64,000 bases of DNA from Lachnospiraceae bacterium (GTDB lineage Bacteria; Bacillota; Clostridia; Lachnospirales; Lachnospiraceae): contig FZRB01000003.1 of the NCBI GenBank assembly GCA_900199595.1, positions 1-64,000 of the forward strand, given 5' to 3'. A model generated the notes under the pieces. It saw only the letters and a list, made by a program, of their open reading frames with translations. It was not told where the DNA came from and ran no database searches. This document shows positions 1 through 64,000 of the stretch, one piece after another. Numbering within the stretch: position 1 is the first letter of the stretch; the number at the start of each line of letters is the position of its first letter. Made by a program: the position numbers and the translations under genes.

Positions 1-221
1 CTTTCTACATACCATTCTTCTTTCCGTTCAGTGCTTTCTCTAATGATAGAGTCAAATTCTTCAAGGGTCTCTTTTATTATTTCTACCCCTAGCTTTGAAA
101 GCTGATCTGTCACACCCTTCACATACGAAGCGAAGTCTTTTGGATTCTCAGCAAGCTCTGCTGATAATTCATAAATTTTTTTGATGCAAACTTCATTGAA
201 ATACTTTACACTATTGACCAT
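1..221 (-). CDS. ISLre2-family transposase (UPF0236), N-terminal part, cut by window edge
   Basis: The minus strand reads an open frame of 73 codons from ATG at 219-221 that runs off the window. It begins MVNSVKYFNEVCIKKIYEL and continues with an ENPKDFASYVKGVTDQL stretch and RKEEWYVE at the edge. This helical start followed by an R-x-x-WYVE motif is characteristic of ISLre2-type transposases. A strong AAGGAGG ribosome site (complement of 233-239) fixes the start. The catalytic part lies outside the window, so activity cannot be judged. The downstream cyclase gene lacks its 5' end, which fits insertion of this element into that gene. Family assignment is by recall of the conserved N-terminus, with no database search. 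Confidence 0.8.
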   Translation of the reverse strand, partial: MVNSVKYFNEVCIKKIYELSAELAENPKDFASYVKGVTDQLSKLGVEIIKETLEEFDSIIRESTERKEEWYVE

Positions 222-335
222 AGGGAACGCTCCTCCTTGTTTGTGTTATGTTTGGTCGCTAAACACTTTATCACAAGGTGGTCGTTCCCTTCTATATTTT
301 CTTTTATTTAATTTCCGAATAAAACTTTACGCTAG
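1..335. mobile_element. Left end of an ISLre2-like insertion sequence (outer boundary approximate)
   Basis: The transposase start codon is at 221. The following non-coding stretch holds GC-rich GGTCG/GGAACG motifs (about 264-292) and then an AT-rich tail. An open cyclase frame appears from 336, right after an in-frame TAG at 333-335. The IS end must lie between about 295 and 340. The exact terminal inverted repeat and target duplication cannot be defined without the other end. Confidence 0.5.
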
Positions 336-407
336 CAAAATGAGCTTAGCATTATAACTCATTTCGGAGCAAATGTACTAGATAGCTATGATTTTTCGAA
401 TCTTCTT

Positions 408-1886
408 ATGGCAAATGAGTCAACAGGTAAAGATTATCATGATCTTCAGGATAAGCTTGCTGAAATCAGTACCGGTCACAAGGAAAAATGGAGTGAGGAT
501 TATATATTCTCCATTGTACAGCGTATAGATACCACGAGAGCAGGAATTCTGGTAGATGAGAAAAAGTCCTGTATGCCTCTGTTTACTGAAGAAGAGGACT
601 TTACTTTAAAGGATATGCAGGGAGCTGATGATATATATTTCACCGAGGATATAAATAGTATAATATCCTCAAAGGCTAAGAACAGCAGTATATCAGCTTA
701 TGCTCTTATAGATGATGGGGGCTCTGCCGGGGACATATACCTTAAGGTGACAACAACGAATTCCTCCTTTTATGAATATAGAGGATTGCTATGGCTTAAG
801 ATGATTTTCTATGTATGTATGGTGATTATCTTTTTTGCGGCTACAAACATGCTTATGTCTCTATATATCAGAAGGATGATAAAAAAAGCTACCGGAGTTG
901 TTAAGAGAATCTCAGAGGGTGATCTCTCTGCCAGGGTTGAATACAAGTCAAAGGATGAAATGGGTGATATCTGTAACGAAGTCAACTCAATGGGTCAGAA
1001 CCTGGAGAGACTCTTTGATGAGAAGGACAGAACAGAAAAGTTCTACTATAAGTTTGTTCCCGAGCAGTTCAGAACCCTGCTTGGGAAAGAAGAGTTTACC
1101 GATCTTCAGCTTGGAGATTCAGACAGTCGCGAGCTTACAGTGTTATTCCTTGATATACGAGGATTTTCTCTCATATCAGAAAAGATGACAACTAAGGAAA
1201 ACTTTGAATTTGTAAATATCATCTATGGAGTAGCAGGTCCGATAATACGAAGGAATAACGGTTTCATTGATAAGTATATCGGTGATGCTATCATGGCACT
1301 TTTTGAAACGGCAGATGATGCTCTCAGAAGTGGAATAGATATATATAAAGCCATTGTACTGGATCACGGTACAGCTGAAAAAATAGGAGTGGATGAAATA
1401 AATATCGGTATTGGCATACATACCGGAATGGCACAGATTGGTATTGTTGGAGAAGAAGAACGCCTTTCGGGTACGGTTATTTCCGATACGGTAAACCTTT
1501 CATCAAGATTTGAGAGCCTTACAAAACAGTATAAAACTGCGTTGCTTGTATCTAAGGATACGGTTGAGAAGCTTACAGATCCGGAGGATCTTGATTTAAG
1601 ATATCTTGGCTTTGTTCAGGTCGCAGGAGTGAATGAGGTTAAGGAAATCTATGAGGTTCTTGACTGTCTTCCGGATGAAGAAAGAGAGAAGCGGCATAAT
1701 AACAGCGACCTGCTCAGCGAAGCAATCAAAATGTTTAGAGAGGGACGAAAAGAAGAAGCGGCTGATACGCTGCGCAATATACGTACCTCAGGTGGCGGTG
1801 ATTATGTGACTGATAAATATCTGGACTACATCACAAATCTTGCCACTGAAGAGAAGTCGGGTGTATTCAGGTTTGTAAGGAAATAA
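408..1886 (+). CDS. Class III adenylate/guanylate cyclase with HAMP domain, probably 5'-truncated
   Basis: The protein has an extracellular sensor remnant (residues 1-125), one membrane helix (about 127-152), a HAMP linker (about 153-205), a class III cyclase domain (about 235-415) and a helical, TPR-like C-terminus. Cyclase motifs seen: LFLDIRGFS (first metal Asp), IDKYIGDAIMALF (second metal Asp, plus the Lys used for adenine recognition) and DTVNLSSRFE (transition-state Asn and Arg). Lys with a Thr at the partner position favours ATP over GTP, so cAMP is the likely product. Members normally carry an N-terminal membrane helix before the sensor; it is missing here. The frame is open back to 336 and that extension looks like real sensor sequence, after which comes the IS end. 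No ribosome site precedes 408. The gene is probably a fragment. Confidence 0.8.
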   Translation: MANESTGKDYHDLQDKLAEISTGHKEKWSEDYIFSIVQRIDTTRAGILVDEKKSCMPLFTEEEDFTLKDMQGADDIYFTEDINSIISSKAKNSSISAYALIDDGGSAGDIYLKVTTTNSSFYEYRGLLWLKMIFYVCMVIIFFAATNMLMSLYIRRMIKKATGVVKRISEGDLSARVEYKSKDEMGDICNEVNSMGQNLERLFDEKDRTEKFYYKFVPEQFRTLLGKEEFTDLQLGDSDSRELTVLFLDIRGFSLISEKMTTKENFEFVNIIYGVAGPIIRRNNGFIDKYIGDAIMALFETADDALRSGIDIYKAIVLDHGTAEKIGVDEINIGIGIHTGMAQIGIVGEEERLSGTVISDTVNLSSRFESLTKQYKTALLVSKDTVEKLTDPEDLDLRYLGFVQVAGVNEVKEIYEVLDCLPDEEREKRHNNSDLLSEAIKMFREGRKEEAADTLRNIRTSGGGDYVTDKYLDYITNLATEEKSGVFRFVRK

Positions 1887-1887
1887 A

Positions 1888-1916
1888 TTAGAAAAAGAAA
1901 TAAAAAGTTATATAAT
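1888..1916 (+). promoter_or_regulatory. Probable sigma-A promoter of the secreted protease
   Basis: TTAGAA (1888-1893) and TATAAT (1911-1916) are separated by 17 bases. The start codon follows 34 bases after the -10 box, with a GAGAGGAG ribosome site in between. The -10 box is consensus; the -35 box is weak. Confidence 0.45.
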
Positions 1917-1949
1917 CCATTTAAGTGGAGTTATGAGAGGAGAAACAAG

Positions 1950-4900
1950 ATGAAGAGAAAGAAACTAAGCAAAAGATTTGCTGCGACAGCATTAGCTGTT
2001 GCCATGGTTGTGATAATGCCGTTGATTCCGGCGAATCTCCAGAGTGAGGTAAGGGCTGGTTCAGAACTGGATACCTCTGAGATGACAGAAAAAGAGAAGG
2101 AAGCCTATGAGCTAACTAAGTATTATGCCAGTCATCTTCCTAAGGTTGATACAAGAGTTAAGATTAACCCAAAGTATTTTAAGAAGCTTTCAAAATCAGA
2201 TAGCAAGAAGGCTAGTAATCTGGATTCATCTTATAATGCAGGTAAGAAAAAAGTGAATGTTTCATCTGTTAAGGATCAAAGTAGTACGTCACTTTGTTGG
2301 GATTTCTCTTTTCTTGAAGCTGCACAGGATAGTTTGAGAGCTAAAGATAATACATTAAATCCGGATTTTTCAGAGGCTGAGATCGGATATTTTATTTATA
2401 ACAAGCCTGTTGACAGGTTGGGACTTTTGGAAGGAGATTCAACTTATTCCAGTTATACACCGGGAACCAGTGAATATTATGGTATTGGTGGTAATGAATC
2501 TATGGTAACATTTGCCGCGTCTCAGGGACTGGGATTAAAGGATGAATCTTCAGCTCCATTTACGGATCTTATAGAAGGACTATATACATCCGGCAAATAC
2601 ACATTACCTGACAGCACCTGCTACAGAAATAATATTTATTCATTATCTGGTGCAGAAATATATAATACACATGATGAAAATGTAAGAAATGAAATAAAGC
2701 AGAAAATCATAGAAAATGGTGCTGGGCAGTCCTCCTATACTCAGAATGAGGGATCATTTGATTATTCTACATTTGCTTATTATACAGCTCCTGAAGTAGA
2801 TACAGAACCCTCTGGAGGTCATGCAATTGCAATAGTCGGCTGGGATGATAATTATTCAGTTGATAATTTCAGATATGCTCCTGAGAAGAAGGGTGCATGG
2901 CTTATAAAAAATTCCTGGGGAACAACATGGGGATTGGATGGATATTTCTGGATGTCTTACTATGAGCCAACTTTGGAAGATATATATTTCTATGATCTTG
3001 AAGAAACAGGTAGTTATGATAATATCTATCAGTATGATGGTACCTTACTTTATAATGTTATACCGGGAAATGTAGGAATAAAAACAACTGCAAATATTTT
3101 TACGGCACAGAAGAATGAAACAATAAATGCAGTATCATTTTTTACAGTTGAGGATGATACAACCAGCAATATTTTTATTTATAAAAATGAAAATCCTATG
3201 GAAAGTCCATCAGATGGAAAACTTGTATTTTCAGATACAAACTATGCAAAGCATATGGGATACACTAAGTATGATATTCCTGCAGAAAAAACAATTAAGC
3301 TGAAAAAAGGTGATAGTTTTTCTGTAGTTATTGAACAGAGTGTGGCAGGAAATCCAAGTGCGATTTTTATTGATGAAGATTATTCATATGATTGGATGGA
3401 CGCTAAAAATGCTTCTGAACCGGGACAGTCCTATCTGTCTTTTAAATCATCTGACTGGGATGACTGGATGGATGCTTCGGAGCATGGGACTAATTTCCGT
3501 ATCAAAGCTTTTACTGCAGTTGATGAAACTGCCACAGGAAGTGAATTATCATTTGATCAGGACGAATATAATGTTAAGATAGGCGAATCAGTTACGGCAG
3601 ATGTCAGACTTGATGATAATTCTATACAGGCTAGTGCAAATCTTTCTTTTGATTCAGCGGATGAAAGTGTAGCATTTGTTACTGATATGGGAAAAATCTT
3701 CGGACGCGATATTGGATCTACTGAGATTACTGTCAAATATGGTGATAAAACTAAAACTGCAAAGGTAAATGTTGTTAATAATCCGGATATGGATTCTATT
3801 ACTATTGATAAAGAGGATGGATATGCAACTGAAGATAATCCATTTACGCTGACCCTTGGAAGTGATTTCTCTCCAAAGTATACCGTCATACCTTCAAAAT
3901 ATTCTGGTAAGGAAAAGTACGGTATAGAGGTTCTGGATAAGTCAGTTAATCCTGAATATGCATATACAACAACAGGCAGAGGTAATTACAAATTCTATAA
4001 ATCAGGAAAGTACAAGATAACCGTAACAGTTGATGGACAGGGTGATGTGAAGGGTGCTTCGCAGGAATTTTATGTTGAAGCAAAAGTCGATTCTACTGAC
4101 TGCAGCAACGATGTCACGGAAATTGCTGCTTCTCCTTATGCTTGTCTTGCAACTAAGATTTATCGTTATAATGGTAAAAGTGATGGTTACTGTTTTAATA
4201 TGAGTTATGACATAGAACAGGACTATGATTATATGTATGTATTTGGCATGGACAGCCCTGACATATCAGATCAGGAGATTTATGACTATTTCAGAGCTGG
4301 AACGACTGCATTAAGAGACGATTATTATGATATATCTGATGAAGATTATGAAGAAGATGATGTGGTACTTGTTGATGTACTGACTGGTGTCAAGACAGAT
4401 TATAAGCTGAAGGTTCCTTACAAATATGTAGCATTTGTTATGTATGCAGATCAATATCAGGATGGAAGCTTCGGGGTTGATTCTGTTGAGCCTTATACAT
4501 ATGTACCTGCAGAGAATATTACTATGAAAGCTTCAGATATGACTCCTTTTGTTAAGGCCGGAGATACAGCAGATTATAAAGTTACACTTCTTCCTGCAGA
4601 GGCTGTAGATGAAATGTTATATTGTGAGTCAGAAAATGAAAAGATAGCTTCTGCAGAATATAACAGTGAAACATGTAATCTGAGTATAACAGGTAAAAAG
4701 ATTGGAACAACGGATATTTACCTTTATTTAGAAAAAGATGATAAGAAGAATGCTAAATCTGCAGAGGATGCTGTTGAAGGAAATGTGACAGGCAGGGCGT
4801 TAAAGCTTACTGTAACTGTTACATCAGAATCAGCAATTCCGGATAGCTTTACATTTGATTATACCGGTTCTAAATTTGAAATAGAAAGAAACTCTACACA

Positions 4901-7181
4901 GCAGATTAAATACAACTCAGATGAATGGCTGAATTATGATATAGAGTACGATAATCCAGACCCGACTATTGCATATATCAATAATGGAGAACTTGTAGCT
5001 GTATCAACAGGTGAAACAAAAATCAAAGCTACAGTAAATGCAGGGCTTGGAAATGCAAATCCTACATCAGAGCTTACTGTTACAGTTAAAGCTCCGGAGA
5101 CAGAAAGTGTAGATAATCTCCAGACAATTCATAACATTGTTCCAGGAATGGATGAAACCTATACATATAAAGCACCTGAAGGAACAGAGTGTATGAAGCT
5201 GTACTTTGATGCAAAAACATCCTTTAGAAGTTCAGATAAAGTAATTATAAAGGATGGTAAGGGAAATTATTACGGACTTGATATTGATGATAGAATTATT
5301 ACCACAAAAGATGATATTGAATCAGAAGAGGTATTAGGTTCTGATGATTATTACGAATACTATTTAATTCCGGAAGTGCTGACGGATTATACATATACAA
5401 TATATGATGATGAGGTAAGCATCAGGTTTATATCATTAGATTCTTCAAATAATAACAATGATTCTGATGATATTTATAGAGGAAATAGTTATGGTTTTAG
5501 GGTTAAGAAGATTGAAACAGGAAAAGCAGCAACAGGTATAGAAATTGAAAACAGCGAGATAAATCTTGATTTCAGCACCTTTAACAGTAATAAAGCAAGA
5601 ATTCAGGCGAAGCTCATTCCTGAAGAAGCAATTGATAATATCTGTTATGATGTTGAAAATTCTAATATAGCAACTGTTGACAGATATGGAACGCTAAAAG
5701 GTCTGGTAAATGGAGAAACAGACTTCGCCGCATATACTGCAAATCCTGATGTGAAAGTTGCAGCAGTCGGTAAACTGACTGTGTCATCAGATCCAATAAA
5801 TAGTGTTACATATGCTGACGATTCCGGAAATGATGTAACCGAAGAGGATGAGACTGACATTTTCGTGACTCCGTGTGGAGAAAGCTGTTTCTACGTAAAA
5901 GTTAATCCTTGGAATCTTAGTGAAGCGATTTCTTTGGAATATGACAGATCAAGCTTCTTGATTTATAAGACGATAACAGAAAATGGAATGATGTTTAATT
6001 TTACTGCTCCAGAAATGGAAGGAGTTTATAAAGTTGATGTAAACATGACTGTTAAAAACGAAGCTGGTGAAGTGGAAAAACAAGTTGTTCATGTATTCAA
6101 TGTAAATGTGCTTCTGGGAGAAGAAAATGTTCCAAAGGGATACGATACATTTAAAGCTAAAAAGTTTATAAATGATGCAAATGGTGATATAAATCCAGAG
6201 GATTTAACTGCTGAAGATATAACGCTTGGTAGCATTTCCGGAAACAGTGGTTATTGGACATATAAGAAGCCGGATGCTGATTATGTTGAACTTACATTTA
6301 CAGAGGACAGCGAAATAGGCGCAGGAACAGACTGGATATTTATTTATGATCTGGAAGGTAAACTTGTAGGTGCATATACAGGCGATAAGAACCTGATGAG
6401 CGATTATATATATGCCGGCAAGACTATACGTATAGAAGGCGAGGGCTTTATTCTTGGATACGTTGGAGATAATTCCGGTTTATATAATGGCTTTGAGGTG
6501 GCTTCAATAAGTGCGCATGTTCAATCTACTGAACCAACGCCAACAGCAACACCGACAGCAACTTCGCCGTCAACACCAACGGCACAGCCGACAGCAACAA
6601 CACCGTCAACACCGACGGCACAGCCGACAGCAACAACACCGTCAACACCGACAGCACAGCCGACAGCAACAACACCGTCAACACCGGCAGTACAGCCAAC
6701 AGCTACATCTGCAGTAACACCGACTGTATCACCTTCGAAGACTGAGCCTGAGGTTGGATCGATTTATAAAACAAGCAAGGCAAAGTTTAAGATTCTTTCA
6801 AAATCAACAGTTGCTTATGCAGGACCGGTTGCAAATAATCCTAAGACAGTAACTATTCCGGCAACAGTTAAAATAGATGGAAAATCTTATAAGGTAACTG
6901 AAATAAGTGTAAATGCGCTGAAGAACAAGAAGAATCTTAAAAAGGTTGTAATCGGTAAAAATATAAAGACGATAGGAAAGTCAGCCTTCTACGGATGTAA
7001 GAACCTGAAAACAATTATAATTAATGGAAAAGCTCTGAAGAAGGTTAAGAAAAATGCTATAAAGAATATTAATTCCAAAGCAGTTATCAAGGCTCCTAAA
7101 GCAAAGCTTGGTGATTATAAAAAACTGTTTACAGCAAAGACCGGATACAAGAAAAAGACAATGAAAATCAAAAAGAGATAA
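1950..7181 (+). CDS. Giant secreted papain-like (C1) cysteine protease with lectin-like, Ig-like and BspA-like domains
   Basis: A signal peptide (residues 1-36) leads into a C1 peptidase domain (about 95-345). Catalytic residues are visible: Q110 in VKDQ, C116 in SLCWDFS, H291 in GGHAIAIVGWDD and N321 in IKNSWGTTW. A lectin-like domain of the type that follows C1 peptidases in Firmicutes comes next (about 365-525). Big_2-like Ig folds lie near 530-620, 850-945, 960-1045 and 1190-1280. A Pro/Thr linker (about 1528-1595) and a lysine-rich LRR_5/BspA-like tail (about 1613-1743) end the protein. There is no LPxTG motif or terminal membrane helix, so it is probably released or held by its cationic tail. 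A likely role is degradation of proteins outside the cell. It has its own promoter and terminator and is monocistronic. Confidence 0.85.
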   Translation: MKRKKLSKRFAATALAVAMVVIMPLIPANLQSEVRAGSELDTSEMTEKEKEAYELTKYYASHLPKVDTRVKINPKYFKKLSKSDSKKASNLDSSYNAGKKKVNVSSVKDQSSTSLCWDFSFLEAAQDSLRAKDNTLNPDFSEAEIGYFIYNKPVDRLGLLEGDSTYSSYTPGTSEYYGIGGNESMVTFAASQGLGLKDESSAPFTDLIEGLYTSGKYTLPDSTCYRNNIYSLSGAEIYNTHDENVRNEIKQKIIENGAGQSSYTQNEGSFDYSTFAYYTAPEVDTEPSGGHAIAIVGWDDNYSVDNFRYAPEKKGAWLIKNSWGTTWGLDGYFWMSYYEPTLEDIYFYDLEETGSYDNIYQYDGTLLYNVIPGNVGIKTTANIFTAQKNETINAVSFFTVEDDTTSNIFIYKNENPMESPSDGKLVFSDTNYAKHMGYTKYDIPAEKTIKLKKGDSFSVVIEQSVAGNPSAIFIDEDYSYDWMDAKNASEPGQSYLSFKSSDWDDWMDASEHGTNFRIKAFTAVDETATGSELSFDQDEYNVKIGESVTADVRLDDNSIQASANLSFDSADESVAFVTDMGKIFGRDIGSTEITVKYGDKTKTAKVNVVNNPDMDSITIDKEDGYATEDNPFTLTLGSDFSPKYTVIPSKYSGKEKYGIEVLDKSVNPEYAYTTTGRGNYKFYKSGKYKITVTVDGQGDVKGASQEFYVEAKVDSTDCSNDVTEIAASPYACLATKIYRYNGKSDGYCFNMSYDIEQDYDYMYVFGMDSPDISDQEIYDYFRAGTTALRDDYYDISDEDYEEDDVVLVDVLTGVKTDYKLKVPYKYVAFVMYADQYQDGSFGVDSVEPYTYVPAENITMKASDMTPFVKAGDTADYKVTLLPAEAVDEMLYCESENEKIASAEYNSETCNLSITGKKIGTTDIYLYLEKDDKKNAKSAEDAVEGNVTGRALKLTVTVTSESAIPDSFTFDYTGSKFEIERNSTQQIKYNSDEWLNYDIEYDNPDPTIAYINNGELVAVSTGETKIKATVNAGLGNANPTSELTVTVKAPETESVDNLQTIHNIVPGMDETYTYKAPEGTECMKLYFDAKTSFRSSDKVIIKDGKGNYYGLDIDDRIITTKDDIESEEVLGSDDYYEYYLIPEVLTDYTYTIYDDEVSIRFISLDSSNNNNDSDDIYRGNSYGFRVKKIETGKAATGIEIENSEINLDFSTFNSNKARIQAKLIPEEAIDNICYDVENSNIATVDRYGTLKGLVNGETDFAAYTANPDVKVAAVGKLTVSSDPINSVTYADDSGNDVTEEDETDIFVTPCGESCFYVKVNPWNLSEAISLEYDRSSFLIYKTITENGMMFNFTAPEMEGVYKVDVNMTVKNEAGEVEKQVVHVFNVNVLLGEENVPKGYDTFKAKKFINDANGDINPEDLTAEDITLGSISGNSGYWTYKKPDADYVELTFTEDSEIGAGTDWIFIYDLEGKLVGAYTGDKNLMSDYIYAGKTIRIEGEGFILGYVGDNSGLYNGFEVASISAHVQSTEPTPTATPTATSPSTPTAQPTATTPSTPTAQPTATTPSTPTAQPTATTPSTPAVQPTATSAVTPTVSPSKTEPEVGSIYKTSKAKFKILSKSTVAYAGPVANNPKTVTIPATVKIDGKSYKVTEISVNALKNKKNLKKVVIGKNIKTIGKSAFYGCKNLKTIIINGKALKKVKKNAIKNINSKAVIKAPKAKLGDYKKLFTAKTGYKKKTMKIKKR
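6567..6710 (+). repeat. 36-bp tandem repeats coding the Pro/Thr linker
   Basis: CCGTCAACACC recurs at 6567, 6603, 6639 and 6675, a period of exactly 36 bases, or 12 residues (TPTAQPTATTPS). Middle copies are nearly identical at DNA level and the last is degenerate, so the array is recent and likely to vary in copy number between strains. It forms an extended, probably disordered spacer between the Ig-like stalk and the BspA-like tail. Confidence 0.85.
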
Positions 7182-7186
7182 AGACT

Positions 7187-7229
7187 AAAAACTATTCTGC
7201 TATTAGAAATAGTAGCAGGATAGTTTTTT
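7187..7229 (+). terminator. Rho-independent terminator of the protease gene
   Basis: AAAACTATTCTGCTATT pairs with AATAGTAGCAGGATAGTTTT around a short loop and runs into six Ts. It starts six bases after the stop codon at 7181. Confidence 0.85.
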
Positions 7230-7248
7230 ACCCGGGAGGTATTAGGGT

Positions 7249-8175
7249 ATGAAGAAAATAAACATATTGAATGGACCAGAGAATGTTTCAACAATTATTC
7301 AGGGCTGTATGAGAATGCCGGCTCTTACTAAGGAGGATGCTGCTGAGGTTATCCGTACATCCTATGACTGTGGTATAAACTTTTTTGATCATGCTACCTG
7401 TTATGGAGCAGGAGAAGCTGAGGTAAGATTCAGTGAAGCCTTTCCACTTACAGGTCTGAAAAGAGAAGATATCTATATTCAGAGCAAATGTGGAATCTGC
7501 CCTGAAAGGAATGAATTTGACTGGACAAAGGAAAATATACTTACAAGTGTGGATGAAATCCTGAGAAGACTAAAGACAGATTATCTGGATACCCTGCTTC
7601 TTCATCGGCCGGATGTTCTCTTCGAACCTGAAGAGGTGGCAGAGGCTTTCGATGAGCTCGAAAAAGCAGGAAAGGTAAGATGGTTTGGAATAAGTAATCT
7701 TGTACCCATGCAGATAGAGCTTTTGAAAAAGCACGTTAATCAGAAGCTTGTTATTAATCAGGTTCAGCTGTCTCTGGAACAGTCACAGCTGATAGATCAG
7801 GCGTTATATATGAATAATAAGACAACGGATTATTCGATTAATCGGGATGGAAACTGTCTCGATTACTGCAGACTGAATGATATAACAATTCAGGCATGGT
7901 CACCGCTTCAGATAGGTATGTTTGGCGGTACATTTATCGATAATCCTGATTTTCCTGAGCTGAATAATAAACTTGGTGAACTGGGAGATAGAGAAGGTGT
8001 TTCCAAGGCTGCGATTGCTATTGCATGGATACTCAGACATCCTGCTAAAATGCAGGCAATCATAGGCTCTATGAATCCGGATCACATCAGGGATATATGT
8101 GAGGCATCAAAGGTAGAACTTTCGCATCATGACTGGTATGAACTGTATCTTGCTGCCGGAAAATTCCTGCCTTAA
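7249..8175 (+). CDS. Aldo/keto reductase family oxidoreductase (YdhF-like)
   Basis: This is a 308-residue TIM-barrel NADPH-dependent oxidoreductase. The catalytic tetrad is visible as D47 and Y52 in FFDHATCYG, K80 in YIQSKCG and H119 in LLLHRPD. WFGISNL, VINQVQLSLEQ and IQAWSPL are standard family motifs. The C-terminal ILRHPAKMQAIIGSMNP resembles the cofactor-binding segment of E. coli YdhF-type reductases. The substrate cannot be told from sequence. GGGAGG lies 9 bases before the ATG. It sits between terminators and seems monocistronic or read from weak upstream transcription. Confidence 0.9.
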   Translation: MKKINILNGPENVSTIIQGCMRMPALTKEDAAEVIRTSYDCGINFFDHATCYGAGEAEVRFSEAFPLTGLKREDIYIQSKCGICPERNEFDWTKENILTSVDEILRRLKTDYLDTLLLHRPDVLFEPEEVAEAFDELEKAGKVRWFGISNLVPMQIELLKKHVNQKLVINQVQLSLEQSQLIDQALYMNNKTTDYSINRDGNCLDYCRLNDITIQAWSPLQIGMFGGTFIDNPDFPELNNKLGELGDREGVSKAAIAIAWILRHPAKMQAIIGSMNPDHIRDICEASKVELSHHDWYELYLAAGKFLP

Positions 8176-8236
8176 TAATAATACAGAGTTGGGGTAAGGT
8201 TATTATCAAAAGTATTAGTATTTAGTTCTGAAAATG

Positions 8237-8245
8237 TGATACAAT
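8237..8245 (+). promoter_or_regulatory. Possible extended -10 promoter of the diguanylate cyclase
   Basis: TGATACAAT combines a TACAAT -10 box with an upstream TG. No good -35 box is present at 17 bases. It lies 33 bases before the gene's start codon. Confidence 0.3.
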
Positions 8246-8278
8246 AAACGTTAGAATTATTACTGGAGAGATACTGGA

Positions 8279-9352
8279 ATGAAAACACTAGATAAGGTAA
8301 TGCATTTTCTAATCCATAATGGAATCATGGTTACTATCGGCGTTATGTGCCTCGTGCATGTAATGCTGTTGGTTATTTTTAGTGTTGCCGGTTCGGATTT
8401 CCTGGTAAAGTTTAATATCCTCAGTGTTATAGTTTATATACTCTGTATGCTCCTTGGTAAGTATGGGCATCTACTGACAGTATATATATCTATTATAGTA
8501 GAGGTTACGGTTTATACGGTGATTTCTACCTATTGCGTGGGACTTAGATGTGGAACCTATTGTCTGCTGTTTTCTATTGTACCGATAATCATTTATTTTG
8601 GGACTTTCCTTTTTAAAGGACTGAAAAGATGGATTATCATTTTGCTGCTTGCAATCAATTTTGCTACATTTGTCATTCTATATGTTGGATTTGTAAATGT
8701 GACGCCTTATTATTCAGTGGATCCTTCTATTCAGCTTTCACTGGTCATTTTATCGGCTTTTTCAATGATTTTCGCAACGATATTTTATAATGCGATATAT
8801 ATCTACTCCAGTGAGCTGGACGTTAAGGATCTTGAACTAAGGAATAAGAAGCTTTCTGCAGATGCGAAGGAGGACGTTTTAACTACGCTTTTAAACAGAA
8901 GAGGATTCTTACCTCTGGTTGAACCTCTTATGAAGAATAATAAAGCAGGTAAATTCTGCGTCGCATTTTGCGATATAGATGATTTTAAAAAGGTAAATGA
9001 TTCCTATGGCCATGATGCAGGTGACGAGGTGCTCCGTCATATAACCAAACTGATGAGAAAAGAGATGCAGGGGTGTGATATATGCAGGTGGGGTGGAGAA
9101 GAGATAGTTATCCTTATGAAGGATTGTAATATCGAATCCGCAAAAGAAAGACTTGAGACACTTAGGAAAAATATTGAATCAATTCCGACGGTTTTTTATA
9201 ACAAACAGATATTTGTAACAATAACTATTGGGTTAGAAGAAAATATGAAAACATATAAGGCACCGGAGGATATAATTAAGGCTGCAGACGAGAGAATGTA
9301 TTACGGAAAACAGCATGGAAAGAATGTATTGATCTTTGAGGATTTAAGTTAA
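8279..9352 (+). CDS. Membrane-bound diguanylate cyclase (GGDEF domain)
   Basis: The first 180 residues form about six hydrophobic helices, probably a small-ligand or membrane-state sensor. A GGDEF domain follows (about 195-355): the DVLTTLLNRRGF entry motif, FCDIDDFKKVNDSYGHDAGDEVL, and the active-site signature GGEEI at 272-276. GGEEI is a permitted variant, so synthesis of cyclic di-GMP from two GTP is expected. The spacing of the preceding Asp does not fit the RxxD inhibitory site, so product inhibition may be missing. A ribosome site (GGAGAG) lies about 9 bases before the ATG. The downstream hairpin ends the transcript. Confidence 0.9.
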   Translation: MKTLDKVMHFLIHNGIMVTIGVMCLVHVMLLVIFSVAGSDFLVKFNILSVIVYILCMLLGKYGHLLTVYISIIVEVTVYTVISTYCVGLRCGTYCLLFSIVPIIIYFGTFLFKGLKRWIIILLLAINFATFVILYVGFVNVTPYYSVDPSIQLSLVILSAFSMIFATIFYNAIYIYSSELDVKDLELRNKKLSADAKEDVLTTLLNRRGFLPLVEPLMKNNKAGKFCVAFCDIDDFKKVNDSYGHDAGDEVLRHITKLMRKEMQGCDICRWGGEEIVILMKDCNIESAKERLETLRKNIESIPTVFYNKQIFVTITIGLEENMKTYKAPEDIIKAADERMYYGKQHGKNVLIFEDLS

Positions 9353-9381
9353 AGCAGAATTCAGAATATTACACCATAATA

Positions 9382-9425
9382 AAATAATACCACTTGACAA
9401 TTGAAGTCAGGTGGTATTATTTTTA
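9382..9425 (+). terminator. Rho-independent terminator after the diguanylate cyclase
   Basis: AATAATACCACTTGAC pairs with GTCAGGTGGTATTATT around a short loop and is followed by Ts. The A-rich 5' flank means it could also work in the other direction. Confidence 0.85.
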
Positions 9426-9498
9426 TATCAGGTAGTTAGAAGCATGTAATTATGATTAATTATATATAATAATGTGTCCGGATATTGGAGGATAACTA

Positions 9499-9933
9499 AT
9501 GAGTGGAACCGTGTCGACAATTATCATAGTAATAATATTGGTTGTAATTCTTTTCTTTGCAATCAAGAATTCCATTCCTCATTTCAAAGGTGAAGGTGGA
9601 TGCTGCGGAGGATCCGGAAAAGAGAAGTTAGTAAAACCTGCAAAGCTGGAAAATGTAATAGCCACAAAGGTAGTAAAAATAGAAGGCATGAGGTGTGATC
9701 ATTGTCATCGAAGAGTTCAGAATGCACTTAATTCTATGGATGGAGTGAACGCAAAAGTAAATGGAGATAAGCAGGAGGCAGTGATAAAACTTGGAAAAGA
9801 AATAGCTGATAGTGAGATAGAAAAAACCATTTCAAGTCTGGGCTATAAAGTAGTTTCAATAAATAAATTTTTTGCTTGGGGAATGGTAATCTGTTTTCTA
9901 TTGACAATGATAACAGGATATAAGAGAGTGTAA
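9499..9933 (+). CDS. Small membrane protein: FeoB-associated-like Cys-rich N-terminus plus heavy-metal-associated (HMA) domain
   Basis: The 144-residue protein has an N-terminal membrane helix (about 7-22), a short Cys/Gly segment (GGCCGGSG, 33-40) like FeoB-associated Cys-rich proteins, an HMA fold (about 56-120) and a second hydrophobic helix (about 125-140). The metal motif is GMRCDHC with C66 and C69; this CxxC pair usually binds Cu(I) or similar soft metals in chaperones and P1B ATPases. Neither FeoB nor a P-type ATPase gene is next to it. The arrangement suggests a membrane-anchored metal chaperone. A GGAGG ribosome site lies 8 bases before the start. No own terminator is seen before the next promoter. 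Confidence 0.7.
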   Translation: MSGTVSTIIIVIILVVILFFAIKNSIPHFKGEGGCCGGSGKEKLVKPAKLENVIATKVVKIEGMRCDHCHRRVQNALNSMDGVNAKVNGDKQEAVIKLGKEIADSEIEKTISSLGYKVVSINKFFAWGMVICFLLTMITGYKRV

Positions 9934-9963
9934 ATAATATCCAATTAAAAATCAAAAAATAAG

Positions 9964-10019
9964 TTGACAAGATAACACTGTTATGTATATAATGCAAAAG
10001 AATTACATAACGGTGTTAT
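9964..10019 (+). promoter_or_regulatory. Promoter and two TetR operators of the tetR-ABC cassette
   Basis: TTGACA (9964-9969) and TATAAT (9988-9993) are separated by 18 bases. One palindrome, ATAACACTGTTAT (9972-9984), lies between the boxes. A second, ATAACGGTGTTAT (10007-10019), lies just after the expected transcription start. Both have the form ATAAC-N3-GTTAT. A third copy precedes the ABC gene at 10775. This layout is typical of autorepression by a TetR dimer. Confidence 0.8.
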
Positions 10020-10042
10020 TATTTGTATTGGGTATTTGTGTT

Positions 10043-10708
10043 ATGGAAAATGAGAAGGAAACAAAAAAGAAGCTTCTTAAATGTGCTATGAAGGAGTTTT
10101 CTGAAAAGGGTTATATGAAGGCTTCCCTCAGAAATATATGTAAGGAAGCTGGGGTAACTACCGGTGCACTTTATTTCTTCTTTAAAGATAAGGAAGATTT
10201 GTTCGGTAATCTGGTGGGTGGCCCTCTTAAGAATCTCGAAAAAATATTAGATGAGCATTTTACAGAAGAGATAGCTGTCACAAAGGAAGTGACCAAAGAA
10301 GCAAATGGAATACAAATAAGTGTAGCAGACTTGGCAAAGGCACAGGGTTTTGAAGATGATATGGCAATAGCCAGAATGGTTATTCATTATATGTTTAGAG
10401 AAAAGGAAGCATTTGAACTTCTGATAACAAAGTCTCAGGGCTCTGTTTATGAAACAATGGTTGATCAGGTAGTGGACAAGGTTGAACTGCATTATACCCA
10501 GATGTACATAGCGATGAAAGGGTATAAGTCAAAGAGAGAGCTTAATAAAGAGGATAAGTTTATTATTCATTGGATGTCACATGATCAGATACAGATATTT
10601 ATACATATCTTAAAGCATTGCAAAGATGTAAAGGAAGCAGAAAAGCAGCTGAAGAATATGATGGCTTATATGATCGGTGGCTGGTTCGGAGTTATTAATA
10701 CTAAATAA
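10043..10708 (+). CDS. TetR/AcrR family transcriptional regulator
   Basis: The 221-residue protein has a TetR helix-turn-helix at about residues 10-55 (NICKEAGVTTGALYFFFKDKEDLF) and a ligand-binding region containing LLITKSQGSVYE. That LLxxKSQG motif is shared with the TetR at 57544, so the two are related. The ATG at 10043 is chosen because earlier in-frame starts (9983) overlap the -10 box and would lie upstream of the transcript start. It probably represses itself and the ABC transporter through the ATAAC-N3-GTTAT palindromes. The inducer is unknown; transporter substrates are the usual candidates. Confidence 0.85.
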   Translation: MENEKETKKKLLKCAMKEFSEKGYMKASLRNICKEAGVTTGALYFFFKDKEDLFGNLVGGPLKNLEKILDEHFTEEIAVTKEVTKEANGIQISVADLAKAQGFEDDMAIARMVIHYMFREKEAFELLITKSQGSVYETMVDQVVDKVELHYTQMYIAMKGYKSKRELNKEDKFIIHWMSHDQIQIFIHILKHCKDVKEAEKQLKNMMAYMIGGWFGVINTK

Positions 10709-10735
10709 GGGTGCTCAAAGGGAAGATGAGATTTA

Positions 10736-10762
10736 AGGCTTGGAGAAATCCAAGCCTATAAA
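10736..10762 (+). terminator. Hairpin between tetR and the ABC genes
   Basis: AGGCTTGGA (10736-10744) pairs perfectly with TCCAAGCCT (10749-10757) around a GAAA tetraloop. The tail is A-rich, not T-rich, so termination on the plus strand may be weak. Confidence 0.5.
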
Positions 10763-10773
10763 AAAGTCTGTTG

Positions 10774-10788
10774 CATAACGCCGTTATG
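10774..10788 (+). promoter_or_regulatory. Third TetR operator, upstream of the ABC ATPase
   Basis: CATAACGCCGTTATG is a palindrome with the same ATAAC-N3-GTTAT core as the two operators at 9972 and 10007. It overlaps a TTGCAT -35-like box (10771-10776) with an AT-rich stretch about 17 bases downstream. Confidence 0.75.
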
Positions 10789-10823
10789 TGAACATATATA
10801 CATATATAATTGGAGGAAAGCAG

Positions 10824-11525
10824 ATGTTTGTTGAAGTATCTAATATCAAGAAAAGCTACGGAGAGGGAGGAAGCTACGTTCAGGTATTGAAGGGAGTTTC
10901 TGTGGGAGTAGAAAAAGGAGAGATGTGTGTTATTCAGGGTACATCGGGATCCGGAAAATCAACGCTTCTTAATTGTATAGGTGGTCTTGATGAAGTGGAT
11001 TCAGGTTCTATAAAAATAGACAGAAAAGAAATAGTTGGATTAAAAGGTGAGAAATTGTCAGATTACAGAAGAGATAACCTGGGATTTATATTCCAGTTCT
11101 ATAACCTCATTCCCAATCTTACCATCAGAGAAAACATCCAGGTCTGTGAGTATCTGACCAAGGATGCTCTTGATATGAATGAGCTCCTGGATGTTCTGGG
11201 ACTTACAGAGCATCAGAATAAATTTCCCTCACAGCTTTCAGGTGGACAGCAGCAGAGATGTGCTATAGCCAGAGCACTTATTAAAAATCCTAAGCTGCTT
11301 CTCTGTGATGAACCGACAGGTGCTCTTGATTCAAAAACATCAAGAGATATCCTGATTCTCATGGAACGTATCAATAAGCAGTATGGAACAACTATGCTGA
11401 TAGTAACTCATAATAATTCGATTAAGAACATGGTGGATCATGTTATTTATATCAAGGATGGAGAGGTATCAAAGAATTATCTGAATGAAGTAAAGATACC
11501 GGCTGCAGAATTGGAGGATCTGTAA
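10824..11525 (+). CDS. ABC transporter ATP-binding protein, MacB/LolD-type
   Basis: The 233-residue ATPase carries Walker A GTSGSGKST, Q-loop GFIFQFYNLIP, signature LSGGQQQR, Walker B LLLCDEPTGALD and the switch His in IVTHN. The GALD extension after Walker B is typical of the LolD/MacB group, which powers mechanotransmission or lipoprotein/peptide/antibiotic export, not uptake. The ATG at 10824 has GGAGG at a good distance, and the longer GTG reading at 10788 overlaps the operator. One base separates its stop from the permease start, so the pair is co-translated. It is probably repressed by the TetR at 10043. Confidence 0.92.
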   Translation: MFVEVSNIKKSYGEGGSYVQVLKGVSVGVEKGEMCVIQGTSGSGKSTLLNCIGGLDEVDSGSIKIDRKEIVGLKGEKLSDYRRDNLGFIFQFYNLIPNLTIRENIQVCEYLTKDALDMNELLDVLGLTEHQNKFPSQLSGGQQQRCAIARALIKNPKLLLCDEPTGALDSKTSRDILILMERINKQYGTTMLIVTHNNSIKNMVDHVIYIKDGEVSKNYLNEVKIPAAELEDL

Positions 11526-11526
11526 G

Positions 11527-14259
11527 ATGCAGAGAGTACTAAGAAAAAGAGTTATAAGAGATCTGAAAACGAACTTCTTCAGATACCTTGCTTTAGGCCT
11601 AATGATCGCTATGGGAATCTTTCTTGTTGTTACTATCGTAGGTTCAGGAGAGACACTGACAAGAGGTACTGAAGACATGGCTGAAGAAACCAATCTTGAG
11701 GATGGTGAATTCGAAGTATTTGTTCCACTTTCAGATAAGGACAAAGATGAAATAAAAGCCTTGGGTGTCGAACTGGAGGATCATTTCTTTTATGATTTAC
11801 AGCTGGATAATATGGATAAATGTACCCTTAGAATTTTTAAGGTAAGGAATAAGATAGATAAGATTCATTATATCGATGGAAAAGAGCCGGCTGATAAAAA
11901 GGAAGTAGTTCTTGAGAAAAGATTTTCAGAAGAGCATGATCTTAAGGTTGGTGACAGCATCGAGATGGCAGGAGTGACCTATAAAATATCAGGTATAGGT
12001 GTTGTATCAGATTATGATGGTCCACAGAAGGAGATATCTGATACATCCTGTAATTCGAAAATGTTTGGCCTGGTTTTCCTTACCGAGGAAGCGTATGCAG
12101 ATTTTAAAGCTTCAGGAAAGGCTCAGAAATCAGAGGATTATCTCTATGCATATAAGCTTGACGAAGGTACTACAGATAAGGATCTTAAGGATTATTTGAA
12201 GGATCTTAAGATAGATTCATCAGAGGTTGATGATGAATTGTTCCAGGAATACTGGGAGAGAACAGGTGGTATAGAAGAATATCTGCGAGATGCGGTTAAG
12301 GAATTACGGGATGCCACAAATGATGTGAGAGATGGTGTTAAAGAACTCTCAGATAATAATGATGATATAAATGAGGCCACAGGAGATATATTTGACGCAT
12401 ATCTTGAGGAAACTTCCAGTTCGCTTCAGAATAGCGGATATGATGTTGAACTTACAGAAGATAATTATAAAAAAGAAATAGATAATATTATAGAAGACAG
12501 TGACAGCGCAATAATGAAAATGGCTCTCAAAGATGCTGAGAAGCAGCTTTCTGATCTTCAGGAGTATAAGGATGGTCTTCATGATTATACGGATGGTGTA
12601 GACGAACTGTTCGATGGATTAGACGACATGTCAGACGGCGTGGGTGATCTGGACGATGCAGTTGATGATGCTTTGGAAGAGTTTGATTTTGAACTTTCAA
12701 ATCTTACCATGTTCCTTAAGCAGGAGGATAATCCGAGAATCTTTGCAACCAAGAATGATAAACTGGTTGATATCGAGGTGGGTATCATAGCCGGCGTCAT
12801 CATTTTCATTCTTCTTGCATATGTCATTTCAGTTTTTGTGGTTCACAGCATCGAGAGTGAAAGCAGTATAATCGGAACGCTTTATTCAATGGGAGTAACG
12901 AAGAATGATCTTCTCACACATTATATAACACTTCCGGTTGTAGTTACATTTCTCGCAGGTCTAATCGGAGCTCTGGTAGCGGCAACCGGTATTATGGCGC
13001 CGATGATTGCTGAGAGTTCATATAGCTATTTCTCTATAGCAGAGTTTACCTTCCACGTACCGATGTATCTTTGGATATATTCAGTAGCTGTTCCATCTAT
13101 AATTGCAGTAATCGTAAATGTACTGGTTATCAGAAGCAAGCTGAACAGAACTGCACTTTCACTTATCAGGAATGAAGTGAAGCAGAAGGGTATGAAGAAG
13201 ATAAATCTTAAGGGTATGGATTTTGTATCAGCGTTTAGAATAAGACAGATGCTTCGCGAGATGCGTTCAACGCTTGCCGTTGTCTTTGGTATGTTTCTGT
13301 CTGTTCTGATATTTATGATCGGTGTTAACTGTTACATACTTTGTACCAATATTGCAAAGGATTACGAAAATGATACAAAGTATGAATATATGTATACACT
13401 GAAATATCCTGAAGAAGTACCACCGGAGGATGCAGAACCTGCTTACGCTTATACCTGTAAGAAGAATACAAAGGGATATAATTTTGATGTGATGATACTT
13501 GGTATAGATGACAATAATCCTTACTTCGATGTTGATCCGGGGGACAGCAAGGTAGATGTGGTAGTGTCAAATGCATTTGCTGAAAAGTTTGATCTGAAGG
13601 AGGGAGAGGAGTTTGTTGTTACCGATGAAGACAAAGAACTGAAGTATGCATTTAAAGTAAAAAAGATAACCCAGTATTCAACCGGTTTCTTTATCTTTAT
13701 GGATATTGATGTAATGAGGGATATGATGGGTGAATCATCGGATTATTACAATGTACTCTTCAGTGATAAAAAGCTGGATATAGATCCGGGAAGACTGTAC
13801 TCCACAACATCCAAAGAGGATATAGTCAAGGGCGCATCAGTATTCACTAGCCTTATGATGCCGATGATCTATGTATTATCAATTGCTTCTGCTGCAATCC
13901 TTTTAGTAGTAATGTATCTGATGATGAAGGTTATGATAGACAGAAGCGCATACAATATATCACTTATAAAAGTGTTTGGATATAAGCGTAAAGAGGTAAG
14001 AAAGCTTTATCTTGATGGCAATTTCTACACCATAGCATTGGGAGCGATGGTATGCCTTCCATTATCGAAGGTGCTGATGAATAAGATGTTTCCATATATG
14101 ATACCAAATGTATCCTGCGGTATGAACATAGGAGCCCCATTTATTTTCTATGTGGTTACATATATTGTGATAATAGCACTTTACTTTGTAATAAATACAA
14201 TGCTGGTAAGAAGACTGAATAAGTTTACTCCGGCAGAAGTATTAAAGAACAGAGAATAA
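11527..14259 (+). CDS. FtsX-like ABC transporter permease (910 aa) with large extracytoplasmic coiled-coil domain
   Basis: There is one membrane helix near residues 18-40, then a large outside region with an acidic coiled coil (about 245-400) rich in D-G-x-x-x-L repeats (for example DGVDELFDGLDDMSDGVGDL). FtsX helices follow near 418-440, 470-500 and 512-535, then a helix near 582-605, a second outside domain, and a last FtsX block (about 775-905) ending PAEVLKNRE. Duplicated FtsX halves in one chain are usual for Firmicute permeases of this class. It partners the ATPase at 10824. Its last 200 residues are clearly homologous to the gene fragment at 24690-25301. Confidence 0.9.
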   Translation: MQRVLRKRVIRDLKTNFFRYLALGLMIAMGIFLVVTIVGSGETLTRGTEDMAEETNLEDGEFEVFVPLSDKDKDEIKALGVELEDHFFYDLQLDNMDKCTLRIFKVRNKIDKIHYIDGKEPADKKEVVLEKRFSEEHDLKVGDSIEMAGVTYKISGIGVVSDYDGPQKEISDTSCNSKMFGLVFLTEEAYADFKASGKAQKSEDYLYAYKLDEGTTDKDLKDYLKDLKIDSSEVDDELFQEYWERTGGIEEYLRDAVKELRDATNDVRDGVKELSDNNDDINEATGDIFDAYLEETSSSLQNSGYDVELTEDNYKKEIDNIIEDSDSAIMKMALKDAEKQLSDLQEYKDGLHDYTDGVDELFDGLDDMSDGVGDLDDAVDDALEEFDFELSNLTMFLKQEDNPRIFATKNDKLVDIEVGIIAGVIIFILLAYVISVFVVHSIESESSIIGTLYSMGVTKNDLLTHYITLPVVVTFLAGLIGALVAATGIMAPMIAESSYSYFSIAEFTFHVPMYLWIYSVAVPSIIAVIVNVLVIRSKLNRTALSLIRNEVKQKGMKKINLKGMDFVSAFRIRQMLREMRSTLAVVFGMFLSVLIFMIGVNCYILCTNIAKDYENDTKYEYMYTLKYPEEVPPEDAEPAYAYTCKKNTKGYNFDVMILGIDDNNPYFDVDPGDSKVDVVVSNAFAEKFDLKEGEEFVVTDEDKELKYAFKVKKITQYSTGFFIFMDIDVMRDMMGESSDYYNVLFSDKKLDIDPGRLYSTTSKEDIVKGASVFTSLMMPMIYVLSIASAAILLVVMYLMMKVMIDRSAYNISLIKVFGYKRKEVRKLYLDGNFYTIALGAMVCLPLSKVLMNKMFPYMIPNVSCGMNIGAPFIFYVVTYIVIIALYFVINTMLVRRLNKFTPAEVLKNRE

Positions 14260-14262
14260 AAA

Positions 14263-14328
14263 ATGAAACACGTTTCATTTTTATCTTGACAAAACAACCT
14301 CACATAGTTAAAATGAAACCACATTCAT
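14263..14328 (+). promoter_or_regulatory. Promoter with two TetR-type operators
   Basis: TTGACA (14286-14291) and TAAAAT (14309-14314) are spaced 17 bases. Palindromes ATGAAACACGTTTCAT (14263-14278) and ATGAAACCACATTCAT (14313-14328) flank the -35 box and overlap the -10 box. The first lies only four bases after the permease stop and with its T-run could also serve as that operon's terminator. The TetR encoded just downstream is the likely binder. Confidence 0.75.
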
Positions 14329-14351
14329 TTTAATTGTGTGAGGTTTTTATT

Positions 14352-15017
14352 ATGCCAAAGGTAAGTGAAGAGTATTTTGAAAATAAGAAAAACTTTATTA
14401 TAGATTCCACCTATAATGTATGTCTCAGAAAGCCCGTGGGAATGGTTACTATGGTGGATGTTATAGAAGAGACAGGTCTTTCTCAAGGCGGAATTTACAG
14501 GTTTTATAAAAACCTGGATGAAATACTCAGTGATATGATTACAAGAATGCGGGTGGATTACAATTTTATTGATGCTCTTGAGTCGGTAATTAAAAATTCG
14601 GAGCTCTCATTTGAAGAAATCACATATGCTATATGTGATATTCTTGCGGATGTGATGGAGAAGCATCTGATGGATATTCAGAAGATTAATTTTGATCTTA
14701 CAGTGCTTGCCATCAATGAGCCGGATAGAGCAGCTGCAATTATTAAGGGTACGAAGGGGAGAGGCAACTTCGAATATCTTGCCAGCGTGGTCATGCCCAT
14801 GCTTGTTGAAGCAAGTGGAAAGAATGAGCTGAAGCCTTTAGCAGATCCTGTGGATATTTTAAAGTACATTTCTGCCTCCTATGTGGGAATTGAGATGAAT
14901 TGTATCCTTTCAGCCTGTTATGGAAACGGAGTTATGGATGTAGACGTTAAGCCTAAAGAACTATTTAAAGTGTTGGCGAAGACAATAATATTATTGTTTG
15001 GTGGAAAGATTGATTAG
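14352..15017 (+). CDS. TetR family transcriptional regulator
   Basis: The 221-residue protein has an N-terminal TetR helix-turn-helix (about 12-58, with VIEETGLSQGGIYRFYKNLDEIL) and an all-helical C-terminal ligand domain. The ATG at 14352 is preferred: the earlier TTG at 14334 is close to the promoter and has no ribosome site. It lies 11 bases upstream of an esterase gene, so the two form one operon that is probably autorepressed through the ATGAAAC/GTTTCAT palindromes. The ligand may be the esterase's substrate or product; this is inference. Confidence 0.85.
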   Translation: MPKVSEEYFENKKNFIIDSTYNVCLRKPVGMVTMVDVIEETGLSQGGIYRFYKNLDEILSDMITRMRVDYNFIDALESVIKNSELSFEEITYAICDILADVMEKHLMDIQKINFDLTVLAINEPDRAAAIIKGTKGRGNFEYLASVVMPMLVEASGKNELKPLADPVDILKYISASYVGIEMNCILSACYGNGVMDVDVKPKELFKVLAKTIILLFGGKID

Positions 15018-15028
15018 GGAGAAATGAT

Positions 15029-16153
15029 ATGAAGATAATGAAAATACCTATGCCTACAGGAGAATATGCAGTTGGAACATTTACATATACAGTTAAGGAT
15101 GACAGAGAAGATGTGATGGCTCCCGGTACTATGAGGAGCGTAGCAGCCAGAGTATATTATCCTGTTCTTAAGGAAAGTGTACAGGGACTTAAAAAGACTG
15201 TTGCTCTGTCGGAAAATATGATAAAAGGTTTCAAGAGTGCATTTTTAGTTGCCCCGAATTTTAAGGATAATCCTGAAGCCAACTTATCAGAATGCTATAC
15301 GGATGCTGAGAGGATTCCGGGGAAAAAATTTCCGCTTATCATGTTTAATCATGGATATACTTCCTACAGAGAGGGTAATTCATTTCTCTGTATCGATATG
15401 GCATCTCATGGATATGTTGTGATTTCAGTGGCTCATTCTAGAGAAGGACTTTGCACAGAATTTGATGATGGTTCATATCTGTTTTACGATAAAAGCATTA
15501 CAAAAAAACAGTATCAGCCAATGCTCGGTGGAATCATCACTATGTATAAACTGATGAAAGCCAGGGGAAGTGATGAGGAGCTGGCTCAAAAGTTTGATGA
15601 CGCTCAGAATAAGTATAGTACATTTCTCAGAGACAGACTGCCTGAGTGGGTGAAGGATAACGAAGCTGCTCTTAGATATGCAAAGGAAAATCTCACAGAC
15701 CTGATTGATTTTGAAAAAGGTGTTGGAGTATCAGGTCATTCAATGGGCGGAAATACTGCCTATGCACTTTGTGCGAGAAATGAGGATTTTGTCTGTGGAA
15801 TAAATCTGGATGGAGCATATTTTGGAGACTATACTAATGATATTCAGACAAAACCATTTATGCAGGTAAGCTGTAATGATAATGAATATGTGGTGACAAG
15901 AGTATATACCCGCCATACAAAACCTGTATATAAGGTTCTTTTCAGAGATATGAAGCACATAGGCTTTGCAGATGCCAAGCATATGATACCTATGAAATCT
16001 ATGGTGGGAAAACTGGATCCGGATTTGATGCATGCGAATCTATGTAAATGTCATCTTGAATTTTTTGATGCGTATCTGAAGAGATTAAAAGATACTCCGG
16101 AACTGAATAGTAATGATGTAGTGACAGTGTCAGTGTATGAGCCGGATTTATAA
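15029..16153 (+). CDS. Alpha/beta hydrolase resembling platelet-activating factor acetylhydrolase
   Basis: The 374-residue protein has the PAF-AH/dienelactone-like layout: FPLIMFNHGYTSYREG (oxyanion-hole region, about 101-116), nucleophile S238 in GVSGHSMGG, probable acid D261 in INLDGAYFG and probable catalytic H310 in RDMKHIGF. No signal peptide or membrane helix is seen, so it is cytoplasmic. Likely activity is hydrolysis of a short acyl ester on a lipid or xenobiotic. It is translated from AGGGAG directly after the TetR gene. The stop codon lies inside the terminator stem. Confidence 0.85.
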   Translation: MKIMKIPMPTGEYAVGTFTYTVKDDREDVMAPGTMRSVAARVYYPVLKESVQGLKKTVALSENMIKGFKSAFLVAPNFKDNPEANLSECYTDAERIPGKKFPLIMFNHGYTSYREGNSFLCIDMASHGYVVISVAHSREGLCTEFDDGSYLFYDKSITKKQYQPMLGGIITMYKLMKARGSDEELAQKFDDAQNKYSTFLRDRLPEWVKDNEAALRYAKENLTDLIDFEKGVGVSGHSMGGNTAYALCARNEDFVCGINLDGAYFGDYTNDIQTKPFMQVSCNDNEYVVTRVYTRHTKPVYKVLFRDMKHIGFADAKHMIPMKSMVGKLDPDLMHANLCKCHLEFFDAYLKRLKDTPELNSNDVVTVSVYEPDL

Positions 16154-16168
16154 ATCCGGCTCATTTTC
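16139..16168 (+). terminator. Rho-independent terminator overlapping the esterase stop codon
   Basis: GAGCCGGATTTA pairs perfectly with TAAATCCGGCTC, followed by ATTTTC. The TAA stop (16151-16153) is in the stem. Confidence 0.8.
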
Positions 16169-16181
16169 GATAAAAATAATA

Positions 16182-16229
16182 TTGACAAATCAATTCTTTT
16201 ATTTTAATATATGAACAGATGTTCATATA
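16182..16229 (+). promoter_or_regulatory. Promoter and palindromic operator of the methyltransferase-transglutaminase gene
   Basis: TTGACA (16182-16187), a 17-base spacer and TAATAT (16205-16210) form a good promoter. A perfect inverted repeat, ATATGAAC (16209-16216) and GTTCATAT (16221-16228) around AGAT, overlaps the -10 box and start point. It matches neither operator of the two neighbouring TetR genes, so its regulator may be encoded elsewhere. Confidence 0.75.
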
Positions 16230-16250
16230 ACGATATAAGGAGATTTTGTT

Positions 16251-17648
16251 ATGGCAAGTAAAAATATGAGTACAAAACTATATAAAAGTATATCAAAGGT
16301 TTATGATGCACTGGACAGAATGTATTTTACTTCCGGAGGCAGGAATCCGAGAGAGCTAATCGGAGAAATGATACAGAAGGACAAGGCAAAGGTTCTTGAT
16401 ATGTGCTGCGGTACATTTGCAAATGGATATGTTGTAGCCTGTAATAAGCCGGATGCTATGGTTGTGGGACTAGACAGATCTAAGCCCATGCTTAGGAAAG
16501 CTAAGCAGAAGGTGGAAGATAAAGGACTTAAGAATGTGAAACTCATATGCAGGGATGCAACTAATACCGGAATTAAGAGCAATACATTTGACTATATTAT
16601 AATCGGACTTGTGCTCCATGAGTGTAATCCTGATCTGTGGAAGGCAATCCTTTCTGAAGTAAAGAGACTTCTTAAGGATGATGGAAAGCTGATAATTCTT
16701 GATTGGGATATTCAGGAGAGTGTAAGAGGAAAAGTAAAGTTTTCGCCACTATACGTATGTGAGTGTCTGGTTACACCAAAGTATTTCAAAGAGTATTATT
16801 ACTGCGATAAGAGAATATTCTTTGCAGATTATGGATTTGAGCTGGAGCGTATGGAAAGATGTGATGTAACATTTGTTGCATCATTCAAAAAGAAAACTAT
16901 GGAGAGTGAGAAAAAGAACATGAACAATTCGAAAGAAAAACATTCAGAAGAAAGATATTTAGAAGAAACACAGATGGTTAATTATAGAGCTGACAGCATT
17001 CAAAAGCTGGTTGAAAAGCATGGATGGAAAGATCTGGGCGAGTATGACAGAATCGGAGCAGTATATGATTTTGTAAGAAATGATATACTTTTTGGGTACA
17101 ATGCTTCAGATCTTCTCAGTGCCGAGGAAGTGTTGAGGGATGGCTACGGTCAATGTAATACGAAGAGTACATTACTTATGGCCCTTCTTAGAGCAGTAGA
17201 TGTACCATGCAGATTACATGGTTCAGAAGTAAGCAAGTATTTTCAGGAAGGTGCCACCTCAGGGCTGATAGCAAAACTTGCGCCTGAAACAATTGCTCAT
17301 ACCTGGGTAGAGGTATTATTTAAGGGACAGTGGATAGCGCTGGAAGGTGTTATAACAGATGAAGCATATGTTCAGGGAGTAAAGAGCAGGTGCCCGGATG
17401 AAAACTGGGATTATAAAGGCTATGCTATATCCGTACCGAGTTTAAATGATCTTAATCTCGACTGGAATGGTGCTGATCTTTTTGTTCAGAATACTTCAGT
17501 AGTAAAAGACTATGGCGTTTATGAAAGTCCTGATGGCTTCTTTAATGAACATAAGCAGACCTGGAGTAAGCTTAAGGACTTTGCATATATTCATTACGGC
17601 AGAAAAGTAATGAATAAAAATGTTGCAAGGATAAGACAGGCGGTTTAG
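16251..17648 (+). CDS. Fusion of a class I SAM methyltransferase and a transglutaminase-like domain
   Basis: Residues about 45-215 form a Rossmann methyltransferase: AKVLDMCCGTFANGY is the SAM motif I, VVGLDRSKPM motif II, and FDYIIIGLVLHE the motif IV region. After a charged linker (about 215-240) comes a transglutaminase-like domain with catalytic C302 in GYGQCNTKSTLL and H350 in IAHTWVEV. The third residue, normally Asp, is Glu (E365 in WIALEGV). Bacterial transglutaminase-like proteins of this type are often peptidases or amidases. There is no signal peptide, so both activities are cytoplasmic. An AAGGAG ribosome site precedes the start. A 55-codon ORF follows four bases after the stop. 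Confidence 0.8.
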   Translation: MASKNMSTKLYKSISKVYDALDRMYFTSGGRNPRELIGEMIQKDKAKVLDMCCGTFANGYVVACNKPDAMVVGLDRSKPMLRKAKQKVEDKGLKNVKLICRDATNTGIKSNTFDYIIIGLVLHECNPDLWKAILSEVKRLLKDDGKLIILDWDIQESVRGKVKFSPLYVCECLVTPKYFKEYYYCDKRIFFADYGFELERMERCDVTFVASFKKKTMESEKKNMNNSKEKHSEERYLEETQMVNYRADSIQKLVEKHGWKDLGEYDRIGAVYDFVRNDILFGYNASDLLSAEEVLRDGYGQCNTKSTLLMALLRAVDVPCRLHGSEVSKYFQEGATSGLIAKLAPETIAHTWVEVLFKGQWIALEGVITDEAYVQGVKSRCPDENWDYKGYAISVPSLNDLNLDWNGADLFVQNTSVVKDYGVYESPDGFFNEHKQTWSKLKDFAYIHYGRKVMNKNVARIRQAV

Positions 17649-17652
17649 TATA

Positions 17653-17820
17653 ATGCAAATCTTGCCGTATGTGCCAAACATAGGTTCCCTTGAATCATAT
17701 TATCGGAAAACACCCGAGGGAATTGCTGAACTGATTGAAAATGGAGTAAATCTCCTTCAGGCAACAGAAGCATATATGAAGGAGAAGGATCTTAAAAATA
17801 TTAGACCAGGTAAGTTCTGA
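17653..17820 (+). CDS. Small ORF of 55 codons, unknown function
   Basis: ATG at 17653 begins four bases after the stop of the fusion gene and runs to TGA at 17820. The product starts MQILPYVPNIGSLESYYRK and ends with a charged helix-like stretch ending IRPGKF. It has no signal peptide or recognisable motif. The close spacing suggests translational coupling with the fusion protein, but no separate ribosome site is visible. It could also be the remnant of a longer gene. Confidence 0.4.
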   Translation: MQILPYVPNIGSLESYYRKTPEGIAELIENGVNLLQATEAYMKEKDLKNIRPGKF

Positions 17821-17972
17821 TAAAATGTGAACAAGAATAACTAAGCCTTGTTTGTTGAGACAAACACTCTTTATCATTGACTATAATGCACCCAATAAGA
17901 GATAATTCCATAAAAGGGGAGTTATTAGTTGCGTAAATCAGAAACTGATGCATAAAGCGAGGGGGTGTTCGT

Positions 17973-18191
17973 ATGATCAGTTTAAATGATGCAAGAGAGG
18001 GTGTTTGCTATCATATCCTTTGGATGTTTGGACAGGCTGAAGATATTAAGGATATGATGCGGTATGAAACCGACAAAATCCTTAAAGTGGTATCAAAAAA
18101 TGAAGGTGGAAATGTTGTTGTGTCCTATGACAACAGACGGTTTGCCATGTCTCCGGATCTGGCATACTATATAAAAATTGCTGAGGTATAA
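17973..18191 (+). CDS. FeoA-like domain protein (72 aa)
   Basis: The small protein fits the FeoA SH3-like barrel: an opening SLNDAREGVCYHI strand, a middle helix, then ILKVVSKNEGGNVVVSYDN and RRFAMSPDLAYYIKI, the typical closing strands where FeoA has 'xRxALSxxxAxxI'. FeoA proteins modulate FeoB ferrous iron transport. No feoB is near, so this is an orphan copy that may act in trans or have another regulatory job. A GAGGGGG ribosome site lies 9 bases before the ATG. A TATAAT at 17882-17887 could be the -10 box of its promoter. The stop codon lies in a bidirectional terminator. Confidence 0.6.
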   Translation: MISLNDAREGVCYHILWMFGQAEDIKDMMRYETDKILKVVSKNEGGNVVVSYDNRRFAMSPDLAYYIKIAEV

Positions 18192-18209
18192 AACCTCAGC
18201 AATTTTTTA
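18178..18209. terminator. Bidirectional terminator between convergent genes
   Basis: TTGCTGAGGT pairs with ACCTCAGCAA. T-runs follow on both strands (AATTTTTT on plus, AATTTTTAT on minus), serving the FeoA-like gene and the 1268-residue gene that converge here. Confidence 0.85.
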
Positions 18210-18211
18210 GT

Positions 18212-21200
18212 TTAATTCATACCGGGAGCGCCGAGTCCGGGGTTTTGTTTTTCCGGAGCAGGTGCAGCTACAGGTTTCATAGATGCTTTAAGCTTGTTTG
18301 CCTGTTCAGGAGTGAATGCATTAGGATTCTTCTCCATAAAACTGCTCAGCATATTTTCCTGATTTATGGTTACGCCATGCTTCTTGGCAAAACTCTTCAT
18401 CTGCTTAGCGGTTGAAGCTATCTCGTCGATCTTTGCATTCTTATCTGCTACATTCGGGTCATTGATCTTATTAAATACTGTCATCATAGAATTTTCAAAG
18501 CCCTTATTTACCAGATTATCGAAGGATGTTTCTGTCATCTTTTTATAATTTCCGGATGCATAAAGTTCTTCTGATAATCCTTTGATCTGCTCGGCAAATA
18601 TTTTTCCTTCTACTGAATTATATTCTGCTTTGAATGCTGTTTTTAACTTAGAATCAGACTGACGCATTTCTCTGACCTTATCAACCTTGATTGGCTGTTC
18701 CATCTTAGTTATTTCAGACTTAAGTCTCTTGTTAAAAAGACCATCTATAACCTTTGATGTGAACTTTTGTTTATCTTTAAATTCGTCATGGGATAATGAG
18801 TATACGTTATCATTAATACAACAATTTACATACTCAACGGCATTTGTGGATACAGAAGAGTAGTCGGCTGTATTATTGTTATATGTCTGTTTATTTGCTT
18901 TTTCTTCGTCCTTATATTTCCAACGTTTCTCATCGTTTTTAATCTGGTCGTTATACTTTTCGGCTTTAAGACGTTCTGATTCATTCATGAGATCCTTGAA
19001 AGGAACAGACTTCATTTCACCATTAACAAACATTGTTACATTTTGTCCTGTAAGATAATTATCATTATCAACAGCGAGGTAGGTGTTACCCGGGTCTATG
19101 GCATAATCAGTAAGATTATCCAGATCTTTATAGTCCTCCTTATCAAGGAAGAATTTATTCTTAGGTTTTGTGGTCCAGCCGGCTGCCTGATAGAACTTCT
19201 GGGCTTTCTCCTGTGCTATTTCAATTTTATTCAGCATCTCTTCGTTACGGGCTGCCAAAGCGCTTATCTTGTCCTGAGAGAGACCGAGTTCCTTCAGCTT
19301 ATGAACTATTAACGAATTAGGATCCTTGAATTCCGCCACTGATTTCTGAAGACTCTTATATGCTTCATGATCATAATGAAGCAGTGACGGAATCTCCAGA
19401 TCACCATCCTTATTGATAAGGCTCTTAAGAGCTTCATGATTCTTGGCCTCTTTTGCCATACGAATATCTATATTATCGCCATAAACAGTACGGTACATAT
19501 ATTTGACGGACTTTATGAAGCAATCCATGATAGGATTATCATGCTTGTCTGCTACCGTGGTAAAATCAAACTGACTTTCCAGCTTTTCAAGTTCATCTAC
19601 CAGATCACCCAGTTTCATTATCTGTTCATCGGTGAGGTTGGTCTTGAAGAACACGTTGTCTCTTGAAAGAGTCTTTCCCTCCTGTTTGGCTGCCTCTCGA
19701 AGAGCATCCTGTTCTTTTTTTGGTCTATACCAAATTTTCTGTATGGCATTACTTATATCACAGTATTTTTGCAGTGAATAATCTATGAGATTATTATCAT
19801 TATTTAAGTCTTTATTAATATGCCATTCCGGATGACTATTAATCTCTTCAGATATTTTTGCTTTATCCTCATCAGATAAATTGTCCTTTTTTATCTTGAT
19901 TCTGTCCATTTTATAATTCATACGTATATCATCCGGAAAGCTGATATACCCCTCACCTGTCCATGTAAGTCTTGGACCAAAAGAAAGACCGCCCCTGTTG
20001 GTCAGGTCGACTTCTCTTTGGCTGTAAGGAATTTTAACTATCGGGATTTCAGCCTTGCGAGGAGGTGTAACTGTATCCACTCCGAAATAATGACCAAGAA
20101 CAAATTTATATAGAGCAGAGTCCTTCTTTACAACTGTATCCATGGCAGGAAGGAACTGGTTTCTCTGAGGTTCTCCTGAAGGTTCGTTAAAAGCCTCGGC
20201 AAGAGATACCGCATCAAAAGACATATCATTATCGTATGCCTTGACAGTTTTTATTACTATATTTCCTGTCTGCTTATCTATATAATGATCACACTTGAAA
20301 TTACGACCATGTCTGTCCTTCTGAAGGGTTAGAGTATCTGCTGCCTGAAGTCTCAGAAGCTGCCTGCTAGCCTCAGGAGAATATACTATTTTCTTTCCGG
20401 TCTTTTCGGCCATTTTCATAAGGTCGATAAGCTCGAGACCTTTAGCTGCCTCGCAAACAGTACATAGCTGATTAACAGCTGTACCATCACGCCTTGTGAA
20501 CTTGACAAGCATAGTTTTTGATTTAGTTATAACATCATCGAAACCGAGATGTTCTGCAACTCGTGATGTAGCTGTATTATTGATTGCAGCCTTATCATCA
20601 CCATTCTGCATTTTTTTCGCACTCATTTGACCGAAGAGTTCTACTTCCTTACCAAGGGTAACACGGAAGAGGGTTTCCATTTCTTTATCAGACAGATTCT
20701 TTATCGAATCATAAAATACCTTGTCATCTTTCTCGTTAAGGTTAAGCTTCATTTTCATCCACTGAGCGGCTGTGAGCTTTTCTGTCGGAGCCATTTTATT
20801 ATTTTCGTGAAGATGACCTGATTCTTCAAGAACCATTTTTCTCATCTGAAGAGCCTGTTTTTCAAGCGCATTTTCAGCGTTTGCAATCATCTCATCTATG
20901 TTTCCTTCAATCTTAACGCCTACAAGAGTGTTATATATTTCAAGCTCAGCAAATATATCATCAAAGTTATGTGCAAAATATGATGAAAACTTGTCAGCAA
21001 GTGCATCTCTTTTTTCATCAGATGCATTACTCAGAGCATTTGAAAGATTGCTTAAAAGCTTATTACAATTTGCATAATCAGCATCAGTGATTTTTGAAAT
21101 TCTTTCTTCTACCTTGTTAGGATCACCACCGGCCTTCTTATTCTGCTGGCTTACCTCGAGCTGTTTCATACGGCGGCTAAGGAAACCCTGCAGGTTCTCA

Positions 21201-22018
21201 TTCAGGAATGGAAGATTCTCTTTGAGATAATATTCATTTCCATCATCACCCTTAAGCTTGATTCTGTAAACATCGGTAGAATTACCCTGATTCTGCCACT
21301 CCAGTTCAGCAACTTCATTTGAACTGATCTGGTTAACAAGATTCCAGGAGTTGAGTCCCGCCTTGGTGTTAGCGTCCATTTTATCGAATTCAATAGCGCC
21401 TTCCTTGATAGAATCAACTATTGTCTTCATACTGCGTTTCATCTGCTTGGCATTATTAAGAAGATCAACGACTCTTCGACGTCTTCTTTTTCCGGCTGAA
21501 CTGGATGGATTTCTGTTGTCGGCATAGTTCTGAGCCGCGGTAATGAATTCATCGAAGGCAGTATTGATCTTTTCCATATATGCCTTCTCATTGAAGCTTC
21601 CATTTTCATTAATGAATTCCGCTAGTCCTTCACTGAGAGTATTGTTCAGAGCTGCCATACTCTTTTTAACCCAGTCCATTTCTGTAGAGGCATGACGGAA
21701 TAATCTCCAGTCCTTTTCCAGAAGTTTACTTCCGTTTAACATGAACTGACCCATCATCTGATTTGAACCTTTGAAGTCATTTATAGTTACATCTTCACGA
21801 AGAGCGTTTTTAGCTTCATTTCTTTTGGTCTTTGCTTCTGATTCATTATAGTCCTTTTTTTCTTTAATTATCTTGAGCTGCTCCGGCTGAAGTTTCTTTG
21901 GATATACGACATAATAATTATCATTAAGTCTGATAGCTCGCTGTTTTTCTATTTCAGTAAGCATTGCAAAAGCTGCTGCATCTAATAATCTCTGATTTTT
22001 TTTCTTTTTTGGTGCCAT
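18212..22018 (-). CDS. Large uncharacterised protein (1268 aa) with a PI3K/Fam20-like kinase signature
   Basis: I do not recognise a named family over the full length. A kinase-like core can be traced: a beta-rich N-lobe with STDVYRIKLKG and YYLKE (about 247-267, K266 as candidate ATP lysine), TSRVAEHLGFDDVITKSKTMLVKF-type strands (about 484-507), a catalytic-loop-like QKDRHGRNF (566-574) and a metal-motif-like YDNDMSF (595-601). DRHxxN followed by DND-x-SF resembles PI3/4-kinase-like and Fam20-type phosphotransferases. Long charged helices surround the core, the N-terminus is basic (MAPKKKKNQR), and the C-terminus is Pro/Ala-rich. There is no signal peptide or membrane helix. AGGAG precedes the ATG. 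It is the second gene of an operon with a GNAT gene 34 bases upstream. Confidence 0.7.
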   Translation of the reverse strand: MAPKKKKNQRLLDAAAFAMLTEIEKQRAIRLNDNYYVVYPKKLQPEQLKIIKEKKDYNESEAKTKRNEAKNALREDVTINDFKGSNQMMGQFMLNGSKLLEKDWRLFRHASTEMDWVKKSMAALNNTLSEGLAEFINENGSFNEKAYMEKINTAFDEFITAAQNYADNRNPSSSAGKRRRRRVVDLLNNAKQMKRSMKTIVDSIKEGAIEFDKMDANTKAGLNSWNLVNQISSNEVAELEWQNQGNSTDVYRIKLKGDDGNEYYLKENLPFLNENLQGFLSRRMKQLEVSQQNKKAGGDPNKVEERISKITDADYANCNKLLSNLSNALSNASDEKRDALADKFSSYFAHNFDDIFAELEIYNTLVGVKIEGNIDEMIANAENALEKQALQMRKMVLEESGHLHENNKMAPTEKLTAAQWMKMKLNLNEKDDKVFYDSIKNLSDKEMETLFRVTLGKEVELFGQMSAKKMQNGDDKAAINNTATSRVAEHLGFDDVITKSKTMLVKFTRRDGTAVNQLCTVCEAAKGLELIDLMKMAEKTGKKIVYSPEASRQLLRLQAADTLTLQKDRHGRNFKCDHYIDKQTGNIVIKTVKAYDNDMSFDAVSLAEAFNEPSGEPQRNQFLPAMDTVVKKDSALYKFVLGHYFGVDTVTPPRKAEIPIVKIPYSQREVDLTNRGGLSFGPRLTWTGEGYISFPDDIRMNYKMDRIKIKKDNLSDEDKAKISEEINSHPEWHINKDLNNDNNLIDYSLQKYCDISNAIQKIWYRPKKEQDALREAAKQEGKTLSRDNVFFKTNLTDEQIMKLGDLVDELEKLESQFDFTTVADKHDNPIMDCFIKSVKYMYRTVYGDNIDIRMAKEAKNHEALKSLINKDGDLEIPSLLHYDHEAYKSLQKSVAEFKDPNSLIVHKLKELGLSQDKISALAARNEEMLNKIEIAQEKAQKFYQAAGWTTKPKNKFFLDKEDYKDLDNLTDYAIDPGNTYLAVDNDNYLTGQNVTMFVNGEMKSVPFKDLMNESERLKAEKYNDQIKNDEKRWKYKDEEKANKQTYNNNTADYSSVSTNAVEYVNCCINDNVYSLSHDEFKDKQKFTSKVIDGLFNKRLKSEITKMEQPIKVDKVREMRQSDSKLKTAFKAEYNSVEGKIFAEQIKGLSEELYASGNYKKMTETSFDNLVNKGFENSMMTVFNKINDPNVADKNAKIDEIASTAKQMKSFAKKHGVTINQENMLSSFMEKNPNAFTPEQANKLKASMKPVAAPAPEKQNPGLGAPGMN

Positions 22019-22052
22019 TTTTAATTCTCCTATTTATATCTATTACAATTAC

Positions 22053-22619
22053 CTATTCAATTGGTACACCGCTATAATATTCAACATCTGTAACTGTGAA
22101 TTTATTTGGGAAATTCTTATAGCCTTTGGATATTCTGGCCTGAGCTATACGGCGGTTTTCTTCATCGTTGCCAAGAGAAACAGCGCTGTCAACATCAGCT
22201 GACAGAATAAATACCTGTCCATCCTGTGTATCGCCGTCATGTACATATTGGAAACCGTTTTCGAAGAAGAAACCGGAGATGTCGCTGTCCTCGATAGTTT
22301 CAGCATCAAGAACTGGTACATAAGCATAAAGTGTTTTAACACCGCAGTCTTTGGCGATATTAAAACATTCCTCCAGCAGCCTGCTTCCTCCATCATTGAA
22401 TCTTTTTTCCGGATCTATCCATAGCCATTTGACAACAAACTGATTATCATCCATGGTTAGGATAGCAAGTCCCATGGGTTCAAACAAAGAATCATCAGTA
22501 TCAACTGCACCGAGAAGAATAGCTCCATCGTGCATATAATGTTCGAACTCATCCGGAACATATCTTAGGAATAAATCCTTGATTTCTTTTTGTATTTTGT
22601 TAATTGCAATTACCTCCAT
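22053..22619 (-). CDS. GNAT family N-acetyltransferase
   Basis: The 188-residue protein shows a GNAT fold: strand VVKWLWIDPEKRFNDGGSRL (about 63-82) corresponds to motif A, where RFNDGG stands for the acetyl-CoA-binding R/Q-x-x-G-x-G/A loop. It is followed by the helix LLEECFNIAKDCGV, strand TLYAYVPVL and a motif-B-like region ending FFFENGFQYV. The substrate is unknown. A full AAGGAGG ribosome site fixes the start. It is the first gene of the operon with the kinase-like protein, so it may modify that protein, its substrate, or act with it. The promoter must lie inside or next to the repeat element at 22667. Confidence 0.75.
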   Translation of the reverse strand: MEVIAINKIQKEIKDLFLRYVPDEFEHYMHDGAILLGAVDTDDSLFEPMGLAILTMDDNQFVVKWLWIDPEKRFNDGGSRLLEECFNIAKDCGVKTLYAYVPVLDAETIEDSDISGFFFENGFQYVHDGDTQDGQVFILSADVDSAVSLGNDEENRRIAQARISKGYKNFPNKFTVTDVEYYSGVPIE

Positions 22620-22666
22620 AGTAATCCTCCTTTATAGCGCTGATTACAAAAATGTATACATTTATA

Positions 22667-22980
22667 AAATGACATAAGTGTCAAAAGTCAAAAAGCGTTC
22701 TTGCTTGCAAGAAAAGCTTGTTGACTTTATGACACGCTGAAACATGAGGAAATAGCAATTTTCGTAGAAAATTAGCGGTTTCCGAATGTTTCTAGGATTG
22801 CGAGAACAGTCCTCGATTATGCAATAATCGAGGATCCGAAGGATGCGTTCTGCAAAGCAGAACCAAGACTTGCAAAGCAAGGCTTGCATATCTCCTCTGG
22901 AGATATGGCACGAATTGCTTTAGCAATGGAGCAATCCGTATGTCATATGGTGTCAAAAGGTACTTTTGACACCCACATCT
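22667..22980. repeat. Multi-hairpin non-coding repeat element, copy A
   Basis: This 594-base gene-free stretch holds a chain of short-loop hairpins: an outer pair ATGACATA (22669-22676)/TATGTCAT (22939-22946); a stem GTGTCA-AAAGTCAA with TTGACTTT-ATGACAC (22678-22735); AATTTTC/GAAAATT (22757-22773); CCTCGATTAT/ATAATCGAGG (22811-22833); GTTCTGC/GCAGAAC (22847-22863); CTTGC/GCAAG (22869-22881); CATATCTCC/GGAGATATG (22887-22907); ATTGCT/AGCAAT (22914-22927); and GGTGTCAAAAGG/ctTTTGACACC (22949-22973). The left 63 bases recur inverted at 43.9 kb and the last 28 bases recur at 45.85 kb. The rest, 22981-23096, is AT-rich with nothing recognised. Confidence 0.8.
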
Positions 22981-23096
22981 AAAAAATCATAATCTATTAT
23001 ACAAGTAAGACCGCAACAAAAGCGTAACAAACTTTTGGAAAATATCTGGAAAAATAATAAAATTTTCTTATAGAAAAATAAAAAATATTATTTTTG

Positions 23097-23183
23097 TTGA
23101 CAAAGAAAGAAGAGTAGTGATACACTAACTATAGTGACCGCATGGTCACTAATCTTTAACTTAAATAATGACCATATGGTCAT
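23097..23183 (+). promoter_or_regulatory. Promoter and two palindromic operators of tetR (23214)
   Basis: TTGACA (23097-23102), 18 bases, TACACT (23121-23126). Two related palindromes follow: AGTGACCGCATGGTCACT (23133-23150) and ATGACCATATGGTCAT (23168-23183), both with the half-site TGACC/GGTCA. They lie at and after the start point, as expected for autorepression. Confidence 0.8.
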
Positions 23184-23213
23184 TTGCGGATTAATGGAAA
23201 GGATATGATTTAA

Positions 23214-23831
23214 ATGCCGACAAAAGTTTTTAATGAATTAAGTTCCGATAAAAAAGAAAAAATAATAGATACGGCAATAAAGGAATTTGCTGAATATGGA
23301 TATGAAAATGGTTCAACAAACAGAATTGTAAAAAACTCAGGAATCAGTAAGGGCAGTCTTTTCAAATATTTTGAAAATAAAGAAGAATTATATTTTTATC
23401 TTATTGATACTGTTTCTGTTCAGATGGCTACGGAAATACAAGCAGATATTAAAGGGCTGTCAAAGGATTTATTTGAAAGAGTGATCGATTATTCGACTGC
23501 AGAAATATCGTGGTATGTATTAAATCCTGATAAAGGCAGATTTCTTATTGGAGTAGCAGCGGAGAGCGGTTCTGATATCGGAAAGAAAATCATCGAAAGG
23601 TATGGTGGAAAGAGTACAGATATCTATGAGGAACTGCTAAAGGGCGTAGATATGTCACAGTATCATAATTCCAGGAAGGAAATTACGGATATCCTCAGGT
23701 GGGTCCTCACAGGCTTTAACAATAGTTTTCTCCAGGGTATTGATCAGAACTATGAAGATATAGAAAAACTGAAAAAGAAATATATAAAGCAGCTTAAGGA
23801 ACATCTGAATGTACTTAAGAATGGCTTATAA
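23214..23831 (+). CDS. TetR family transcriptional regulator
   Basis: The 205-residue protein has an N-terminal helix-turn-helix (about 14-60: KIIDTAIKEFAEYGYENGS, then NSGISKGSLFKYFENKEEL) and a helical sensor domain. GGAAAGGA provides the ribosome site. The gene is followed after 51 bases by an alpha/beta hydrolase, which it probably controls with itself through the TGACC/GGTCA palindromes. It differs in sequence from the TetR proteins at 10043, 14352, 46047 and 57544. Confidence 0.85.
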   Translation: MPTKVFNELSSDKKEKIIDTAIKEFAEYGYENGSTNRIVKNSGISKGSLFKYFENKEELYFYLIDTVSVQMATEIQADIKGLSKDLFERVIDYSTAEISWYVLNPDKGRFLIGVAAESGSDIGKKIIERYGGKSTDIYEELLKGVDMSQYHNSRKEITDILRWVLTGFNNSFLQGIDQNYEDIEKLKKKYIKQLKEHLNVLKNGL

Positions 23832-23882
23832 GTTTATAAGCTATTCTTTAATATATATATTTTTAGCAGAAAGGATAAGAAT

Positions 23883-24689
23883 ATGGGCTACAATATAGTG
23901 AATGGATGTGTAGATATAGATGATACAGATATGTACTATGTATCATTTGGCAGGGGAAAGAAGAAAATGGTAATGCTTCCCGGTCTGTCAGATGGTCTGT
24001 CAACCGTAAAGGGAAAAGGCTGGATCCTTGTATCTCCTTACAAAAAATATCTGAAGGATTATACTGTTTATATGTTCAGCAGAAAGAACAAAATGCCGGA
24101 AGGATATAGTATCAGTGATATGGCAGATGATCAGATCCGGGTAATGAAAAAACTGGGGATAGAAAAAGCGTATGTCTGTGGAGTGTCCCAGGGTGGTATG
24201 ATAGCGCAGTATATCGCTATAAATTATCCTGAGGTTGTTGAAAAACTGATTCTTGCAGTTACAACTCCCAGTGTAAATGATGTTGCTAAGGGGGCGGTAT
24301 CGGGATGGATAGAAATGGCCGAGAGAGGGGATCATACTGAACTTATGGTAGATACTGCCGAGAAAACCTATTCAGAGAAATATCTTAAAAAGAACAGAAA
24401 GTTCTTTCCGATAATCGCTAAGTTTACAAAACCATCTAGCTATGAAAGATTTGACAGAAATGCAAAGGCAATCCTGAAGTTCGATATGCGTGACAGATTA
24501 TCAGAAATATCTGCGCCCACGTATATCATAGCAGGGGACGATGATAAGACAGTAGGAAATGATGCCGTTAAAGAATTAATGGCTGGAATTTCTAATAGTG
24601 AACACTACATATACGCCGGACTTGGACACGGGGTCTTTGATGAAGCAAAGGATTTCTATGACAGGATATTTGCTTTCTGTGATAAATGA
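23883..24689 (+). CDS. Alpha/beta hydrolase
   Basis: The 268-residue protein has the oxyanion strand MVMLPGLSDG (29-38), nucleophile S102 in GVSQGG, a probable acid in IIAGDDDKTVG and probable catalytic His in GLGHGVFDE. These fit the compact esterase/lipase class with no signal peptide. GAAAGGA precedes the ATG. Its TGA stop (24687-24689) is in the same reading frame as the permease remnant that follows, so read-through would give a fusion. The gene may have replaced the front of an ABC permease gene through a deletion or recombination. Confidence 0.85.
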   Translation: MGYNIVNGCVDIDDTDMYYVSFGRGKKKMVMLPGLSDGLSTVKGKGWILVSPYKKYLKDYTVYMFSRKNKMPEGYSISDMADDQIRVMKKLGIEKAYVCGVSQGGMIAQYIAINYPEVVEKLILAVTTPSVNDVAKGAVSGWIEMAERGDHTELMVDTAEKTYSEKYLKKNRKFFPIIAKFTKPSSYERFDRNAKAILKFDMRDRLSEISAPTYIIAGDDDKTVGNDAVKELMAGISNSEHYIYAGLGHGVFDEAKDFYDRIFAFCDK

Positions 24690-25301
24690 AAAAAGTTTGG
24701 TTATCTTGAAATTGATTATTCCATAGGACTTACGGCCTACATGGATATAGATGAGATGAGAGAACTCTTTGGTGAAGAGGATGATTATTTCAATATGCTT
24801 GTTTCAGACAAGGATCTTAAAGTAGAGAGTGGAAGAGTTTATTCAGTGACAAAGCGTACAGATATAGAGAATGCCGCCGGAATCTTTGTAGATCAGATGA
24901 TGTCACTGATCGTAATTCTTATCGTTGTATCGATTCTTATATTTATAGCAGTAATGTATCTGATGTTAAATGTAATGATAGACCGTGCTGCTTTCGGTAT
25001 CTCCCTTGTGAAGATATTCGGATACAGGATGCGGGAGATAAGAAAGGTATATCTGGATGGTAATTTCTACGCAGTAACTCTTGGAGCCTGCATCGGAATA
25101 CCGATAGTAAAGAAAATCGCTGACTCCATCTATCCTTACTTTATTGCGAACACCGCCATGGGAATGGATCTTGGATTTGAATGGATCTTGTATGTGGGTA
25201 TTCTGGGCGGAGTAGTGCTGGTATATTTTGTAATAAGCGGTATACTTACGGGAAAGATTAAAAGAATAGTTCCTGCTGAGGTACTGAAAAACAGAGAATA
25301 G
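24690..25301 (+). pseudogene. C-terminal remnant of an FtsX-like ABC permease
   Basis: About 203 codons are open from the hydrolase stop to 25301; the first ATG is at 24741. The sequence matches the end of the 910-residue permease at 11527-14259: YMDIDEMRELFGEEDDYFN versus FMDIDVMRDMMGESSDYYN, VYLDGNFY versus LYLDGNFY, and the identical end PAEVLKNRE. Homology starts upstream of the ATG (YSIGLTAYMDID versus YSTGFFIFMDID). About 700 residues and the partner ATPase are missing, so it cannot be a working transporter. Three membrane helices remain. No ribosome site precedes 24741. Typical of a decayed MacB-like cassette. Confidence 0.85.
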
Positions 25302-25315
25302 TTGTCCTGCTTGAA

Positions 25316-25345
25316 TGATGCACCGGTTCTGGTGCATCATTTTTC
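25316..25345 (+). terminator. Rho-independent terminator after the permease remnant
   Basis: TGATGCACC pairs perfectly with GGTGCATCA around GGTTCT, followed by TTTTTC. Confidence 0.85.
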
Positions 25346-25382
25346 TGCTGGTGAAAAATGAGTGAAATTGGTTTACGTAAAT

Positions 25383-25412
25383 TTGACAGCTTGCTTAAAA
25401 ATAAGATATAAT
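25383..25412 (+). promoter_or_regulatory. Promoter of the pilus operon
   Basis: TTGACA (25383-25388) and TATAAT (25407-25412), both consensus, are spaced 18 bases. It lies 33 bases before the first pilus gene and is probably the main promoter for 25446-35046. Confidence 0.8.
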
Positions 25413-25445
25413 ATAATGTCTATTACTATGCGTTGGGTATAAATT

Positions 25446-25997
25446 ATGGAAGAAAAGAAGGAAGTAAAAAATACGCAGGCAGATTCCGGCAACACTAAAA
25501 AAAAGAAGAAGCGTTCGGCTGTCTCATTTATGATCGAGTTCTTTATAAAGATAGGCGTGACAGCATTAGTTGTATGGCTGCTTTGTCTTTTTGTCGTTGG
25601 AGTTTACGTCGTACATAGTAATTCGTCTTACCCGATGATCAAGGATGGGGATCTGTGTCTGACTTATAAATTTGCCAGGCTGAATTCCGGAGACGAGATT
25701 GCTTATGTTCGTGACGGCAGGATAAAGTTTGGAAGGATAGTTGGTATGCCCGGTGATACGGTGGATATGGTGGGTAATAACCTTGCAGTTAACGGTTATG
25801 GTGTTTTCGAAGATGCGGTCTATCCCACAACAGCGGAAGGGGCATCTATCACACTCCCTTATACAGTTCCTCAGGATACATATTTTGTACTAAATGATTA
25901 CAGGGACGATATAGCGGACAGCAGAACTTATGGCGGAATACCGAAGGCTGATACCAAAGGAAAGCTTGTTTTACTTCTCAGACGAAGAGGCTTTTAA
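25446..25997 (+). CDS. Signal peptidase I-like pilus assembly protein (SipA-like), lacking the catalytic lysine
   Basis: The 183-residue protein has a Lys-rich cytoplasmic tail, one membrane helix (about 34-56) and an S26-type fold outside. Box B reads SNSSYPMIKDGD in place of GxSMxPTLxxGD: a Ser is kept (S60), Met is changed. Box D reads FGRIVGMPGD where active enzymes have IKRVIGLPGD, so the general-base Lys is Gly (G96). Streptococcal pilus loci carry a comparable SipA/LepA with altered catalytic residues that acts in pilus polymerisation and not as a peptidase. First gene of the pilus operon. Box E region is NDYRDDIADSRTYG. Confidence 0.8.
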   Translation: MEEKKEVKNTQADSGNTKKKKKRSAVSFMIEFFIKIGVTALVVWLLCLFVVGVYVVHSNSSYPMIKDGDLCLTYKFARLNSGDEIAYVRDGRIKFGRIVGMPGDTVDMVGNNLAVNGYGVFEDAVYPTTAEGASITLPYTVPQDTYFVLNDYRDDIADSRTYGGIPKADTKGKLVLLLRRRGF

Positions 25998-26074
25998 ACA
26001 GGAAATATTAAATGTGTTAATTATTGCATCTAATGCAATATAAATATAAAGATTTACGTATGGAGGTATGTAAT

Positions 26075-27373
26075 ATGAAAGGAAAAAGAACCAAGAAATT
26101 GCTGGCGTTATTCATAACGGCAGCCATGGCAGTGATGATGATGGGAATCTTTGCCAGTGCAGCAGCTAACTATGATGAAACTGCTCCTGAAGATGGGAAA
26201 AAAGAATTCCAATTTACTAAGTATCTGGTGATACCGGAATCTATGGGTGTACCAACATTAGAGTTTACCTTTACTATTGCTCCCGGTACTGCGGTTGAGG
26301 GTGATAGTGCTAACGGTCTTTTACCAATTTATGCAGGTAATGATTCTACCAAGGTTACTGGTACACCAACTATCGCTGATTCGGCTTCATTCTCTTCAGC
26401 TGATTCTACAACTAATGGTTTAGCTGATGATGGAATAGCAAATAGTACGGAAAAAAAGTATGCTTCAAAGACTGTAACAGTTAATTTTGCAAATGTTAAG
26501 TTTAAAGAGCCGGGTGTATACAGATGGATTATTACAGAGGATGCAGTTACAAATGGAGCGGCTATAGATACAACCCCGAGAACTCTTGATGTTAATGTAC
26601 AGGATGATGGAGGTTCACTTAAAGTTAAGAGTTATACGATGTATATGGGCAATAATATCCCTGCACAACCTATGAATCCTGATGATACATTAACACCAAA
26701 GCATGCAAATGCTGCAAGTGCTGGAGATAAGGTTGATAGTTTTGTAAACAGTTATCCTTCAAATAATTTATATATTGGTAAGAAAATTTCCGGAAATCAG
26801 GCTTCAAAGGATAAGTATTTTAGAATAGTTGCCACATTTACTAATGTTCCAAGTGGTACAACTCTTAATGTTGATCTTACTAATGCTACAAATACTAAGA
26901 TACCTGAGAATGTGAATGGAGCTACTGTTATAGATACTGCTGATATTACTGAAGGAGGATATTTAAATCCGAGTGCCATTACATTTAACAGTGTAACAAC
27001 AAAGACAATTGTATTCTATCTTCAGGGTGACCAGTATGTTAATATCATGGGTCTTCCTAAAGATGCAACTTATGCTATTACTGAGGGAACAACTGCAGAT
27101 CCCGGCTATGTAAAAGATGGATACACAAGTAGTCCGGCAAATACAAAGAATTTTGAAATTGGAACAGATCCGAATAAGGTGATATTTACAAATGGAGTTA
27201 CCGGAACAATAGTTGATACTGATATAAAAACAGGTTTTACAAATGAAAAGAATGGTAATATTCCTACAGGCGTTATCATTTCCCTGTCAGGACTTATTGT
27301 TGTTGGTATTATAGCAGTTATTGGCTTCGCATTCTTTAGTGCTCGTTCAAAGAGAAGATACGAAGAAGAATAA
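26075..27373 (+). CDS. Major pilin, FctA/Spy0128-like, sortase-anchored
   Basis: The ATG at 26075 with GGAGG 9 bases before it gives a 432-residue precursor; the longer frame from 26024 lacks a ribosome site. A signal peptide (about 1-33) precedes an FctA-type pilin domain (about 40-190; EFQFTKYLVIPE, VYRWIITED) and a second beta-domain (about 220-390; LYIGKKISGN, YAITEG). The end has the sorting signal IPTG near residue 395, a membrane helix and the tail RSKRRYEEE. Such pilins are joined by sortase into fibres and stiffened by internal Lys-Asn isopeptide bonds. Followed after 36 bases by its sortase. A small hairpin ATTGCAT/ATGCAAT (26023-26039) precedes the ribosome site. Confidence 0.88.
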   Translation: MKGKRTKKLLALFITAAMAVMMMGIFASAAANYDETAPEDGKKEFQFTKYLVIPESMGVPTLEFTFTIAPGTAVEGDSANGLLPIYAGNDSTKVTGTPTIADSASFSSADSTTNGLADDGIANSTEKKYASKTVTVNFANVKFKEPGVYRWIITEDAVTNGAAIDTTPRTLDVNVQDDGGSLKVKSYTMYMGNNIPAQPMNPDDTLTPKHANAASAGDKVDSFVNSYPSNNLYIGKKISGNQASKDKYFRIVATFTNVPSGTTLNVDLTNATNTKIPENVNGATVIDTADITEGGYLNPSAITFNSVTTKTIVFYLQGDQYVNIMGLPKDATYAITEGTTADPGYVKDGYTSSPANTKNFEIGTDPNKVIFTNGVTGTIVDTDIKTGFTNEKNGNIPTGVIISLSGLIVVGIIAVIGFAFFSARSKRRYEEE

Positions 27374-27409
27374 TCAATAAGAAGATTCATAATCTGAGGA
27401 TGGATTATT

Positions 27410-28114
27410 ATGAAGCGTTTTTGGATATGGATGAATATTATATACGAGAAACTGATGTCAGTCGTATTTCTTATAGCGCTTCTTATAGTTGTTTATGGTC
27501 TTTATGATGCATGGTATGTATATAACAAGGCCGATGATGACAGTTATCTGAAGTATAAACCGATTCTTGGTGAAGGTGTTCCTAACGATGCACCACTTAC
27601 CGAGGATTACGTGGCATGGATAACTATAGACGATACAAATATCGATTACCCTGTTATGCAGGGTAAGAACAACATGGAATACCTGAATATAGATCCGTAC
27701 GGTGAGTATTCCTTGTCAGGAAGTATATTCCTGGACAGCAGAAACAGTGCTGATTTTACCGATGATTATTCTATACTCTATGGACATCATATGGCGTATG
27801 GGAAAATGTTTGGTGCACTGGATGATTATATGAATAAAGAATATATGAATGCACACAGTACGGGACAGCTGATAGTAGGACGTGACGACACCAAAGCATA
27901 TGATTTAGGTGTATTTGCATGTATGAAGGTAAATGTATATGACAAGCATGCTTTAGATCCGGATTCTCTGGAAAATGTAGAGAAATTAATATCGGAAGAA
28001 GCTTCTGTTATCAATACCTCCATAGATAAAAGTAATCATATAATAGTACTTTCTACATGTATTGAACCGGTGTCAACCAACAGACTATTGGTGTTCTGCT
28101 ATTTATATGAATAA
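27410..28114 (+). CDS. Class B sortase, pilin polymerase
   Basis: The 234-residue protein has an N-terminal membrane anchor (about 15-35) and a sortase barrel. Motifs: ITIDDTNIDYPVMQG, SIFLDSRNSADF (class B), catalytic His in ILYGHHM (126/127), Cys C217 in VLSTC and Arg R225 in STNRLLVF. These form the His-Cys-Arg triad of a transpeptidase that cuts between Thr and Gly of the IPTG/VPTG signals and links pilins through lysines. Its place between the major and minor pilin matches streptococcal FCT loci with a class B-type pilin sortase. GAGG ribosome site. Confidence 0.92.
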   Translation: MKRFWIWMNIIYEKLMSVVFLIALLIVVYGLYDAWYVYNKADDDSYLKYKPILGEGVPNDAPLTEDYVAWITIDDTNIDYPVMQGKNNMEYLNIDPYGEYSLSGSIFLDSRNSADFTDDYSILYGHHMAYGKMFGALDDYMNKEYMNAHSTGQLIVGRDDTKAYDLGVFACMKVNVYDKHALDPDSLENVEKLISEEASVINTSIDKSNHIIVLSTCIEPVSTNRLLVFCYLYE

Positions 28115-28168
28115 AACCAAAATGTACGGCATTCGGCCGGATGATTAAGGGATAGATGGATTCGCCAT

Positions 28169-28996
28169 ATGAATATATTTAATAACAAAAAAACATATAT
28201 TCAACAGAAGAAAAGCTCCACCGTTGGAAGGCTCTTTATAGCCTTCCTTATGGTGATGAGTTTTGTTTGCATTTTTGACAACAGATTTGTTGTGAATGCT
28301 GACTCTTCCTACAGTCCGATAGATGTTCATATTTTCTTTGACTGTAAAGAGGTAGATGGAGTAGATAAGAATTCGTATAAGATAAGTATAAAATCAGAAA
28401 AGGAACAGGCTCCTGTTCCAAAGATTGATACAATAACAGTTAATAATTCGGGAAAAGGTGAGTTCGTAGTAACGGTTTCGGAGCCTGGTACTTATGAATA
28501 TCAGATATATGAGATAAAGGGCTCTGAAGAAAGCATTAAGTATGATGAAACTAAGTACGATGTAATAGTCGGTGTATTTTCAAGTGAAAATGGAGAATTA
28601 AGTTATTCGGTTGCAGTAACACTTGCAGGAACGGATGACAAGCCGGAGAGTGTTGCATTTGAAAATGGCACAGCAAGATCGAAAAAGATACCGGAAACGG
28701 ATGCAAATAAAGAAAAAACAACAGAAGCAATAACGACAGAAGTAAAAACAGAAGAAACAACAGAAACAACAACGGAAACTACAATAGAAAAAATTACAAC
28801 GGAAGAAAAAACAGAGGATGTAACTGTGGAAGATGATACAGAAGCTCCTCCTAGCAAAATAGAAAAAACTAATAACATTTGGGGAAAGATTAAGACAGGA
28901 GATGAAACAAAGGTTGTACTAGTGATGATCATATTGGTTGTATCACTGGCGGGTATTGTAGTTGTTGGATTAAAGAAAAAGCACAAAGAAGTATAA
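28169..28996 (+). CDS. Minor pilin with FctA-like domain and Thr/Glu-rich stalk
   Basis: The 275-residue precursor has an internal signal peptide (about 20-46), one FctA-type domain (about 50-165; DVHIFFDCKEVDG, FVVTVSEPGTYEYQIYEI) and a Thr/Glu linker (about 180-235) with repeated TTE units. A KTGD sorting-type signal (near 243-250) precedes a membrane helix and the tail KKKHKEV. The linker length suggests a spacer or wall-anchor subunit; a basal or linking role is inferred from position between sortase and adhesin. The ribosome site before 28169 is weak, so the true start could differ by a few codons. Confidence 0.78.
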   Translation: MNIFNNKKTYIQQKKSSTVGRLFIAFLMVMSFVCIFDNRFVVNADSSYSPIDVHIFFDCKEVDGVDKNSYKISIKSEKEQAPVPKIDTITVNNSGKGEFVVTVSEPGTYEYQIYEIKGSEESIKYDETKYDVIVGVFSSENGELSYSVAVTLAGTDDKPESVAFENGTARSKKIPETDANKEKTTEAITTEVKTEETTETTTETTIEKITTEEKTEDVTVEDDTEAPPSKIEKTNNIWGKIKTGDETKVVLVMIILVVSLAGIVVVGLKKKHKEV

Positions 28997-29013
28997 GGAG
29001 AAATATATAGACT

Positions 29014-32000
29014 GTGAAAAATACGCTTAAAAACAGAATAATAAGCGGATTTGCTATACTTTCGATCATTATTTCTACAATTGCACCTGTAAATGTGGCA
29101 TTTGGAGAAGGTGATCCGGAGGCTTCTTTGTATGCAGTAATGTCTGAAAAATCGGAGGTTGCAGAGGTAGAATTATCAGTTCTTAGTTCTTCTGATGATT
29201 CTGAAATAGAAGTCGTATGTGCAACTGAGACAGATGCCGAGATAGAGGCTGATGAAGGACTGGAGGTAATGGAGAATTACCTGATCAATGACCGTGAGGA
29301 AAATCCTGACGAGACCCTTTACGTAAAGGCAGAGCAGGATGAGACGGTGTCACTCCTTCCTCGTGAAAGTATGTCTATTTACAGCGTTGAAGATGATGAA
29401 CTGGATGAGGTGATTATCGAGGATATCGCTAAGGAAGATGATCCATGTGAAATAGATGAGGATGTAATAGGATTTGCGCTTGTTAAGGATTCGGGATACC
29501 GTCATCTGAATTTTGAAATGGATTCAGTGACACTTGACGGCATGATGCCTAAGAATGCTACTGCAGAAGCTGTAGATGTGACGGATAAGTACAGCTCTGA
29601 TTCTGGAAGTATTATAACTGCTACATTCACAGATGCTTCATCCACAGATGCAGATATAGATGAAGTCAGAACTAATGTATTAGCGGCATATGATATAACC
29701 ATCAAGGATGGAAAGAACGAGTATCAGCCGACTGAGGAAAAGCCTATTGATGTGACGATTTCGGACCCGGGAATTAAATCCGATTCTGATATCCATTTGA
29801 TTCATATCAAGGATGATGGCGAGGAAGAAGAAATCACAGACTTTACCCTTGAAGATGGTAAGGTTAGTTTTAGTGCGGTCGGATTCAGTGTTTATAAGAT
29901 AGTGGAGGATCTGTATCAATATGACTTACTAAAATCATTAGATGAACTGGGTTCTGAAAGAGCAGCCGGAGGTTTTTATCTGTTCTATGGAAAGAATAAC
30001 CTCTTCACCAAAACTGTAAATAATAAAGGTGCATTGAATGAGACTACTAAAACTACAGATGCAGCAATTTGGTATTTTGAGCCGGATGGAGCTAACTATA
30101 AGATTTATACTAAGGAAAATGATACAAAACAGTACATTAATACAAAAAGTGGAAACGAAATTAAACTAAACAGTGCTGCAGGGGATTCTTTTAAAATAAG
30201 TCCATCTACTGTAAGTGATGCATTTTATTTCAAAAAAAGTACGGAAAATAAATGGCTGCAGCATTCAAATGGCGGAGGTGGAATCAGATATTATACTGAT
30301 AAAAATAATGAAACGAATAGTAGCATAAAACTGTGTTATGCTGATGCTTTCACGGATGCTGATCCTTTTGGAATTGATGGTTATTCCTTTGGACTAATGA
30401 GCTATGAATCCGGCAGCGTAGGCAATGCTTTTATGGCAGATCCTACCACTAATTATCAGGCGATGGTTGATTTTGTTGTTCGTAGTTCGGGTGGTGCTGA
30501 AGTTTATCAGGTGTCGGAAGAATCAGATGTTACCATGTGGATTTTCCATGCAGTAAGTGGTGGTTATAAATTATCTGCTGATGTAGATGGTGCTACAAAA
30601 TATCTCAAGATAGATGCAAGCGGATTATCTCTTGTTGACGAAGCAGAAGCTTCTACGCTTAGTGTAACGGCTGGAACCGGAGATGATGCTAATAGAGTTC
30701 AGATAAAAGCTGCTAATGGATACTACTTGAAATATGATGATAATGCAGGGTTTATTGCCAGCAAGAACACAGATAAAACCTGGCTTAATTTTATCGAAAA
30801 GTCTGACCTGCCTCAAGAAAACTTAGTTACTTATTCTGCTGAAAAGGTAGGCGTTTCAGAAGTTAAAAAAGGTCAGAAAGTAATTCTTTACACGAGAGTA
30901 TGGAATAATCAAGATTCAAAATATGAATTCTATGCTGTAAATCATCTTGGAAAGCTTATTCCATGTTATGAACGTGGTGATGATATCATGTGGGTTGGTA
31001 ACCAGATAAATACTCTTGAATGGGAGTTTACAGAGTATTATTGGGAAGGAACAGAAACTCCAAATCATTACTACGAATTATATAATCCATATTCCCAAAA
31101 GTATCTTGCACCTCAGATTTCTACTGATGTTCTTCTTTCGGATGAAAAAATTGGTATTAATCTTCCGGGACGCAGGGATGGTGAATACTATACAGACATA
31201 ATAGCCTGGGATACAACAAATTATACATATGCAGGTGTTAAGGCGGAAGTTAATGATGATGATAAAACAGGTGAGATAGTTGCTACAAAAAGAAAAGAAG
31301 CAGGAACCTTCTACTTTGCTATAGTAGAACCTATTGAACCTACTCTTACAGAAGTTGATACCATTACAAATGCACAGTTTGGTATCACCATGAAGATGGC
31401 TGACCTTGATAGTAAAGAACAGATGTCTAATATTATTGGAGGAGGTACCACAGAAAAGTATAATCCCGGTTTGCTTTCTACTAATTTGATAAATGGCTAT
31501 CCAACATGTACGTCAGGACAATCCCTTAGTGCTCTATATACAAACGCAAGGGTAGTAGATAATCTCTTTATATCAAGTACCTATGAGGCCAGCGGTTATT
31601 TTGTATTTGATAGCTGTCAGAATTTTGCAACACTTGTTAAGGAAGATGGAACTATCGGTGATAAATTTACTGTATATAGGGAACTGGGTACAACGGACAT
31701 TACTGAAAAAACCACCCTTAAACATGGACAATTTTTCCCTTATGATACTATACAAGCGGGAAAATATGCATCTAAAAATGGTTCAAATCTTTATAGTGCT
31801 TTGGCAGATTATAATCATGCAAATGTTGGTATTCTTGATGAAAAAGATCCAAGAAAGTATGAAAGACTTCTTACGGTCGGGGATAAGCCAAACTATTATA
31901 ATGCTATGGAACTTGAAGCAAGTTTCGTTCAGACCTCAAATGGATGTGATGCATGGGACCATCCTATAATCTTTGAATTTACCGGAGATGATGATTTCTG

Positions 32001-35000
32001 GCTTTATGTTGATGATGAGCTTGTTATAGATCTTGGTGGTATTCATTCTGCGCTTGCTGGAAGTATAAACTTTGCGACAGGCGAAGTTGTGGTGAATAAA
32101 GTACCCACTACAATTAGAGAATTATTTAAGAAGAACTATAAGGCAAGAAATCCCGGTGTTGCAGATGATGTAGTTGAAGCATATTTAGATGATATTTTCG
32201 ATGGAGAGATTTTTAAAAGATATTCATCACATAAAATGAAGGTATTTTATATGGAGAGAGGCGCCGGAGCTTCAAATCTTCATATGAGATTTAATCTGAG
32301 CTATGTAAAGGAAGGAAATGTTATCTTAAAAAAAGAGGTTACGGGAACTAATAAGCTGGATTTCGATCTTGTAGAGTATGCATATCAGATATATTACAGA
32401 GATCAAGTAGATGCAACTGCAAACTTAAAGGGTACGCTTCTGACAAATGATGATGCAAATGTAAATGTCAAATATCAGAATTCAACGAAATCTGTAGATT
32501 ATATTGATCACGGATATAAGCCGGTCGGGTATGGTGAAGGTCCCGGATATGATTCTGTTTATCTTCTTACTCCGGGAAGAAATGCTGTAATTAATTTCCC
32601 TACAGATACATTTGATTACAGAATTGTGGAGATATCACTTAATAAGGATATTTATAATAAAGTTACTATTGATGGTGGTTCTTCTGTAATAACTCCTGAG
32701 TCGGAAGAATTAGGTGAAAATCGATATAATTATGATTCGGGCTGGTTATCCGTTAAAGATAATTCCCATGCAATATTTAATAATCAGGTGGATGAAAACG
32801 GATTAAAGACTCTTAAAATCAGGAAGGAACTATACGATTCAGAAGGTAATTTACTTACGGAAGACGATGATCCAACAACCTATGGATTCCGTCTGTATCT
32901 TTCTAACGGTGTTAGTCAGGATCTTGAACTTGCTAGCATGTACAAATATCGTGTAAAGGATGAAAATGACTTTTATTGTTATTGGGATGCCCCAACGGGA
33001 AGGTTCCAACCTACGGGATATACATCTTTTGAAGCAATTCCGGAAGTTATACCTGAAGGTCAACATGGCCATACACAAGAGGATTGTACATTTGAGACAT
33101 CAATGAATGGTACTATATCTGAGATACCTCCAAGTTATACTATTGAAGTACCAATAATTCCGGTAGATATGAGTTTTATGCTTGAAGAAAGGACGGGAGA
33201 AGTCCCTCTTGGATATAAGCTTATTGAATATGAGAGAACTGATCTTAATGATGGAAAAGATCATAAATCACAAGATCCTATCAGCGGGGTTATAAGGGCA
33301 CAGGAAGATCCTGTACTTGTTGTCAGAAATAAACGAGGCTGGGAGATAGAGGTAGAAAAGGAGTGGAGTGATAAGGACTTCACATCTGACCATGAAGCTA
33401 TATATACTGCAGCTTATGTTGGAGATGATTTGATCCCCGGCACTGTTAAGAAGATGAAATATCCTACAACTTCTTTACGTTACTTCTTTGATGATCTTGA
33501 TAGTATTAAGAAAGATAGTACATTTTCAGATTATTCCATTAAAGAGGTTATTGTTACTAATCCTGTTATGGCTTCTACTAATGAAGATGAAGTTGATGTA
33601 GTTTCTTATGATTCCTTAACACTTGTTAATCAAGATGATTTTATTCAGATTAATTCAAAAGTAAAGGGACATGATACTTCGGAACCATTCTGGTACAATG
33701 TTAATTATGAACAGGGAGAACCTGTAGGCGATGACATTGTAGCAGGTGGATATACCCGGGAGGATACAATAGAAAATACTCGTGGAGGCGGAATAGTTAT
33801 TTCACTTTATAAGTGGGGCTCGCAAGGCTCTTCGACGAAAACACCGCTTCCTGAAGGTGAATTTACACTGACAGAGAACGGAGTAGAAGTAGGAACATTT
33901 GCATCAGATAAACGTGGAAGAATAACTATTCTGTACGAGTTTAAATATAATATTCCATATGTTCTTACGGAGATAAAGACTCCTGAAGGATATATAGGAC
34001 TTCCGTATCCGGTAACATTCCATGTTAATGACTCAAACGAAATTATCTGGAATGATGCAGAAGAAGGAGACTGGGTTTATTGTTATAAATCTCAGCATAC
34101 ATCTCCCGATAATAAAGAAATTGTAGCTTATGTTGATACATTTAATAAACCGGTTGAATTCAAAGTATTAAAGATTGATAAAGATAATCAGACATGGGGA
34201 CTTCCAGGTGCTCACTTTGCTTTATATAAAAGTGTTAATAGTGGTCTTGGTGGAGAAGTAAAGGATTACAATCCTATGCCTGGTTATACAGATCTTGTTT
34301 CTGATGCAAGTGGTGTGATTCCTAAGGTGGATAATACTTTGAAACCTGGAAAATACTATCTTAATGAAACGTCTGCACCAACCGGTTATGAGTGTGATTC
34401 CAGTACGGATATAGTATTTGTTGTAACCGATCGAAGGGAAATAGAATTTATAAGCCCAACTGGTTCCGGTACGGGTATTTCATACAAAACAGATGATGTT
34501 GGTGATAAAGTTATCTATGAAGTGGCTGTTCCAAATAAGAGAGTTGGTAATCAGAAACTTCTTACAGTGACCAAAACTGTTGATGGAAGTTATGGTAATA
34601 AGTATAAAAAGTTTACATTTACCTTTAATGTTACGGGTGCAAGTAAATCAGAAGAATTCATTTGGTCAATAAATGGAAAAGAGCAGACTACAAAGCTTCA
34701 TCCGGGTGATACATTTGAACTGAAACACAATGATTCCGTGACAATAGAATTTGATTCTGAACGTGAGGTAACTATATCTGAAGATAGTGAAGGATATACA
34801 CCTAAGTTTGTATTAAGTACGGATACTGCAGCAGAAGCAGGTGCTCAGAATACAGACACAAGAACATTTACGGTCAGCAGTGATACATTACTTTCAGTTA
34901 CCAATACTTTGGCGGGAACAGTTCCTACCGGAATCTGGCTTCCTATCAAAGTGCTTATTGCTGCAGGCGTCATATTACTTCTTGCTATTATTTTCACAGT

Positions 35001-35046
35001 GAGAAGAAGTAGGAAACTTAAGAAGTATATAAAAGAGAAAGAGTAA
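29014..35046 (+). CDS. Giant pilus-tip adhesin with fibro-slime and Cna-B/SpaA domains (2010 aa)
   Basis: A GTG start with AAGGAG 12 bases upstream is followed by a signal peptide (about 1-31). Next come an acidic N-terminal region with a beta-domain (about 190-300), beta-trefoil-like repeats (about 320-600; AAGGFYLFYGKNN), and a fibro-slime domain (about 790-1100) with the hallmark EFTGDDDFWLYVDDEL and VIDLGGIHSALAG. Several Cna-B/SpaA-type domains (about 1100-1900) follow, for example VLKIDKDNQTWGLPGAHFALY. The sorting signal VPTG (near 1969), a membrane helix and a basic tail end it. It is the last gene of the pilus operon and by size and domains the tip adhesin, likely binding glycans or host/plant-fibre surfaces. 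The target cannot be told from sequence. Confidence 0.88.
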   Translation: MKNTLKNRIISGFAILSIIISTIAPVNVAFGEGDPEASLYAVMSEKSEVAEVELSVLSSSDDSEIEVVCATETDAEIEADEGLEVMENYLINDREENPDETLYVKAEQDETVSLLPRESMSIYSVEDDELDEVIIEDIAKEDDPCEIDEDVIGFALVKDSGYRHLNFEMDSVTLDGMMPKNATAEAVDVTDKYSSDSGSIITATFTDASSTDADIDEVRTNVLAAYDITIKDGKNEYQPTEEKPIDVTISDPGIKSDSDIHLIHIKDDGEEEEITDFTLEDGKVSFSAVGFSVYKIVEDLYQYDLLKSLDELGSERAAGGFYLFYGKNNLFTKTVNNKGALNETTKTTDAAIWYFEPDGANYKIYTKENDTKQYINTKSGNEIKLNSAAGDSFKISPSTVSDAFYFKKSTENKWLQHSNGGGGIRYYTDKNNETNSSIKLCYADAFTDADPFGIDGYSFGLMSYESGSVGNAFMADPTTNYQAMVDFVVRSSGGAEVYQVSEESDVTMWIFHAVSGGYKLSADVDGATKYLKIDASGLSLVDEAEASTLSVTAGTGDDANRVQIKAANGYYLKYDDNAGFIASKNTDKTWLNFIEKSDLPQENLVTYSAEKVGVSEVKKGQKVILYTRVWNNQDSKYEFYAVNHLGKLIPCYERGDDIMWVGNQINTLEWEFTEYYWEGTETPNHYYELYNPYSQKYLAPQISTDVLLSDEKIGINLPGRRDGEYYTDIIAWDTTNYTYAGVKAEVNDDDKTGEIVATKRKEAGTFYFAIVEPIEPTLTEVDTITNAQFGITMKMADLDSKEQMSNIIGGGTTEKYNPGLLSTNLINGYPTCTSGQSLSALYTNARVVDNLFISSTYEASGYFVFDSCQNFATLVKEDGTIGDKFTVYRELGTTDITEKTTLKHGQFFPYDTIQAGKYASKNGSNLYSALADYNHANVGILDEKDPRKYERLLTVGDKPNYYNAMELEASFVQTSNGCDAWDHPIIFEFTGDDDFWLYVDDELVIDLGGIHSALAGSINFATGEVVVNKVPTTIRELFKKNYKARNPGVADDVVEAYLDDIFDGEIFKRYSSHKMKVFYMERGAGASNLHMRFNLSYVKEGNVILKKEVTGTNKLDFDLVEYAYQIYYRDQVDATANLKGTLLTNDDANVNVKYQNSTKSVDYIDHGYKPVGYGEGPGYDSVYLLTPGRNAVINFPTDTFDYRIVEISLNKDIYNKVTIDGGSSVITPESEELGENRYNYDSGWLSVKDNSHAIFNNQVDENGLKTLKIRKELYDSEGNLLTEDDDPTTYGFRLYLSNGVSQDLELASMYKYRVKDENDFYCYWDAPTGRFQPTGYTSFEAIPEVIPEGQHGHTQEDCTFETSMNGTISEIPPSYTIEVPIIPVDMSFMLEERTGEVPLGYKLIEYERTDLNDGKDHKSQDPISGVIRAQEDPVLVVRNKRGWEIEVEKEWSDKDFTSDHEAIYTAAYVGDDLIPGTVKKMKYPTTSLRYFFDDLDSIKKDSTFSDYSIKEVIVTNPVMASTNEDEVDVVSYDSLTLVNQDDFIQINSKVKGHDTSEPFWYNVNYEQGEPVGDDIVAGGYTREDTIENTRGGGIVISLYKWGSQGSSTKTPLPEGEFTLTENGVEVGTFASDKRGRITILYEFKYNIPYVLTEIKTPEGYIGLPYPVTFHVNDSNEIIWNDAEEGDWVYCYKSQHTSPDNKEIVAYVDTFNKPVEFKVLKIDKDNQTWGLPGAHFALYKSVNSGLGGEVKDYNPMPGYTDLVSDASGVIPKVDNTLKPGKYYLNETSAPTGYECDSSTDIVFVVTDRREIEFISPTGSGTGISYKTDDVGDKVIYEVAVPNKRVGNQKLLTVTKTVDGSYGNKYKKFTFTFNVTGASKSEEFIWSINGKEQTTKLHPGDTFELKHNDSVTIEFDSEREVTISEDSEGYTPKFVLSTDTAAEAGAQNTDTRTFTVSSDTLLSVTNTLAGTVPTGIWLPIKVLIAAGVILLLAIIFTVRRSRKLKKYIKEKE

Positions 35047-35052
35047 TACAAA

Positions 35053-35082
35053 TTGAGCCAGGGGATCGTACCTCTGGCTCAA
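35053..35082 (+). terminator. Hairpin closing the pilus operon
   Basis: TTGAGCCAGGGG pairs with CCTCTGGCTCAA around ATCGTA. The stem is strong but the tail is AATATATAG, so termination may be partial and the AraC gene 20 bases on may be read through. Confidence 0.6.
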
Positions 35083-35102
35083 TATATAGTGAGGTACCGC
35101 AT

Positions 35103-36014
35103 ATGAAGCTTTATACAGAATGCTTTTGGGAAGATTGGCATAGGATTGTTGATATATATACCGAAAGGGTCACAACCATTCCCGATTATATAGATGATGC
35201 AGAAACCTATAAAATTATAATTCTTGAAAAAGGTATTCTTCAGATCAAAGCTGAAAATCATCAGTATGAGGTAAAGGCACCTTCACTGATTCTGCTTTCT
35301 CAAAAAGATTTATTTGATATTAAAATCATGCAGGCAATAAAAGCTGATGTTCTTTTCTTTAAACCATCTGTGATTCGTGAAGAGTTTTCTTTAGATAGAA
35401 TAGATTCCATGGAATTTGATAAAAAAATGGGACAGGTTATTTATCAGGATTATATGCTCATCAAGCCATTTACTGTTTTAAATAGCCTGGAAGATCATGT
35501 TATTTCACTTCCGTTAAATGGTCTTAAACGTATTAAAGAATTATTCACTTCTGTAGAAATAGAACTGAAAGGGCAGAGGGATGGGTTCTGGCCTTGTCGC
35601 AGCAGATCCTATATGATAGAACTGCTCTACTATATAATTTATTCATATATTACTGTTAGTCCTGAACCATCTGATAATGATGAGCTGTCCGAACAAGCCG
35701 AATTCTCTAAAATAGTTGAATATCTGAATGAGCATATTGAAGAACATATCACACTTGAAACATTAACAAAAGAGTTCACAATAAACCGAAATAAATTAAA
35801 TGATCTTTTCATGAATCAGGCATCTATGACATGTTTGAATTATCTGCTGATTCTTCGGATGGATCTGGCCAAGATTCTTCTTACCAGAACAGAAATACCT
35901 ATTAGTGAAATAAGCAGTCGCATAGGGTATCCGGATTCAAATTACTTTACAAAAGTTTTTAATAAGACCGTCGGAATGACGCCTTCTAAGTATAGAAAAG
36001 TCTGCACAGAATAA
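35103..36014 (+). CDS. AraC family transcriptional regulator
   Basis: The 303-residue protein has an N-terminal cupin-like sensor half (about 1-180) and two C-terminal helix-turn-helix units (about 205-300; ITLETLTKEFTINRNKLNDLF, then ISEISSRIGYPDSNYFTKVFNKTVGMTPSKYRK). The last motif is the AraC signature. It follows the pilus operon directly on the same strand. Pilus loci in other Firmicutes often carry a linked AraC/RofA-type regulator, so control of pilus expression is a reasonable inference. Ribosome site GTGAGG. Confidence 0.85.
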   Translation: MKLYTECFWEDWHRIVDIYTERVTTIPDYIDDAETYKIIILEKGILQIKAENHQYEVKAPSLILLSQKDLFDIKIMQAIKADVLFFKPSVIREEFSLDRIDSMEFDKKMGQVIYQDYMLIKPFTVLNSLEDHVISLPLNGLKRIKELFTSVEIELKGQRDGFWPCRSRSYMIELLYYIIYSYITVSPEPSDNDELSEQAEFSKIVEYLNEHIEEHITLETLTKEFTINRNKLNDLFMNQASMTCLNYLLILRMDLAKILLTRTEIPISEISSRIGYPDSNYFTKVFNKTVGMTPSKYRKVCTE

Positions 36015-36030
36015 AACTGTGCAGATTTTT
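36002..36030 (+). terminator. Rho-independent terminator overlapping the araC-type stop codon
   Basis: CTGCACAG (36002-36009) pairs with CTGTGCAG (36017-36024), followed by ATTTTT. The TAA stop is in the loop. Confidence 0.85.
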
Positions 36031-36132
36031 CTATTTTTTATGTGAATATTTCTATTTGATTTATCCTCATTTTATTAAACTGATTATAGTCAAATAAACT
36101 AATTAATACATTTATTTTCGAGGTAAATCAAT

Positions 36133-37476
36133 ATGAAAAAAGTATTGCATAAAACAACTTTTATATCATTGTGTTTTGTTCTTGGCTTGCTACTTACAGG
36201 ATGTTCCGAGACTAACGCTAAGGAAAATAATGACACCGGTTCTACAATGGTAACAACCGAAGCTTCCGGTGAAAATGATGTGTCAGACACAACTGAGCTG
36301 TCAGCCGCAAATGAGCTGCCAAACGAAATATCTGATGAGGATGTATTAAACCAGATAAGTTCTGATGCTATCCAGGATATCACCATCAATTCTCATAACA
36401 GTGAAAGCCTGACTCAGTGCGATTACGGCACTCAGTATATAACCCGGGACACCGTGAATGCCACCTATAACGCAGGTAATATAACAGGTCTTTTGCCCCA
36501 GACAGTATCAAAGGATTATGAATTCTATCTGAATAAAGATACTTCTGAATGGGAAATGCTGTCTGATACAATTACCGCATGTGAAGTAGATAATTCCGCC
36601 CTTCCCAATTCAAGCTGGAAATGTGAATCAATTGATTCAGCCTCAGCAAAGCTTTTGTTTGGTGATGAAATTGAGTCAGATGAAAAAGGAACACTGTATT
36701 TCCATTTTCTTAAAAGAGCCGGACTTTTTTCCTTTAATCTGAGCAATGAAAAAAATACCTCCACCGAGAGATTTTTTACTACAGTTGGTACGAATGGAAA
36801 AATGAACTGGATCAGTGATAATGCTAATATAGAAAAAAGCTTCAGCATAACAGATGGTTCTATAAATGATTCCGGGGAAGTAGTTTTCGAGATAAGCACA
36901 GACAACAATACACTAAGTATAAATATTGGTACGGATGTAGTATGCATTTCAGAGCATGAATATGACGAAGCCCTTGGGTTAGAAGTAGACGAAAACAAGG
37001 TTTATCTGGATACCCTGCCGGTATTTGAGGTAACTACCGCAAGCGCTGAAGCCGGAATGTGGAAAGATGAGATAGGGCTTAAGGCAGAAAATGTATCACC
37101 GGAGCTCACATGGGATGCGGTTGACGGAGCAACCAGATACGCTGTTCTCATGATAGATGAGACAACAGCCGGTAAATGGTTTCACTGGTATGCCTTAGTG
37201 GATAAAACACATTTGGATGAAGGAGAATATACAGATATTGCATCGGGTTATGCCGGACCTTATCCTACGGAAACTCACCAATATAACGTTTATGTAATAG
37301 CCCTCAGGGACGAACCATCTGATTTCTTCTATAAAGTAGATGCACAGGGAGAAGATATCTTTGGGCGAGTTAATAATCTAAATACAGCATCCGATGGAAG
37401 TGCCGGAAATGTATTGGCTTATGGAGTGATCGAAGCTAAATACACGCCATCAGAGGACTATTACGGTTATCGTTAG
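36133..37476 (+). CDS. Lipoprotein with C-terminal PEBP (YbhB/YbcL-type) domain
   Basis: The signal peptide ends in the lipobox LLTGC (Cys at 24), so the protein is membrane-anchored outside the cell. A low-complexity Ser/Thr/Glu stretch follows, then a beta-rich region of unknown family (about 75-290). The C-terminal part (about 290-447) fits phosphatidylethanolamine-binding/Raf-kinase-inhibitor-like proteins: LTWDAVDGATRYAVLMIDE, FHWYALVDKT and GYAGPYPTETHQYNVYVIAL. PEBP proteins bind anionic or lipid ligands, but their role in bacteria is poorly defined. GAGG ribosome site. The last 27 bases are repeated imperfectly just after the stop. Confidence 0.78.
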   Translation: MKKVLHKTTFISLCFVLGLLLTGCSETNAKENNDTGSTMVTTEASGENDVSDTTELSAANELPNEISDEDVLNQISSDAIQDITINSHNSESLTQCDYGTQYITRDTVNATYNAGNITGLLPQTVSKDYEFYLNKDTSEWEMLSDTITACEVDNSALPNSSWKCESIDSASAKLLFGDEIESDEKGTLYFHFLKRAGLFSFNLSNEKNTSTERFFTTVGTNGKMNWISDNANIEKSFSITDGSINDSGEVVFEISTDNNTLSINIGTDVVCISEHEYDEALGLEVDENKVYLDTLPVFEVTTASAEAGMWKDEIGLKAENVSPELTWDAVDGATRYAVLMIDETTAGKWFHWYALVDKTHLDEGEYTDIASGYAGPYPTETHQYNVYVIALRDEPSDFFYKVDAQGEDIFGRVNNLNTASDGSAGNVLAYGVIEAKYTPSEDYYGYR

Positions 37477-37530
37477 TGCCAGAGGATTATTACTGTTATC
37501 ATAAGTTTATATATTCACATAAGGATTGTA

Positions 37531-38427
37531 CTAGGTCTGTTGTTTTAATATATCTATATATTCCAGAGTCAGAGTGGAAGGCCTGATGGTGTTAGGCAGG
37601 ATATAGCCTATCTCCATATAGTCATCCACTCTTAGTTTTTTTGCAATGATATTCGGACCGTTAAGCTCTTCGCTTATGATACCGCTGCAGATGGTGTAAC
37701 CGTCCATACCTATAAGCATGTTGAAAAGTGTTGCTCTGTCTCTGACGATTATCTCCTTATCGCTGTCCACTGTACTGAGAATTTCCTCTGAAAAATAGAA
37801 GGAGTTATGGGCACCCTGTTCGTAGGACAGACGTGGATAGGGCTGCAGATCCTCCAAAGAAAGAGATTTCTTCTTTGCAAGAGGAGAGTTCCTTCCAACA
37901 AAGACATGGGGTTTAACCGTAAAAAGCGAATTAAAGCTAAGGTTATTATCTCTTAAAGTTTTTCTTATAACTGTTTCATTGAAGCTGTTCAGATACAGCA
38001 CGCCTATCTCGCTTCGAAGCTGGGATACATCACGTATGATGTCATAGGTTTCGGTTTCTCTCATATGGAATTCATATTTGTCTCCACCATATTTTTTAAG
38101 AAGCGTTACAAATGCCTCTACCACGAAGGAGTAGTGCTGGGATGATACTGAGAAACGGTGCTTTCCTGTGGTGCTTCCTGTATATCTTTCGTCTATCAGG
38201 TTTGTCTGTTCCAGAACCTGTCTGGCATATCCCAGAAATTCCTCTCCGTCTCTGGTGATTTCGATTCCCTTTTTAGATCTGTTGAAAATAACTATATTAT
38301 ATTCCTTCTCCAGCTCCTGTATGGATGCGGTAAGGCTCGGCTGAGCAATATAGAGACGTTTTGCAGCTTCGGTTATATTTCCTGTTTCAGCTACTGTAGC
38401 GACGTATTTGAGTTGTTTAAGCGTCAT
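37531..38427 (-). CDS. LysR family transcriptional regulator, divergent from metE
   Basis: The 298-residue protein has the LysR winged helix (MTLKQLKYVATVAETGNITEAAKRLYIAQPSLTASIQELE, in residues 1-42) and a periplasmic-binding-like effector domain (about 90-298). It is transcribed away from metE with 197 bases between the start codons. LysR regulators in this place commonly activate the divergent methionine genes, sensing homocysteine or a related metabolite. Paired inverted repeats in the shared intergenic region (38449-38503) support this. A TAGGAGG ribosome site (complement of 38435-38441) confirms the start. Confidence 0.88.
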   Translation of the reverse strand: MTLKQLKYVATVAETGNITEAAKRLYIAQPSLTASIQELEKEYNIVIFNRSKKGIEITRDGEEFLGYARQVLEQTNLIDERYTGSTTGKHRFSVSSQHYSFVVEAFVTLLKKYGGDKYEFHMRETETYDIIRDVSQLRSEIGVLYLNSFNETVIRKTLRDNNLSFNSLFTVKPHVFVGRNSPLAKKKSLSLEDLQPYPRLSYEQGAHNSFYFSEEILSTVDSDKEIIVRDRATLFNMLIGMDGYTICSGIISEELNGPNIIAKKLRVDDYMEIGYILPNTIRPSTLTLEYIDILKQQT

Positions 38428-38448
38428 TATAGTTTCCTCCTATAACGG

Positions 38449-38503
38449 ATAATAAGCATAGATTATACTTATTATTATAATATAATATATAGATAAAATC
38501 TAT
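38449..38503. promoter_or_regulatory. LysR-type binding sites between the regulator and metE
   Basis: ATAATAAG (38449-38456) and CTTATTAT (38468-38475) form an inverted repeat with an 11-base spacer, the usual LysR-box geometry. A second perfect repeat, ATAGAT-AAA-ATCTAT, lies at 38489-38503. The rest of the gap is AT-rich. No SAM riboswitch or T-box fits in this short leader. Confidence 0.6.
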
Positions 38504-38624
38504 GGATAAATTAAATTTTATATATTATATTTTTTTTCGGCCTTGTTCTATACTTCGTTGCAGAGTAAAAAGTCGTTTGATGTAATTGCAATCGACAAAG
38601 AAAAAAATCGGAGGACGTATAGGA

Positions 38625-40910
38625 ATGAAAACATCAGTTACAGGTTATCCAAGAATTGGAAAAAACAGAGAACTAAAATTCGCATCAGAGAAATTCTTTA
38701 AAGGAGAGATATCTGAAAGAGATCTTCTCTCGGTAGGAAGAGAGATCAGAAAGGAAGGCTTCCTGAAGCAGAAGGAAGCGGGAATCACATTTATTTCATC
38801 AAATGATTTTTCATTATATGACAATGTGCTTGATACTGCAGTACTCTTCAACATTATCCCTGCAAGATACAGAGAGCTGGGAGTTTCAGAGCTGGAAACC
38901 TACTTTGCGATGGCGAGAGGTTATCAGACAGAGAAGGGAAATGTAAAGGCTCTTGCAATGAAGAAGTGGTTTAATACCAACTATCATTACATAGTTCCTG
39001 AAATCGATGATGATACAGAGATAAGGCTTACAAGTGTGAAGCCTCTTACAGAGTATAAGGAAGCTAAAGAACTTGGAGTTGAAACCAAGGTACAGCTTAT
39101 CGGACCATTTACATTTCTCAAGCTTGCAAGATATACAGGTGAAAAGACTATAGATGATTTCTCAGATAAATTGGCCGGCGAATATGCAGCCCTCCTGGAG
39201 AAGATCGGTGCTGAGGGTGCCGAGTGGGTACAGCTGGACGAGCCTTATCTGGTAAGAGATATTAGTGATAAGGATATAGCGCTCTTTACAAAGATATATG
39301 ACGTAATTCTCGGTGCAAAGGGCAGCGTAAAGGTTCTGCTTCAGACATATTTCGGAGATATACGTGATATCTATAAGACAGTTATAGAACAGAACTTTGA
39401 TGCCATCGGACTTGATTTTGTTGAGGGAAGAAAGACAAAAGAATTAGTTAAGGGGTTTGGCTTCCCGGCAGATAAGCTGCTTGTTGCAGGCCTTGTAAAT
39501 GGTAAGAATATCTGGAGAAATAACTATGCTAAGACTCTGGATGAATTAAAGGAGCTTAAGAGAGTAGCAGGTGACTCAGTAGTTCTCGGAACCTCATGTT
39601 CACTGCTTCATGTTCCATATACACTTGAAAATGAGACAAAACTGTCAGAGAATTATAAACAGCATTTTGCATTTGCAGAGGAAAAGCTGGTTGAGCTTGG
39701 AAGTATTGCAAAGCTTTCTGATTATGGAGATTCTTCAAATGTTGCAGCACAGGATGCATTTAAAGAGAATCAAAAGCTTTTCTTCGGCCGTGTAGACAGC
39801 AAGGATGAGGCAGTTCAGAAGAGAGTTGCAGGAATAAAGGATGAGGACTATACAAGACTTCCTGAGTTCCATGAGAGAGAAAAGATTCAGAAGGAAAAGC
39901 TGGGACTTCCTCTGTTCCCTACAACTACTATCGGTTCCTTCCCTCAGACTCAGGACGTAAGAAAGAATCGTCAGGAGTTCAGAAAGGGACTTATCAGCGA
40001 GGAACAGTATACAGACTTTAATAAGAAGAAGATAGCTGAGTGTATAGCGCTTCAGGAGGAGATAGGACTTGATGTAATCGTACACGGCGAGTACGAAAGA
40101 AATGACATGGTTGAGTATTTCGGCGAGCACATTGCAGGCTATGTCTTCACTGAGAAGGCATGGGTACAGTCCTATGGTACAAGATGTGTTAAACCACCTA
40201 TTATCTGGGGTGATGTATCACGTAAGGAGGCTATCACAGTTCCATGGTCTAAATATGCAAAGAGCTGCACAAATAAGCCTGTTAAGGGAATGCTCACAGG
40301 TCCTGTTACGATACTTAACTGGTCCTTCCCAAGAGAGGATATCTCGATCAAGGAAAGTACACTTCAGATAGCACTTGCTATCCGTGATGAGGTACTTGAT
40401 CTTGAGGCAAATGGAATCGATATAATTCAGATAGATGAGGCAGCACTTCGCGAGAAGCTTCCTCTCAGAAAGTCTGACTGGTACAGTGAATACCTTGACT
40501 GGGCTATACCTGCATTCCGTTTGGTACACAGTGGTGTTAAGCCTGAGACTCAGATTCATACACATATGTGCTACAGCGAATTTACAGATATTATTCCATC
40601 AATCGATGCAATGGATGCAGATGTAATTACATTTGAGGCTTCCAGATCTGATCTTCAGATACTGGATTCGTTAAAGGAAAACAATTTCAAGACTGAGGTA
40701 GGTCCGGGCGTGTATGATATCCACAGCCCACGTGTTCCTTCAGTTGAAGAAATAGTAACTGCACTTACTAAGATGAGAGACAGAATAGAAGACAGCAAGC
40801 TGTGGGTTAACCCTGACTGCGGACTTAAGACAAGAGGAGAGACAGAGACAAAGGCAAGTCTAATAAATCTTGTAACTGCAGCTAAGGAGCTCAGACAGAT
40901 AGCTAAGTAA
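38625..40910 (+). CDS. metE: Cobalamin-independent methionine synthase (5-methyltetrahydropteroyltriglutamate-homocysteine methyltransferase)
   Basis: The 761-residue protein transfers the methyl group from 5-methyl-tetrahydrofolate polyglutamate to homocysteine, making methionine. The N-terminal half opens with SVTGYPRIGKNRELKFA, and the catalytic half contains TTTIGSFPQT. The zinc ligands are H647 and C649 (IHTHMCY), E671 (ITFEASR) and C732 (NPDCGLKTR), each six residues on from the E. coli positions 641/643/665/726. The start at 38625 has GGAGG 10 bases upstream; the longer frame from 38586 has no ribosome site. It precedes the gene that makes its methyl donor (metF), so the two form an operon controlled by the divergent LysR. 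Confidence 0.97.
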   Translation: MKTSVTGYPRIGKNRELKFASEKFFKGEISERDLLSVGREIRKEGFLKQKEAGITFISSNDFSLYDNVLDTAVLFNIIPARYRELGVSELETYFAMARGYQTEKGNVKALAMKKWFNTNYHYIVPEIDDDTEIRLTSVKPLTEYKEAKELGVETKVQLIGPFTFLKLARYTGEKTIDDFSDKLAGEYAALLEKIGAEGAEWVQLDEPYLVRDISDKDIALFTKIYDVILGAKGSVKVLLQTYFGDIRDIYKTVIEQNFDAIGLDFVEGRKTKELVKGFGFPADKLLVAGLVNGKNIWRNNYAKTLDELKELKRVAGDSVVLGTSCSLLHVPYTLENETKLSENYKQHFAFAEEKLVELGSIAKLSDYGDSSNVAAQDAFKENQKLFFGRVDSKDEAVQKRVAGIKDEDYTRLPEFHEREKIQKEKLGLPLFPTTTIGSFPQTQDVRKNRQEFRKGLISEEQYTDFNKKKIAECIALQEEIGLDVIVHGEYERNDMVEYFGEHIAGYVFTEKAWVQSYGTRCVKPPIIWGDVSRKEAITVPWSKYAKSCTNKPVKGMLTGPVTILNWSFPREDISIKESTLQIALAIRDEVLDLEANGIDIIQIDEAALREKLPLRKSDWYSEYLDWAIPAFRLVHSGVKPETQIHTHMCYSEFTDIIPSIDAMDADVITFEASRSDLQILDSLKENNFKTEVGPGVYDIHSPRVPSVEEIVTALTKMRDRIEDSKLWVNPDCGLKTRGETETKASLINLVTAAKELRQIAK

Positions 40911-40971
40911 ATAATGATTCAACAAGTGCAGCTGATTAGATGCTGAAGCACTGAAATGAGGTAATAATAAG

Positions 40972-41832
40972 TTGAAGATATCAGAGGTTTATAAGAATAA
41001 GAAAAGAAGCTTGTCATTCGAGATATATCCGCCAAAGAAGGATACTGAGCTGGAGAATATCGATGATACTCTGGAGATTCTGGCAGAATTAAAGCCTGAC
41101 TTTATAAGTGTAACTTTTGGTGCAGGCGGTTCTTCAAATAATAACAGAACCATCGAGCTGGCAAAGAAGATCAAGTTTCAGTATGGTGTAGAACCGGTGG
41201 TGCATCTTACCTGCCTTCATTATGATAAGCAGGAGATAGATGAGTTCGCTCGAGTTCTTGAAGCAGAGGGAATAGAAAATGTACTGGCACTTCGCGGTGA
41301 CAGAAATGACAGAGTTCCCGAGAAGAATGATTTTAAGCATTCATCTGATCTTATAAGTTATCTGAAACCAAACCATGATTTCTGTTTTCTCGGGGCATGC
41401 TACCCCGAGAAACATCCGGAGTCAGATACAAGAGTTCGTGACATAAAGGATCTTAAGACAAAGGTGGATGCAGGAGCAGAAGTGCTTGTATCCCAGCTGT
41501 TCTTTGATAATAATTCTTTCTTTAATTTCAAGGAAAGCTGCAGTATGGCAGATATAGACGTACCGCTTATTCCGGGAGTTATGCCAGTTATAAATGCAGC
41601 CCAGATAAAAAGAATAGTACACTTATGCGGAGCATCATTTCCGGAGAGATTCCAGAGAATAATCGACAGATATGAGAACAACAGGGATGCACTCTTTGAC
41701 GCCGGAATGTCCTACGCACTCAGCCAGATCATTGATCTTCTGGTAAGTGATATCCAGGGAATTCATCTTTATACAATGAACAACCCGGCAGTTGCTAGAC
41801 GTATATGTGAAGGGATAAAGAATATCATATAG
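40972..41832 (+). CDS. metF: Methylenetetrahydrofolate reductase
   Basis: The 286-residue FAD-dependent TIM barrel reduces 5,10-methylene-THF to 5-methyl-THF, the substrate of MetE. Family motifs: SFEIYPPK with catalytic E17, PDFISVTFGAGG, VVHLTC, VLALRGD and SQLFFDNNSFFNF. It uses a TTG start with GAGG 10 bases upstream. It lies 61 bases after metE with no terminator between them. Confidence 0.95.
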   Translation: MKISEVYKNKKRSLSFEIYPPKKDTELENIDDTLEILAELKPDFISVTFGAGGSSNNNRTIELAKKIKFQYGVEPVVHLTCLHYDKQEIDEFARVLEAEGIENVLALRGDRNDRVPEKNDFKHSSDLISYLKPNHDFCFLGACYPEKHPESDTRVRDIKDLKTKVDAGAEVLVSQLFFDNNSFFNFKESCSMADIDVPLIPGVMPVINAAQIKRIVHLCGASFPERFQRIIDRYENNRDALFDAGMSYALSQIIDLLVSDIQGIHLYTMNNPAVARRICEGIKNII

Positions 41833-41849
41833 AATAGTAATGAGCAATC

Positions 41850-41886
41850 AAAACCCACTAACCATTATCTTGGTTGGTGGTTTTTT
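41850..41886. terminator. Terminator between convergent metF and the CPBP protease gene
   Basis: AACCCACTAACCA pairs imperfectly with TTGGTTGGTGGTT, followed by TTTTTTC on the plus strand and an AAAA-to-TTTT flank on the minus strand. The stop codon of the minus-strand gene lies inside the stem. Confidence 0.75.
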
Positions 41887-42619
41887 CAACATTCAGCGTC
41901 TTCCACATAACTATGCTATAGATGACACAGATAATGATTGCAAGCGCTGCAGATATATAGAGTGATTTCTCGGCACTACCGAAAACCTTGTTGGCTGCCT
42001 CATCATTACTGATTGCTGAGCATGCATTATTTATTCCGTGGAAAACTATACAAGGAATAAGACATTTACCTTTATAAAAAAGGGTCACAAGAGTAAACCC
42101 AACCGCTATTGCAAATACTATCTGAATGAGAGTTTCCTGAATATCCTGACCGTTCAGAAGGTTTACTATATGTCCGATTCCAAATGTAACCGATGATACA
42201 ATTATCGCGCTCTTCACATTTTTCTTTGTCATTCCGACAAAGAGAAATCCTCTGAAAATAATCTCTTCAAGAAATCCGACACAGAGCATGCTGATTATAT
42301 AAAACATAGTTTCCGGTACTGAATATTTTAATGTTACACCAAAGAAAACACTGGAAAGACCGATCAGCATAAGAGGGATATAAAACCATGCTTTTGACAG
42401 TTTATATTCCGGCTTTACTAAACCATATTTTTCAAAAAGTCCATTCTTTTTCAGCCATGCAAGTAAAACTGCCGAAAATACAATATGGAATATCATGGAT
42501 GGCAGTTTAACTATTCCCATGGTCTGTGACACAGACTCACAGATGCTCGTTCCAACAACATAGATAACTATACATATGATTGCAAATGTGACTTCATTTT
42601 TTTTATAGATTTTGTTCAT
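41858..42619 (-). CDS. CPBP family intramembrane metalloprotease (CAAX protease-like)
   Basis: From the ATG at 42619 the protein has 253 residues and about seven membrane helices. The Abi/CPBP motifs are E118-E119 with R123 (EEIIFR), F146 to H150 (FGIGH) and a later GINNACS motif. These residues form a glutamate/His metal site in the membrane. Bacterial members are linked to peptide maturation or self-immunity, but no bacteriocin gene is near. The start is set at 42619 because AGGAGG lies seven bases upstream; a longer frame begins six codons earlier. Confidence 0.88.
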   Translation of the reverse strand: MNKIYKKNEVTFAIICIVIYVVGTSICESVSQTMGIVKLPSMIFHIVFSAVLLAWLKKNGLFEKYGLVKPEYKLSKAWFYIPLMLIGLSSVFFGVTLKYSVPETMFYIISMLCVGFLEEIIFRGFLFVGMTKKNVKSAIIVSSVTFGIGHIVNLLNGQDIQETLIQIVFAIAVGFTLVTLFYKGKCLIPCIVFHGINNACSAISNDEAANKVFGSAEKSLYISAALAIIICVIYSIVMWKTLNVEKTTNQDNG

Positions 42620-42693
42620 CTCTTTTGCCTCCTGCACCTTACTTTTGAAACGACTATAACCTTTAGTTTCCGGCTAATCAATATTTTGAGGTG

Positions 42694-42722
42694 TAAGATG
42701 CATTTTTGGATTATAAGATGCA
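42694..42722. repeat. Two 9-base direct repeats 20 bases apart upstream of the CPBP gene
   Basis: TAAGATGCA occurs at 42694-42702 and 42714-42722. The spacing of about two helical turns is typical of binding sites for head-to-tail regulators, but no regulator is evident. Confidence 0.35.
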
Positions 42723-42826
42723 CAAAACTATAAGATAAATCCCTGGATATGTTGAATGATGCTTGATTTATCTCGTCAATTATTCCATAATGGAAGTGGC
42801 ATATTTACGGAATAGAAAGGAAATGG

Positions 42827-43676
42827 ATGACTAATACTTTTTTTGATTCTGTAAATAAAGAGGACACATTTACTTTTATTCCCTGGGAAGAGCAGACTAT
42901 TGCAAATGACTTCATGTTCAGCAAAGTCATGAGCAATCCGGAGCTTAGTAAAGAACTTCTCAGAAGAATTTTTCCACAACTAAATATTGAAAAGGTTGAG
43001 GATATTGAAATCCAAAAGACCTTAAAGAACTACTATGTTAACAAAGGAGTTCGTCTTGATGTATATGTCTCTGACGAAAAAAGCAGACGATATGACATAG
43101 AGATGCAGATGACAAGCAATCAGAACATCAGAAAAAAGATCACGATACTATGCTAGTATGTTAGATGCCAATGATCTTCTCAAAGGAAAAGATTACGACA
43201 GTCTTAGTGATACTTACATAGTGTTCATATGTACCTTTGATTTGTTTGGTATGGGATACCACAAATACTCTTTCAAAAATATCTGTATGGAGAATAACAG
43301 TATTCTCCTGAATGATGGTGCTGAAAGATTATTTCTGAATACCGAGGGGACACGGGATGATGTAGATGCTGAACTAAAGAAGTTCCTTGATTTTGTAAAA
43401 GGACGCGAAGTGGAACCAGATAATTTTCTTAAGCAGCTAAAACAAGCTGTAGAGGAAGCAAAAACAGTTGAGACCTGGAGGGATGAATATATGACGTTTA
43501 ATGAAATAGAACGAAGAGGCTTCCTGCAGGGAGAGGCTATTGGAGAAGCAAAAGGAAAAGCTGAATACATTTCTATAATCAAAGAAATGGTTTCAAATGG
43601 TCAGATATCTGAAGATACAGCTTCTCTTATTATTTCGAACTTTTCAAAGCCTTCTTTAGAAAATGAACAAAATTGA
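42827..43676 (+). pseudogene. Rpn/PD-(D/E)XK family nuclease (transposase-like), frameshifted
   Basis: Two consecutive reading frames make one protein. The first (42827-43156) opens TIANDFMFSKVM and carries the nuclease core GVRLDVYVSDEKSRRYDIEMQ, with Asp and the E-x-Q motif. The second (about 43138-43676) continues SRYYASMLDANDLLKGKDY, FICTFDLFG and the end GEAIGEAKGKAEY. The break is at a run of six As (43132-43137): removing one A restores the family sequence RKRSRYYASMLDAN. This is a +1 shift, either a real inactivation, a sequencing error or transcriptional slippage. Rpn proteins are DNA nucleases that promote RecA-independent recombination and occur in many copies in Lachnospiraceae. 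Confidence 0.85.
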
Positions 43677-43748
43677 ATAATTCATGCAACTAATTGACGA
43701 CACCGGTGGTTGTTTATTCTTAACCGGTTTATAGTTTAGACTGTAAAT

Positions 43749-43790
43749 ATGCCCGGGTTTATCGCTGATCTGCGGTAAACTTGCGGGCAT
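43749..43790 (+). terminator. GC-rich hairpin after the Rpn gene
   Basis: ATGCCCG, TTTA and CGC on the left arm pair with GCG, TAAA and CGGGCAT on the right arm around TGATCT. Only a short T-run follows. Confidence 0.65.
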
Positions 43791-43792
43791 TT

Positions 43793-43815
43793 AAAGCAAC
43801 AAAATGTTGCTTTTT
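43793..43815 (+). terminator. Second rho-independent terminator
   Basis: AGCAACA pairs with TGTTGCT around AAA, followed by four Ts. It starts three bases after the previous hairpin. Confidence 0.75.
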
Positions 43816-43841
43816 GTAGAAACGGTTGTTTGTGTTGATTA

Positions 43842-43874
43842 AAAAAAGATGCACTAGTTTTAGTGCATTTTTTT
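43842..43874. terminator. Third terminator, probably bidirectional
   Basis: ATGCACTA (43849-43856) pairs with TAGTGCAT (43861-43868) around GTTT. A run of seven As precedes it and a run of Ts follows, so it can work on both strands. Confidence 0.8.
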
Positions 43875-43878
43875 ATTT

Positions 43879-43955
43879 AATGACATAAGTGTCAAAAGTC
43901 AACAAGCTTTTCTTGCAAGCAAGAACGCTTTTTGACTTTTGACACTTATGTCATT
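43879..43955. repeat. Palindromic repeat element, copy B (MITE-like)
   Basis: AATGACATAAGTGTCAAAAG and on to 43902 is the perfect inverted repeat of 43932-43955, a 24-base stem. The 29-base centre contains its own CTTGC/GCAAG hairpin. Read on the minus strand, about the first 63 bases of this element are identical to the left end of copy A (22667-22729). The remaining gap 43956-44031 is AT-rich with a small palindrome AATAATA/TATTATT (43968-43988). Confidence 0.85.
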
Positions 43956-44031
43956 TAATGATTATTTAATAATATTTGCGTTATTATTCTACTGTCATAA
44001 AAATTAATTCGAAAGAAAGGATGGGAGAATC

Positions 44032-44853
44032 ATGAAATATGATTGTGATATAAAAGAAAAGGGAAATGTAATAGACAAACAGTCAAAGTTTTTTGAGAGA
44101 AAGGGTGCCCTGGCAGGCATCATTATAGCAGGTGTATTTATGATACCGATACTTATCTGCCTGATTGTAGATCTTGCTTCAGGAAATGGTCTGGGATGGT
44201 TTTTCATAGTTCTTGCGGCTATGTTCATACCGACTTCACTCTTTGTAGTACCTCTTATGGCACCGAAGAACAAAATGTTTCTTACGATGAGTTCATTTAC
44301 CTTAAGCATTATCCTGCTTCTGGCTGTATGCTGTATTTATAGCGGTGGAAGCTGGTTCTTTGTTGCAGCATCGTCAGTACTGTTTGGACTCACCATATGC
44401 TTTGCACCATTTATAGCCTGCAGAAGACCTGTAAATGCATATCTGAAGAATTCTAAAGGTCTTGCAATCATGGGAGCTTATACATTTACATACATTTTAA
44501 TGATAGTATGTATAGGCTTACATATTGATGTGCCCGGATTTTTCGCTGAGGCATTCAGCATATCGTTACCTTATTTTATAGTCGCCTGGTTGATGTTACT
44601 CATTATCCGATATCTGCCTGCAAATGGATTTGTTAAAGCGGGCTGCTGCATAGCTACATTTTTAGTGATTTCCTATCTGGCAACTTTTGGGATAGTACAT
44701 TTCATGGTAAATAACGTGGAAACAGATGCTGTAGTAGTTTATTCACAGCTACCATTTGCAGATTATCTTGTCGGTATTGGAATCGGTGTAGTATTTGTGG
44801 TTATTGGCTTGATAGTTGGAAAAAGTGGTGTAAAAAAGGAGGAAAATCAGTAA
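44032..44853 (+). CDS. Polytopic membrane protein of unknown function
   Basis: The 273-residue protein has a short charged N-terminus (MKYDCDIKEKGNVIDKQSKFFERKG) and about eight hydrophobic helices starting near residues 27, 55, 83, 107, 143, 178, 200 and 245. No catalytic motif is seen. GGGAG lies before the ATG. Its stop overlaps the start of the following lipoprotein gene (TAATG), so the two are translationally coupled and probably work together in the envelope. Similar pairs are often under a PadR or ECF-type regulator, but none is adjacent here. Confidence 0.7.
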   Translation: MKYDCDIKEKGNVIDKQSKFFERKGALAGIIIAGVFMIPILICLIVDLASGNGLGWFFIVLAAMFIPTSLFVVPLMAPKNKMFLTMSSFTLSIILLLAVCCIYSGGSWFFVAASSVLFGLTICFAPFIACRRPVNAYLKNSKGLAIMGAYTFTYILMIVCIGLHIDVPGFFAEAFSISLPYFIVAWLMLLIIRYLPANGFVKAGCCIATFLVISYLATFGIVHFMVNNVETDAVVVYSQLPFADYLVGIGIGVVFVVIGLIVGKSGVKKEENQ

Positions 44854-45800
44854 TGAGAGGAATAAAAGGTTTAGTTGGAATTGCGGTACTTGCAGCTTCG
44901 CTGCTGTGTATGAGTGGCTGTTCATTTGCCTTGAAGACTAATTATGTATATAAAGATGGAGATAAATATATTGCAGGCGACAGGGAAATCGCTGAAAAGA
45001 TAGATACTATAGATGTTGACTATATGTCGGGAGAGATAATTCTGGCTGGAAGTGTTGATGAAAAGGTGAGTATAAAGGAAACCTCGGAGAAACAGCTGGA
45101 TGATAAGAGAAAGGTCCATACCTGGGTGGAGGGCTCCACACTTCATGTAAGATACTGCGCATCTTCAAAAGGACTTGACCTGAGTAAACTGAATAAGAAG
45201 CTTGAGATAACTGTTCCAAAGGAAGTAAAGTATTCTAACGTAAAGATAAAGGCTTCTTCAGCTGATATGAATGTGGGTGGATTAACTTCTGAAAATGTAA
45301 AAATAAATGCATCCTCCGGTGATGTAACAGCCGATGTTGAGGCTGATAATATAAATATTGATGTTTCATCAGGAAATGTGAATCTTAAACAGACCGGAAA
45401 TAGTTCAGATATCATTCTGGGTACTTCTTCTGGAGATATAGAAGCGGATATGGATACTGTAGATAGCCTGAATGCATCTGCAAGTTCCGGAAAGTTAATA
45501 CTAAATGCAAAGAAGATCAAGGAACTCAGCACAGTAACCTCAAGTGGCAAAAATGAGTTCAGATTATCTGAGGCTCCTGAAAAATCAGATATCAGCGCTT
45601 CTTCTGGAGATGTGACTATATATCTTCCTGAAGAGCTTAACCTGACAGCTGATATATCAGTATCCAGTGGTAAGCTGTTCTATGAACAGAAGTTTTCTAA
45701 GGATGGAAAGACTTATGTATGTGGAAACGGATCTAATAAAATGAAGATTAATACATCTTCAGGGGATATAGATATTAAAGCATTATCGAAAAATGATTAG
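44853..45800 (+). CDS. Lipoprotein with DUF4097 beta-helix (putative adhesin family)
   Basis: The 315-residue precursor has a signal peptide with lipobox MSGC (Cys at 23). A repeated right-handed beta-helix follows, built on SSGDV/SSGKL-type turns (KINASSGDVTADVEADNINIDVSSGN in part). DUF4097 proteins are surface or membrane proteins of unclear function, often in envelope-stress operons. Its ATG overlaps the previous stop codon by one base. GGAGG in the preceding coding end serves as ribosome site. Confidence 0.82.
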   Translation: MRGIKGLVGIAVLAASLLCMSGCSFALKTNYVYKDGDKYIAGDREIAEKIDTIDVDYMSGEIILAGSVDEKVSIKETSEKQLDDKRKVHTWVEGSTLHVRYCASSKGLDLSKLNKKLEITVPKEVKYSNVKIKASSADMNVGGLTSENVKINASSGDVTADVEADNINIDVSSGNVNLKQTGNSSDIILGTSSGDIEADMDTVDSLNASASSGKLILNAKKIKELSTVTSSGKNEFRLSEAPEKSDISASSGDVTIYLPEELNLTADISVSSGKLFYEQKFSKDGKTYVCGNGSNKMKINTSSGDIDIKALSKND

Positions 45801-45849
45801 GTGGATAGCATTACATTACTATTAGAAGGTGGAGTATATAAAAAAATCA

Positions 45850-45877
45850 GTCAAAAGGTACTTTTGACACCCACATC
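45850..45877. repeat. Repeat element end, copy C
   Basis: These 28 bases are identical to 22952-22979, the right end of copy A: GTCAAAAGGTACTTTTGAC followed by ACCCACATC. It contains the perfect palindrome GTCAAAAGGTACTTTTGAC. The left part of the element is absent here. Confidence 0.85.
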
Positions 45878-45920
45878 ATAAAATTAGTTATTGGTTAAAT
45901 TATCATAAAATTAGTTATTG
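45875..45920. repeat. 19-base direct repeat at the tetR promoter
   Basis: ATCATAAAATTAGTTATTG occurs at 45875-45893 and exactly again at 45902-45920, a period of 27. The second copy ends in the -35 box of the tetR promoter. It may be a local duplication at the repeat-element junction. Confidence 0.75.
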
Positions 45921-46023
45921 ACACCTAACTCTAATGTGCTATAATTCATCTTGCGACCAGAATATAATAATGGTCGCAAGATTTTTCTTTTTATACGATC
46001 GTTATCCGGAAATGGTCGCAAGG
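45918..46023 (+). promoter_or_regulatory. Promoter and operator of tetR (46047)
   Basis: TTGACA (45918-45923), 16 bases, TATAAT (45940-45945). Just downstream, CTTGCGACC (45950-45958) and GGTCGCAAG (45972-45980) form a perfect inverted repeat. A third half-site GGTCGCAAGG lies at 46014-46023. The inverted repeat is followed by ATTTTTCTTTTT, so in RNA form it also looks like a terminator in the leader. Confidence 0.75.
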
Positions 46024-46046
46024 AGTTTTATTATGGGAGGAGTATT

Positions 46047-46706
46047 ATGCCGCCAAGAGTTTTTACAGAAGAGGAACGAGAGAAATTAAGAGAGTCCATG
46101 CTTGATCAGGCTATTCCACTTCTGGAGGAATATGGACTAAAGCATATGTCGGTGGATAAGATCACAAAGAAGGTTGGGATAGGTAAGAGTACATTTTACA
46201 ACTTCTTTACTTCCAAGGAAGAATATGTGAGTTATGCTCTTGAGCATAATCGAAAGAAAGTGTTTGAAGAGCTGGACAGGAAGTTTCCACCGGAAAAGAA
46301 AATGAAACCTGCAGATGTTTTTCAGATGTGGTTTCCAACACTTCTTTCCAATAATTCCATTTATAAGAAGTTTTCTTCAGAGGATGAGCGTGCACTCTAC
46401 GAAGCAGATAAAGCAAGGGGTAAGAATGTCAGTCTTGAAAGAGAAACCATGATTGCAAAAAAGCTTATGGTACACATGGAAGGAATAAGGAAAGATGTAA
46501 ATGTAGGACTTCTTGCAAATTATATCAAACTGATAGTTCTTGCGTACGAGAATAGCTATATGTTTCATGAATCAGAGATGGAAACAATGCAGACGGAACT
46601 GAAGCTTCGTATTATTGATCTTATCTTTGAGGAAGATGAAAAACAGGAAATGATTGATATGTTAAGAAAGGAAGCTTCTCATGGGGAAATGCTAAGCGAA
46701 AGTTAA
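46047..46706 (+). CDS. TetR/AcrR family transcriptional regulator
   Basis: The 219-residue protein starts MPPRVFTEEEREKLRESML at an ATG with GGGAGG 6 bases upstream; the frame from 45951 lies across the operator and is unlikely. The helix-turn-helix is at about 18-60 (ITKKVGIGKSTFYNFFTSKEEY). The C-terminal helical domain ends in a charged tail. It precedes a MacB-like ABC cassette by 61 bases and probably represses it and itself through the TTGCGACC/GGTCGCAA sites. Confidence 0.87.
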   Translation: MPPRVFTEEEREKLRESMLDQAIPLLEEYGLKHMSVDKITKKVGIGKSTFYNFFTSKEEYVSYALEHNRKKVFEELDRKFPPEKKMKPADVFQMWFPTLLSNNSIYKKFSSEDERALYEADKARGKNVSLERETMIAKKLMVHMEGIRKDVNVGLLANYIKLIVLAYENSYMFHESEMETMQTELKLRIIDLIFEEDEKQEMIDMLRKEASHGEMLSES

Positions 46707-46767
46707 CTTTGGGGATAGGTTGCATAGATATTCGGAATGGGACAGTATAAGGTAAGGAGGAAAGAGG

Positions 46768-47481
46768 ATGAGTAAGGAGAATGTTGTAGTAGAGTTTAAG
46801 GATGTGGTGAAGGAATACGGTGAAGGCGAAGGAAAACAGATAGCCGTGAACCATGTGGACTTCACGATAGATGAGGGTGAGTTTGTAGTAATACTGGGGC
46901 AGTCGGGAGCCGGTAAGTCCACGGTGCTGAATATGCTGGGAGGTATGGATAAACCCACCTCGGGAACAGTAACCGTTGATGGAGCGGTTGTTTCAAAAAT
47001 GAATGATACGAAGCTGTCGGATTACCGGGCTGAGAAGATAGGATTTATATTCCAGTTTTATAATTTGATACCGAGTCTTACAGCGTATGAAAATGTGGCC
47101 TTAACAAAAAGCATAGTAAAGGATGCACTGGATCCCATGGAGATGCTTAAACGAGTCGGACTTGAGAGTCACGCCAAGAAGTTTCCATCCCAGATGTCGG
47201 GTGGAGAACAGCAGAGAGTTTCAATAGCAAGGGCGCTTGCAAAGAATCCGAAGATTATTCTCGGAGACGAGCCAACAGGCGCCCTTGATTCAGAGACGGG
47301 AGTTAGTGTTCTAAAACTATTAGTAGATATGTCTCACACTTATGGTAATACTGTGATTGTCGTAACACATAATGCCGATATAGCTAAGTGTGCCGATAAG
47401 GTTATACGTATGAAAAACGGCAAAATTAGGGAGATAAAGATTAATGATGCTCCGGTACCTGTAGAGGAGGTGGAGTGGTAA
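46768..47481 (+). CDS. ABC transporter ATP-binding protein, MacB/LolD-type
   Basis: The 237-residue ATPase has Walker A GQSGAGKST, Q-loop GFIFQFYNLIP, signature MSGGEQQR, Walker B IILGDEPTGALD and switch His VVTHN. AAGGAGG precedes the ATG. It ends directly at the start of the permease (TAAATG), so the two are co-translated. It is closely related to the ATPases at 10824 and 54041, showing repeated duplication or acquisition of the same cassette type. Likely export of an amphipathic compound or envelope remodelling. Confidence 0.92.
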   Translation: MSKENVVVEFKDVVKEYGEGEGKQIAVNHVDFTIDEGEFVVILGQSGAGKSTVLNMLGGMDKPTSGTVTVDGAVVSKMNDTKLSDYRAEKIGFIFQFYNLIPSLTAYENVALTKSIVKDALDPMEMLKRVGLESHAKKFPSQMSGGEQQRVSIARALAKNPKIILGDEPTGALDSETGVSVLKLLVDMSHTYGNTVIVVTHNADIAKCADKVIRMKNGKIREIKINDAPVPVEEVEW

Positions 47482-50055
47482 ATGTTATTTAGAAAAATGC
47501 TTAGAGAGATAAGAGGTAATCTGGGACAGTTTCTTTCGGTTATGATTCTTTCTTTTCTGGCTACATTTATATATGCCGGCTTTGAGTCAAATGTAGTCGG
47601 CAGTGGTAAAGCGGTTGAAGATTTTCATAAAGCCACTAATATCGCTGATGCCTGGATATACAGCGAAGGCTTCAAGAAAGAGAATCTGGATCAGGTTAAG
47701 GACCTGGACTTTGTTAAGGATGCTCAGTTCAGAACCGAAGTGAGAGGAACAACAGTAGATTATGAAGGTGCCCAGCTGGATATATATATCATGGATGAGA
47801 GTAAGATACTTACACCTTATCTGTATAAGGGAGCTGCAGATGCCGAGAACCGACTGAAGGAAAAGGACAGCATAGAGTTTGATGGAAAAGATGAGAATGG
47901 TGTATGGCTCAACTGGTCCTTTGCAAATGAATGGGACATATCAGTTGGTGATGATATAGAACTTGAATATAACGGAGTCAGATTTACCCGAACGGTTCGT
48001 GGACTTATGATGGAACCTGAATACGAATATACAAAAGCAGAAAAAGACAGTGATATCAACTTTAAAACCCTGGCTTATGTGTATATGAGTTACAAGGCAT
48101 TTCCCATAAGAGAGTATGCTGAGAACCAGGTTAAAAGTGGCAAGATAGATGCTAAGGAATTAAAAGATTCTGATGCATTTAAGGATAAGATTGAAGAAAT
48201 CGAGAAGAAACTGGCTGACTTCGGAATGACAATTGATGATATCGATAACGATATGCTGCTTGAGAAGCTGGACAAAATGAGCGATGAGGAGCTGATGAAG
48301 CTTATTCCTTATTCCACTATGCTGGTAACATTCACAGAGGACGCAAAAGATGAGGCAGCAAAGAGAATCAAGGAAGAAAAAAGCAGCATCAGTGAAATAA
48401 TGTATTACGAGCAGAGAATATCCGATGCCATAGATAAGAATTATGCAGTAATGGTAGATAAAACATCCATCGTAGGAGTTCAGCGAATAGCAGATGAGCT
48501 GTCGCAGCACGATACATTTTCCTATGCGTTTGCTTTTATTTTCCTTATGGTTGCAATACTTGTTATATCAACAACCATGAGCCGCCTTGTGGAGAGACAG
48601 CGTACTCAGATCGGAACTATGAATGCTATCGGAATGAAGAGATGGAAGATAGCGGTTCATTACATGAGTTACAGCTTTGTTGTATCCCTTATCGGAGCAG
48701 TAGCGGGACTGATAGTCGGACCGAAGGTAGTGGGTAATCTGCTTATAAGTATGCTGATGGAATGGTATATGGTGCCAAATGTATCTGCCGGCTCAAATGC
48801 TAAGTTCTATATAGTTTCGGCAGTTGTTGTTGCAGTATGCGTACTAGCTTCATATGTCAGCTGTAAAAAGCTGCTCCGGGTTCCTCCGGCTGCAGCACTT
48901 AGACCTGCAGCACCGAAGAAGGCAAAGAGGATTCTTGCAGAGAGGCTTCCGTTCTGGAAACACTTAAGTTTCAGTACACAATATAATTTCAGAGATGTAA
49001 CAAGAGCTCCCCTCAGGGCTGTTATGGGAATAGTCGGAACGGCTGTGGGAACTGTTCTGGTTTTGTATGCTTTTGGCTGTTATTTTTTGGTGGATGATGT
49101 TGTTGAATGGAATTTTGACAAGATACAAAAATACGGTTTTCAGATGACTCTTTCTGAAGATAAAGAAGTAGATTATTTTGATAAGATATGTGATGATGTA
49201 AATGGTGAGATGGTGATGATGGATCAGATAGAGCTGGCAACAAAACCGCATGCCTCATCCATGGACAGATTCAAACAGACACTTACCGTTATTGAAGGAA
49301 AAGGATTCCAGAATATTACAGATGAAGAGACCAATATTACCGAGATGATTCCGGGAAAAGCAGCTATCACAAGCAGACTTGCCAAGGAAATGGGAGTTGG
49401 TATCGGGGATAAAATATACTGGCATATATATTCCAAGAATGAATGGTATGAATCTGAGATAGGACTTATCAACAGGACACCTGAAACGGCAGGTATAACT
49501 TTACTCAGAGATGATTTTGAAAAAACCGGATGTGAGTACGTTCCTACTGCAATTCTTACGGATAAGAATATAATGAACTACAGAGATAAAGATGGTATAT
49601 CCGGTGTCTATGATATGGAAAAGCTGAAGCAGGTATTTATTGAAGGCTATGAAGTAATAAAGTATCTGTTTTATATGATGATGATTTTCTCTGTAATTAC
49701 TGTAGTTGTAGTTCTCTATAACGCAGGCAATTTGTCCTTCCATGAGAGGCTTAAGGAATTTGCAACGCTTAAAGTTATGGGACTTTCAACCAAGAAGATC
49801 AGACGTATCCTGAATCAGGAAAATATCTGGTTTGCTGTCATAGGTATAATAGCAGGTTCGCCTTTTGGAAAGCCATCGCTGCTTGCAATGATGAACAGTA
49901 ATGGTGATAATTATGATTATTATATTAGTATACCGCCGTTTCTGTATCTGATATCAGGATTATTTGTTCTGGCAGTGGCAGTTATAGTAAGTCTTATGTT
50001 TTCAAAGAGGATTAAGAAGCTTGATATGGTAGGAACTCTTAAAGGATTGGAATAG
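47482..50055 (+). CDS. FtsX-like ABC transporter permease (857 aa)
   Basis: The protein begins MLFRKMLREIRGNLGQFLSV with a membrane helix near 17-40. An outside domain with an acidic helical part (about 210-300) follows. FtsX helices lie near 345-370, 395-420 and 440-465, a helix near 510-540, a second outside domain, and a final FtsX block (about 725-857). This two-lobed layout equals the 910-residue permease. It partners the ATPase just upstream and is followed four bases later by an AraC gene. Confidence 0.9.
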   Translation: MLFRKMLREIRGNLGQFLSVMILSFLATFIYAGFESNVVGSGKAVEDFHKATNIADAWIYSEGFKKENLDQVKDLDFVKDAQFRTEVRGTTVDYEGAQLDIYIMDESKILTPYLYKGAADAENRLKEKDSIEFDGKDENGVWLNWSFANEWDISVGDDIELEYNGVRFTRTVRGLMMEPEYEYTKAEKDSDINFKTLAYVYMSYKAFPIREYAENQVKSGKIDAKELKDSDAFKDKIEEIEKKLADFGMTIDDIDNDMLLEKLDKMSDEELMKLIPYSTMLVTFTEDAKDEAAKRIKEEKSSISEIMYYEQRISDAIDKNYAVMVDKTSIVGVQRIADELSQHDTFSYAFAFIFLMVAILVISTTMSRLVERQRTQIGTMNAIGMKRWKIAVHYMSYSFVVSLIGAVAGLIVGPKVVGNLLISMLMEWYMVPNVSAGSNAKFYIVSAVVVAVCVLASYVSCKKLLRVPPAAALRPAAPKKAKRILAERLPFWKHLSFSTQYNFRDVTRAPLRAVMGIVGTAVGTVLVLYAFGCYFLVDDVVEWNFDKIQKYGFQMTLSEDKEVDYFDKICDDVNGEMVMMDQIELATKPHASSMDRFKQTLTVIEGKGFQNITDEETNITEMIPGKAAITSRLAKEMGVGIGDKIYWHIYSKNEWYESEIGLINRTPETAGITLLRDDFEKTGCEYVPTAILTDKNIMNYRDKDGISGVYDMEKLKQVFIEGYEVIKYLFYMMMIFSVITVVVVLYNAGNLSFHERLKEFATLKVMGLSTKKIRRILNQENIWFAVIGIIAGSPFGKPSLLAMMNSNGDNYDYYISIPPFLYLISGLFVLAVAVIVSLMFSKRIKKLDMVGTLKGLE

Positions 50056-50059
50056 AAAT

Positions 50060-51148
50060 ATGAAGAAAGCAAGCAGTGACATATTCAAAAATAATACTAT
50101 TAGTGAGCTTAAGAATAAGCTCAGCGTTGTTCCATGGTTTAAGGCATATATAGAACAGATACCACAGGAATTTCTTGAGGCAGTTATATCCGGAGAGCAT
50201 CCGGTTATTAATGTGAATATAAAAAATGATATGGTTATAGAAGCAAGTCTTCAGGATGCTGATGGGAGTGGAAGGGAAAACTGGAAATACTATCTGGCAG
50301 AACCATATCCGGGCATCAGGATACTTAGTGGTAATATAACCGGACTTATGAAACTAAATGGAATAGGAACCGGAATTCCTGATACCAGAACCTCGATACT
50401 GCATTACTGCGCAAAGGGAAGATGTGAGATCCAGACCAATGATGGAATGTATGCATTCATGGAACCAGGAGTGCTTTGTGTTGAAAGTCATAAGCGAAAA
50501 GAAAAGAATTTCAATTTCTACGGTGAAGAATATGAAGGGGTTGAGATAGCCTTTGAACTGGATACCTTTGATGATGAACAGAAAGCTTATCTTAAATCGC
50601 TTGGAGTAGACATATATGATATGGAAGAACGGTTTAACCGGGATGCTGAGTATTATATTGGAAATGTCACTGATCTGCTTAAGGCTTCGGAGCTGGAACT
50701 TGATACCATAATGAAGGGAGAGAGTCCTGATGGTCTGACACTTTTCCTGTCAGTTCTCAGAATTAACAATCTTGTGAAAAACGGGCATATACTTACTGAT
50801 GATTCGAAGTTCTATCTGACAAAGGGACAGAGGAAGATTGTATCTGAAATCCATGATTACTTTTTAAATCATATTTCTGAAGATATTACTGTTGAACAGA
50901 TGGCGGATAAGTATAAGCTCAGCCACGTATCACTAAATAAGTATTTCAGGGTAATGTATGGTGATACAATTCATAAGTATATGCAGAACTATCGTATGGG
51001 ATTTGCAGCAAAGGAACTTGCAAAGTCAACTAAAAGTGTAGCAGAGATAGCTGCTTTGGTTGGATATGATAATCAGAGCAAATTTTCCGGAGCATTCAAA
51101 AAGAAGTACGGAATGACACCACTTGAATACAGACGGTCTGCATCTTAA
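50060..51148 (+). CDS. AraC family transcriptional regulator, last gene of the ABC operon
   Basis: The 362-residue protein has an N-terminal sensor domain with a cupin-like section (about 70-190; ILHYCAKGRCEIQ, GVLCVESHKRKEK) and a C-terminal double helix-turn-helix (about 260-360; EDITVEQMADKYKLSHVSLNKYFR, then VAEIAALVGYDNQSKFSGAFKKKYGMTPLEYRR). Its start lies four bases after the permease stop, so it is co-transcribed with the transporter, giving the cassette both a TetR repressor and an AraC-type regulator. No ribosome site stands out, consistent with coupling. Confidence 0.85.
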   Translation: MKKASSDIFKNNTISELKNKLSVVPWFKAYIEQIPQEFLEAVISGEHPVINVNIKNDMVIEASLQDADGSGRENWKYYLAEPYPGIRILSGNITGLMKLNGIGTGIPDTRTSILHYCAKGRCEIQTNDGMYAFMEPGVLCVESHKRKEKNFNFYGEEYEGVEIAFELDTFDDEQKAYLKSLGVDIYDMEERFNRDAEYYIGNVTDLLKASELELDTIMKGESPDGLTLFLSVLRINNLVKNGHILTDDSKFYLTKGQRKIVSEIHDYFLNHISEDITVEQMADKYKLSHVSLNKYFRVMYGDTIHKYMQNYRMGFAAKELAKSTKSVAEIAALVGYDNQSKFSGAFKKKYGMTPLEYRRSAS

Positions 51149-51221
51149 AGGCATAAACTTATATGTAAAGAACTTTACAAACAAGTTTGAAAAAAGTATT
51201 TGTAGCCTGATTTATCCCCTC

Positions 51222-51251
51222 TTGTCCTACTTATGGAAAATGCGTTAAAAT
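51222..51251 (+). promoter_or_regulatory. Promoter of the helicase gene
   Basis: TTGTCC (51222-51227), 18 bases, TAAAAT (51246-51251). The start codon of the helicase is 35 bases downstream. Confidence 0.55.
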
Positions 51252-51285
51252 ATGTAGATGATAAATAATTTAGGGGTATGAACAT

Positions 51286-53871
51286 ATGTATAACGGTGTA
51301 CAGTTTATAGACACTTTCAGGGATTATCAGGCAAGGGTGCTTTCTCAGATGCAAGAGATGCTGGGGGATGGGCGCCTTCATATATCAGCTGCGCCGGGAG
51401 CAGGAAAAACGGTTCTCGGTCTGGAGGCAATAAGACGTCTTGGAAACAAGGCGCTTATTCTTGTGCCGACAATTAATCTGAGAAATCAGTGGAAGGAAAG
51501 ATTTCTTGGGTTGTTTATAAGTGCAGATAATCCGGAACTTAGAGCTTATTGGAACGAAAACTTTTCTACTGATATAAAAAATCCGGGAATCATAACATGT
51601 ACCACATATCAGGCTTTATACAGCATTTATTCAAAAGAAGACGGTGGTTCAGCGTCAGTTTCACAGACTGGTTCATTTTCCGATTTTGATGGAATGATTA
51701 AATATTATAAAGAGCTGGGTATCAGCACGGTGTGTCTTGATGAGGCACATCATCTGAAGCGAGAGTGGTGGAATGCACTTACGGAATTTTTGGAACAAAT
51801 GAATTCCAAACTGATTGCACTTACAGCCACACCTCCTATGGATACATCTGATCTGGAATGGAGAAGATATATAAGTCTGTGCGGTGAGATTGATCTGGAA
51901 ATATCAATTCCAGAAATGGTCGTAAAGAAATGTCTCTGCCCGCATCAGGATTTTCTCTATCTATGTAAGCCAAGTGAACTTGAAGAGAAAAAGGTTGAAC
52001 AGGAGTTGCTGAGAAATCAGGCATCAGAGCAGGAAATACTCAGAAACCGGGAACTTTATAATGAAATCAAAAAGCTTCCGGTGCTTATAAGACCTGCTGA
52101 ATATAGAGATTTCATCCTGAAGAACCCTGATTATATGAGTCATCTTATAAAATATGCTGCATATATTAGAAGTACAGTACAGGTTGAGTTTGAAGGAAGC
52201 ATGGAACTGGCAAATGCAGCTTATAACCTTTGGGATAAAAATATTCAAAGCCTCGTGCAGGAGGAGTTTGAAAAAAATGAAGCACTGACTGTTGTGACTA
52301 AGAGTAATCCGGTAAAGAGAAAACTAGATACATCAAGCTGGCTGCTTCCACTTATGAAGGATATTTTGGAAAATGATCCGTTAAGCTATAGTGATAATCT
52401 TAAGAGTGCAATTAGTACAACATTGGCGAATAATCATCTTCTGAAAGATGGAAAGGTTCAGCTCAGATTCAGCACGGAAGGTATTGATAAGGTTCTGAAG
52501 AATTCAACTACAAAACTGAATGCTATAGTAGATATATTAAAATGTGAATCAGCAGTAATGGGTAATGAGCTTAGAGCTCTTGTGCTGATGGACAATATTC
52601 GGAAGGAAGACCTTTTAAAAGTAGAAACAGAAGAATCATTGACAGATCTGGGAGTATCTACAGTGTTTGAAAGGCTGAGACGACAGGAACATCTGGGAAA
52701 TCTTGAAAAGTATTTTGAGATGGAAACAGAAGCAAACCCTTCAGCAACAAGGGTTTATCGAACAAGGATTGGTGTTCTGACAGGCAGTCTGGTGATTCTG
52801 CCTGATGGAGTCATACAGGAGCTTATTTCAGATCTGGGACTTGGTATCAAGGCTAAGAATCTGGGGACAACAGGTTATTCAACACTTGAATCGGGAAGTG
52901 ACATTTTCGACCAGATCGTAACACGTATTACGGATTATTTCTGCAGGGGAAAGATTGAGATTCTGATAGGAACAGCGGCTCTTCTCGGTGAAGGCTGGGA
53001 TGCTCCGGAAGTTAATACGCTTATTATCGGAAGCACGTCATCAACCTATGTTAAGACGAATCAGATGAGGGGAAGAGCTCTTCGTATTATTCCCGGTAAT
53101 CCTGAAAAAGAGTCCAATATATGGCATCTTATGGCTGTATCAGATCAGGTTAATGATACAACTGAGTTTAAAAATATGCAGCAGCGATTCGGTACAATTG
53201 TTGGTATCAGTATGGACGGAAGAAGAGTTGAAAATGGTATAGCGCGACTTTCTGACGGGATGCATACCATGGCTGACACTGAGGGATGGAACAAATGGAT
53301 GCTGGAACGTTCCTGTGACAGGCAGTTTTACAGGAAAAGCTGGGAAAATGTACCATCAGTATTCAGATCTTCTGAGGTTAGAAATGTAGTAACGCCACGA
53401 ATTACCAATAAAACCTCAGGCTTTTTCTCCAGCATCAAGGGGCTTTCACCTGCGCTGCAGATGCAGGTTGCAAGTGGTACTCTAAGTGCCATGAAATCTC
53501 TGGGAATGGTTTCGAAAGGATGTGAACTCAAGGTATCTGTAAGAGGAGATAAAAGATCGTTTTATATTGATGATGCCTCAGAACATGAAAGCCTACTGTT
53601 TGCAAACTGTATAATGCAGGCCTTTTCACCTATAGTTGCACCCAGATATATACTAAGCTATGGACTGTTTTTCAAAAAATATGTTCCGGTTCCTAAAGAA
53701 TTTTCAGGAAAAGAGGATGTTGCAATTCAGTATAAAATACATCTCAAGGCAAGAAATATGATTAGAACAGATACTGAAACAGGTAAAGTAAAGCTTCTGG
53801 AAATTCGGCTTAGTCCTGAGTATAGGAACATTACCCGCGAAAGTGCCCAGATAATACGTGAACTTATATAA
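51286..53871 (+). CDS. DEAD/DEAH box superfamily II helicase, stand-alone
   Basis: The 861-residue protein has RecA-like lobe 1 with Walker A SAAPGAGKT (K41), motif Ia LVPTINLRNQW, DEAH box at 152-155 and motif III ALTATPP. After a helical insertion (about 225-430) comes lobe 2 with LLGEGWDAPEVNTLII and motif VI QMRGRALR. A C-terminal region (about 660-861) has no recognised motif. The core resembles the ResIII/UvrB-type helicases found in restriction and defence systems, but no methylase, nuclease or other partner is adjacent. It has its own promoter. Function could be DNA repair or defence; this is not decided by sequence. Confidence 0.85.
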   Translation: MYNGVQFIDTFRDYQARVLSQMQEMLGDGRLHISAAPGAGKTVLGLEAIRRLGNKALILVPTINLRNQWKERFLGLFISADNPELRAYWNENFSTDIKNPGIITCTTYQALYSIYSKEDGGSASVSQTGSFSDFDGMIKYYKELGISTVCLDEAHHLKREWWNALTEFLEQMNSKLIALTATPPMDTSDLEWRRYISLCGEIDLEISIPEMVVKKCLCPHQDFLYLCKPSELEEKKVEQELLRNQASEQEILRNRELYNEIKKLPVLIRPAEYRDFILKNPDYMSHLIKYAAYIRSTVQVEFEGSMELANAAYNLWDKNIQSLVQEEFEKNEALTVVTKSNPVKRKLDTSSWLLPLMKDILENDPLSYSDNLKSAISTTLANNHLLKDGKVQLRFSTEGIDKVLKNSTTKLNAIVDILKCESAVMGNELRALVLMDNIRKEDLLKVETEESLTDLGVSTVFERLRRQEHLGNLEKYFEMETEANPSATRVYRTRIGVLTGSLVILPDGVIQELISDLGLGIKAKNLGTTGYSTLESGSDIFDQIVTRITDYFCRGKIEILIGTAALLGEGWDAPEVNTLIIGSTSSTYVKTNQMRGRALRIIPGNPEKESNIWHLMAVSDQVNDTTEFKNMQQRFGTIVGISMDGRRVENGIARLSDGMHTMADTEGWNKWMLERSCDRQFYRKSWENVPSVFRSSEVRNVVTPRITNKTSGFFSSIKGLSPALQMQVASGTLSAMKSLGMVSKGCELKVSVRGDKRSFYIDDASEHESLLFANCIMQAFSPIVAPRYILSYGLFFKKYVPVPKEFSGKEDVAIQYKIHLKARNMIRTDTETGKVKLLEIRLSPEYRNITRESAQIIRELI

Positions 53872-53967
53872 AAAGGAATTATATTTTTGCAACCTATAAT
53901 TATTATAGTTTAAAAATGGAGCAAAAGTTCCAGATTGGAGCGGTTTTAACTGAATATAAATGCTATT

Positions 53968-54013
53968 ATGCCAAGGTCAAAGGGCTGAATACCCTATGCC
54001 TTGGCATTTTATT
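53968..54013 (+). terminator. Nested hairpin with T-run between helicase and ABC operon
   Basis: ATGCCAAGG (53968-53976) pairs with CCTTGGCAT (53999-54007); inside, AGGG pairs with CCCT. TTTATTT follows. It lies about 97 bases after the helicase stop and 34 before the ABC ATPase start, so it is either the helicase terminator or an attenuator in the ABC leader. Confidence 0.65.
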
Positions 54014-54040
54014 TGGGGATCTATAAGAAAGGAAATATAT

Positions 54041-54739
54041 ATGTTTATTAATCTTAAGAATGCAAAGAAGATATACGGAAAGGGAGAAAGTGAAGTCCGG
54101 GCTTTGGATGGTGCAAATCTTGAACTTGAAGAAGGTGGAGTATATGTAATACTTGGACCTTCGGGAAGTGGTAAGTCAACGCTTCTTAACATGCTTGGGG
54201 GATTGGATCATCTGGATGACGGAAACCTTGAGATCGGAGGAGTAACACTTTCTAAAATGAAGGATAAGGAGCTGGTGGAATATAGAAGGTCAGATGTTGG
54301 TTTTGTCTTTCAGTTTTATAATTTGATTCCAGATCTTACAGTTAAGGAGAATATACAGGTGGTTGCTGACATAACAAAGGAGCCCCTTGATATAGATGAG
54401 GTTATGGAAGCCGTTGATATTAAAAAGTATGAGCATCATTTTCCATCTGAACTATCAGGTGGACAGCAGCAGAGAGTCAGCATAGCAAGAGCACTTATAA
54501 AGAACCCAAAGATACTGCTTTGTGATGAGCTGACCGGAGCGCTTGATACCAAGTCAGCCAAACTTGTTCTTAAATTTGTAGAGCAGGTTAATCAGAGATT
54601 TCATACAACAATAATTATCATAACCCATAATGAAGCGATAGCAGGAATGGCTGACAGAGTAATACGAATAAAGGACGGACAGGTATCCTCCAATAAAGAG
54701 AATGATACAAGGATTCCTGCTGCTGAACTGGAGTTGTAA
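54041..54739 (+). CDS. ABC transporter ATP-binding protein, MacB/LolD-type
   Basis: From the ATG at 54041 (AAAGGAA upstream; earlier in-frame starts cross the hairpin) the protein has 232 residues. Walker A GPSGSGKST, Q-loop GFVFQFYNLIP, signature LSGGQQQR and switch His ITHNEA are intact. The Walker B extension is CDELTGALD where relatives have CDEPTGALD: the catalytic Glu is kept but the Pro is Leu. It pairs with the permease 63 bases downstream. Its regulator is probably the TetR at 57544, after the permease. Confidence 0.9.
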   Translation: MFINLKNAKKIYGKGESEVRALDGANLELEEGGVYVILGPSGSGKSTLLNMLGGLDHLDDGNLEIGGVTLSKMKDKELVEYRRSDVGFVFQFYNLIPDLTVKENIQVVADITKEPLDIDEVMEAVDIKKYEHHFPSELSGGQQQRVSIARALIKNPKILLCDELTGALDTKSAKLVLKFVEQVNQRFHTTIIIITHNEAIAGMADRVIRIKDGQVSSNKENDTRIPAAELEL

Positions 54740-54802
54740 TGAATAGGTAGTGGAAGAAAAAACGGAAAAGTTCGTTATTATAAATATATGAGGAAAAGAA
54801 AG

Positions 54803-57406
54803 ATGACTCTGAAAAAACGATATTTAAGAAATATAAAAAACAATCTCTCTTTCTATATCTGTGTATGCATTTTGACTACTCTTGTTGTTGTCCTGTATCT
54901 TGATTTTGCAGCAGCAGCTGTGAAGATCGGTGGCGACCTGGATGTTTTCTATGACAGGTTTAAGGTTGAAAATGCACAGTTTACAGTAGAGGATGAGATA
55001 AGTGAAGAAGATATAGAAAAGCTGGAAAAGAAGTATGACATTCTTCTGGAAAAGCAGAGATATATTGATTATAAAGTTGATAAGGACAATACAGTTATTG
55101 GTGATAAAAAAAGTGATAAAAATGTAGTTAATGCTAAAGATGACGGATATGAATATGAGCTGCGCATAATGAGTGTACCGAAGAAGATTAATCTCTTTGT
55201 TATGGCAGATGGAGATGTTATTACATCGAAGCCGGGGACTGAAGTTGATAAAGGAAAGATTATTATCAATACTGGCCTTGCAAAAGGAAATAATATCGCT
55301 AAGGGTGACATGATAACTCTGGCAGATAATAAGTTTGAATATTCAGGTGAATTTGAACGAACAGATTATCTGTTTCCGATTAAAGATACATCAGATACAT
55401 TTGCTTTAAAATCAGAGTTCGGAATCGGTATGATCAGCGATGAAGAATTTGAAGAATTAGTAGAGGATGCTCTTGATTCTGATAAAGAATCCGAGGGTGA
55501 CTCTGATATTAAAGAATACTACGTCATCAGATATAATAAGGATAACGAGAGTGAAGTAAGAAAAGCTATTAACAAAGAATACAGCATGCTTTCTTATCTG
55601 AAAGCTGAGACCAATACCAGAACCAATATTCCTAAAACAGAGATAGAAGAAACTTCAAATATGATGAATATTGTCATTCTTATTCTGGTTATTTTTATCT
55701 CAATTATTATATCTGTTGTAATTGGAAGAAAGATAAAAAATGATCGAAGACAGATAGGTGTTTTGATCGCTTTGGGATACAGAAAAAATGAACTGTCAAT
55801 GCATTACGCAATGTATGGAATTATCCTGGGACTGCTTGGAACAGGAATGGGAGTTATTCTTTCACTTCTTTTGTCGGATAAACTTTTAAGTAATTTATTC
55901 TACAAGATCGAACCTATTCCTACAGCGTACAGTATTTCTATTTCAAACATGCTGATAGCAATTCTGGTACCTACCGGTCTGTATACATTTTCGGTATACA
56001 GATCTGCAAGAAAAGTAATGAAGACGGATGTTATTACCATGATATCAGGAAGAAGTCATGGAGGTGTGGCATCTAAGCTTCGCATGAAGAAGAGTCGTTT
56101 AAGCGTAAAGACAAAGTTTAAACTGAGACAGATATTTGGAAAGCCCGGACGCAGTATCATAGTGGTAATCGGTCTTGCCTTCGGTGGCATGCTTTATGCT
56201 TTCTGTCTTTCCTGTATCGATTCGATGGATGCCTATGTAAAGCACACAGTAGATCAGATCGGAACTTTCAACTACGAATATTTTCTGAAGACGCCGGAGC
56301 TTGGAGAGCCGGAGAAGGGAAATGCGATCCTCGGTGTTAGCTACGAGGTAAAGGGCAGAGAGGATATACTTATGCTCCTGGGAATTGATAGTCCGGATAT
56401 GATCAACTTTAAAGATACAGATGGAAATGAACTGGACTTCGAAGAAGACCATTACTACATCACATCCATGGCAAGTTTGGCCTTTAATACCGAAGTCGGT
56501 GATGAGATAACTATAGTCGATCCCATAACACTGGATGAATATACGGTGAAGATTACGGATATAGTAAAGAATGATTCCCAGGCTGCTATCTATTGCTCCA
56601 GAAGGAATGCTGTTGAGTTACTTGATATTGATATCGAAGAATATAACAAGTTGTCAAGGCTGGATGAAATGAGTGAAGATGATATCATGGATATCGTTTA
56701 TGATAAGCTGGATATTGATATGGATAAAATCGAGGAAGCAGCAGCTAAAATGGAAACGGATCCTACAAGTGTAGACAGTGAAACTCTTGATATGATGGAG
56801 CGGGCCAAGGATCTAACAGAGGATGATATCAAGGACACTATAGAAGGGCTGACGGCTGAGGAATTAGGCGTTAGTGAACTGAAGCTGCCATACAATGTAA
56901 TTATGTCTGAGGAACAGGTAGATATAGATAGTGACAAGCTGGTTAAAACTATATCCAAACAGTCTCTTGCAGACCAGATCAATGAAGTTAAGACAAGCAT
57001 GGAAGACCTGGTTGGAGTAATCAACATATTTGCAATTATCATCTGTGTTGTAGTTGTTTACATGATGGTAAATGTACTAATTACAGAATCCACTCCATCA
57101 GTATCCATGCTTAAGGTTTTAGGCTACAGAAATAGGGAAATCAATTCAATGGTTTTGAATGTATATCATTTCCTTGTTCCTATAGCGATAGTGCTCAGCT
57201 TTCTTCTTGGATTCTTCGGAACAAAGGGAGTCTTTAATGCAAATGTGTCAGTTTATAAGACTTATCTGGCAACTTGCATCTATCCTATATCGATAGTGAA
57301 GATGACTATACTGGTACTTGTAAGCTATATTCTTTCATTGCTTCTGCTTAGAGGAAAGGCCGGTAAGGTTGATCTGGTTGAAAGTCTTAAAGACAATAGG
57401 GAATAA
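54803..57406 (+). CDS. FtsX-like ABC transporter permease
   Basis: The start is put at 54803 because GAGGAA lies seven bases upstream; an ATG five codons earlier (54788) has no ribosome site. The 867-residue protein opens MTLKKRYLRNIKNNLSFYIC with a membrane helix near 18-40. It has an acidic outside domain, FtsX helices near 285-310, 335-360 and 380-400, a helix near 450-470, a second outside domain rich in Asp/Glu (about 600-710) and a final FtsX block (about 730-867) ending DLVESLKDNRE. It is the partner of the ATPase at 54041 and the third MacB-like permease of the window. Confidence 0.9.
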   Translation: MTLKKRYLRNIKNNLSFYICVCILTTLVVVLYLDFAAAAVKIGGDLDVFYDRFKVENAQFTVEDEISEEDIEKLEKKYDILLEKQRYIDYKVDKDNTVIGDKKSDKNVVNAKDDGYEYELRIMSVPKKINLFVMADGDVITSKPGTEVDKGKIIINTGLAKGNNIAKGDMITLADNKFEYSGEFERTDYLFPIKDTSDTFALKSEFGIGMISDEEFEELVEDALDSDKESEGDSDIKEYYVIRYNKDNESEVRKAINKEYSMLSYLKAETNTRTNIPKTEIEETSNMMNIVILILVIFISIIISVVIGRKIKNDRRQIGVLIALGYRKNELSMHYAMYGIILGLLGTGMGVILSLLLSDKLLSNLFYKIEPIPTAYSISISNMLIAILVPTGLYTFSVYRSARKVMKTDVITMISGRSHGGVASKLRMKKSRLSVKTKFKLRQIFGKPGRSIIVVIGLAFGGMLYAFCLSCIDSMDAYVKHTVDQIGTFNYEYFLKTPELGEPEKGNAILGVSYEVKGREDILMLLGIDSPDMINFKDTDGNELDFEEDHYYITSMASLAFNTEVGDEITIVDPITLDEYTVKITDIVKNDSQAAIYCSRRNAVELLDIDIEEYNKLSRLDEMSEDDIMDIVYDKLDIDMDKIEEAAAKMETDPTSVDSETLDMMERAKDLTEDDIKDTIEGLTAEELGVSELKLPYNVIMSEEQVDIDSDKLVKTISKQSLADQINEVKTSMEDLVGVINIFAIIICVVVVYMMVNVLITESTPSVSMLKVLGYRNREINSMVLNVYHFLVPIAIVLSFLLGFFGTKGVFNANVSVYKTYLATCIYPISIVKMTILVLVSYILSLLLLRGKAGKVDLVESLKDNRE

Positions 57407-57438
57407 AAAATCTGTTATACGAAAACTAAAAATAGTTA

Positions 57439-57496
57439 TTGACAAGAATAAGCGAACGGTGTATTCTAACAAATGTTTTAGAAAACACTGTTCGCT
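57439..57496 (+). promoter_or_regulatory. Promoter and operator of tetR (57544)
   Basis: TTGACA (57439-57444), 17 bases, TATTCT (57462-57467). The perfect palindrome TGTTTTAGAAAACA (57474-57487) covers the start region. A wider inverted repeat pairs AGCGAACGGTG (57451-57461) with CACTGTTCGCT (57486-57496, one mismatch). Confidence 0.7.
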
Positions 57497-57543
57497 TTTA
57501 ACGTTGAATATAATTGGTGACATTTGATAAGGGAGTTACTGAT

Positions 57544-58158
57544 ATGCCGAGAGACAAAACAGAAAATCATGAAAAAATAATAGAGTCAGCATTCGCTGAG
57601 TTTCTTGAATATGGATTTAAGGATGCATCTATGAGAAGGATTGCAGAAGCATGCGGAATGAGTGCATCGGGACTTTATAAACATTTTCCGAGTAAAGAGG
57701 ATATGTTTTCTGCGTTGGTCGAGCCTACTGTCGAAGGCTTTTTTGATCTGCAGAAAGAATTAGAGAGCGCCTATTATGCTGATATCGAGACATGCAAGCC
57801 GGAGGAAAGCTGGAGCAGCAAGAAAGAAACTGTTGTAGCAATGGAGTATATTTATGACCATCTGGATGAATTCCGTCTGCTCATATGTAAATCTCAGGGT
57901 ACAAGATATGAAAACTTTACTCATGATCTTGCTAAGCTGGAAGAGAAAGTAACTCTTAAATATATGAATGAGCTGAAGAAGAATGGCATCCCGATAAATG
58001 ATGTGCGAAAAAAAGAATTTCACTTACTTACTACGGTGAGTGTAGAGGCTGTTTTTCAGGCTGTGATTCATGATTTTTCCAGAAAAGAAGCTATGCATTA
58101 TGCTGAAACCTTAGAGAAATTTTTTGAACCGGCATGGAAGGCACTATTTGGACTATAA
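57544..58158 (+). CDS. TetR family transcriptional regulator
   Basis: The 204-residue protein starts MPRDKTENHEKIIESAF at an ATG with AAGGGAG upstream. The helix-turn-helix is at about 12-55 (IAEACGMSASGLYKHFPSKEDMF). The sensor domain has LLICKSQGTRYENF, matching LLITKSQGSVYE of the TetR at 10043, so the two belong to one subfamily. It lies between a MacB-like cassette and a pair of ABC exporter genes and could control either or both through the operator at 57451-57496. Confidence 0.87.
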   Translation: MPRDKTENHEKIIESAFAEFLEYGFKDASMRRIAEACGMSASGLYKHFPSKEDMFSALVEPTVEGFFDLQKELESAYYADIETCKPEESWSSKKETVVAMEYIYDHLDEFRLLICKSQGTRYENFTHDLAKLEEKVTLKYMNELKKNGIPINDVRKKEFHLLTTVSVEAVFQAVIHDFSRKEAMHYAETLEKFFEPAWKALFGL

Positions 58159-58193
58159 GTATACTTTGTATAGCAATGCTATAAGCTTTTGCA

Positions 58194-58215
58194 AAGCCCC
58201 GTAATAACGGGGCTT
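58194..58215 (+). terminator. Hairpin after tetR (57544)
   Basis: AAGCCCCGT (58194-58202) pairs perfectly with ACGGGGCTT (58207-58215) around AATA. The tail ATAAC lacks a T-run, so it may be a partial terminator or mRNA-processing site before the exporter genes. Confidence 0.5.
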
Positions 58216-58283
58216 ATAACAGACTATCTGGTTAGATAAAACTAATTATAGATATACCAATATAACAAGAAAGGATGAGGGAA

Positions 58284-60050
58284 ATGCAGGAAAAAACAAA
58301 TAAGAAAGAAAAGAAAAGATCCACAATCAGCTGGGTGCTGGAATTTGCGGGGATGGATAAGAAATCTTATCTACTCAGCATATTCTTCTCAATCATCAGT
58401 GTATCAGCGGGCTTTATACCCTATATGTTTATTGCGCGTATAGTAAGGGCACTGGTAGAAGGAGAAAAGGATATGAATTACTATCTAAAGCAGTGTGGTT
58501 TTATAGCTATCTGCTGGGTAGTAAATAAGCTGTTTCATACTATCTCAACAACACTCTCTCACAGGGCAACATTTGCGGTTCTGGCAGAGATAAGAAGAAG
58601 GCTTACAAAGAAGCTCAGTGTTATGCCCCTGGGGGATGTTCTGGATGATTCATCAGGTTCTTATAAGAACATAATTGTGGAACGAGTTGACTCTATAGAG
58701 ACTACGCTGGCTCATATAGTTCCTGAGGTTATAGGAAATGCGGTTGTACCGATTGGAATCTTTGTAATTATGCTTGTTATCGATTGGAGACTGGCACTTC
58801 TTTCGCTTATAAGTGTTCCGGTGGGATTGATATTTTATGGTCTTATGATGATGGGATCAACAGAGAGATTCCAGAACACCATCGTTAAAACAAAGGCATT
58901 AAATGATACGGCAGTTGAGTACATAAATGGTATCGAGGTTATAAAGGCATTTGGTAAAACAAAGAGCTCTTATGAGAAGTTCACTGTTGCTGCAAAGGAA
59001 GGTGCAGACTGCTTTATTGAGTGGATGAGAGCCTGCAATGTATGGCAGAATCTTGCGCTGACCATAATGCCTGCTCAGCTTCTGACACTGCTTCCGTTTT
59101 CAGGATGGTTCTATATGACAGGAAGAATAGATGGTGCGGATGCGCTTATTATGATAATTCTCACTCTTGGACTTATATCTCCGATGATGATAGTTGCCGG
59201 CCATATGGATAACATGTCTAAAACGGGTTCGATCATTGAAGAGGCAACTTCTATCCTATTAAAAAGAGAGCTTGTTCGTCCTGATTCTTTAAAAGAGATT
59301 CCGAAGAACAGCACCATAGAATTTAAAAATGTTCATTTTGGTTATGACGAAACTGAAGTTCTACACGGTATTAATCTTATGATAAAAGAAGGAACTGTAA
59401 ATGCGCTGGTTGGTCCTTCAGGTTCAGGAAAGTCAACAATTGCAAAATTGATTGCATCTTTCTGGGATCCTGATTCGGGAAGGATAACCTATGGTGGCGT
59501 AGATATAAGAGATATTCCCCTTAATGATTACAACAAATATATAGCATATGTATCCCAGGACAATTACCTTTTTGACGAAACAGTTATGGAGAATATCCGT
59601 ATGGGAAGACCGGATGCCTCTGATGAAGATGTTATAAATGCAGCAAAGGCGTGTGGCTGTCATGACTTTATCATGGGACTGGAGAAGGGTTATGACACAA
59701 TAGCCGGAGGAGCAGGTGGACATTTGTCCGGAGGAGAAAGACAGAGAATAAGTATTGCAAGAGCTATGCTGAAGGATGCCCCTGTGGTAATACTTGATGA
59801 GGCTACTGCTTATACGGATCCTGAAAATGAAGCCCTTGTACAGGAAAGTGTTGCAAAGCTTATTTCCGGCAAAACACTTATTGTAATAGCACACAGGCTT
59901 TCAACTATTGCTACAGCCGATCAGATAATAGTAGTAAATGATGGAAGTGTTGAATCAGTAGGAAAACAGGAGGAGCTTTTGAAGAAATCCTCGCTATATA
60001 AGGAAATGTGGGATGCCCATATATCATCAAAGGATTCGGAGGTAGCATAA
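58284..60050 (+). CDS. ABC exporter, fused membrane and ATPase domains, subunit 1
   Basis: From the ATG at 58284 (GATGAGGG upstream; an ATG three codons earlier is too close to its AAAGG) the protein has 588 residues. A six-helix exporter domain (about 20-310) precedes an ATPase with Walker A GPSGSGKST, Q-loop YVSQDNYLFD, signature LSGGERQR, Walker B VVILDEATAYTDPENE and switch His IAHRLS. The DPENE ending is common in YbtPQ/IrtAB-like exporters linked with siderophores. Its stop overlaps the start of the second subunit (TAATG), so a heterodimer is expected. Confidence 0.92.
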   Translation: MQEKTNKKEKKRSTISWVLEFAGMDKKSYLLSIFFSIISVSAGFIPYMFIARIVRALVEGEKDMNYYLKQCGFIAICWVVNKLFHTISTTLSHRATFAVLAEIRRRLTKKLSVMPLGDVLDDSSGSYKNIIVERVDSIETTLAHIVPEVIGNAVVPIGIFVIMLVIDWRLALLSLISVPVGLIFYGLMMMGSTERFQNTIVKTKALNDTAVEYINGIEVIKAFGKTKSSYEKFTVAAKEGADCFIEWMRACNVWQNLALTIMPAQLLTLLPFSGWFYMTGRIDGADALIMIILTLGLISPMMIVAGHMDNMSKTGSIIEEATSILLKRELVRPDSLKEIPKNSTIEFKNVHFGYDETEVLHGINLMIKEGTVNALVGPSGSGKSTIAKLIASFWDPDSGRITYGGVDIRDIPLNDYNKYIAYVSQDNYLFDETVMENIRMGRPDASDEDVINAAKACGCHDFIMGLEKGYDTIAGGAGGHLSGGERQRISIARAMLKDAPVVILDEATAYTDPENEALVQESVAKLISGKTLIVIAHRLSTIATADQIIVVNDGSVESVGKQEELLKKSSLYKEMWDAHISSKDSEVA

Positions 60051-61786
60051 TGTTTAAAACACTGAAACTTTATTTTGATTTTGCTGATGAAGTGAATAGA
60101 AAGAAGCTTTATACAGCCATGTTTCTTGGAGTTCTGAAGGCGATATTTGCCACCCTCAGAATTCCGGCAATTGCGGTAATCCTTCAGGGGATACTGGATA
60201 AAAATATGAGCATGCAGAATGTGCGTATGTCAGTACTTATTATGCTGCTTTCCTTAGCAGGACAGGTTCTTATAGGACTTAAAACAACCATGCTTCAGAC
60301 AGAGGGCGGCTATAATACGTGTTCATCGAAACGTATCGAGATAGCTGAACATCTGAGATATCTTCCCATGGGATTTTTTAACGCAAATAGTTTGGGTCAG
60401 ATTACAAACATCACTACGAATACCATGGAACAGCTTGCTGATGTGGCAACGCTTGTTGTAATGATCACAACTCAGGGAATAATAACTACAGGTGTGATAC
60501 TTGTTTTTGTAGCGATCTTTGATATAAGAATTGCACTTATACTTTTAGTTGGTATATTTATTTTCTCTTTCTTTAATACTATGATGCAAAAGGCTACAAT
60601 TCCGGCTGCACCTAGGGTAGCAAAGGCAGGAGAGACACTTGTATCAGCAGTAATTGAATATGTTCAGGGAATAGCTGAGGTTAAGAATTTCAATCTCACG
60701 GAAAAGACGGCAAAGAAACTGGAGAGTGCCATTAAGGAAAAACAGATGGCGGATACTAAAATGGAATTCACGGTTATTCCGTTCATGTGCCTTCAGGGAA
60801 TTGCTACAAAGTTTACCGGAGTTGTTATGTGCCTCATGTCAATATTCTTTTATCTGAATGGAAGTATGCCGCTGCTCTACGCAATTCTAATGATTATTTC
60901 TTCATTTATGATTTATGAGAGTCTTGATATGATGGGCGGCTTCTCAGCACTTATGAGAAATGTAAATATTATCGTAGATAAAACAAATAAGGTACTGGAT
61001 ATTCCTCCTATGGATATTGAGGGTGAGGATATAACTCCAAAGAATATGGATATTGAACTTAAGAATGTTACATTTGCTTACGAGGATAAAACAATAATAG
61101 ACGGAGTTTCTCTTAAGATTCCTGCAAATACAACGACAGCGATAGTAGGACCTTCAGGTGGAGGAAAGACAACTCTTACAAATCTTATGGCGAGATTCTG
61201 GGATGTTAAGAGTGGTGAAGTATTACTCGGGGGAAGAAATGTAAAGGATTACAGTTTTGACAGTCTGATGAAAAACTTCAGCTTCGTATTCCAGAGAGTA
61301 TATCTCTTTGAAGACACAATTGCGAATAACATCCGATTTGGAGAACCGGATGCATCAATGGAAAGAGTGATTGAGGCAGCAAAGAAAGCAAGATGTCATG
61401 ATTTTATAATGAGTCTTCCAAATGGTTATGATACGGTAATCGGCGAAGGCGGTGCCTCACTTTCAGGCGGAGAGAAGCAGAGATTATCTATTGCAAGAGC
61501 AATCATGAAGGACAGTCCGATCATTATACTTGATGAAGCAACGGCAAATGTAGATCCTGAGAATGAAAAAGAGCTTACAGAAGCTATTGAGAATCTCACA
61601 AGAGAAAAGACAATCATCATGATAGCTCACAGATTAAAAACTGTAAGACATGCCGATCAGATATTTGTTGTTGATAAGGGTAAGATCGTTCAGAAAGGAA
61701 AACATGAGGAACTGATAAAGGAGGATGGCATATATAAGACCTTTGTTTCAGGAAGAAAACAGGCAGTAAGCTGGAAGATAGCCTAA
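60050..61786 (+). CDS. ABC exporter, fused membrane and ATPase domains, subunit 2
   Basis: The ATG at 60050 shares a base with the previous stop and has GGAGG eight bases upstream, giving 578 residues. A six-helix domain (about 15-300) leads into an ATPase with Walker A GPSGGGKTT, Q-loop FVFQRVYLFED, signature LSGGEKQR, Walker B IIILDEATANVDPENE and switch His IAHRLK. Both subunits keep complete catalytic motifs, so both ATP sites should be active. Substrate is unknown; the relation to siderophore-type exporters and the TetR upstream leave metal-chelate or drug transport as candidates. Confidence 0.92.
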   Translation: MFKTLKLYFDFADEVNRKKLYTAMFLGVLKAIFATLRIPAIAVILQGILDKNMSMQNVRMSVLIMLLSLAGQVLIGLKTTMLQTEGGYNTCSSKRIEIAEHLRYLPMGFFNANSLGQITNITTNTMEQLADVATLVVMITTQGIITTGVILVFVAIFDIRIALILLVGIFIFSFFNTMMQKATIPAAPRVAKAGETLVSAVIEYVQGIAEVKNFNLTEKTAKKLESAIKEKQMADTKMEFTVIPFMCLQGIATKFTGVVMCLMSIFFYLNGSMPLLYAILMIISSFMIYESLDMMGGFSALMRNVNIIVDKTNKVLDIPPMDIEGEDITPKNMDIELKNVTFAYEDKTIIDGVSLKIPANTTTAIVGPSGGGKTTLTNLMARFWDVKSGEVLLGGRNVKDYSFDSLMKNFSFVFQRVYLFEDTIANNIRFGEPDASMERVIEAAKKARCHDFIMSLPNGYDTVIGEGGASLSGGEKQRLSIARAIMKDSPIIILDEATANVDPENEKELTEAIENLTREKTIIMIAHRLKTVRHADQIFVVDKGKIVQKGKHEELIKEDGIYKTFVSGRKQAVSWKIA

Positions 61787-61870
61787 TAGGATTTATACAA
61801 AAAACTTCTGAAAAATAAATAACAAAAAAACTTCTGAAAAAGAAATGCTTGATTTTAAACAATAGGTATG

Positions 61871-62000
61871 ATATAACTAACAAAGGTTATTCATAATTAA
61901 CCCCTAGCGATTATGATGTGACAGATTAAGAATACTCTGGAATGTGGCGTGATAATTGATCTGTCACATTATATTTCCTACCGAGTTAGATATAACTAAC
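61871..62000 (+). promoter_or_regulatory. Leader with repeated ATAACTAAC sites and a long stem, upstream of DUF3793-flavodoxin
   Basis: GATATAACTAAC-like sequence occurs at 61870-61881 and in the inverted repeat GTTAGATATAACTAAC (61985-62000). The latter is similar in form to DtxR/IdeR-type boxes (TTAG...CTAA), but this is only a resemblance. TGTGACAGAT (61917-61926) pairs perfectly with ATCTGTCACA (61959-61968). Upstream, AAAAACTTCTGAAAAA occurs twice (about 61800-61843). Confidence 0.5.
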
Positions 62001-62015
62001 TATATGGAGTGTGTC

Positions 62016-62576
62016 ATGTTTGATGAAATGATTGTTGAATTCTGCTCGCCTACACTTGCGGGAATAAAGACGGGAAATCTGTTTTCATATGAATATTGTG
62101 ACTATAATCAATTTGTGAAGGATGTTAGAAGGGTTAACATTATTTTATTAAAAAAGGGGATCGAGTTAATACCTATCAGGTGTCTGAATCACAGAGCTCT
62201 TATTTATATATTTCGACCATCCTTCCTGGAAAAAGACTTCTGTGATAAAGACACCTCCCAACTTTTAAAAGAACTTGGTTATGATACTTTGAATGCTGCG
62301 GCGTGTGTAAGATGTCTCAGTAATAAAATAAACACTATTAATTCAAGTAAGGAATTTCCTCATGAGATAGGCCTGTTTTTAGGATATCCCGTTGAGGATG
62401 TGAAGGGTTTTATAAAGTATAAGGGTGAATGTTCAAAATGTATAGGATGCTGGAAGGTATACGGAGATGTAATGAAGGCTGAGGATACATTTGACAGATA
62501 CAAGAAGTGCACGAATGACTATATGGCTAGATTTAAGCAAGGTACAACGCTTGATCAGCTGGCTGTTTGTGCATAG
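62016..62576 (+). CDS. DUF3793 family protein
   Basis: From the ATG at 62016 (GGAGTG upstream) the protein has 186 residues. Recognised family features: MIVEFCSPTLAGIKTGNLFSY, VNIILLKKGIELIPI, FPHEIGLFLGYPVEDVKGFI and GECSKCIGCWKVYGD with paired cysteines. The family occurs in anaerobic Firmicutes, very often beside a flavodoxin, as here 61 bases downstream, which suggests an electron-transfer or iron-limitation role. Function is not established. The start at 61956 is rejected because it crosses the inverted repeat. Confidence 0.85.
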   Translation: MFDEMIVEFCSPTLAGIKTGNLFSYEYCDYNQFVKDVRRVNIILLKKGIELIPIRCLNHRALIYIFRPSFLEKDFCDKDTSQLLKELGYDTLNAAACVRCLSNKINTINSSKEFPHEIGLFLGYPVEDVKGFIKYKGECSKCIGCWKVYGDVMKAEDTFDRYKKCTNDYMARFKQGTTLDQLAVCA

Positions 62577-62637
62577 ATGCTCCGAACAGGTCGGAGTTAA
62601 ATAATACATTAGGGTATATCCCTGGAAAGGAAATAAT

Positions 62638-63060
62638 ATGAGTAAAGTAGCAGTAGTTTTTTGGAGTGCCACAGGCAATACTGAGGCAATGGCAAATGCA
62701 GTGGCAGAAGGGGCAAGAGGCAAAGGTGCTGAAGTGACGGTTCTTGGAGCTTCCGAGTTTTCTGCTGCAAATGTTGGTGAGTATGACGCCATCGCATTTG
62801 GATGCCCTGCTATGGGTGCTGAGGTTCTTGAGGAAACAGAGTTTGATCCAATGTTTACATCTGTAGAAACTTCTCTTGGAGGAAAGAAGATAGGTATCTT
62901 TGGTTCATATGGCTGGGGAGACGGACAGTGGATGAGAGACTGGAAGGATCGTTGTGACAGTGCAGGAGCTGCTCTTGTGAATGATGGAGTAATGGCTAAC
63001 AATGCTCCTGATGACGCGGCGATTTCAGAATGCAAAGCTCTTGGAGAAGCTCTTTGTTAA
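62638..63060 (+). CDS. Flavodoxin
   Basis: The 140-residue protein has the FMN phosphate loop WSATGNTEAM (about 9-18), the FMN-flanking loops GCPAMGAEVLEE and GSYGWGDGQWM, and the length of short-chain flavodoxins. It carries single electrons in place of ferredoxin, usually induced under iron limitation. It follows DUF3793 and shares its promoter region. The ribosome site is AAAGGAAA. Confidence 0.95.
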   Translation: MSKVAVVFWSATGNTEAMANAVAEGARGKGAEVTVLGASEFSAANVGEYDAIAFGCPAMGAEVLEETEFDPMFTSVETSLGGKKIGIFGSYGWGDGQWMRDWKDRCDSAGAALVNDGVMANNAPDDAAISECKALGEALC

Positions 63061-63070
63061 TTGATTTAGT

Positions 63071-64000
<930 letters not shown>

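What the first reader, a model, noticed from the sequence alone, without database searches (positions are those of the whole stretch)
18212..22619. Kinase-like giant protein in an operon with a GNAT acetyltransferase
The 1268-residue protein has an apparent ATP-lysine strand (YYLKE), a DRHGRN catalytic loop and a YDNDMSF metal motif at proper order and spacing for a PI3K/Fam20-like phosphotransferase, embedded in long helical regions with no signal peptide. It is co-transcribed with a GNAT enzyme. Two modifying enzymes together, with no known partner genes and a repeat element at the promoter, suggest an undescribed protein- or lipid-modification or toxin/effector system.
Basis: partly seen in the sequence, partly recalled or inferred. 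Interest (0 to 1): 0.75.

Follow-up and report, generated by a model that had tools for sequence, protein, structure and literature searches.

The report
Giant kinase with dedicated GNAT partner
A bacterium related to gut and rumen Lachnospiraceae encodes a 1268-residue protein with a predicted kinase fold of the lipid-kinase type, next to an acetyltransferase-like partner that its relatives also keep beside it; what the pair does is still unknown.

Summary

The GNAT link is real: 21 of 21 loci of relatives have a GNAT gene adjacent, 19 directly upstream on the same strand. It is rare in the wider kinase superfamily (6 of 34). This genome has six kinase-core proteins. In one close pair of genomes the kinase differs strongly while the GNAT stays 96-100% identical.

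This genome shows no sheath, FlhA, or EssC above cut-off. I favour a GNAT-controlled atypical kinase from a fast-exchanging giant-protein family used in conflict. The fold is well supported; activity, substrate and role are inference.

The parts
18212..22018 (-). Giant kinase-like protein, 1268 aa
   Evidence: relatives; conserved catalytic residues
22053..22619 (-). GNAT-fold partner, 188 aa, directly upstream on the same strand
   Evidence: Acetyltransf_1 matched by 20 of 20 GNAT proteins of alignment A5 at E<=0.1, best 1e-6, this one 0.0024 and below Pfam's cut-off; adjacency 21 of 21 loci
20003..21379 (-). Modelled region, residues 214-672: N-lobe strands, a mostly helical stretch of about 230 residues, C-lobe
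21206..21286 (-). N-lobe residues 245-271: GNSTDVY loop (245-251) to YYLKEN with K266
   Evidence: 245-251 and K266 invariant in 20 of 20 rows
20300..20317 (-). Catalytic loop DRHGRN, residues 568-573
20216..20236 (-). Metal motif YDNDMSF, residues 595-601
21353..21766 (-). N-terminal helical module, residues 85-222; a profile of it also finds other giant proteins, with and without a kinase core
18269..20119 (-). C-terminal half, residues 634-1250, mostly helical; no solved relative found
18173..18207 (.). Terminator-like hairpin between this operon and the convergent 72-aa ORF 17973-18191
   Evidence: pattern match only
22660..23010 (.). Dispersed multi-hairpin repeat upstream of the operon; incidental
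   Evidence: 62 matches in the own genome

Best explanation
The large protein is an atypical kinase: ATP is held by the GNSTDVY loop and K266, the catalytic loop is D568-R-H570-x-x-N573, and D596 and D598 hold the metal; a long helical stretch after the K266 strand and a helical C-terminal half probably set its substrate and regulation. It is one member of a set of giant, mostly helical proteins without signal peptides in Lachnospiraceae, some with kinase cores and some without. The GNAT-fold protein, made just before it, is its dedicated partner: it most likely binds the giant protein, perhaps through its conserved C-terminal [VI]E[YF][FY]SG tail, and controls it as a chaperone or modifier. 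The set turns over by exchange of whole genes at fixed sites, as in systems used against other cells or mobile elements. Shown here: catalytic residues, predicted fold, gene pairing, one case of gene exchange. Inferred: kinase activity, binding by the GNAT, the tail's part, the role in conflict. Not known: substrate (protein or lipid) and whether it leaves the cell.
Confidence: 0.45

Rival explanations
1. Exported effector with a GNAT activator, working like HlyC-HlyA or CdiC-CdiA: the GNAT acylates lysines of the giant protein so that it can act on another cell.
For: Small GNAT-fold gene directly upstream of a very large gene in 19 of 21 loci. The RTX acyltransferase ApxIC resembles GNATs but lacks the usual CoA-binding elements (PMC8339906, passages), and the CoA loop is degenerate in 6 of 11 here. 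cdiC lies between cdiB and cdiA (PMC8510554, passages). Sister giants carry lipase-like GHSRG and NCTTF motifs, read by eye.
Against: The His of the known His/Asp pair has no counterpart: no His is conserved and 3 of 11 close GNATs have none. No sheath, FlhA or EssC above cut-off in this genome. Across 14 family genomes with strong kinase-core hits, sheath occurs in 4 and FlhA in 7, close to the family background of 53 and 154 of 299. EssC is over cut-off in 6 of 24 carriers. No RTX match in the Pfam scan.
Confidence: 0.2
2. Cytoplasmic defence or stress kinase: the giant kinase acts inside its own cell, held inactive by the GNAT-fold partner until phage or plasmid entry.
For: No signal peptide by reading, three export systems not found, patchy presence (full-length in 6 of 61 genomes of the genus), one gene exchange.
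Against: No good match in the defence library: window kinase best E 0.011, tandem kinase of L030 0.0006 to a candidate model, window GNAT none. Several flanks look like housekeeping genes by reading, not defence islands.
Confidence: 0.2
3. Ordinary regulator: a HipA-like or PI4K-like kinase in central physiology, with the GNAT as a second modifying enzyme.
For: dN/dS 0.09-0.21 in four of five pairs with an estimate; HipA_C matched by 4 of 20 members, best E 1.7e-4.
Against: Patchy, multi-copy and near other giants, one exchange; no HipB-like neighbour recognised by reading.
Confidence: 0.12

Closest known systems
Type II phosphatidylinositol 4-kinases (PI4K II alpha/beta)
   Different: 13-16% identity in the aligned part; bacterial, more than twice as long as the solved chains, dedicated GNAT neighbour; lipid substrate untested
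Helicobacter pylori CtkA
   Different: Chain of about 280 residues; no GNAT partner known to me (recalled)
Legionella Lmor_1975 and the AnkK/MavQ neighbourhood of PI-kinase-like effectors
   Same: Lmor_1975 has a helical insertion of about 150 residues and extra helical domains and clusters near FAM20/CotH with LepB and AnkK (PMC9758233, passages)
   Different: Not compared by sequence here; insertion described as between the lobes; predicted Legionella effector, while no export route is shown here
HlyC/CdiC toxin-activating acyltransferase systems
   Same: GNAT-fold or related gene beside a giant partner gene (PMC8510554 and PMC8339906, passages)
   Different: No conserved His in these GNATs; the partner has a kinase core

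Membership tests
Protein kinase-like (PKL) fold | Two-lobed kinase fold | tested here: met
   predicted model only
Protein kinase-like (PKL) fold | ATP lysine, catalytic Asp and Asn, metal Asp in order | tested here: met
   K266 20 of 20; D568, N573, D596, D598 18 of 18
PI3/PI4 kinase (PF00454) | Profile match by the window protein | tested here: not met
   no match at E<=10; 3 of 5 distant core proteins scanned exceed the cut-off
PI3/PI4 kinase (PF00454) | Phosphorylates an inositol lipid | not testable with these tools
   needs an assay
HipA toxin kinases | HipA_C domain | tested here: inconclusive
   4 of 20 members at E<=0.1, best 1.7e-4; the window protein is not among its listed matches
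HipA toxin kinases | HipB-like DNA-binding gene adjacent | tested here: not met
   neighbours are the GNAT and a convergent 72-aa ORF
GNAT superfamily | GNAT domain by profile | tested here: met
   20 of 20 (18 kinase partners and 2 beside other giants) match PF00583 at E<=0.1, best 1e-6; the window one 0.0024, 18.6 bits, under the cut-off of 20.7
GNAT superfamily | CoA loop R/Q-x-x-G-x-G/A (motif recalled) | tested here: not met
   window RFNDGG; 6 of 11 close GNATs, this one included, lack the first Gly, 5 have it
Toxin-activating acyltransferases | Catalytic His of the His/Asp pair | tested here: not met
   no conserved His
Substrate of sheath-type, flagellar/T3SS or T7SS export | Machine present in this genome | tested here: not met
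   PF04984 0 matches, PF00771 0 matches, TIGR03928 one match under its cut-off
Polymorphic toxin system | Constant delivery part, exchanged toxin part, immunity gene | tested here: inconclusive
   divergent kinase beside a near-identical GNAT in one pair; no immunity gene identified
T4SS export | Machine present in this genome | not tested
   no search made

The most novel reading that the evidence does not exclude
A conflict system of Lachnospiraceae in which GNAT-fold proteins have become dedicated chaperone-activators for giant proteins that carry PI4K-like kinases and other catalytic domains, arranged in part as arrays of GNAT-giant pairs and exchanged as cassettes, with a route or trigger not yet described.
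Probability: 0.3. Interest if true: 0.82.

Novelty: new variant of a known kind. Interest (0 to 1): 0.62.

Why it matters
If right, gut and rumen Lachnospiraceae hold an unannotated set of PI4K-like giant kinases, some of them under a GNAT-fold partner. That would give a new use of the GNAT fold, a new branch of bacterial atypical kinases, and a testable handle on how these bacteria deal with rivals, phages or protozoa.

Tried and rejected

I first thought that the helical module 85-222 was the GNAT docking site, since 4 of 6 remote kinases with it, against 2 of 28 without, had a GNAT neighbour (Fisher p 0.004). Iterating the profile put it in proteins without a GNAT neighbour too, so I dropped that claim.

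Sheath-type injection, flagellar export and T7SS are absent or under cut-off in this genome and do not track the kinase core in the family (see the effector rival). T4SS was not tested. The family search lists 37 of 299 genomes at E<=0.001; 14 have a hit at E<=1e-14, and the other 23 have weak hits, the listed ones in frames of 106-501 aa, which I do not count. In a phylum sample 2 of 398 genomes hit at E<=1e-8, both of the same family.

Rows left out before counts: A4 holds the window and 19 of the 21 loci, L032 and L048 being near copies; the kinase model used 18 of those 20 rows, two being cut short; the C-terminal model 16 of 20. L028, L030, L035, L037 and L038 agree in contig length and content with contigs of five genomes, and L041/L048, L031/L032 and L042/L045 are near copies, so about 18 of the 21 loci are independent. 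The printed output was cut in the middle; one search recounts all its loci.

Full report
Observation. The larger has an AGGAGA site 7 bases before its ATG, and a terminator-like hairpin lies just beyond its end. The motifs YYLKE, DRHGRN and YDNDMSF are at 263-267, 568-573 and 595-601.

Relatives. In the genus, 11 of 61 genomes gave a match at E<=0.001; six, this one included, have full-length relatives, the other five at 46-49% identity to the window protein. In named genomes 21 loci were found: 18 titled Lachnospiraceae, and one each Eubacterium sp., Lachnoclostridium sp. and Clostridia bacterium; 7 of the 21 titles name a ruminant gut site. Best-segment identity is 44-48% in eleven (L028-L038) and 29-45% in ten. 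Five of the loci agree in contig length and content with genomes of the window's genus, so I take the window to be from Lachnospiraceae; its own name is not given. Across 20 aligned proteins K266 and GNSTDVY are invariant; D568, R569, H570, N573, D596 and D598 are invariant in the 18 that reach them. dN/dS is 0.09-0.21 in four pairs, 0.60 in one almost identical pair, and had no estimate in one.

Partner. A GNAT gene is adjacent in all 21 loci: 19 directly upstream on the same strand, two divergent. All 20 aligned GNAT proteins (18 kinase partners, two beside other giants) match Acetyltransf_1 at E<=0.1, best 1e-6. Of the 11 close GNATs, 6, ours included, lack the first glycine of the CoA loop, while [VI]E[YF][FY]SG is kept at the C-terminus of all 11; of 7 more distant partners, 3 keep it, 2 have a near form and 2 lack it. 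No histidine is conserved, so this is not the HlyC/CdiC kind of acyltransferase. A fold kept with a loosened donor site and a fixed tail suggests that binding matters more than acetyl transfer; this is inference.

Wider family. The kinase core occurs six times in this genome, in proteins of 774-1602 aa, one other of them with a GNAT upstream. One contig holds a run of very large proteins, two with the core. Two loci of other genera hold several GNATs and giants in a row, the largest 2413 aa (L107, L108). But adjacency is rare outside the query family: 1 of 5 own paralogues, 1 of 7 in the genus, 4 of 21 in other genera, 0 of 1 for the tandem kinase of L030; four of these have their upstream side cut by a contig end. 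A helical module of the window protein (85-222) finds seven places in this genome, three of them in frames without a core hit, two of those weak (E 4e-4 and 8e-4). This ties the giants together, but the profile was iterated.

Turnover. L039 and L044 share outer flanks at 97.1 and 97.6% identity and GNATs at 96-100% in 150-base blocks, yet their kinases are 61-87%. The drop falls at the GNAT-kinase junction; on the other side the divergence runs about 520 bases past the kinase, and some 480 bases before the GNAT are divergent as well. L044 has an extra GNAT-like gene and giant in that upstream space. One of the two is a metagenome assembly, and three other near-identical pairs show no exchange within the gene, so this needs repeating in isolates.

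Role. This genome has no sheath, no FlhA and no EssC above cut-off. In the family sample, sheath and FlhA occur in 4 and 7 of 14 genomes with strong core hits, near the background of 53 and 154 of 299. No phage, plasmid or viral relative was found. In a phylum sample 2 of 398 genomes hit strongly, both of the same family. Gene exchange, arrays and patchiness point to conflict, inside or outside the cell; I cannot tell which.

Literature. Nine searches of the held library listed no paper that, by title and abstract start, describes such a pair. Closest in what I saw is Lmor_1975 of Legionella with its helical insertion (PMC9758233, passages).

Noticed in passing
22660-23010: Dispersed multi-hairpin repeat with 62 matches in this genome; one piece lies at the upstream end of a paralogous kinase gene on contig C43.
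   Followed up: partly
25446-35046: Signal-peptidase-like, pilin-like and sortase-like genes with a 2010-aa surface protein: looks like a sortase-assembled pilus or adhesin locus (by reading).
   Followed up: no
16251-17648: One ORF appears to join a methyltransferase with a transglutaminase-like region (by reading).
   Followed up: no
L030:2366-6361 and L091:6626-10609: Proteins with two kinase cores in tandem (also L026, L096, L102); in L030 the first loop reads DRNTAN, the second DRHQDN.
   Followed up: partly
L084, L085, L087, L091, L094: Several giant proteins, with and without a kinase core, begin with a short stretch like MKEVE, MKENE, MKEID or MREVE; possibly a shared tag.
   Followed up: no
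L005:1746-6131: A 1461-aa giant sharing its N-terminus with the kinase giant next door and holding an NCTTF stretch that recalls NlpC/LRAT-type enzymes (by reading).
   Followed up: no
L037 and L038 kinase genes: The last 180 or so residues are 92-98% identical although blocks in the middle fall to 17-23%, a sign of mosaic exchange.
   Followed up: partly
L108:7739-14599: A 2286-aa giant in a GNAT array matches a phage protein family of unknown function (phrog_9248, E 1.3e-8).
   Followed up: no
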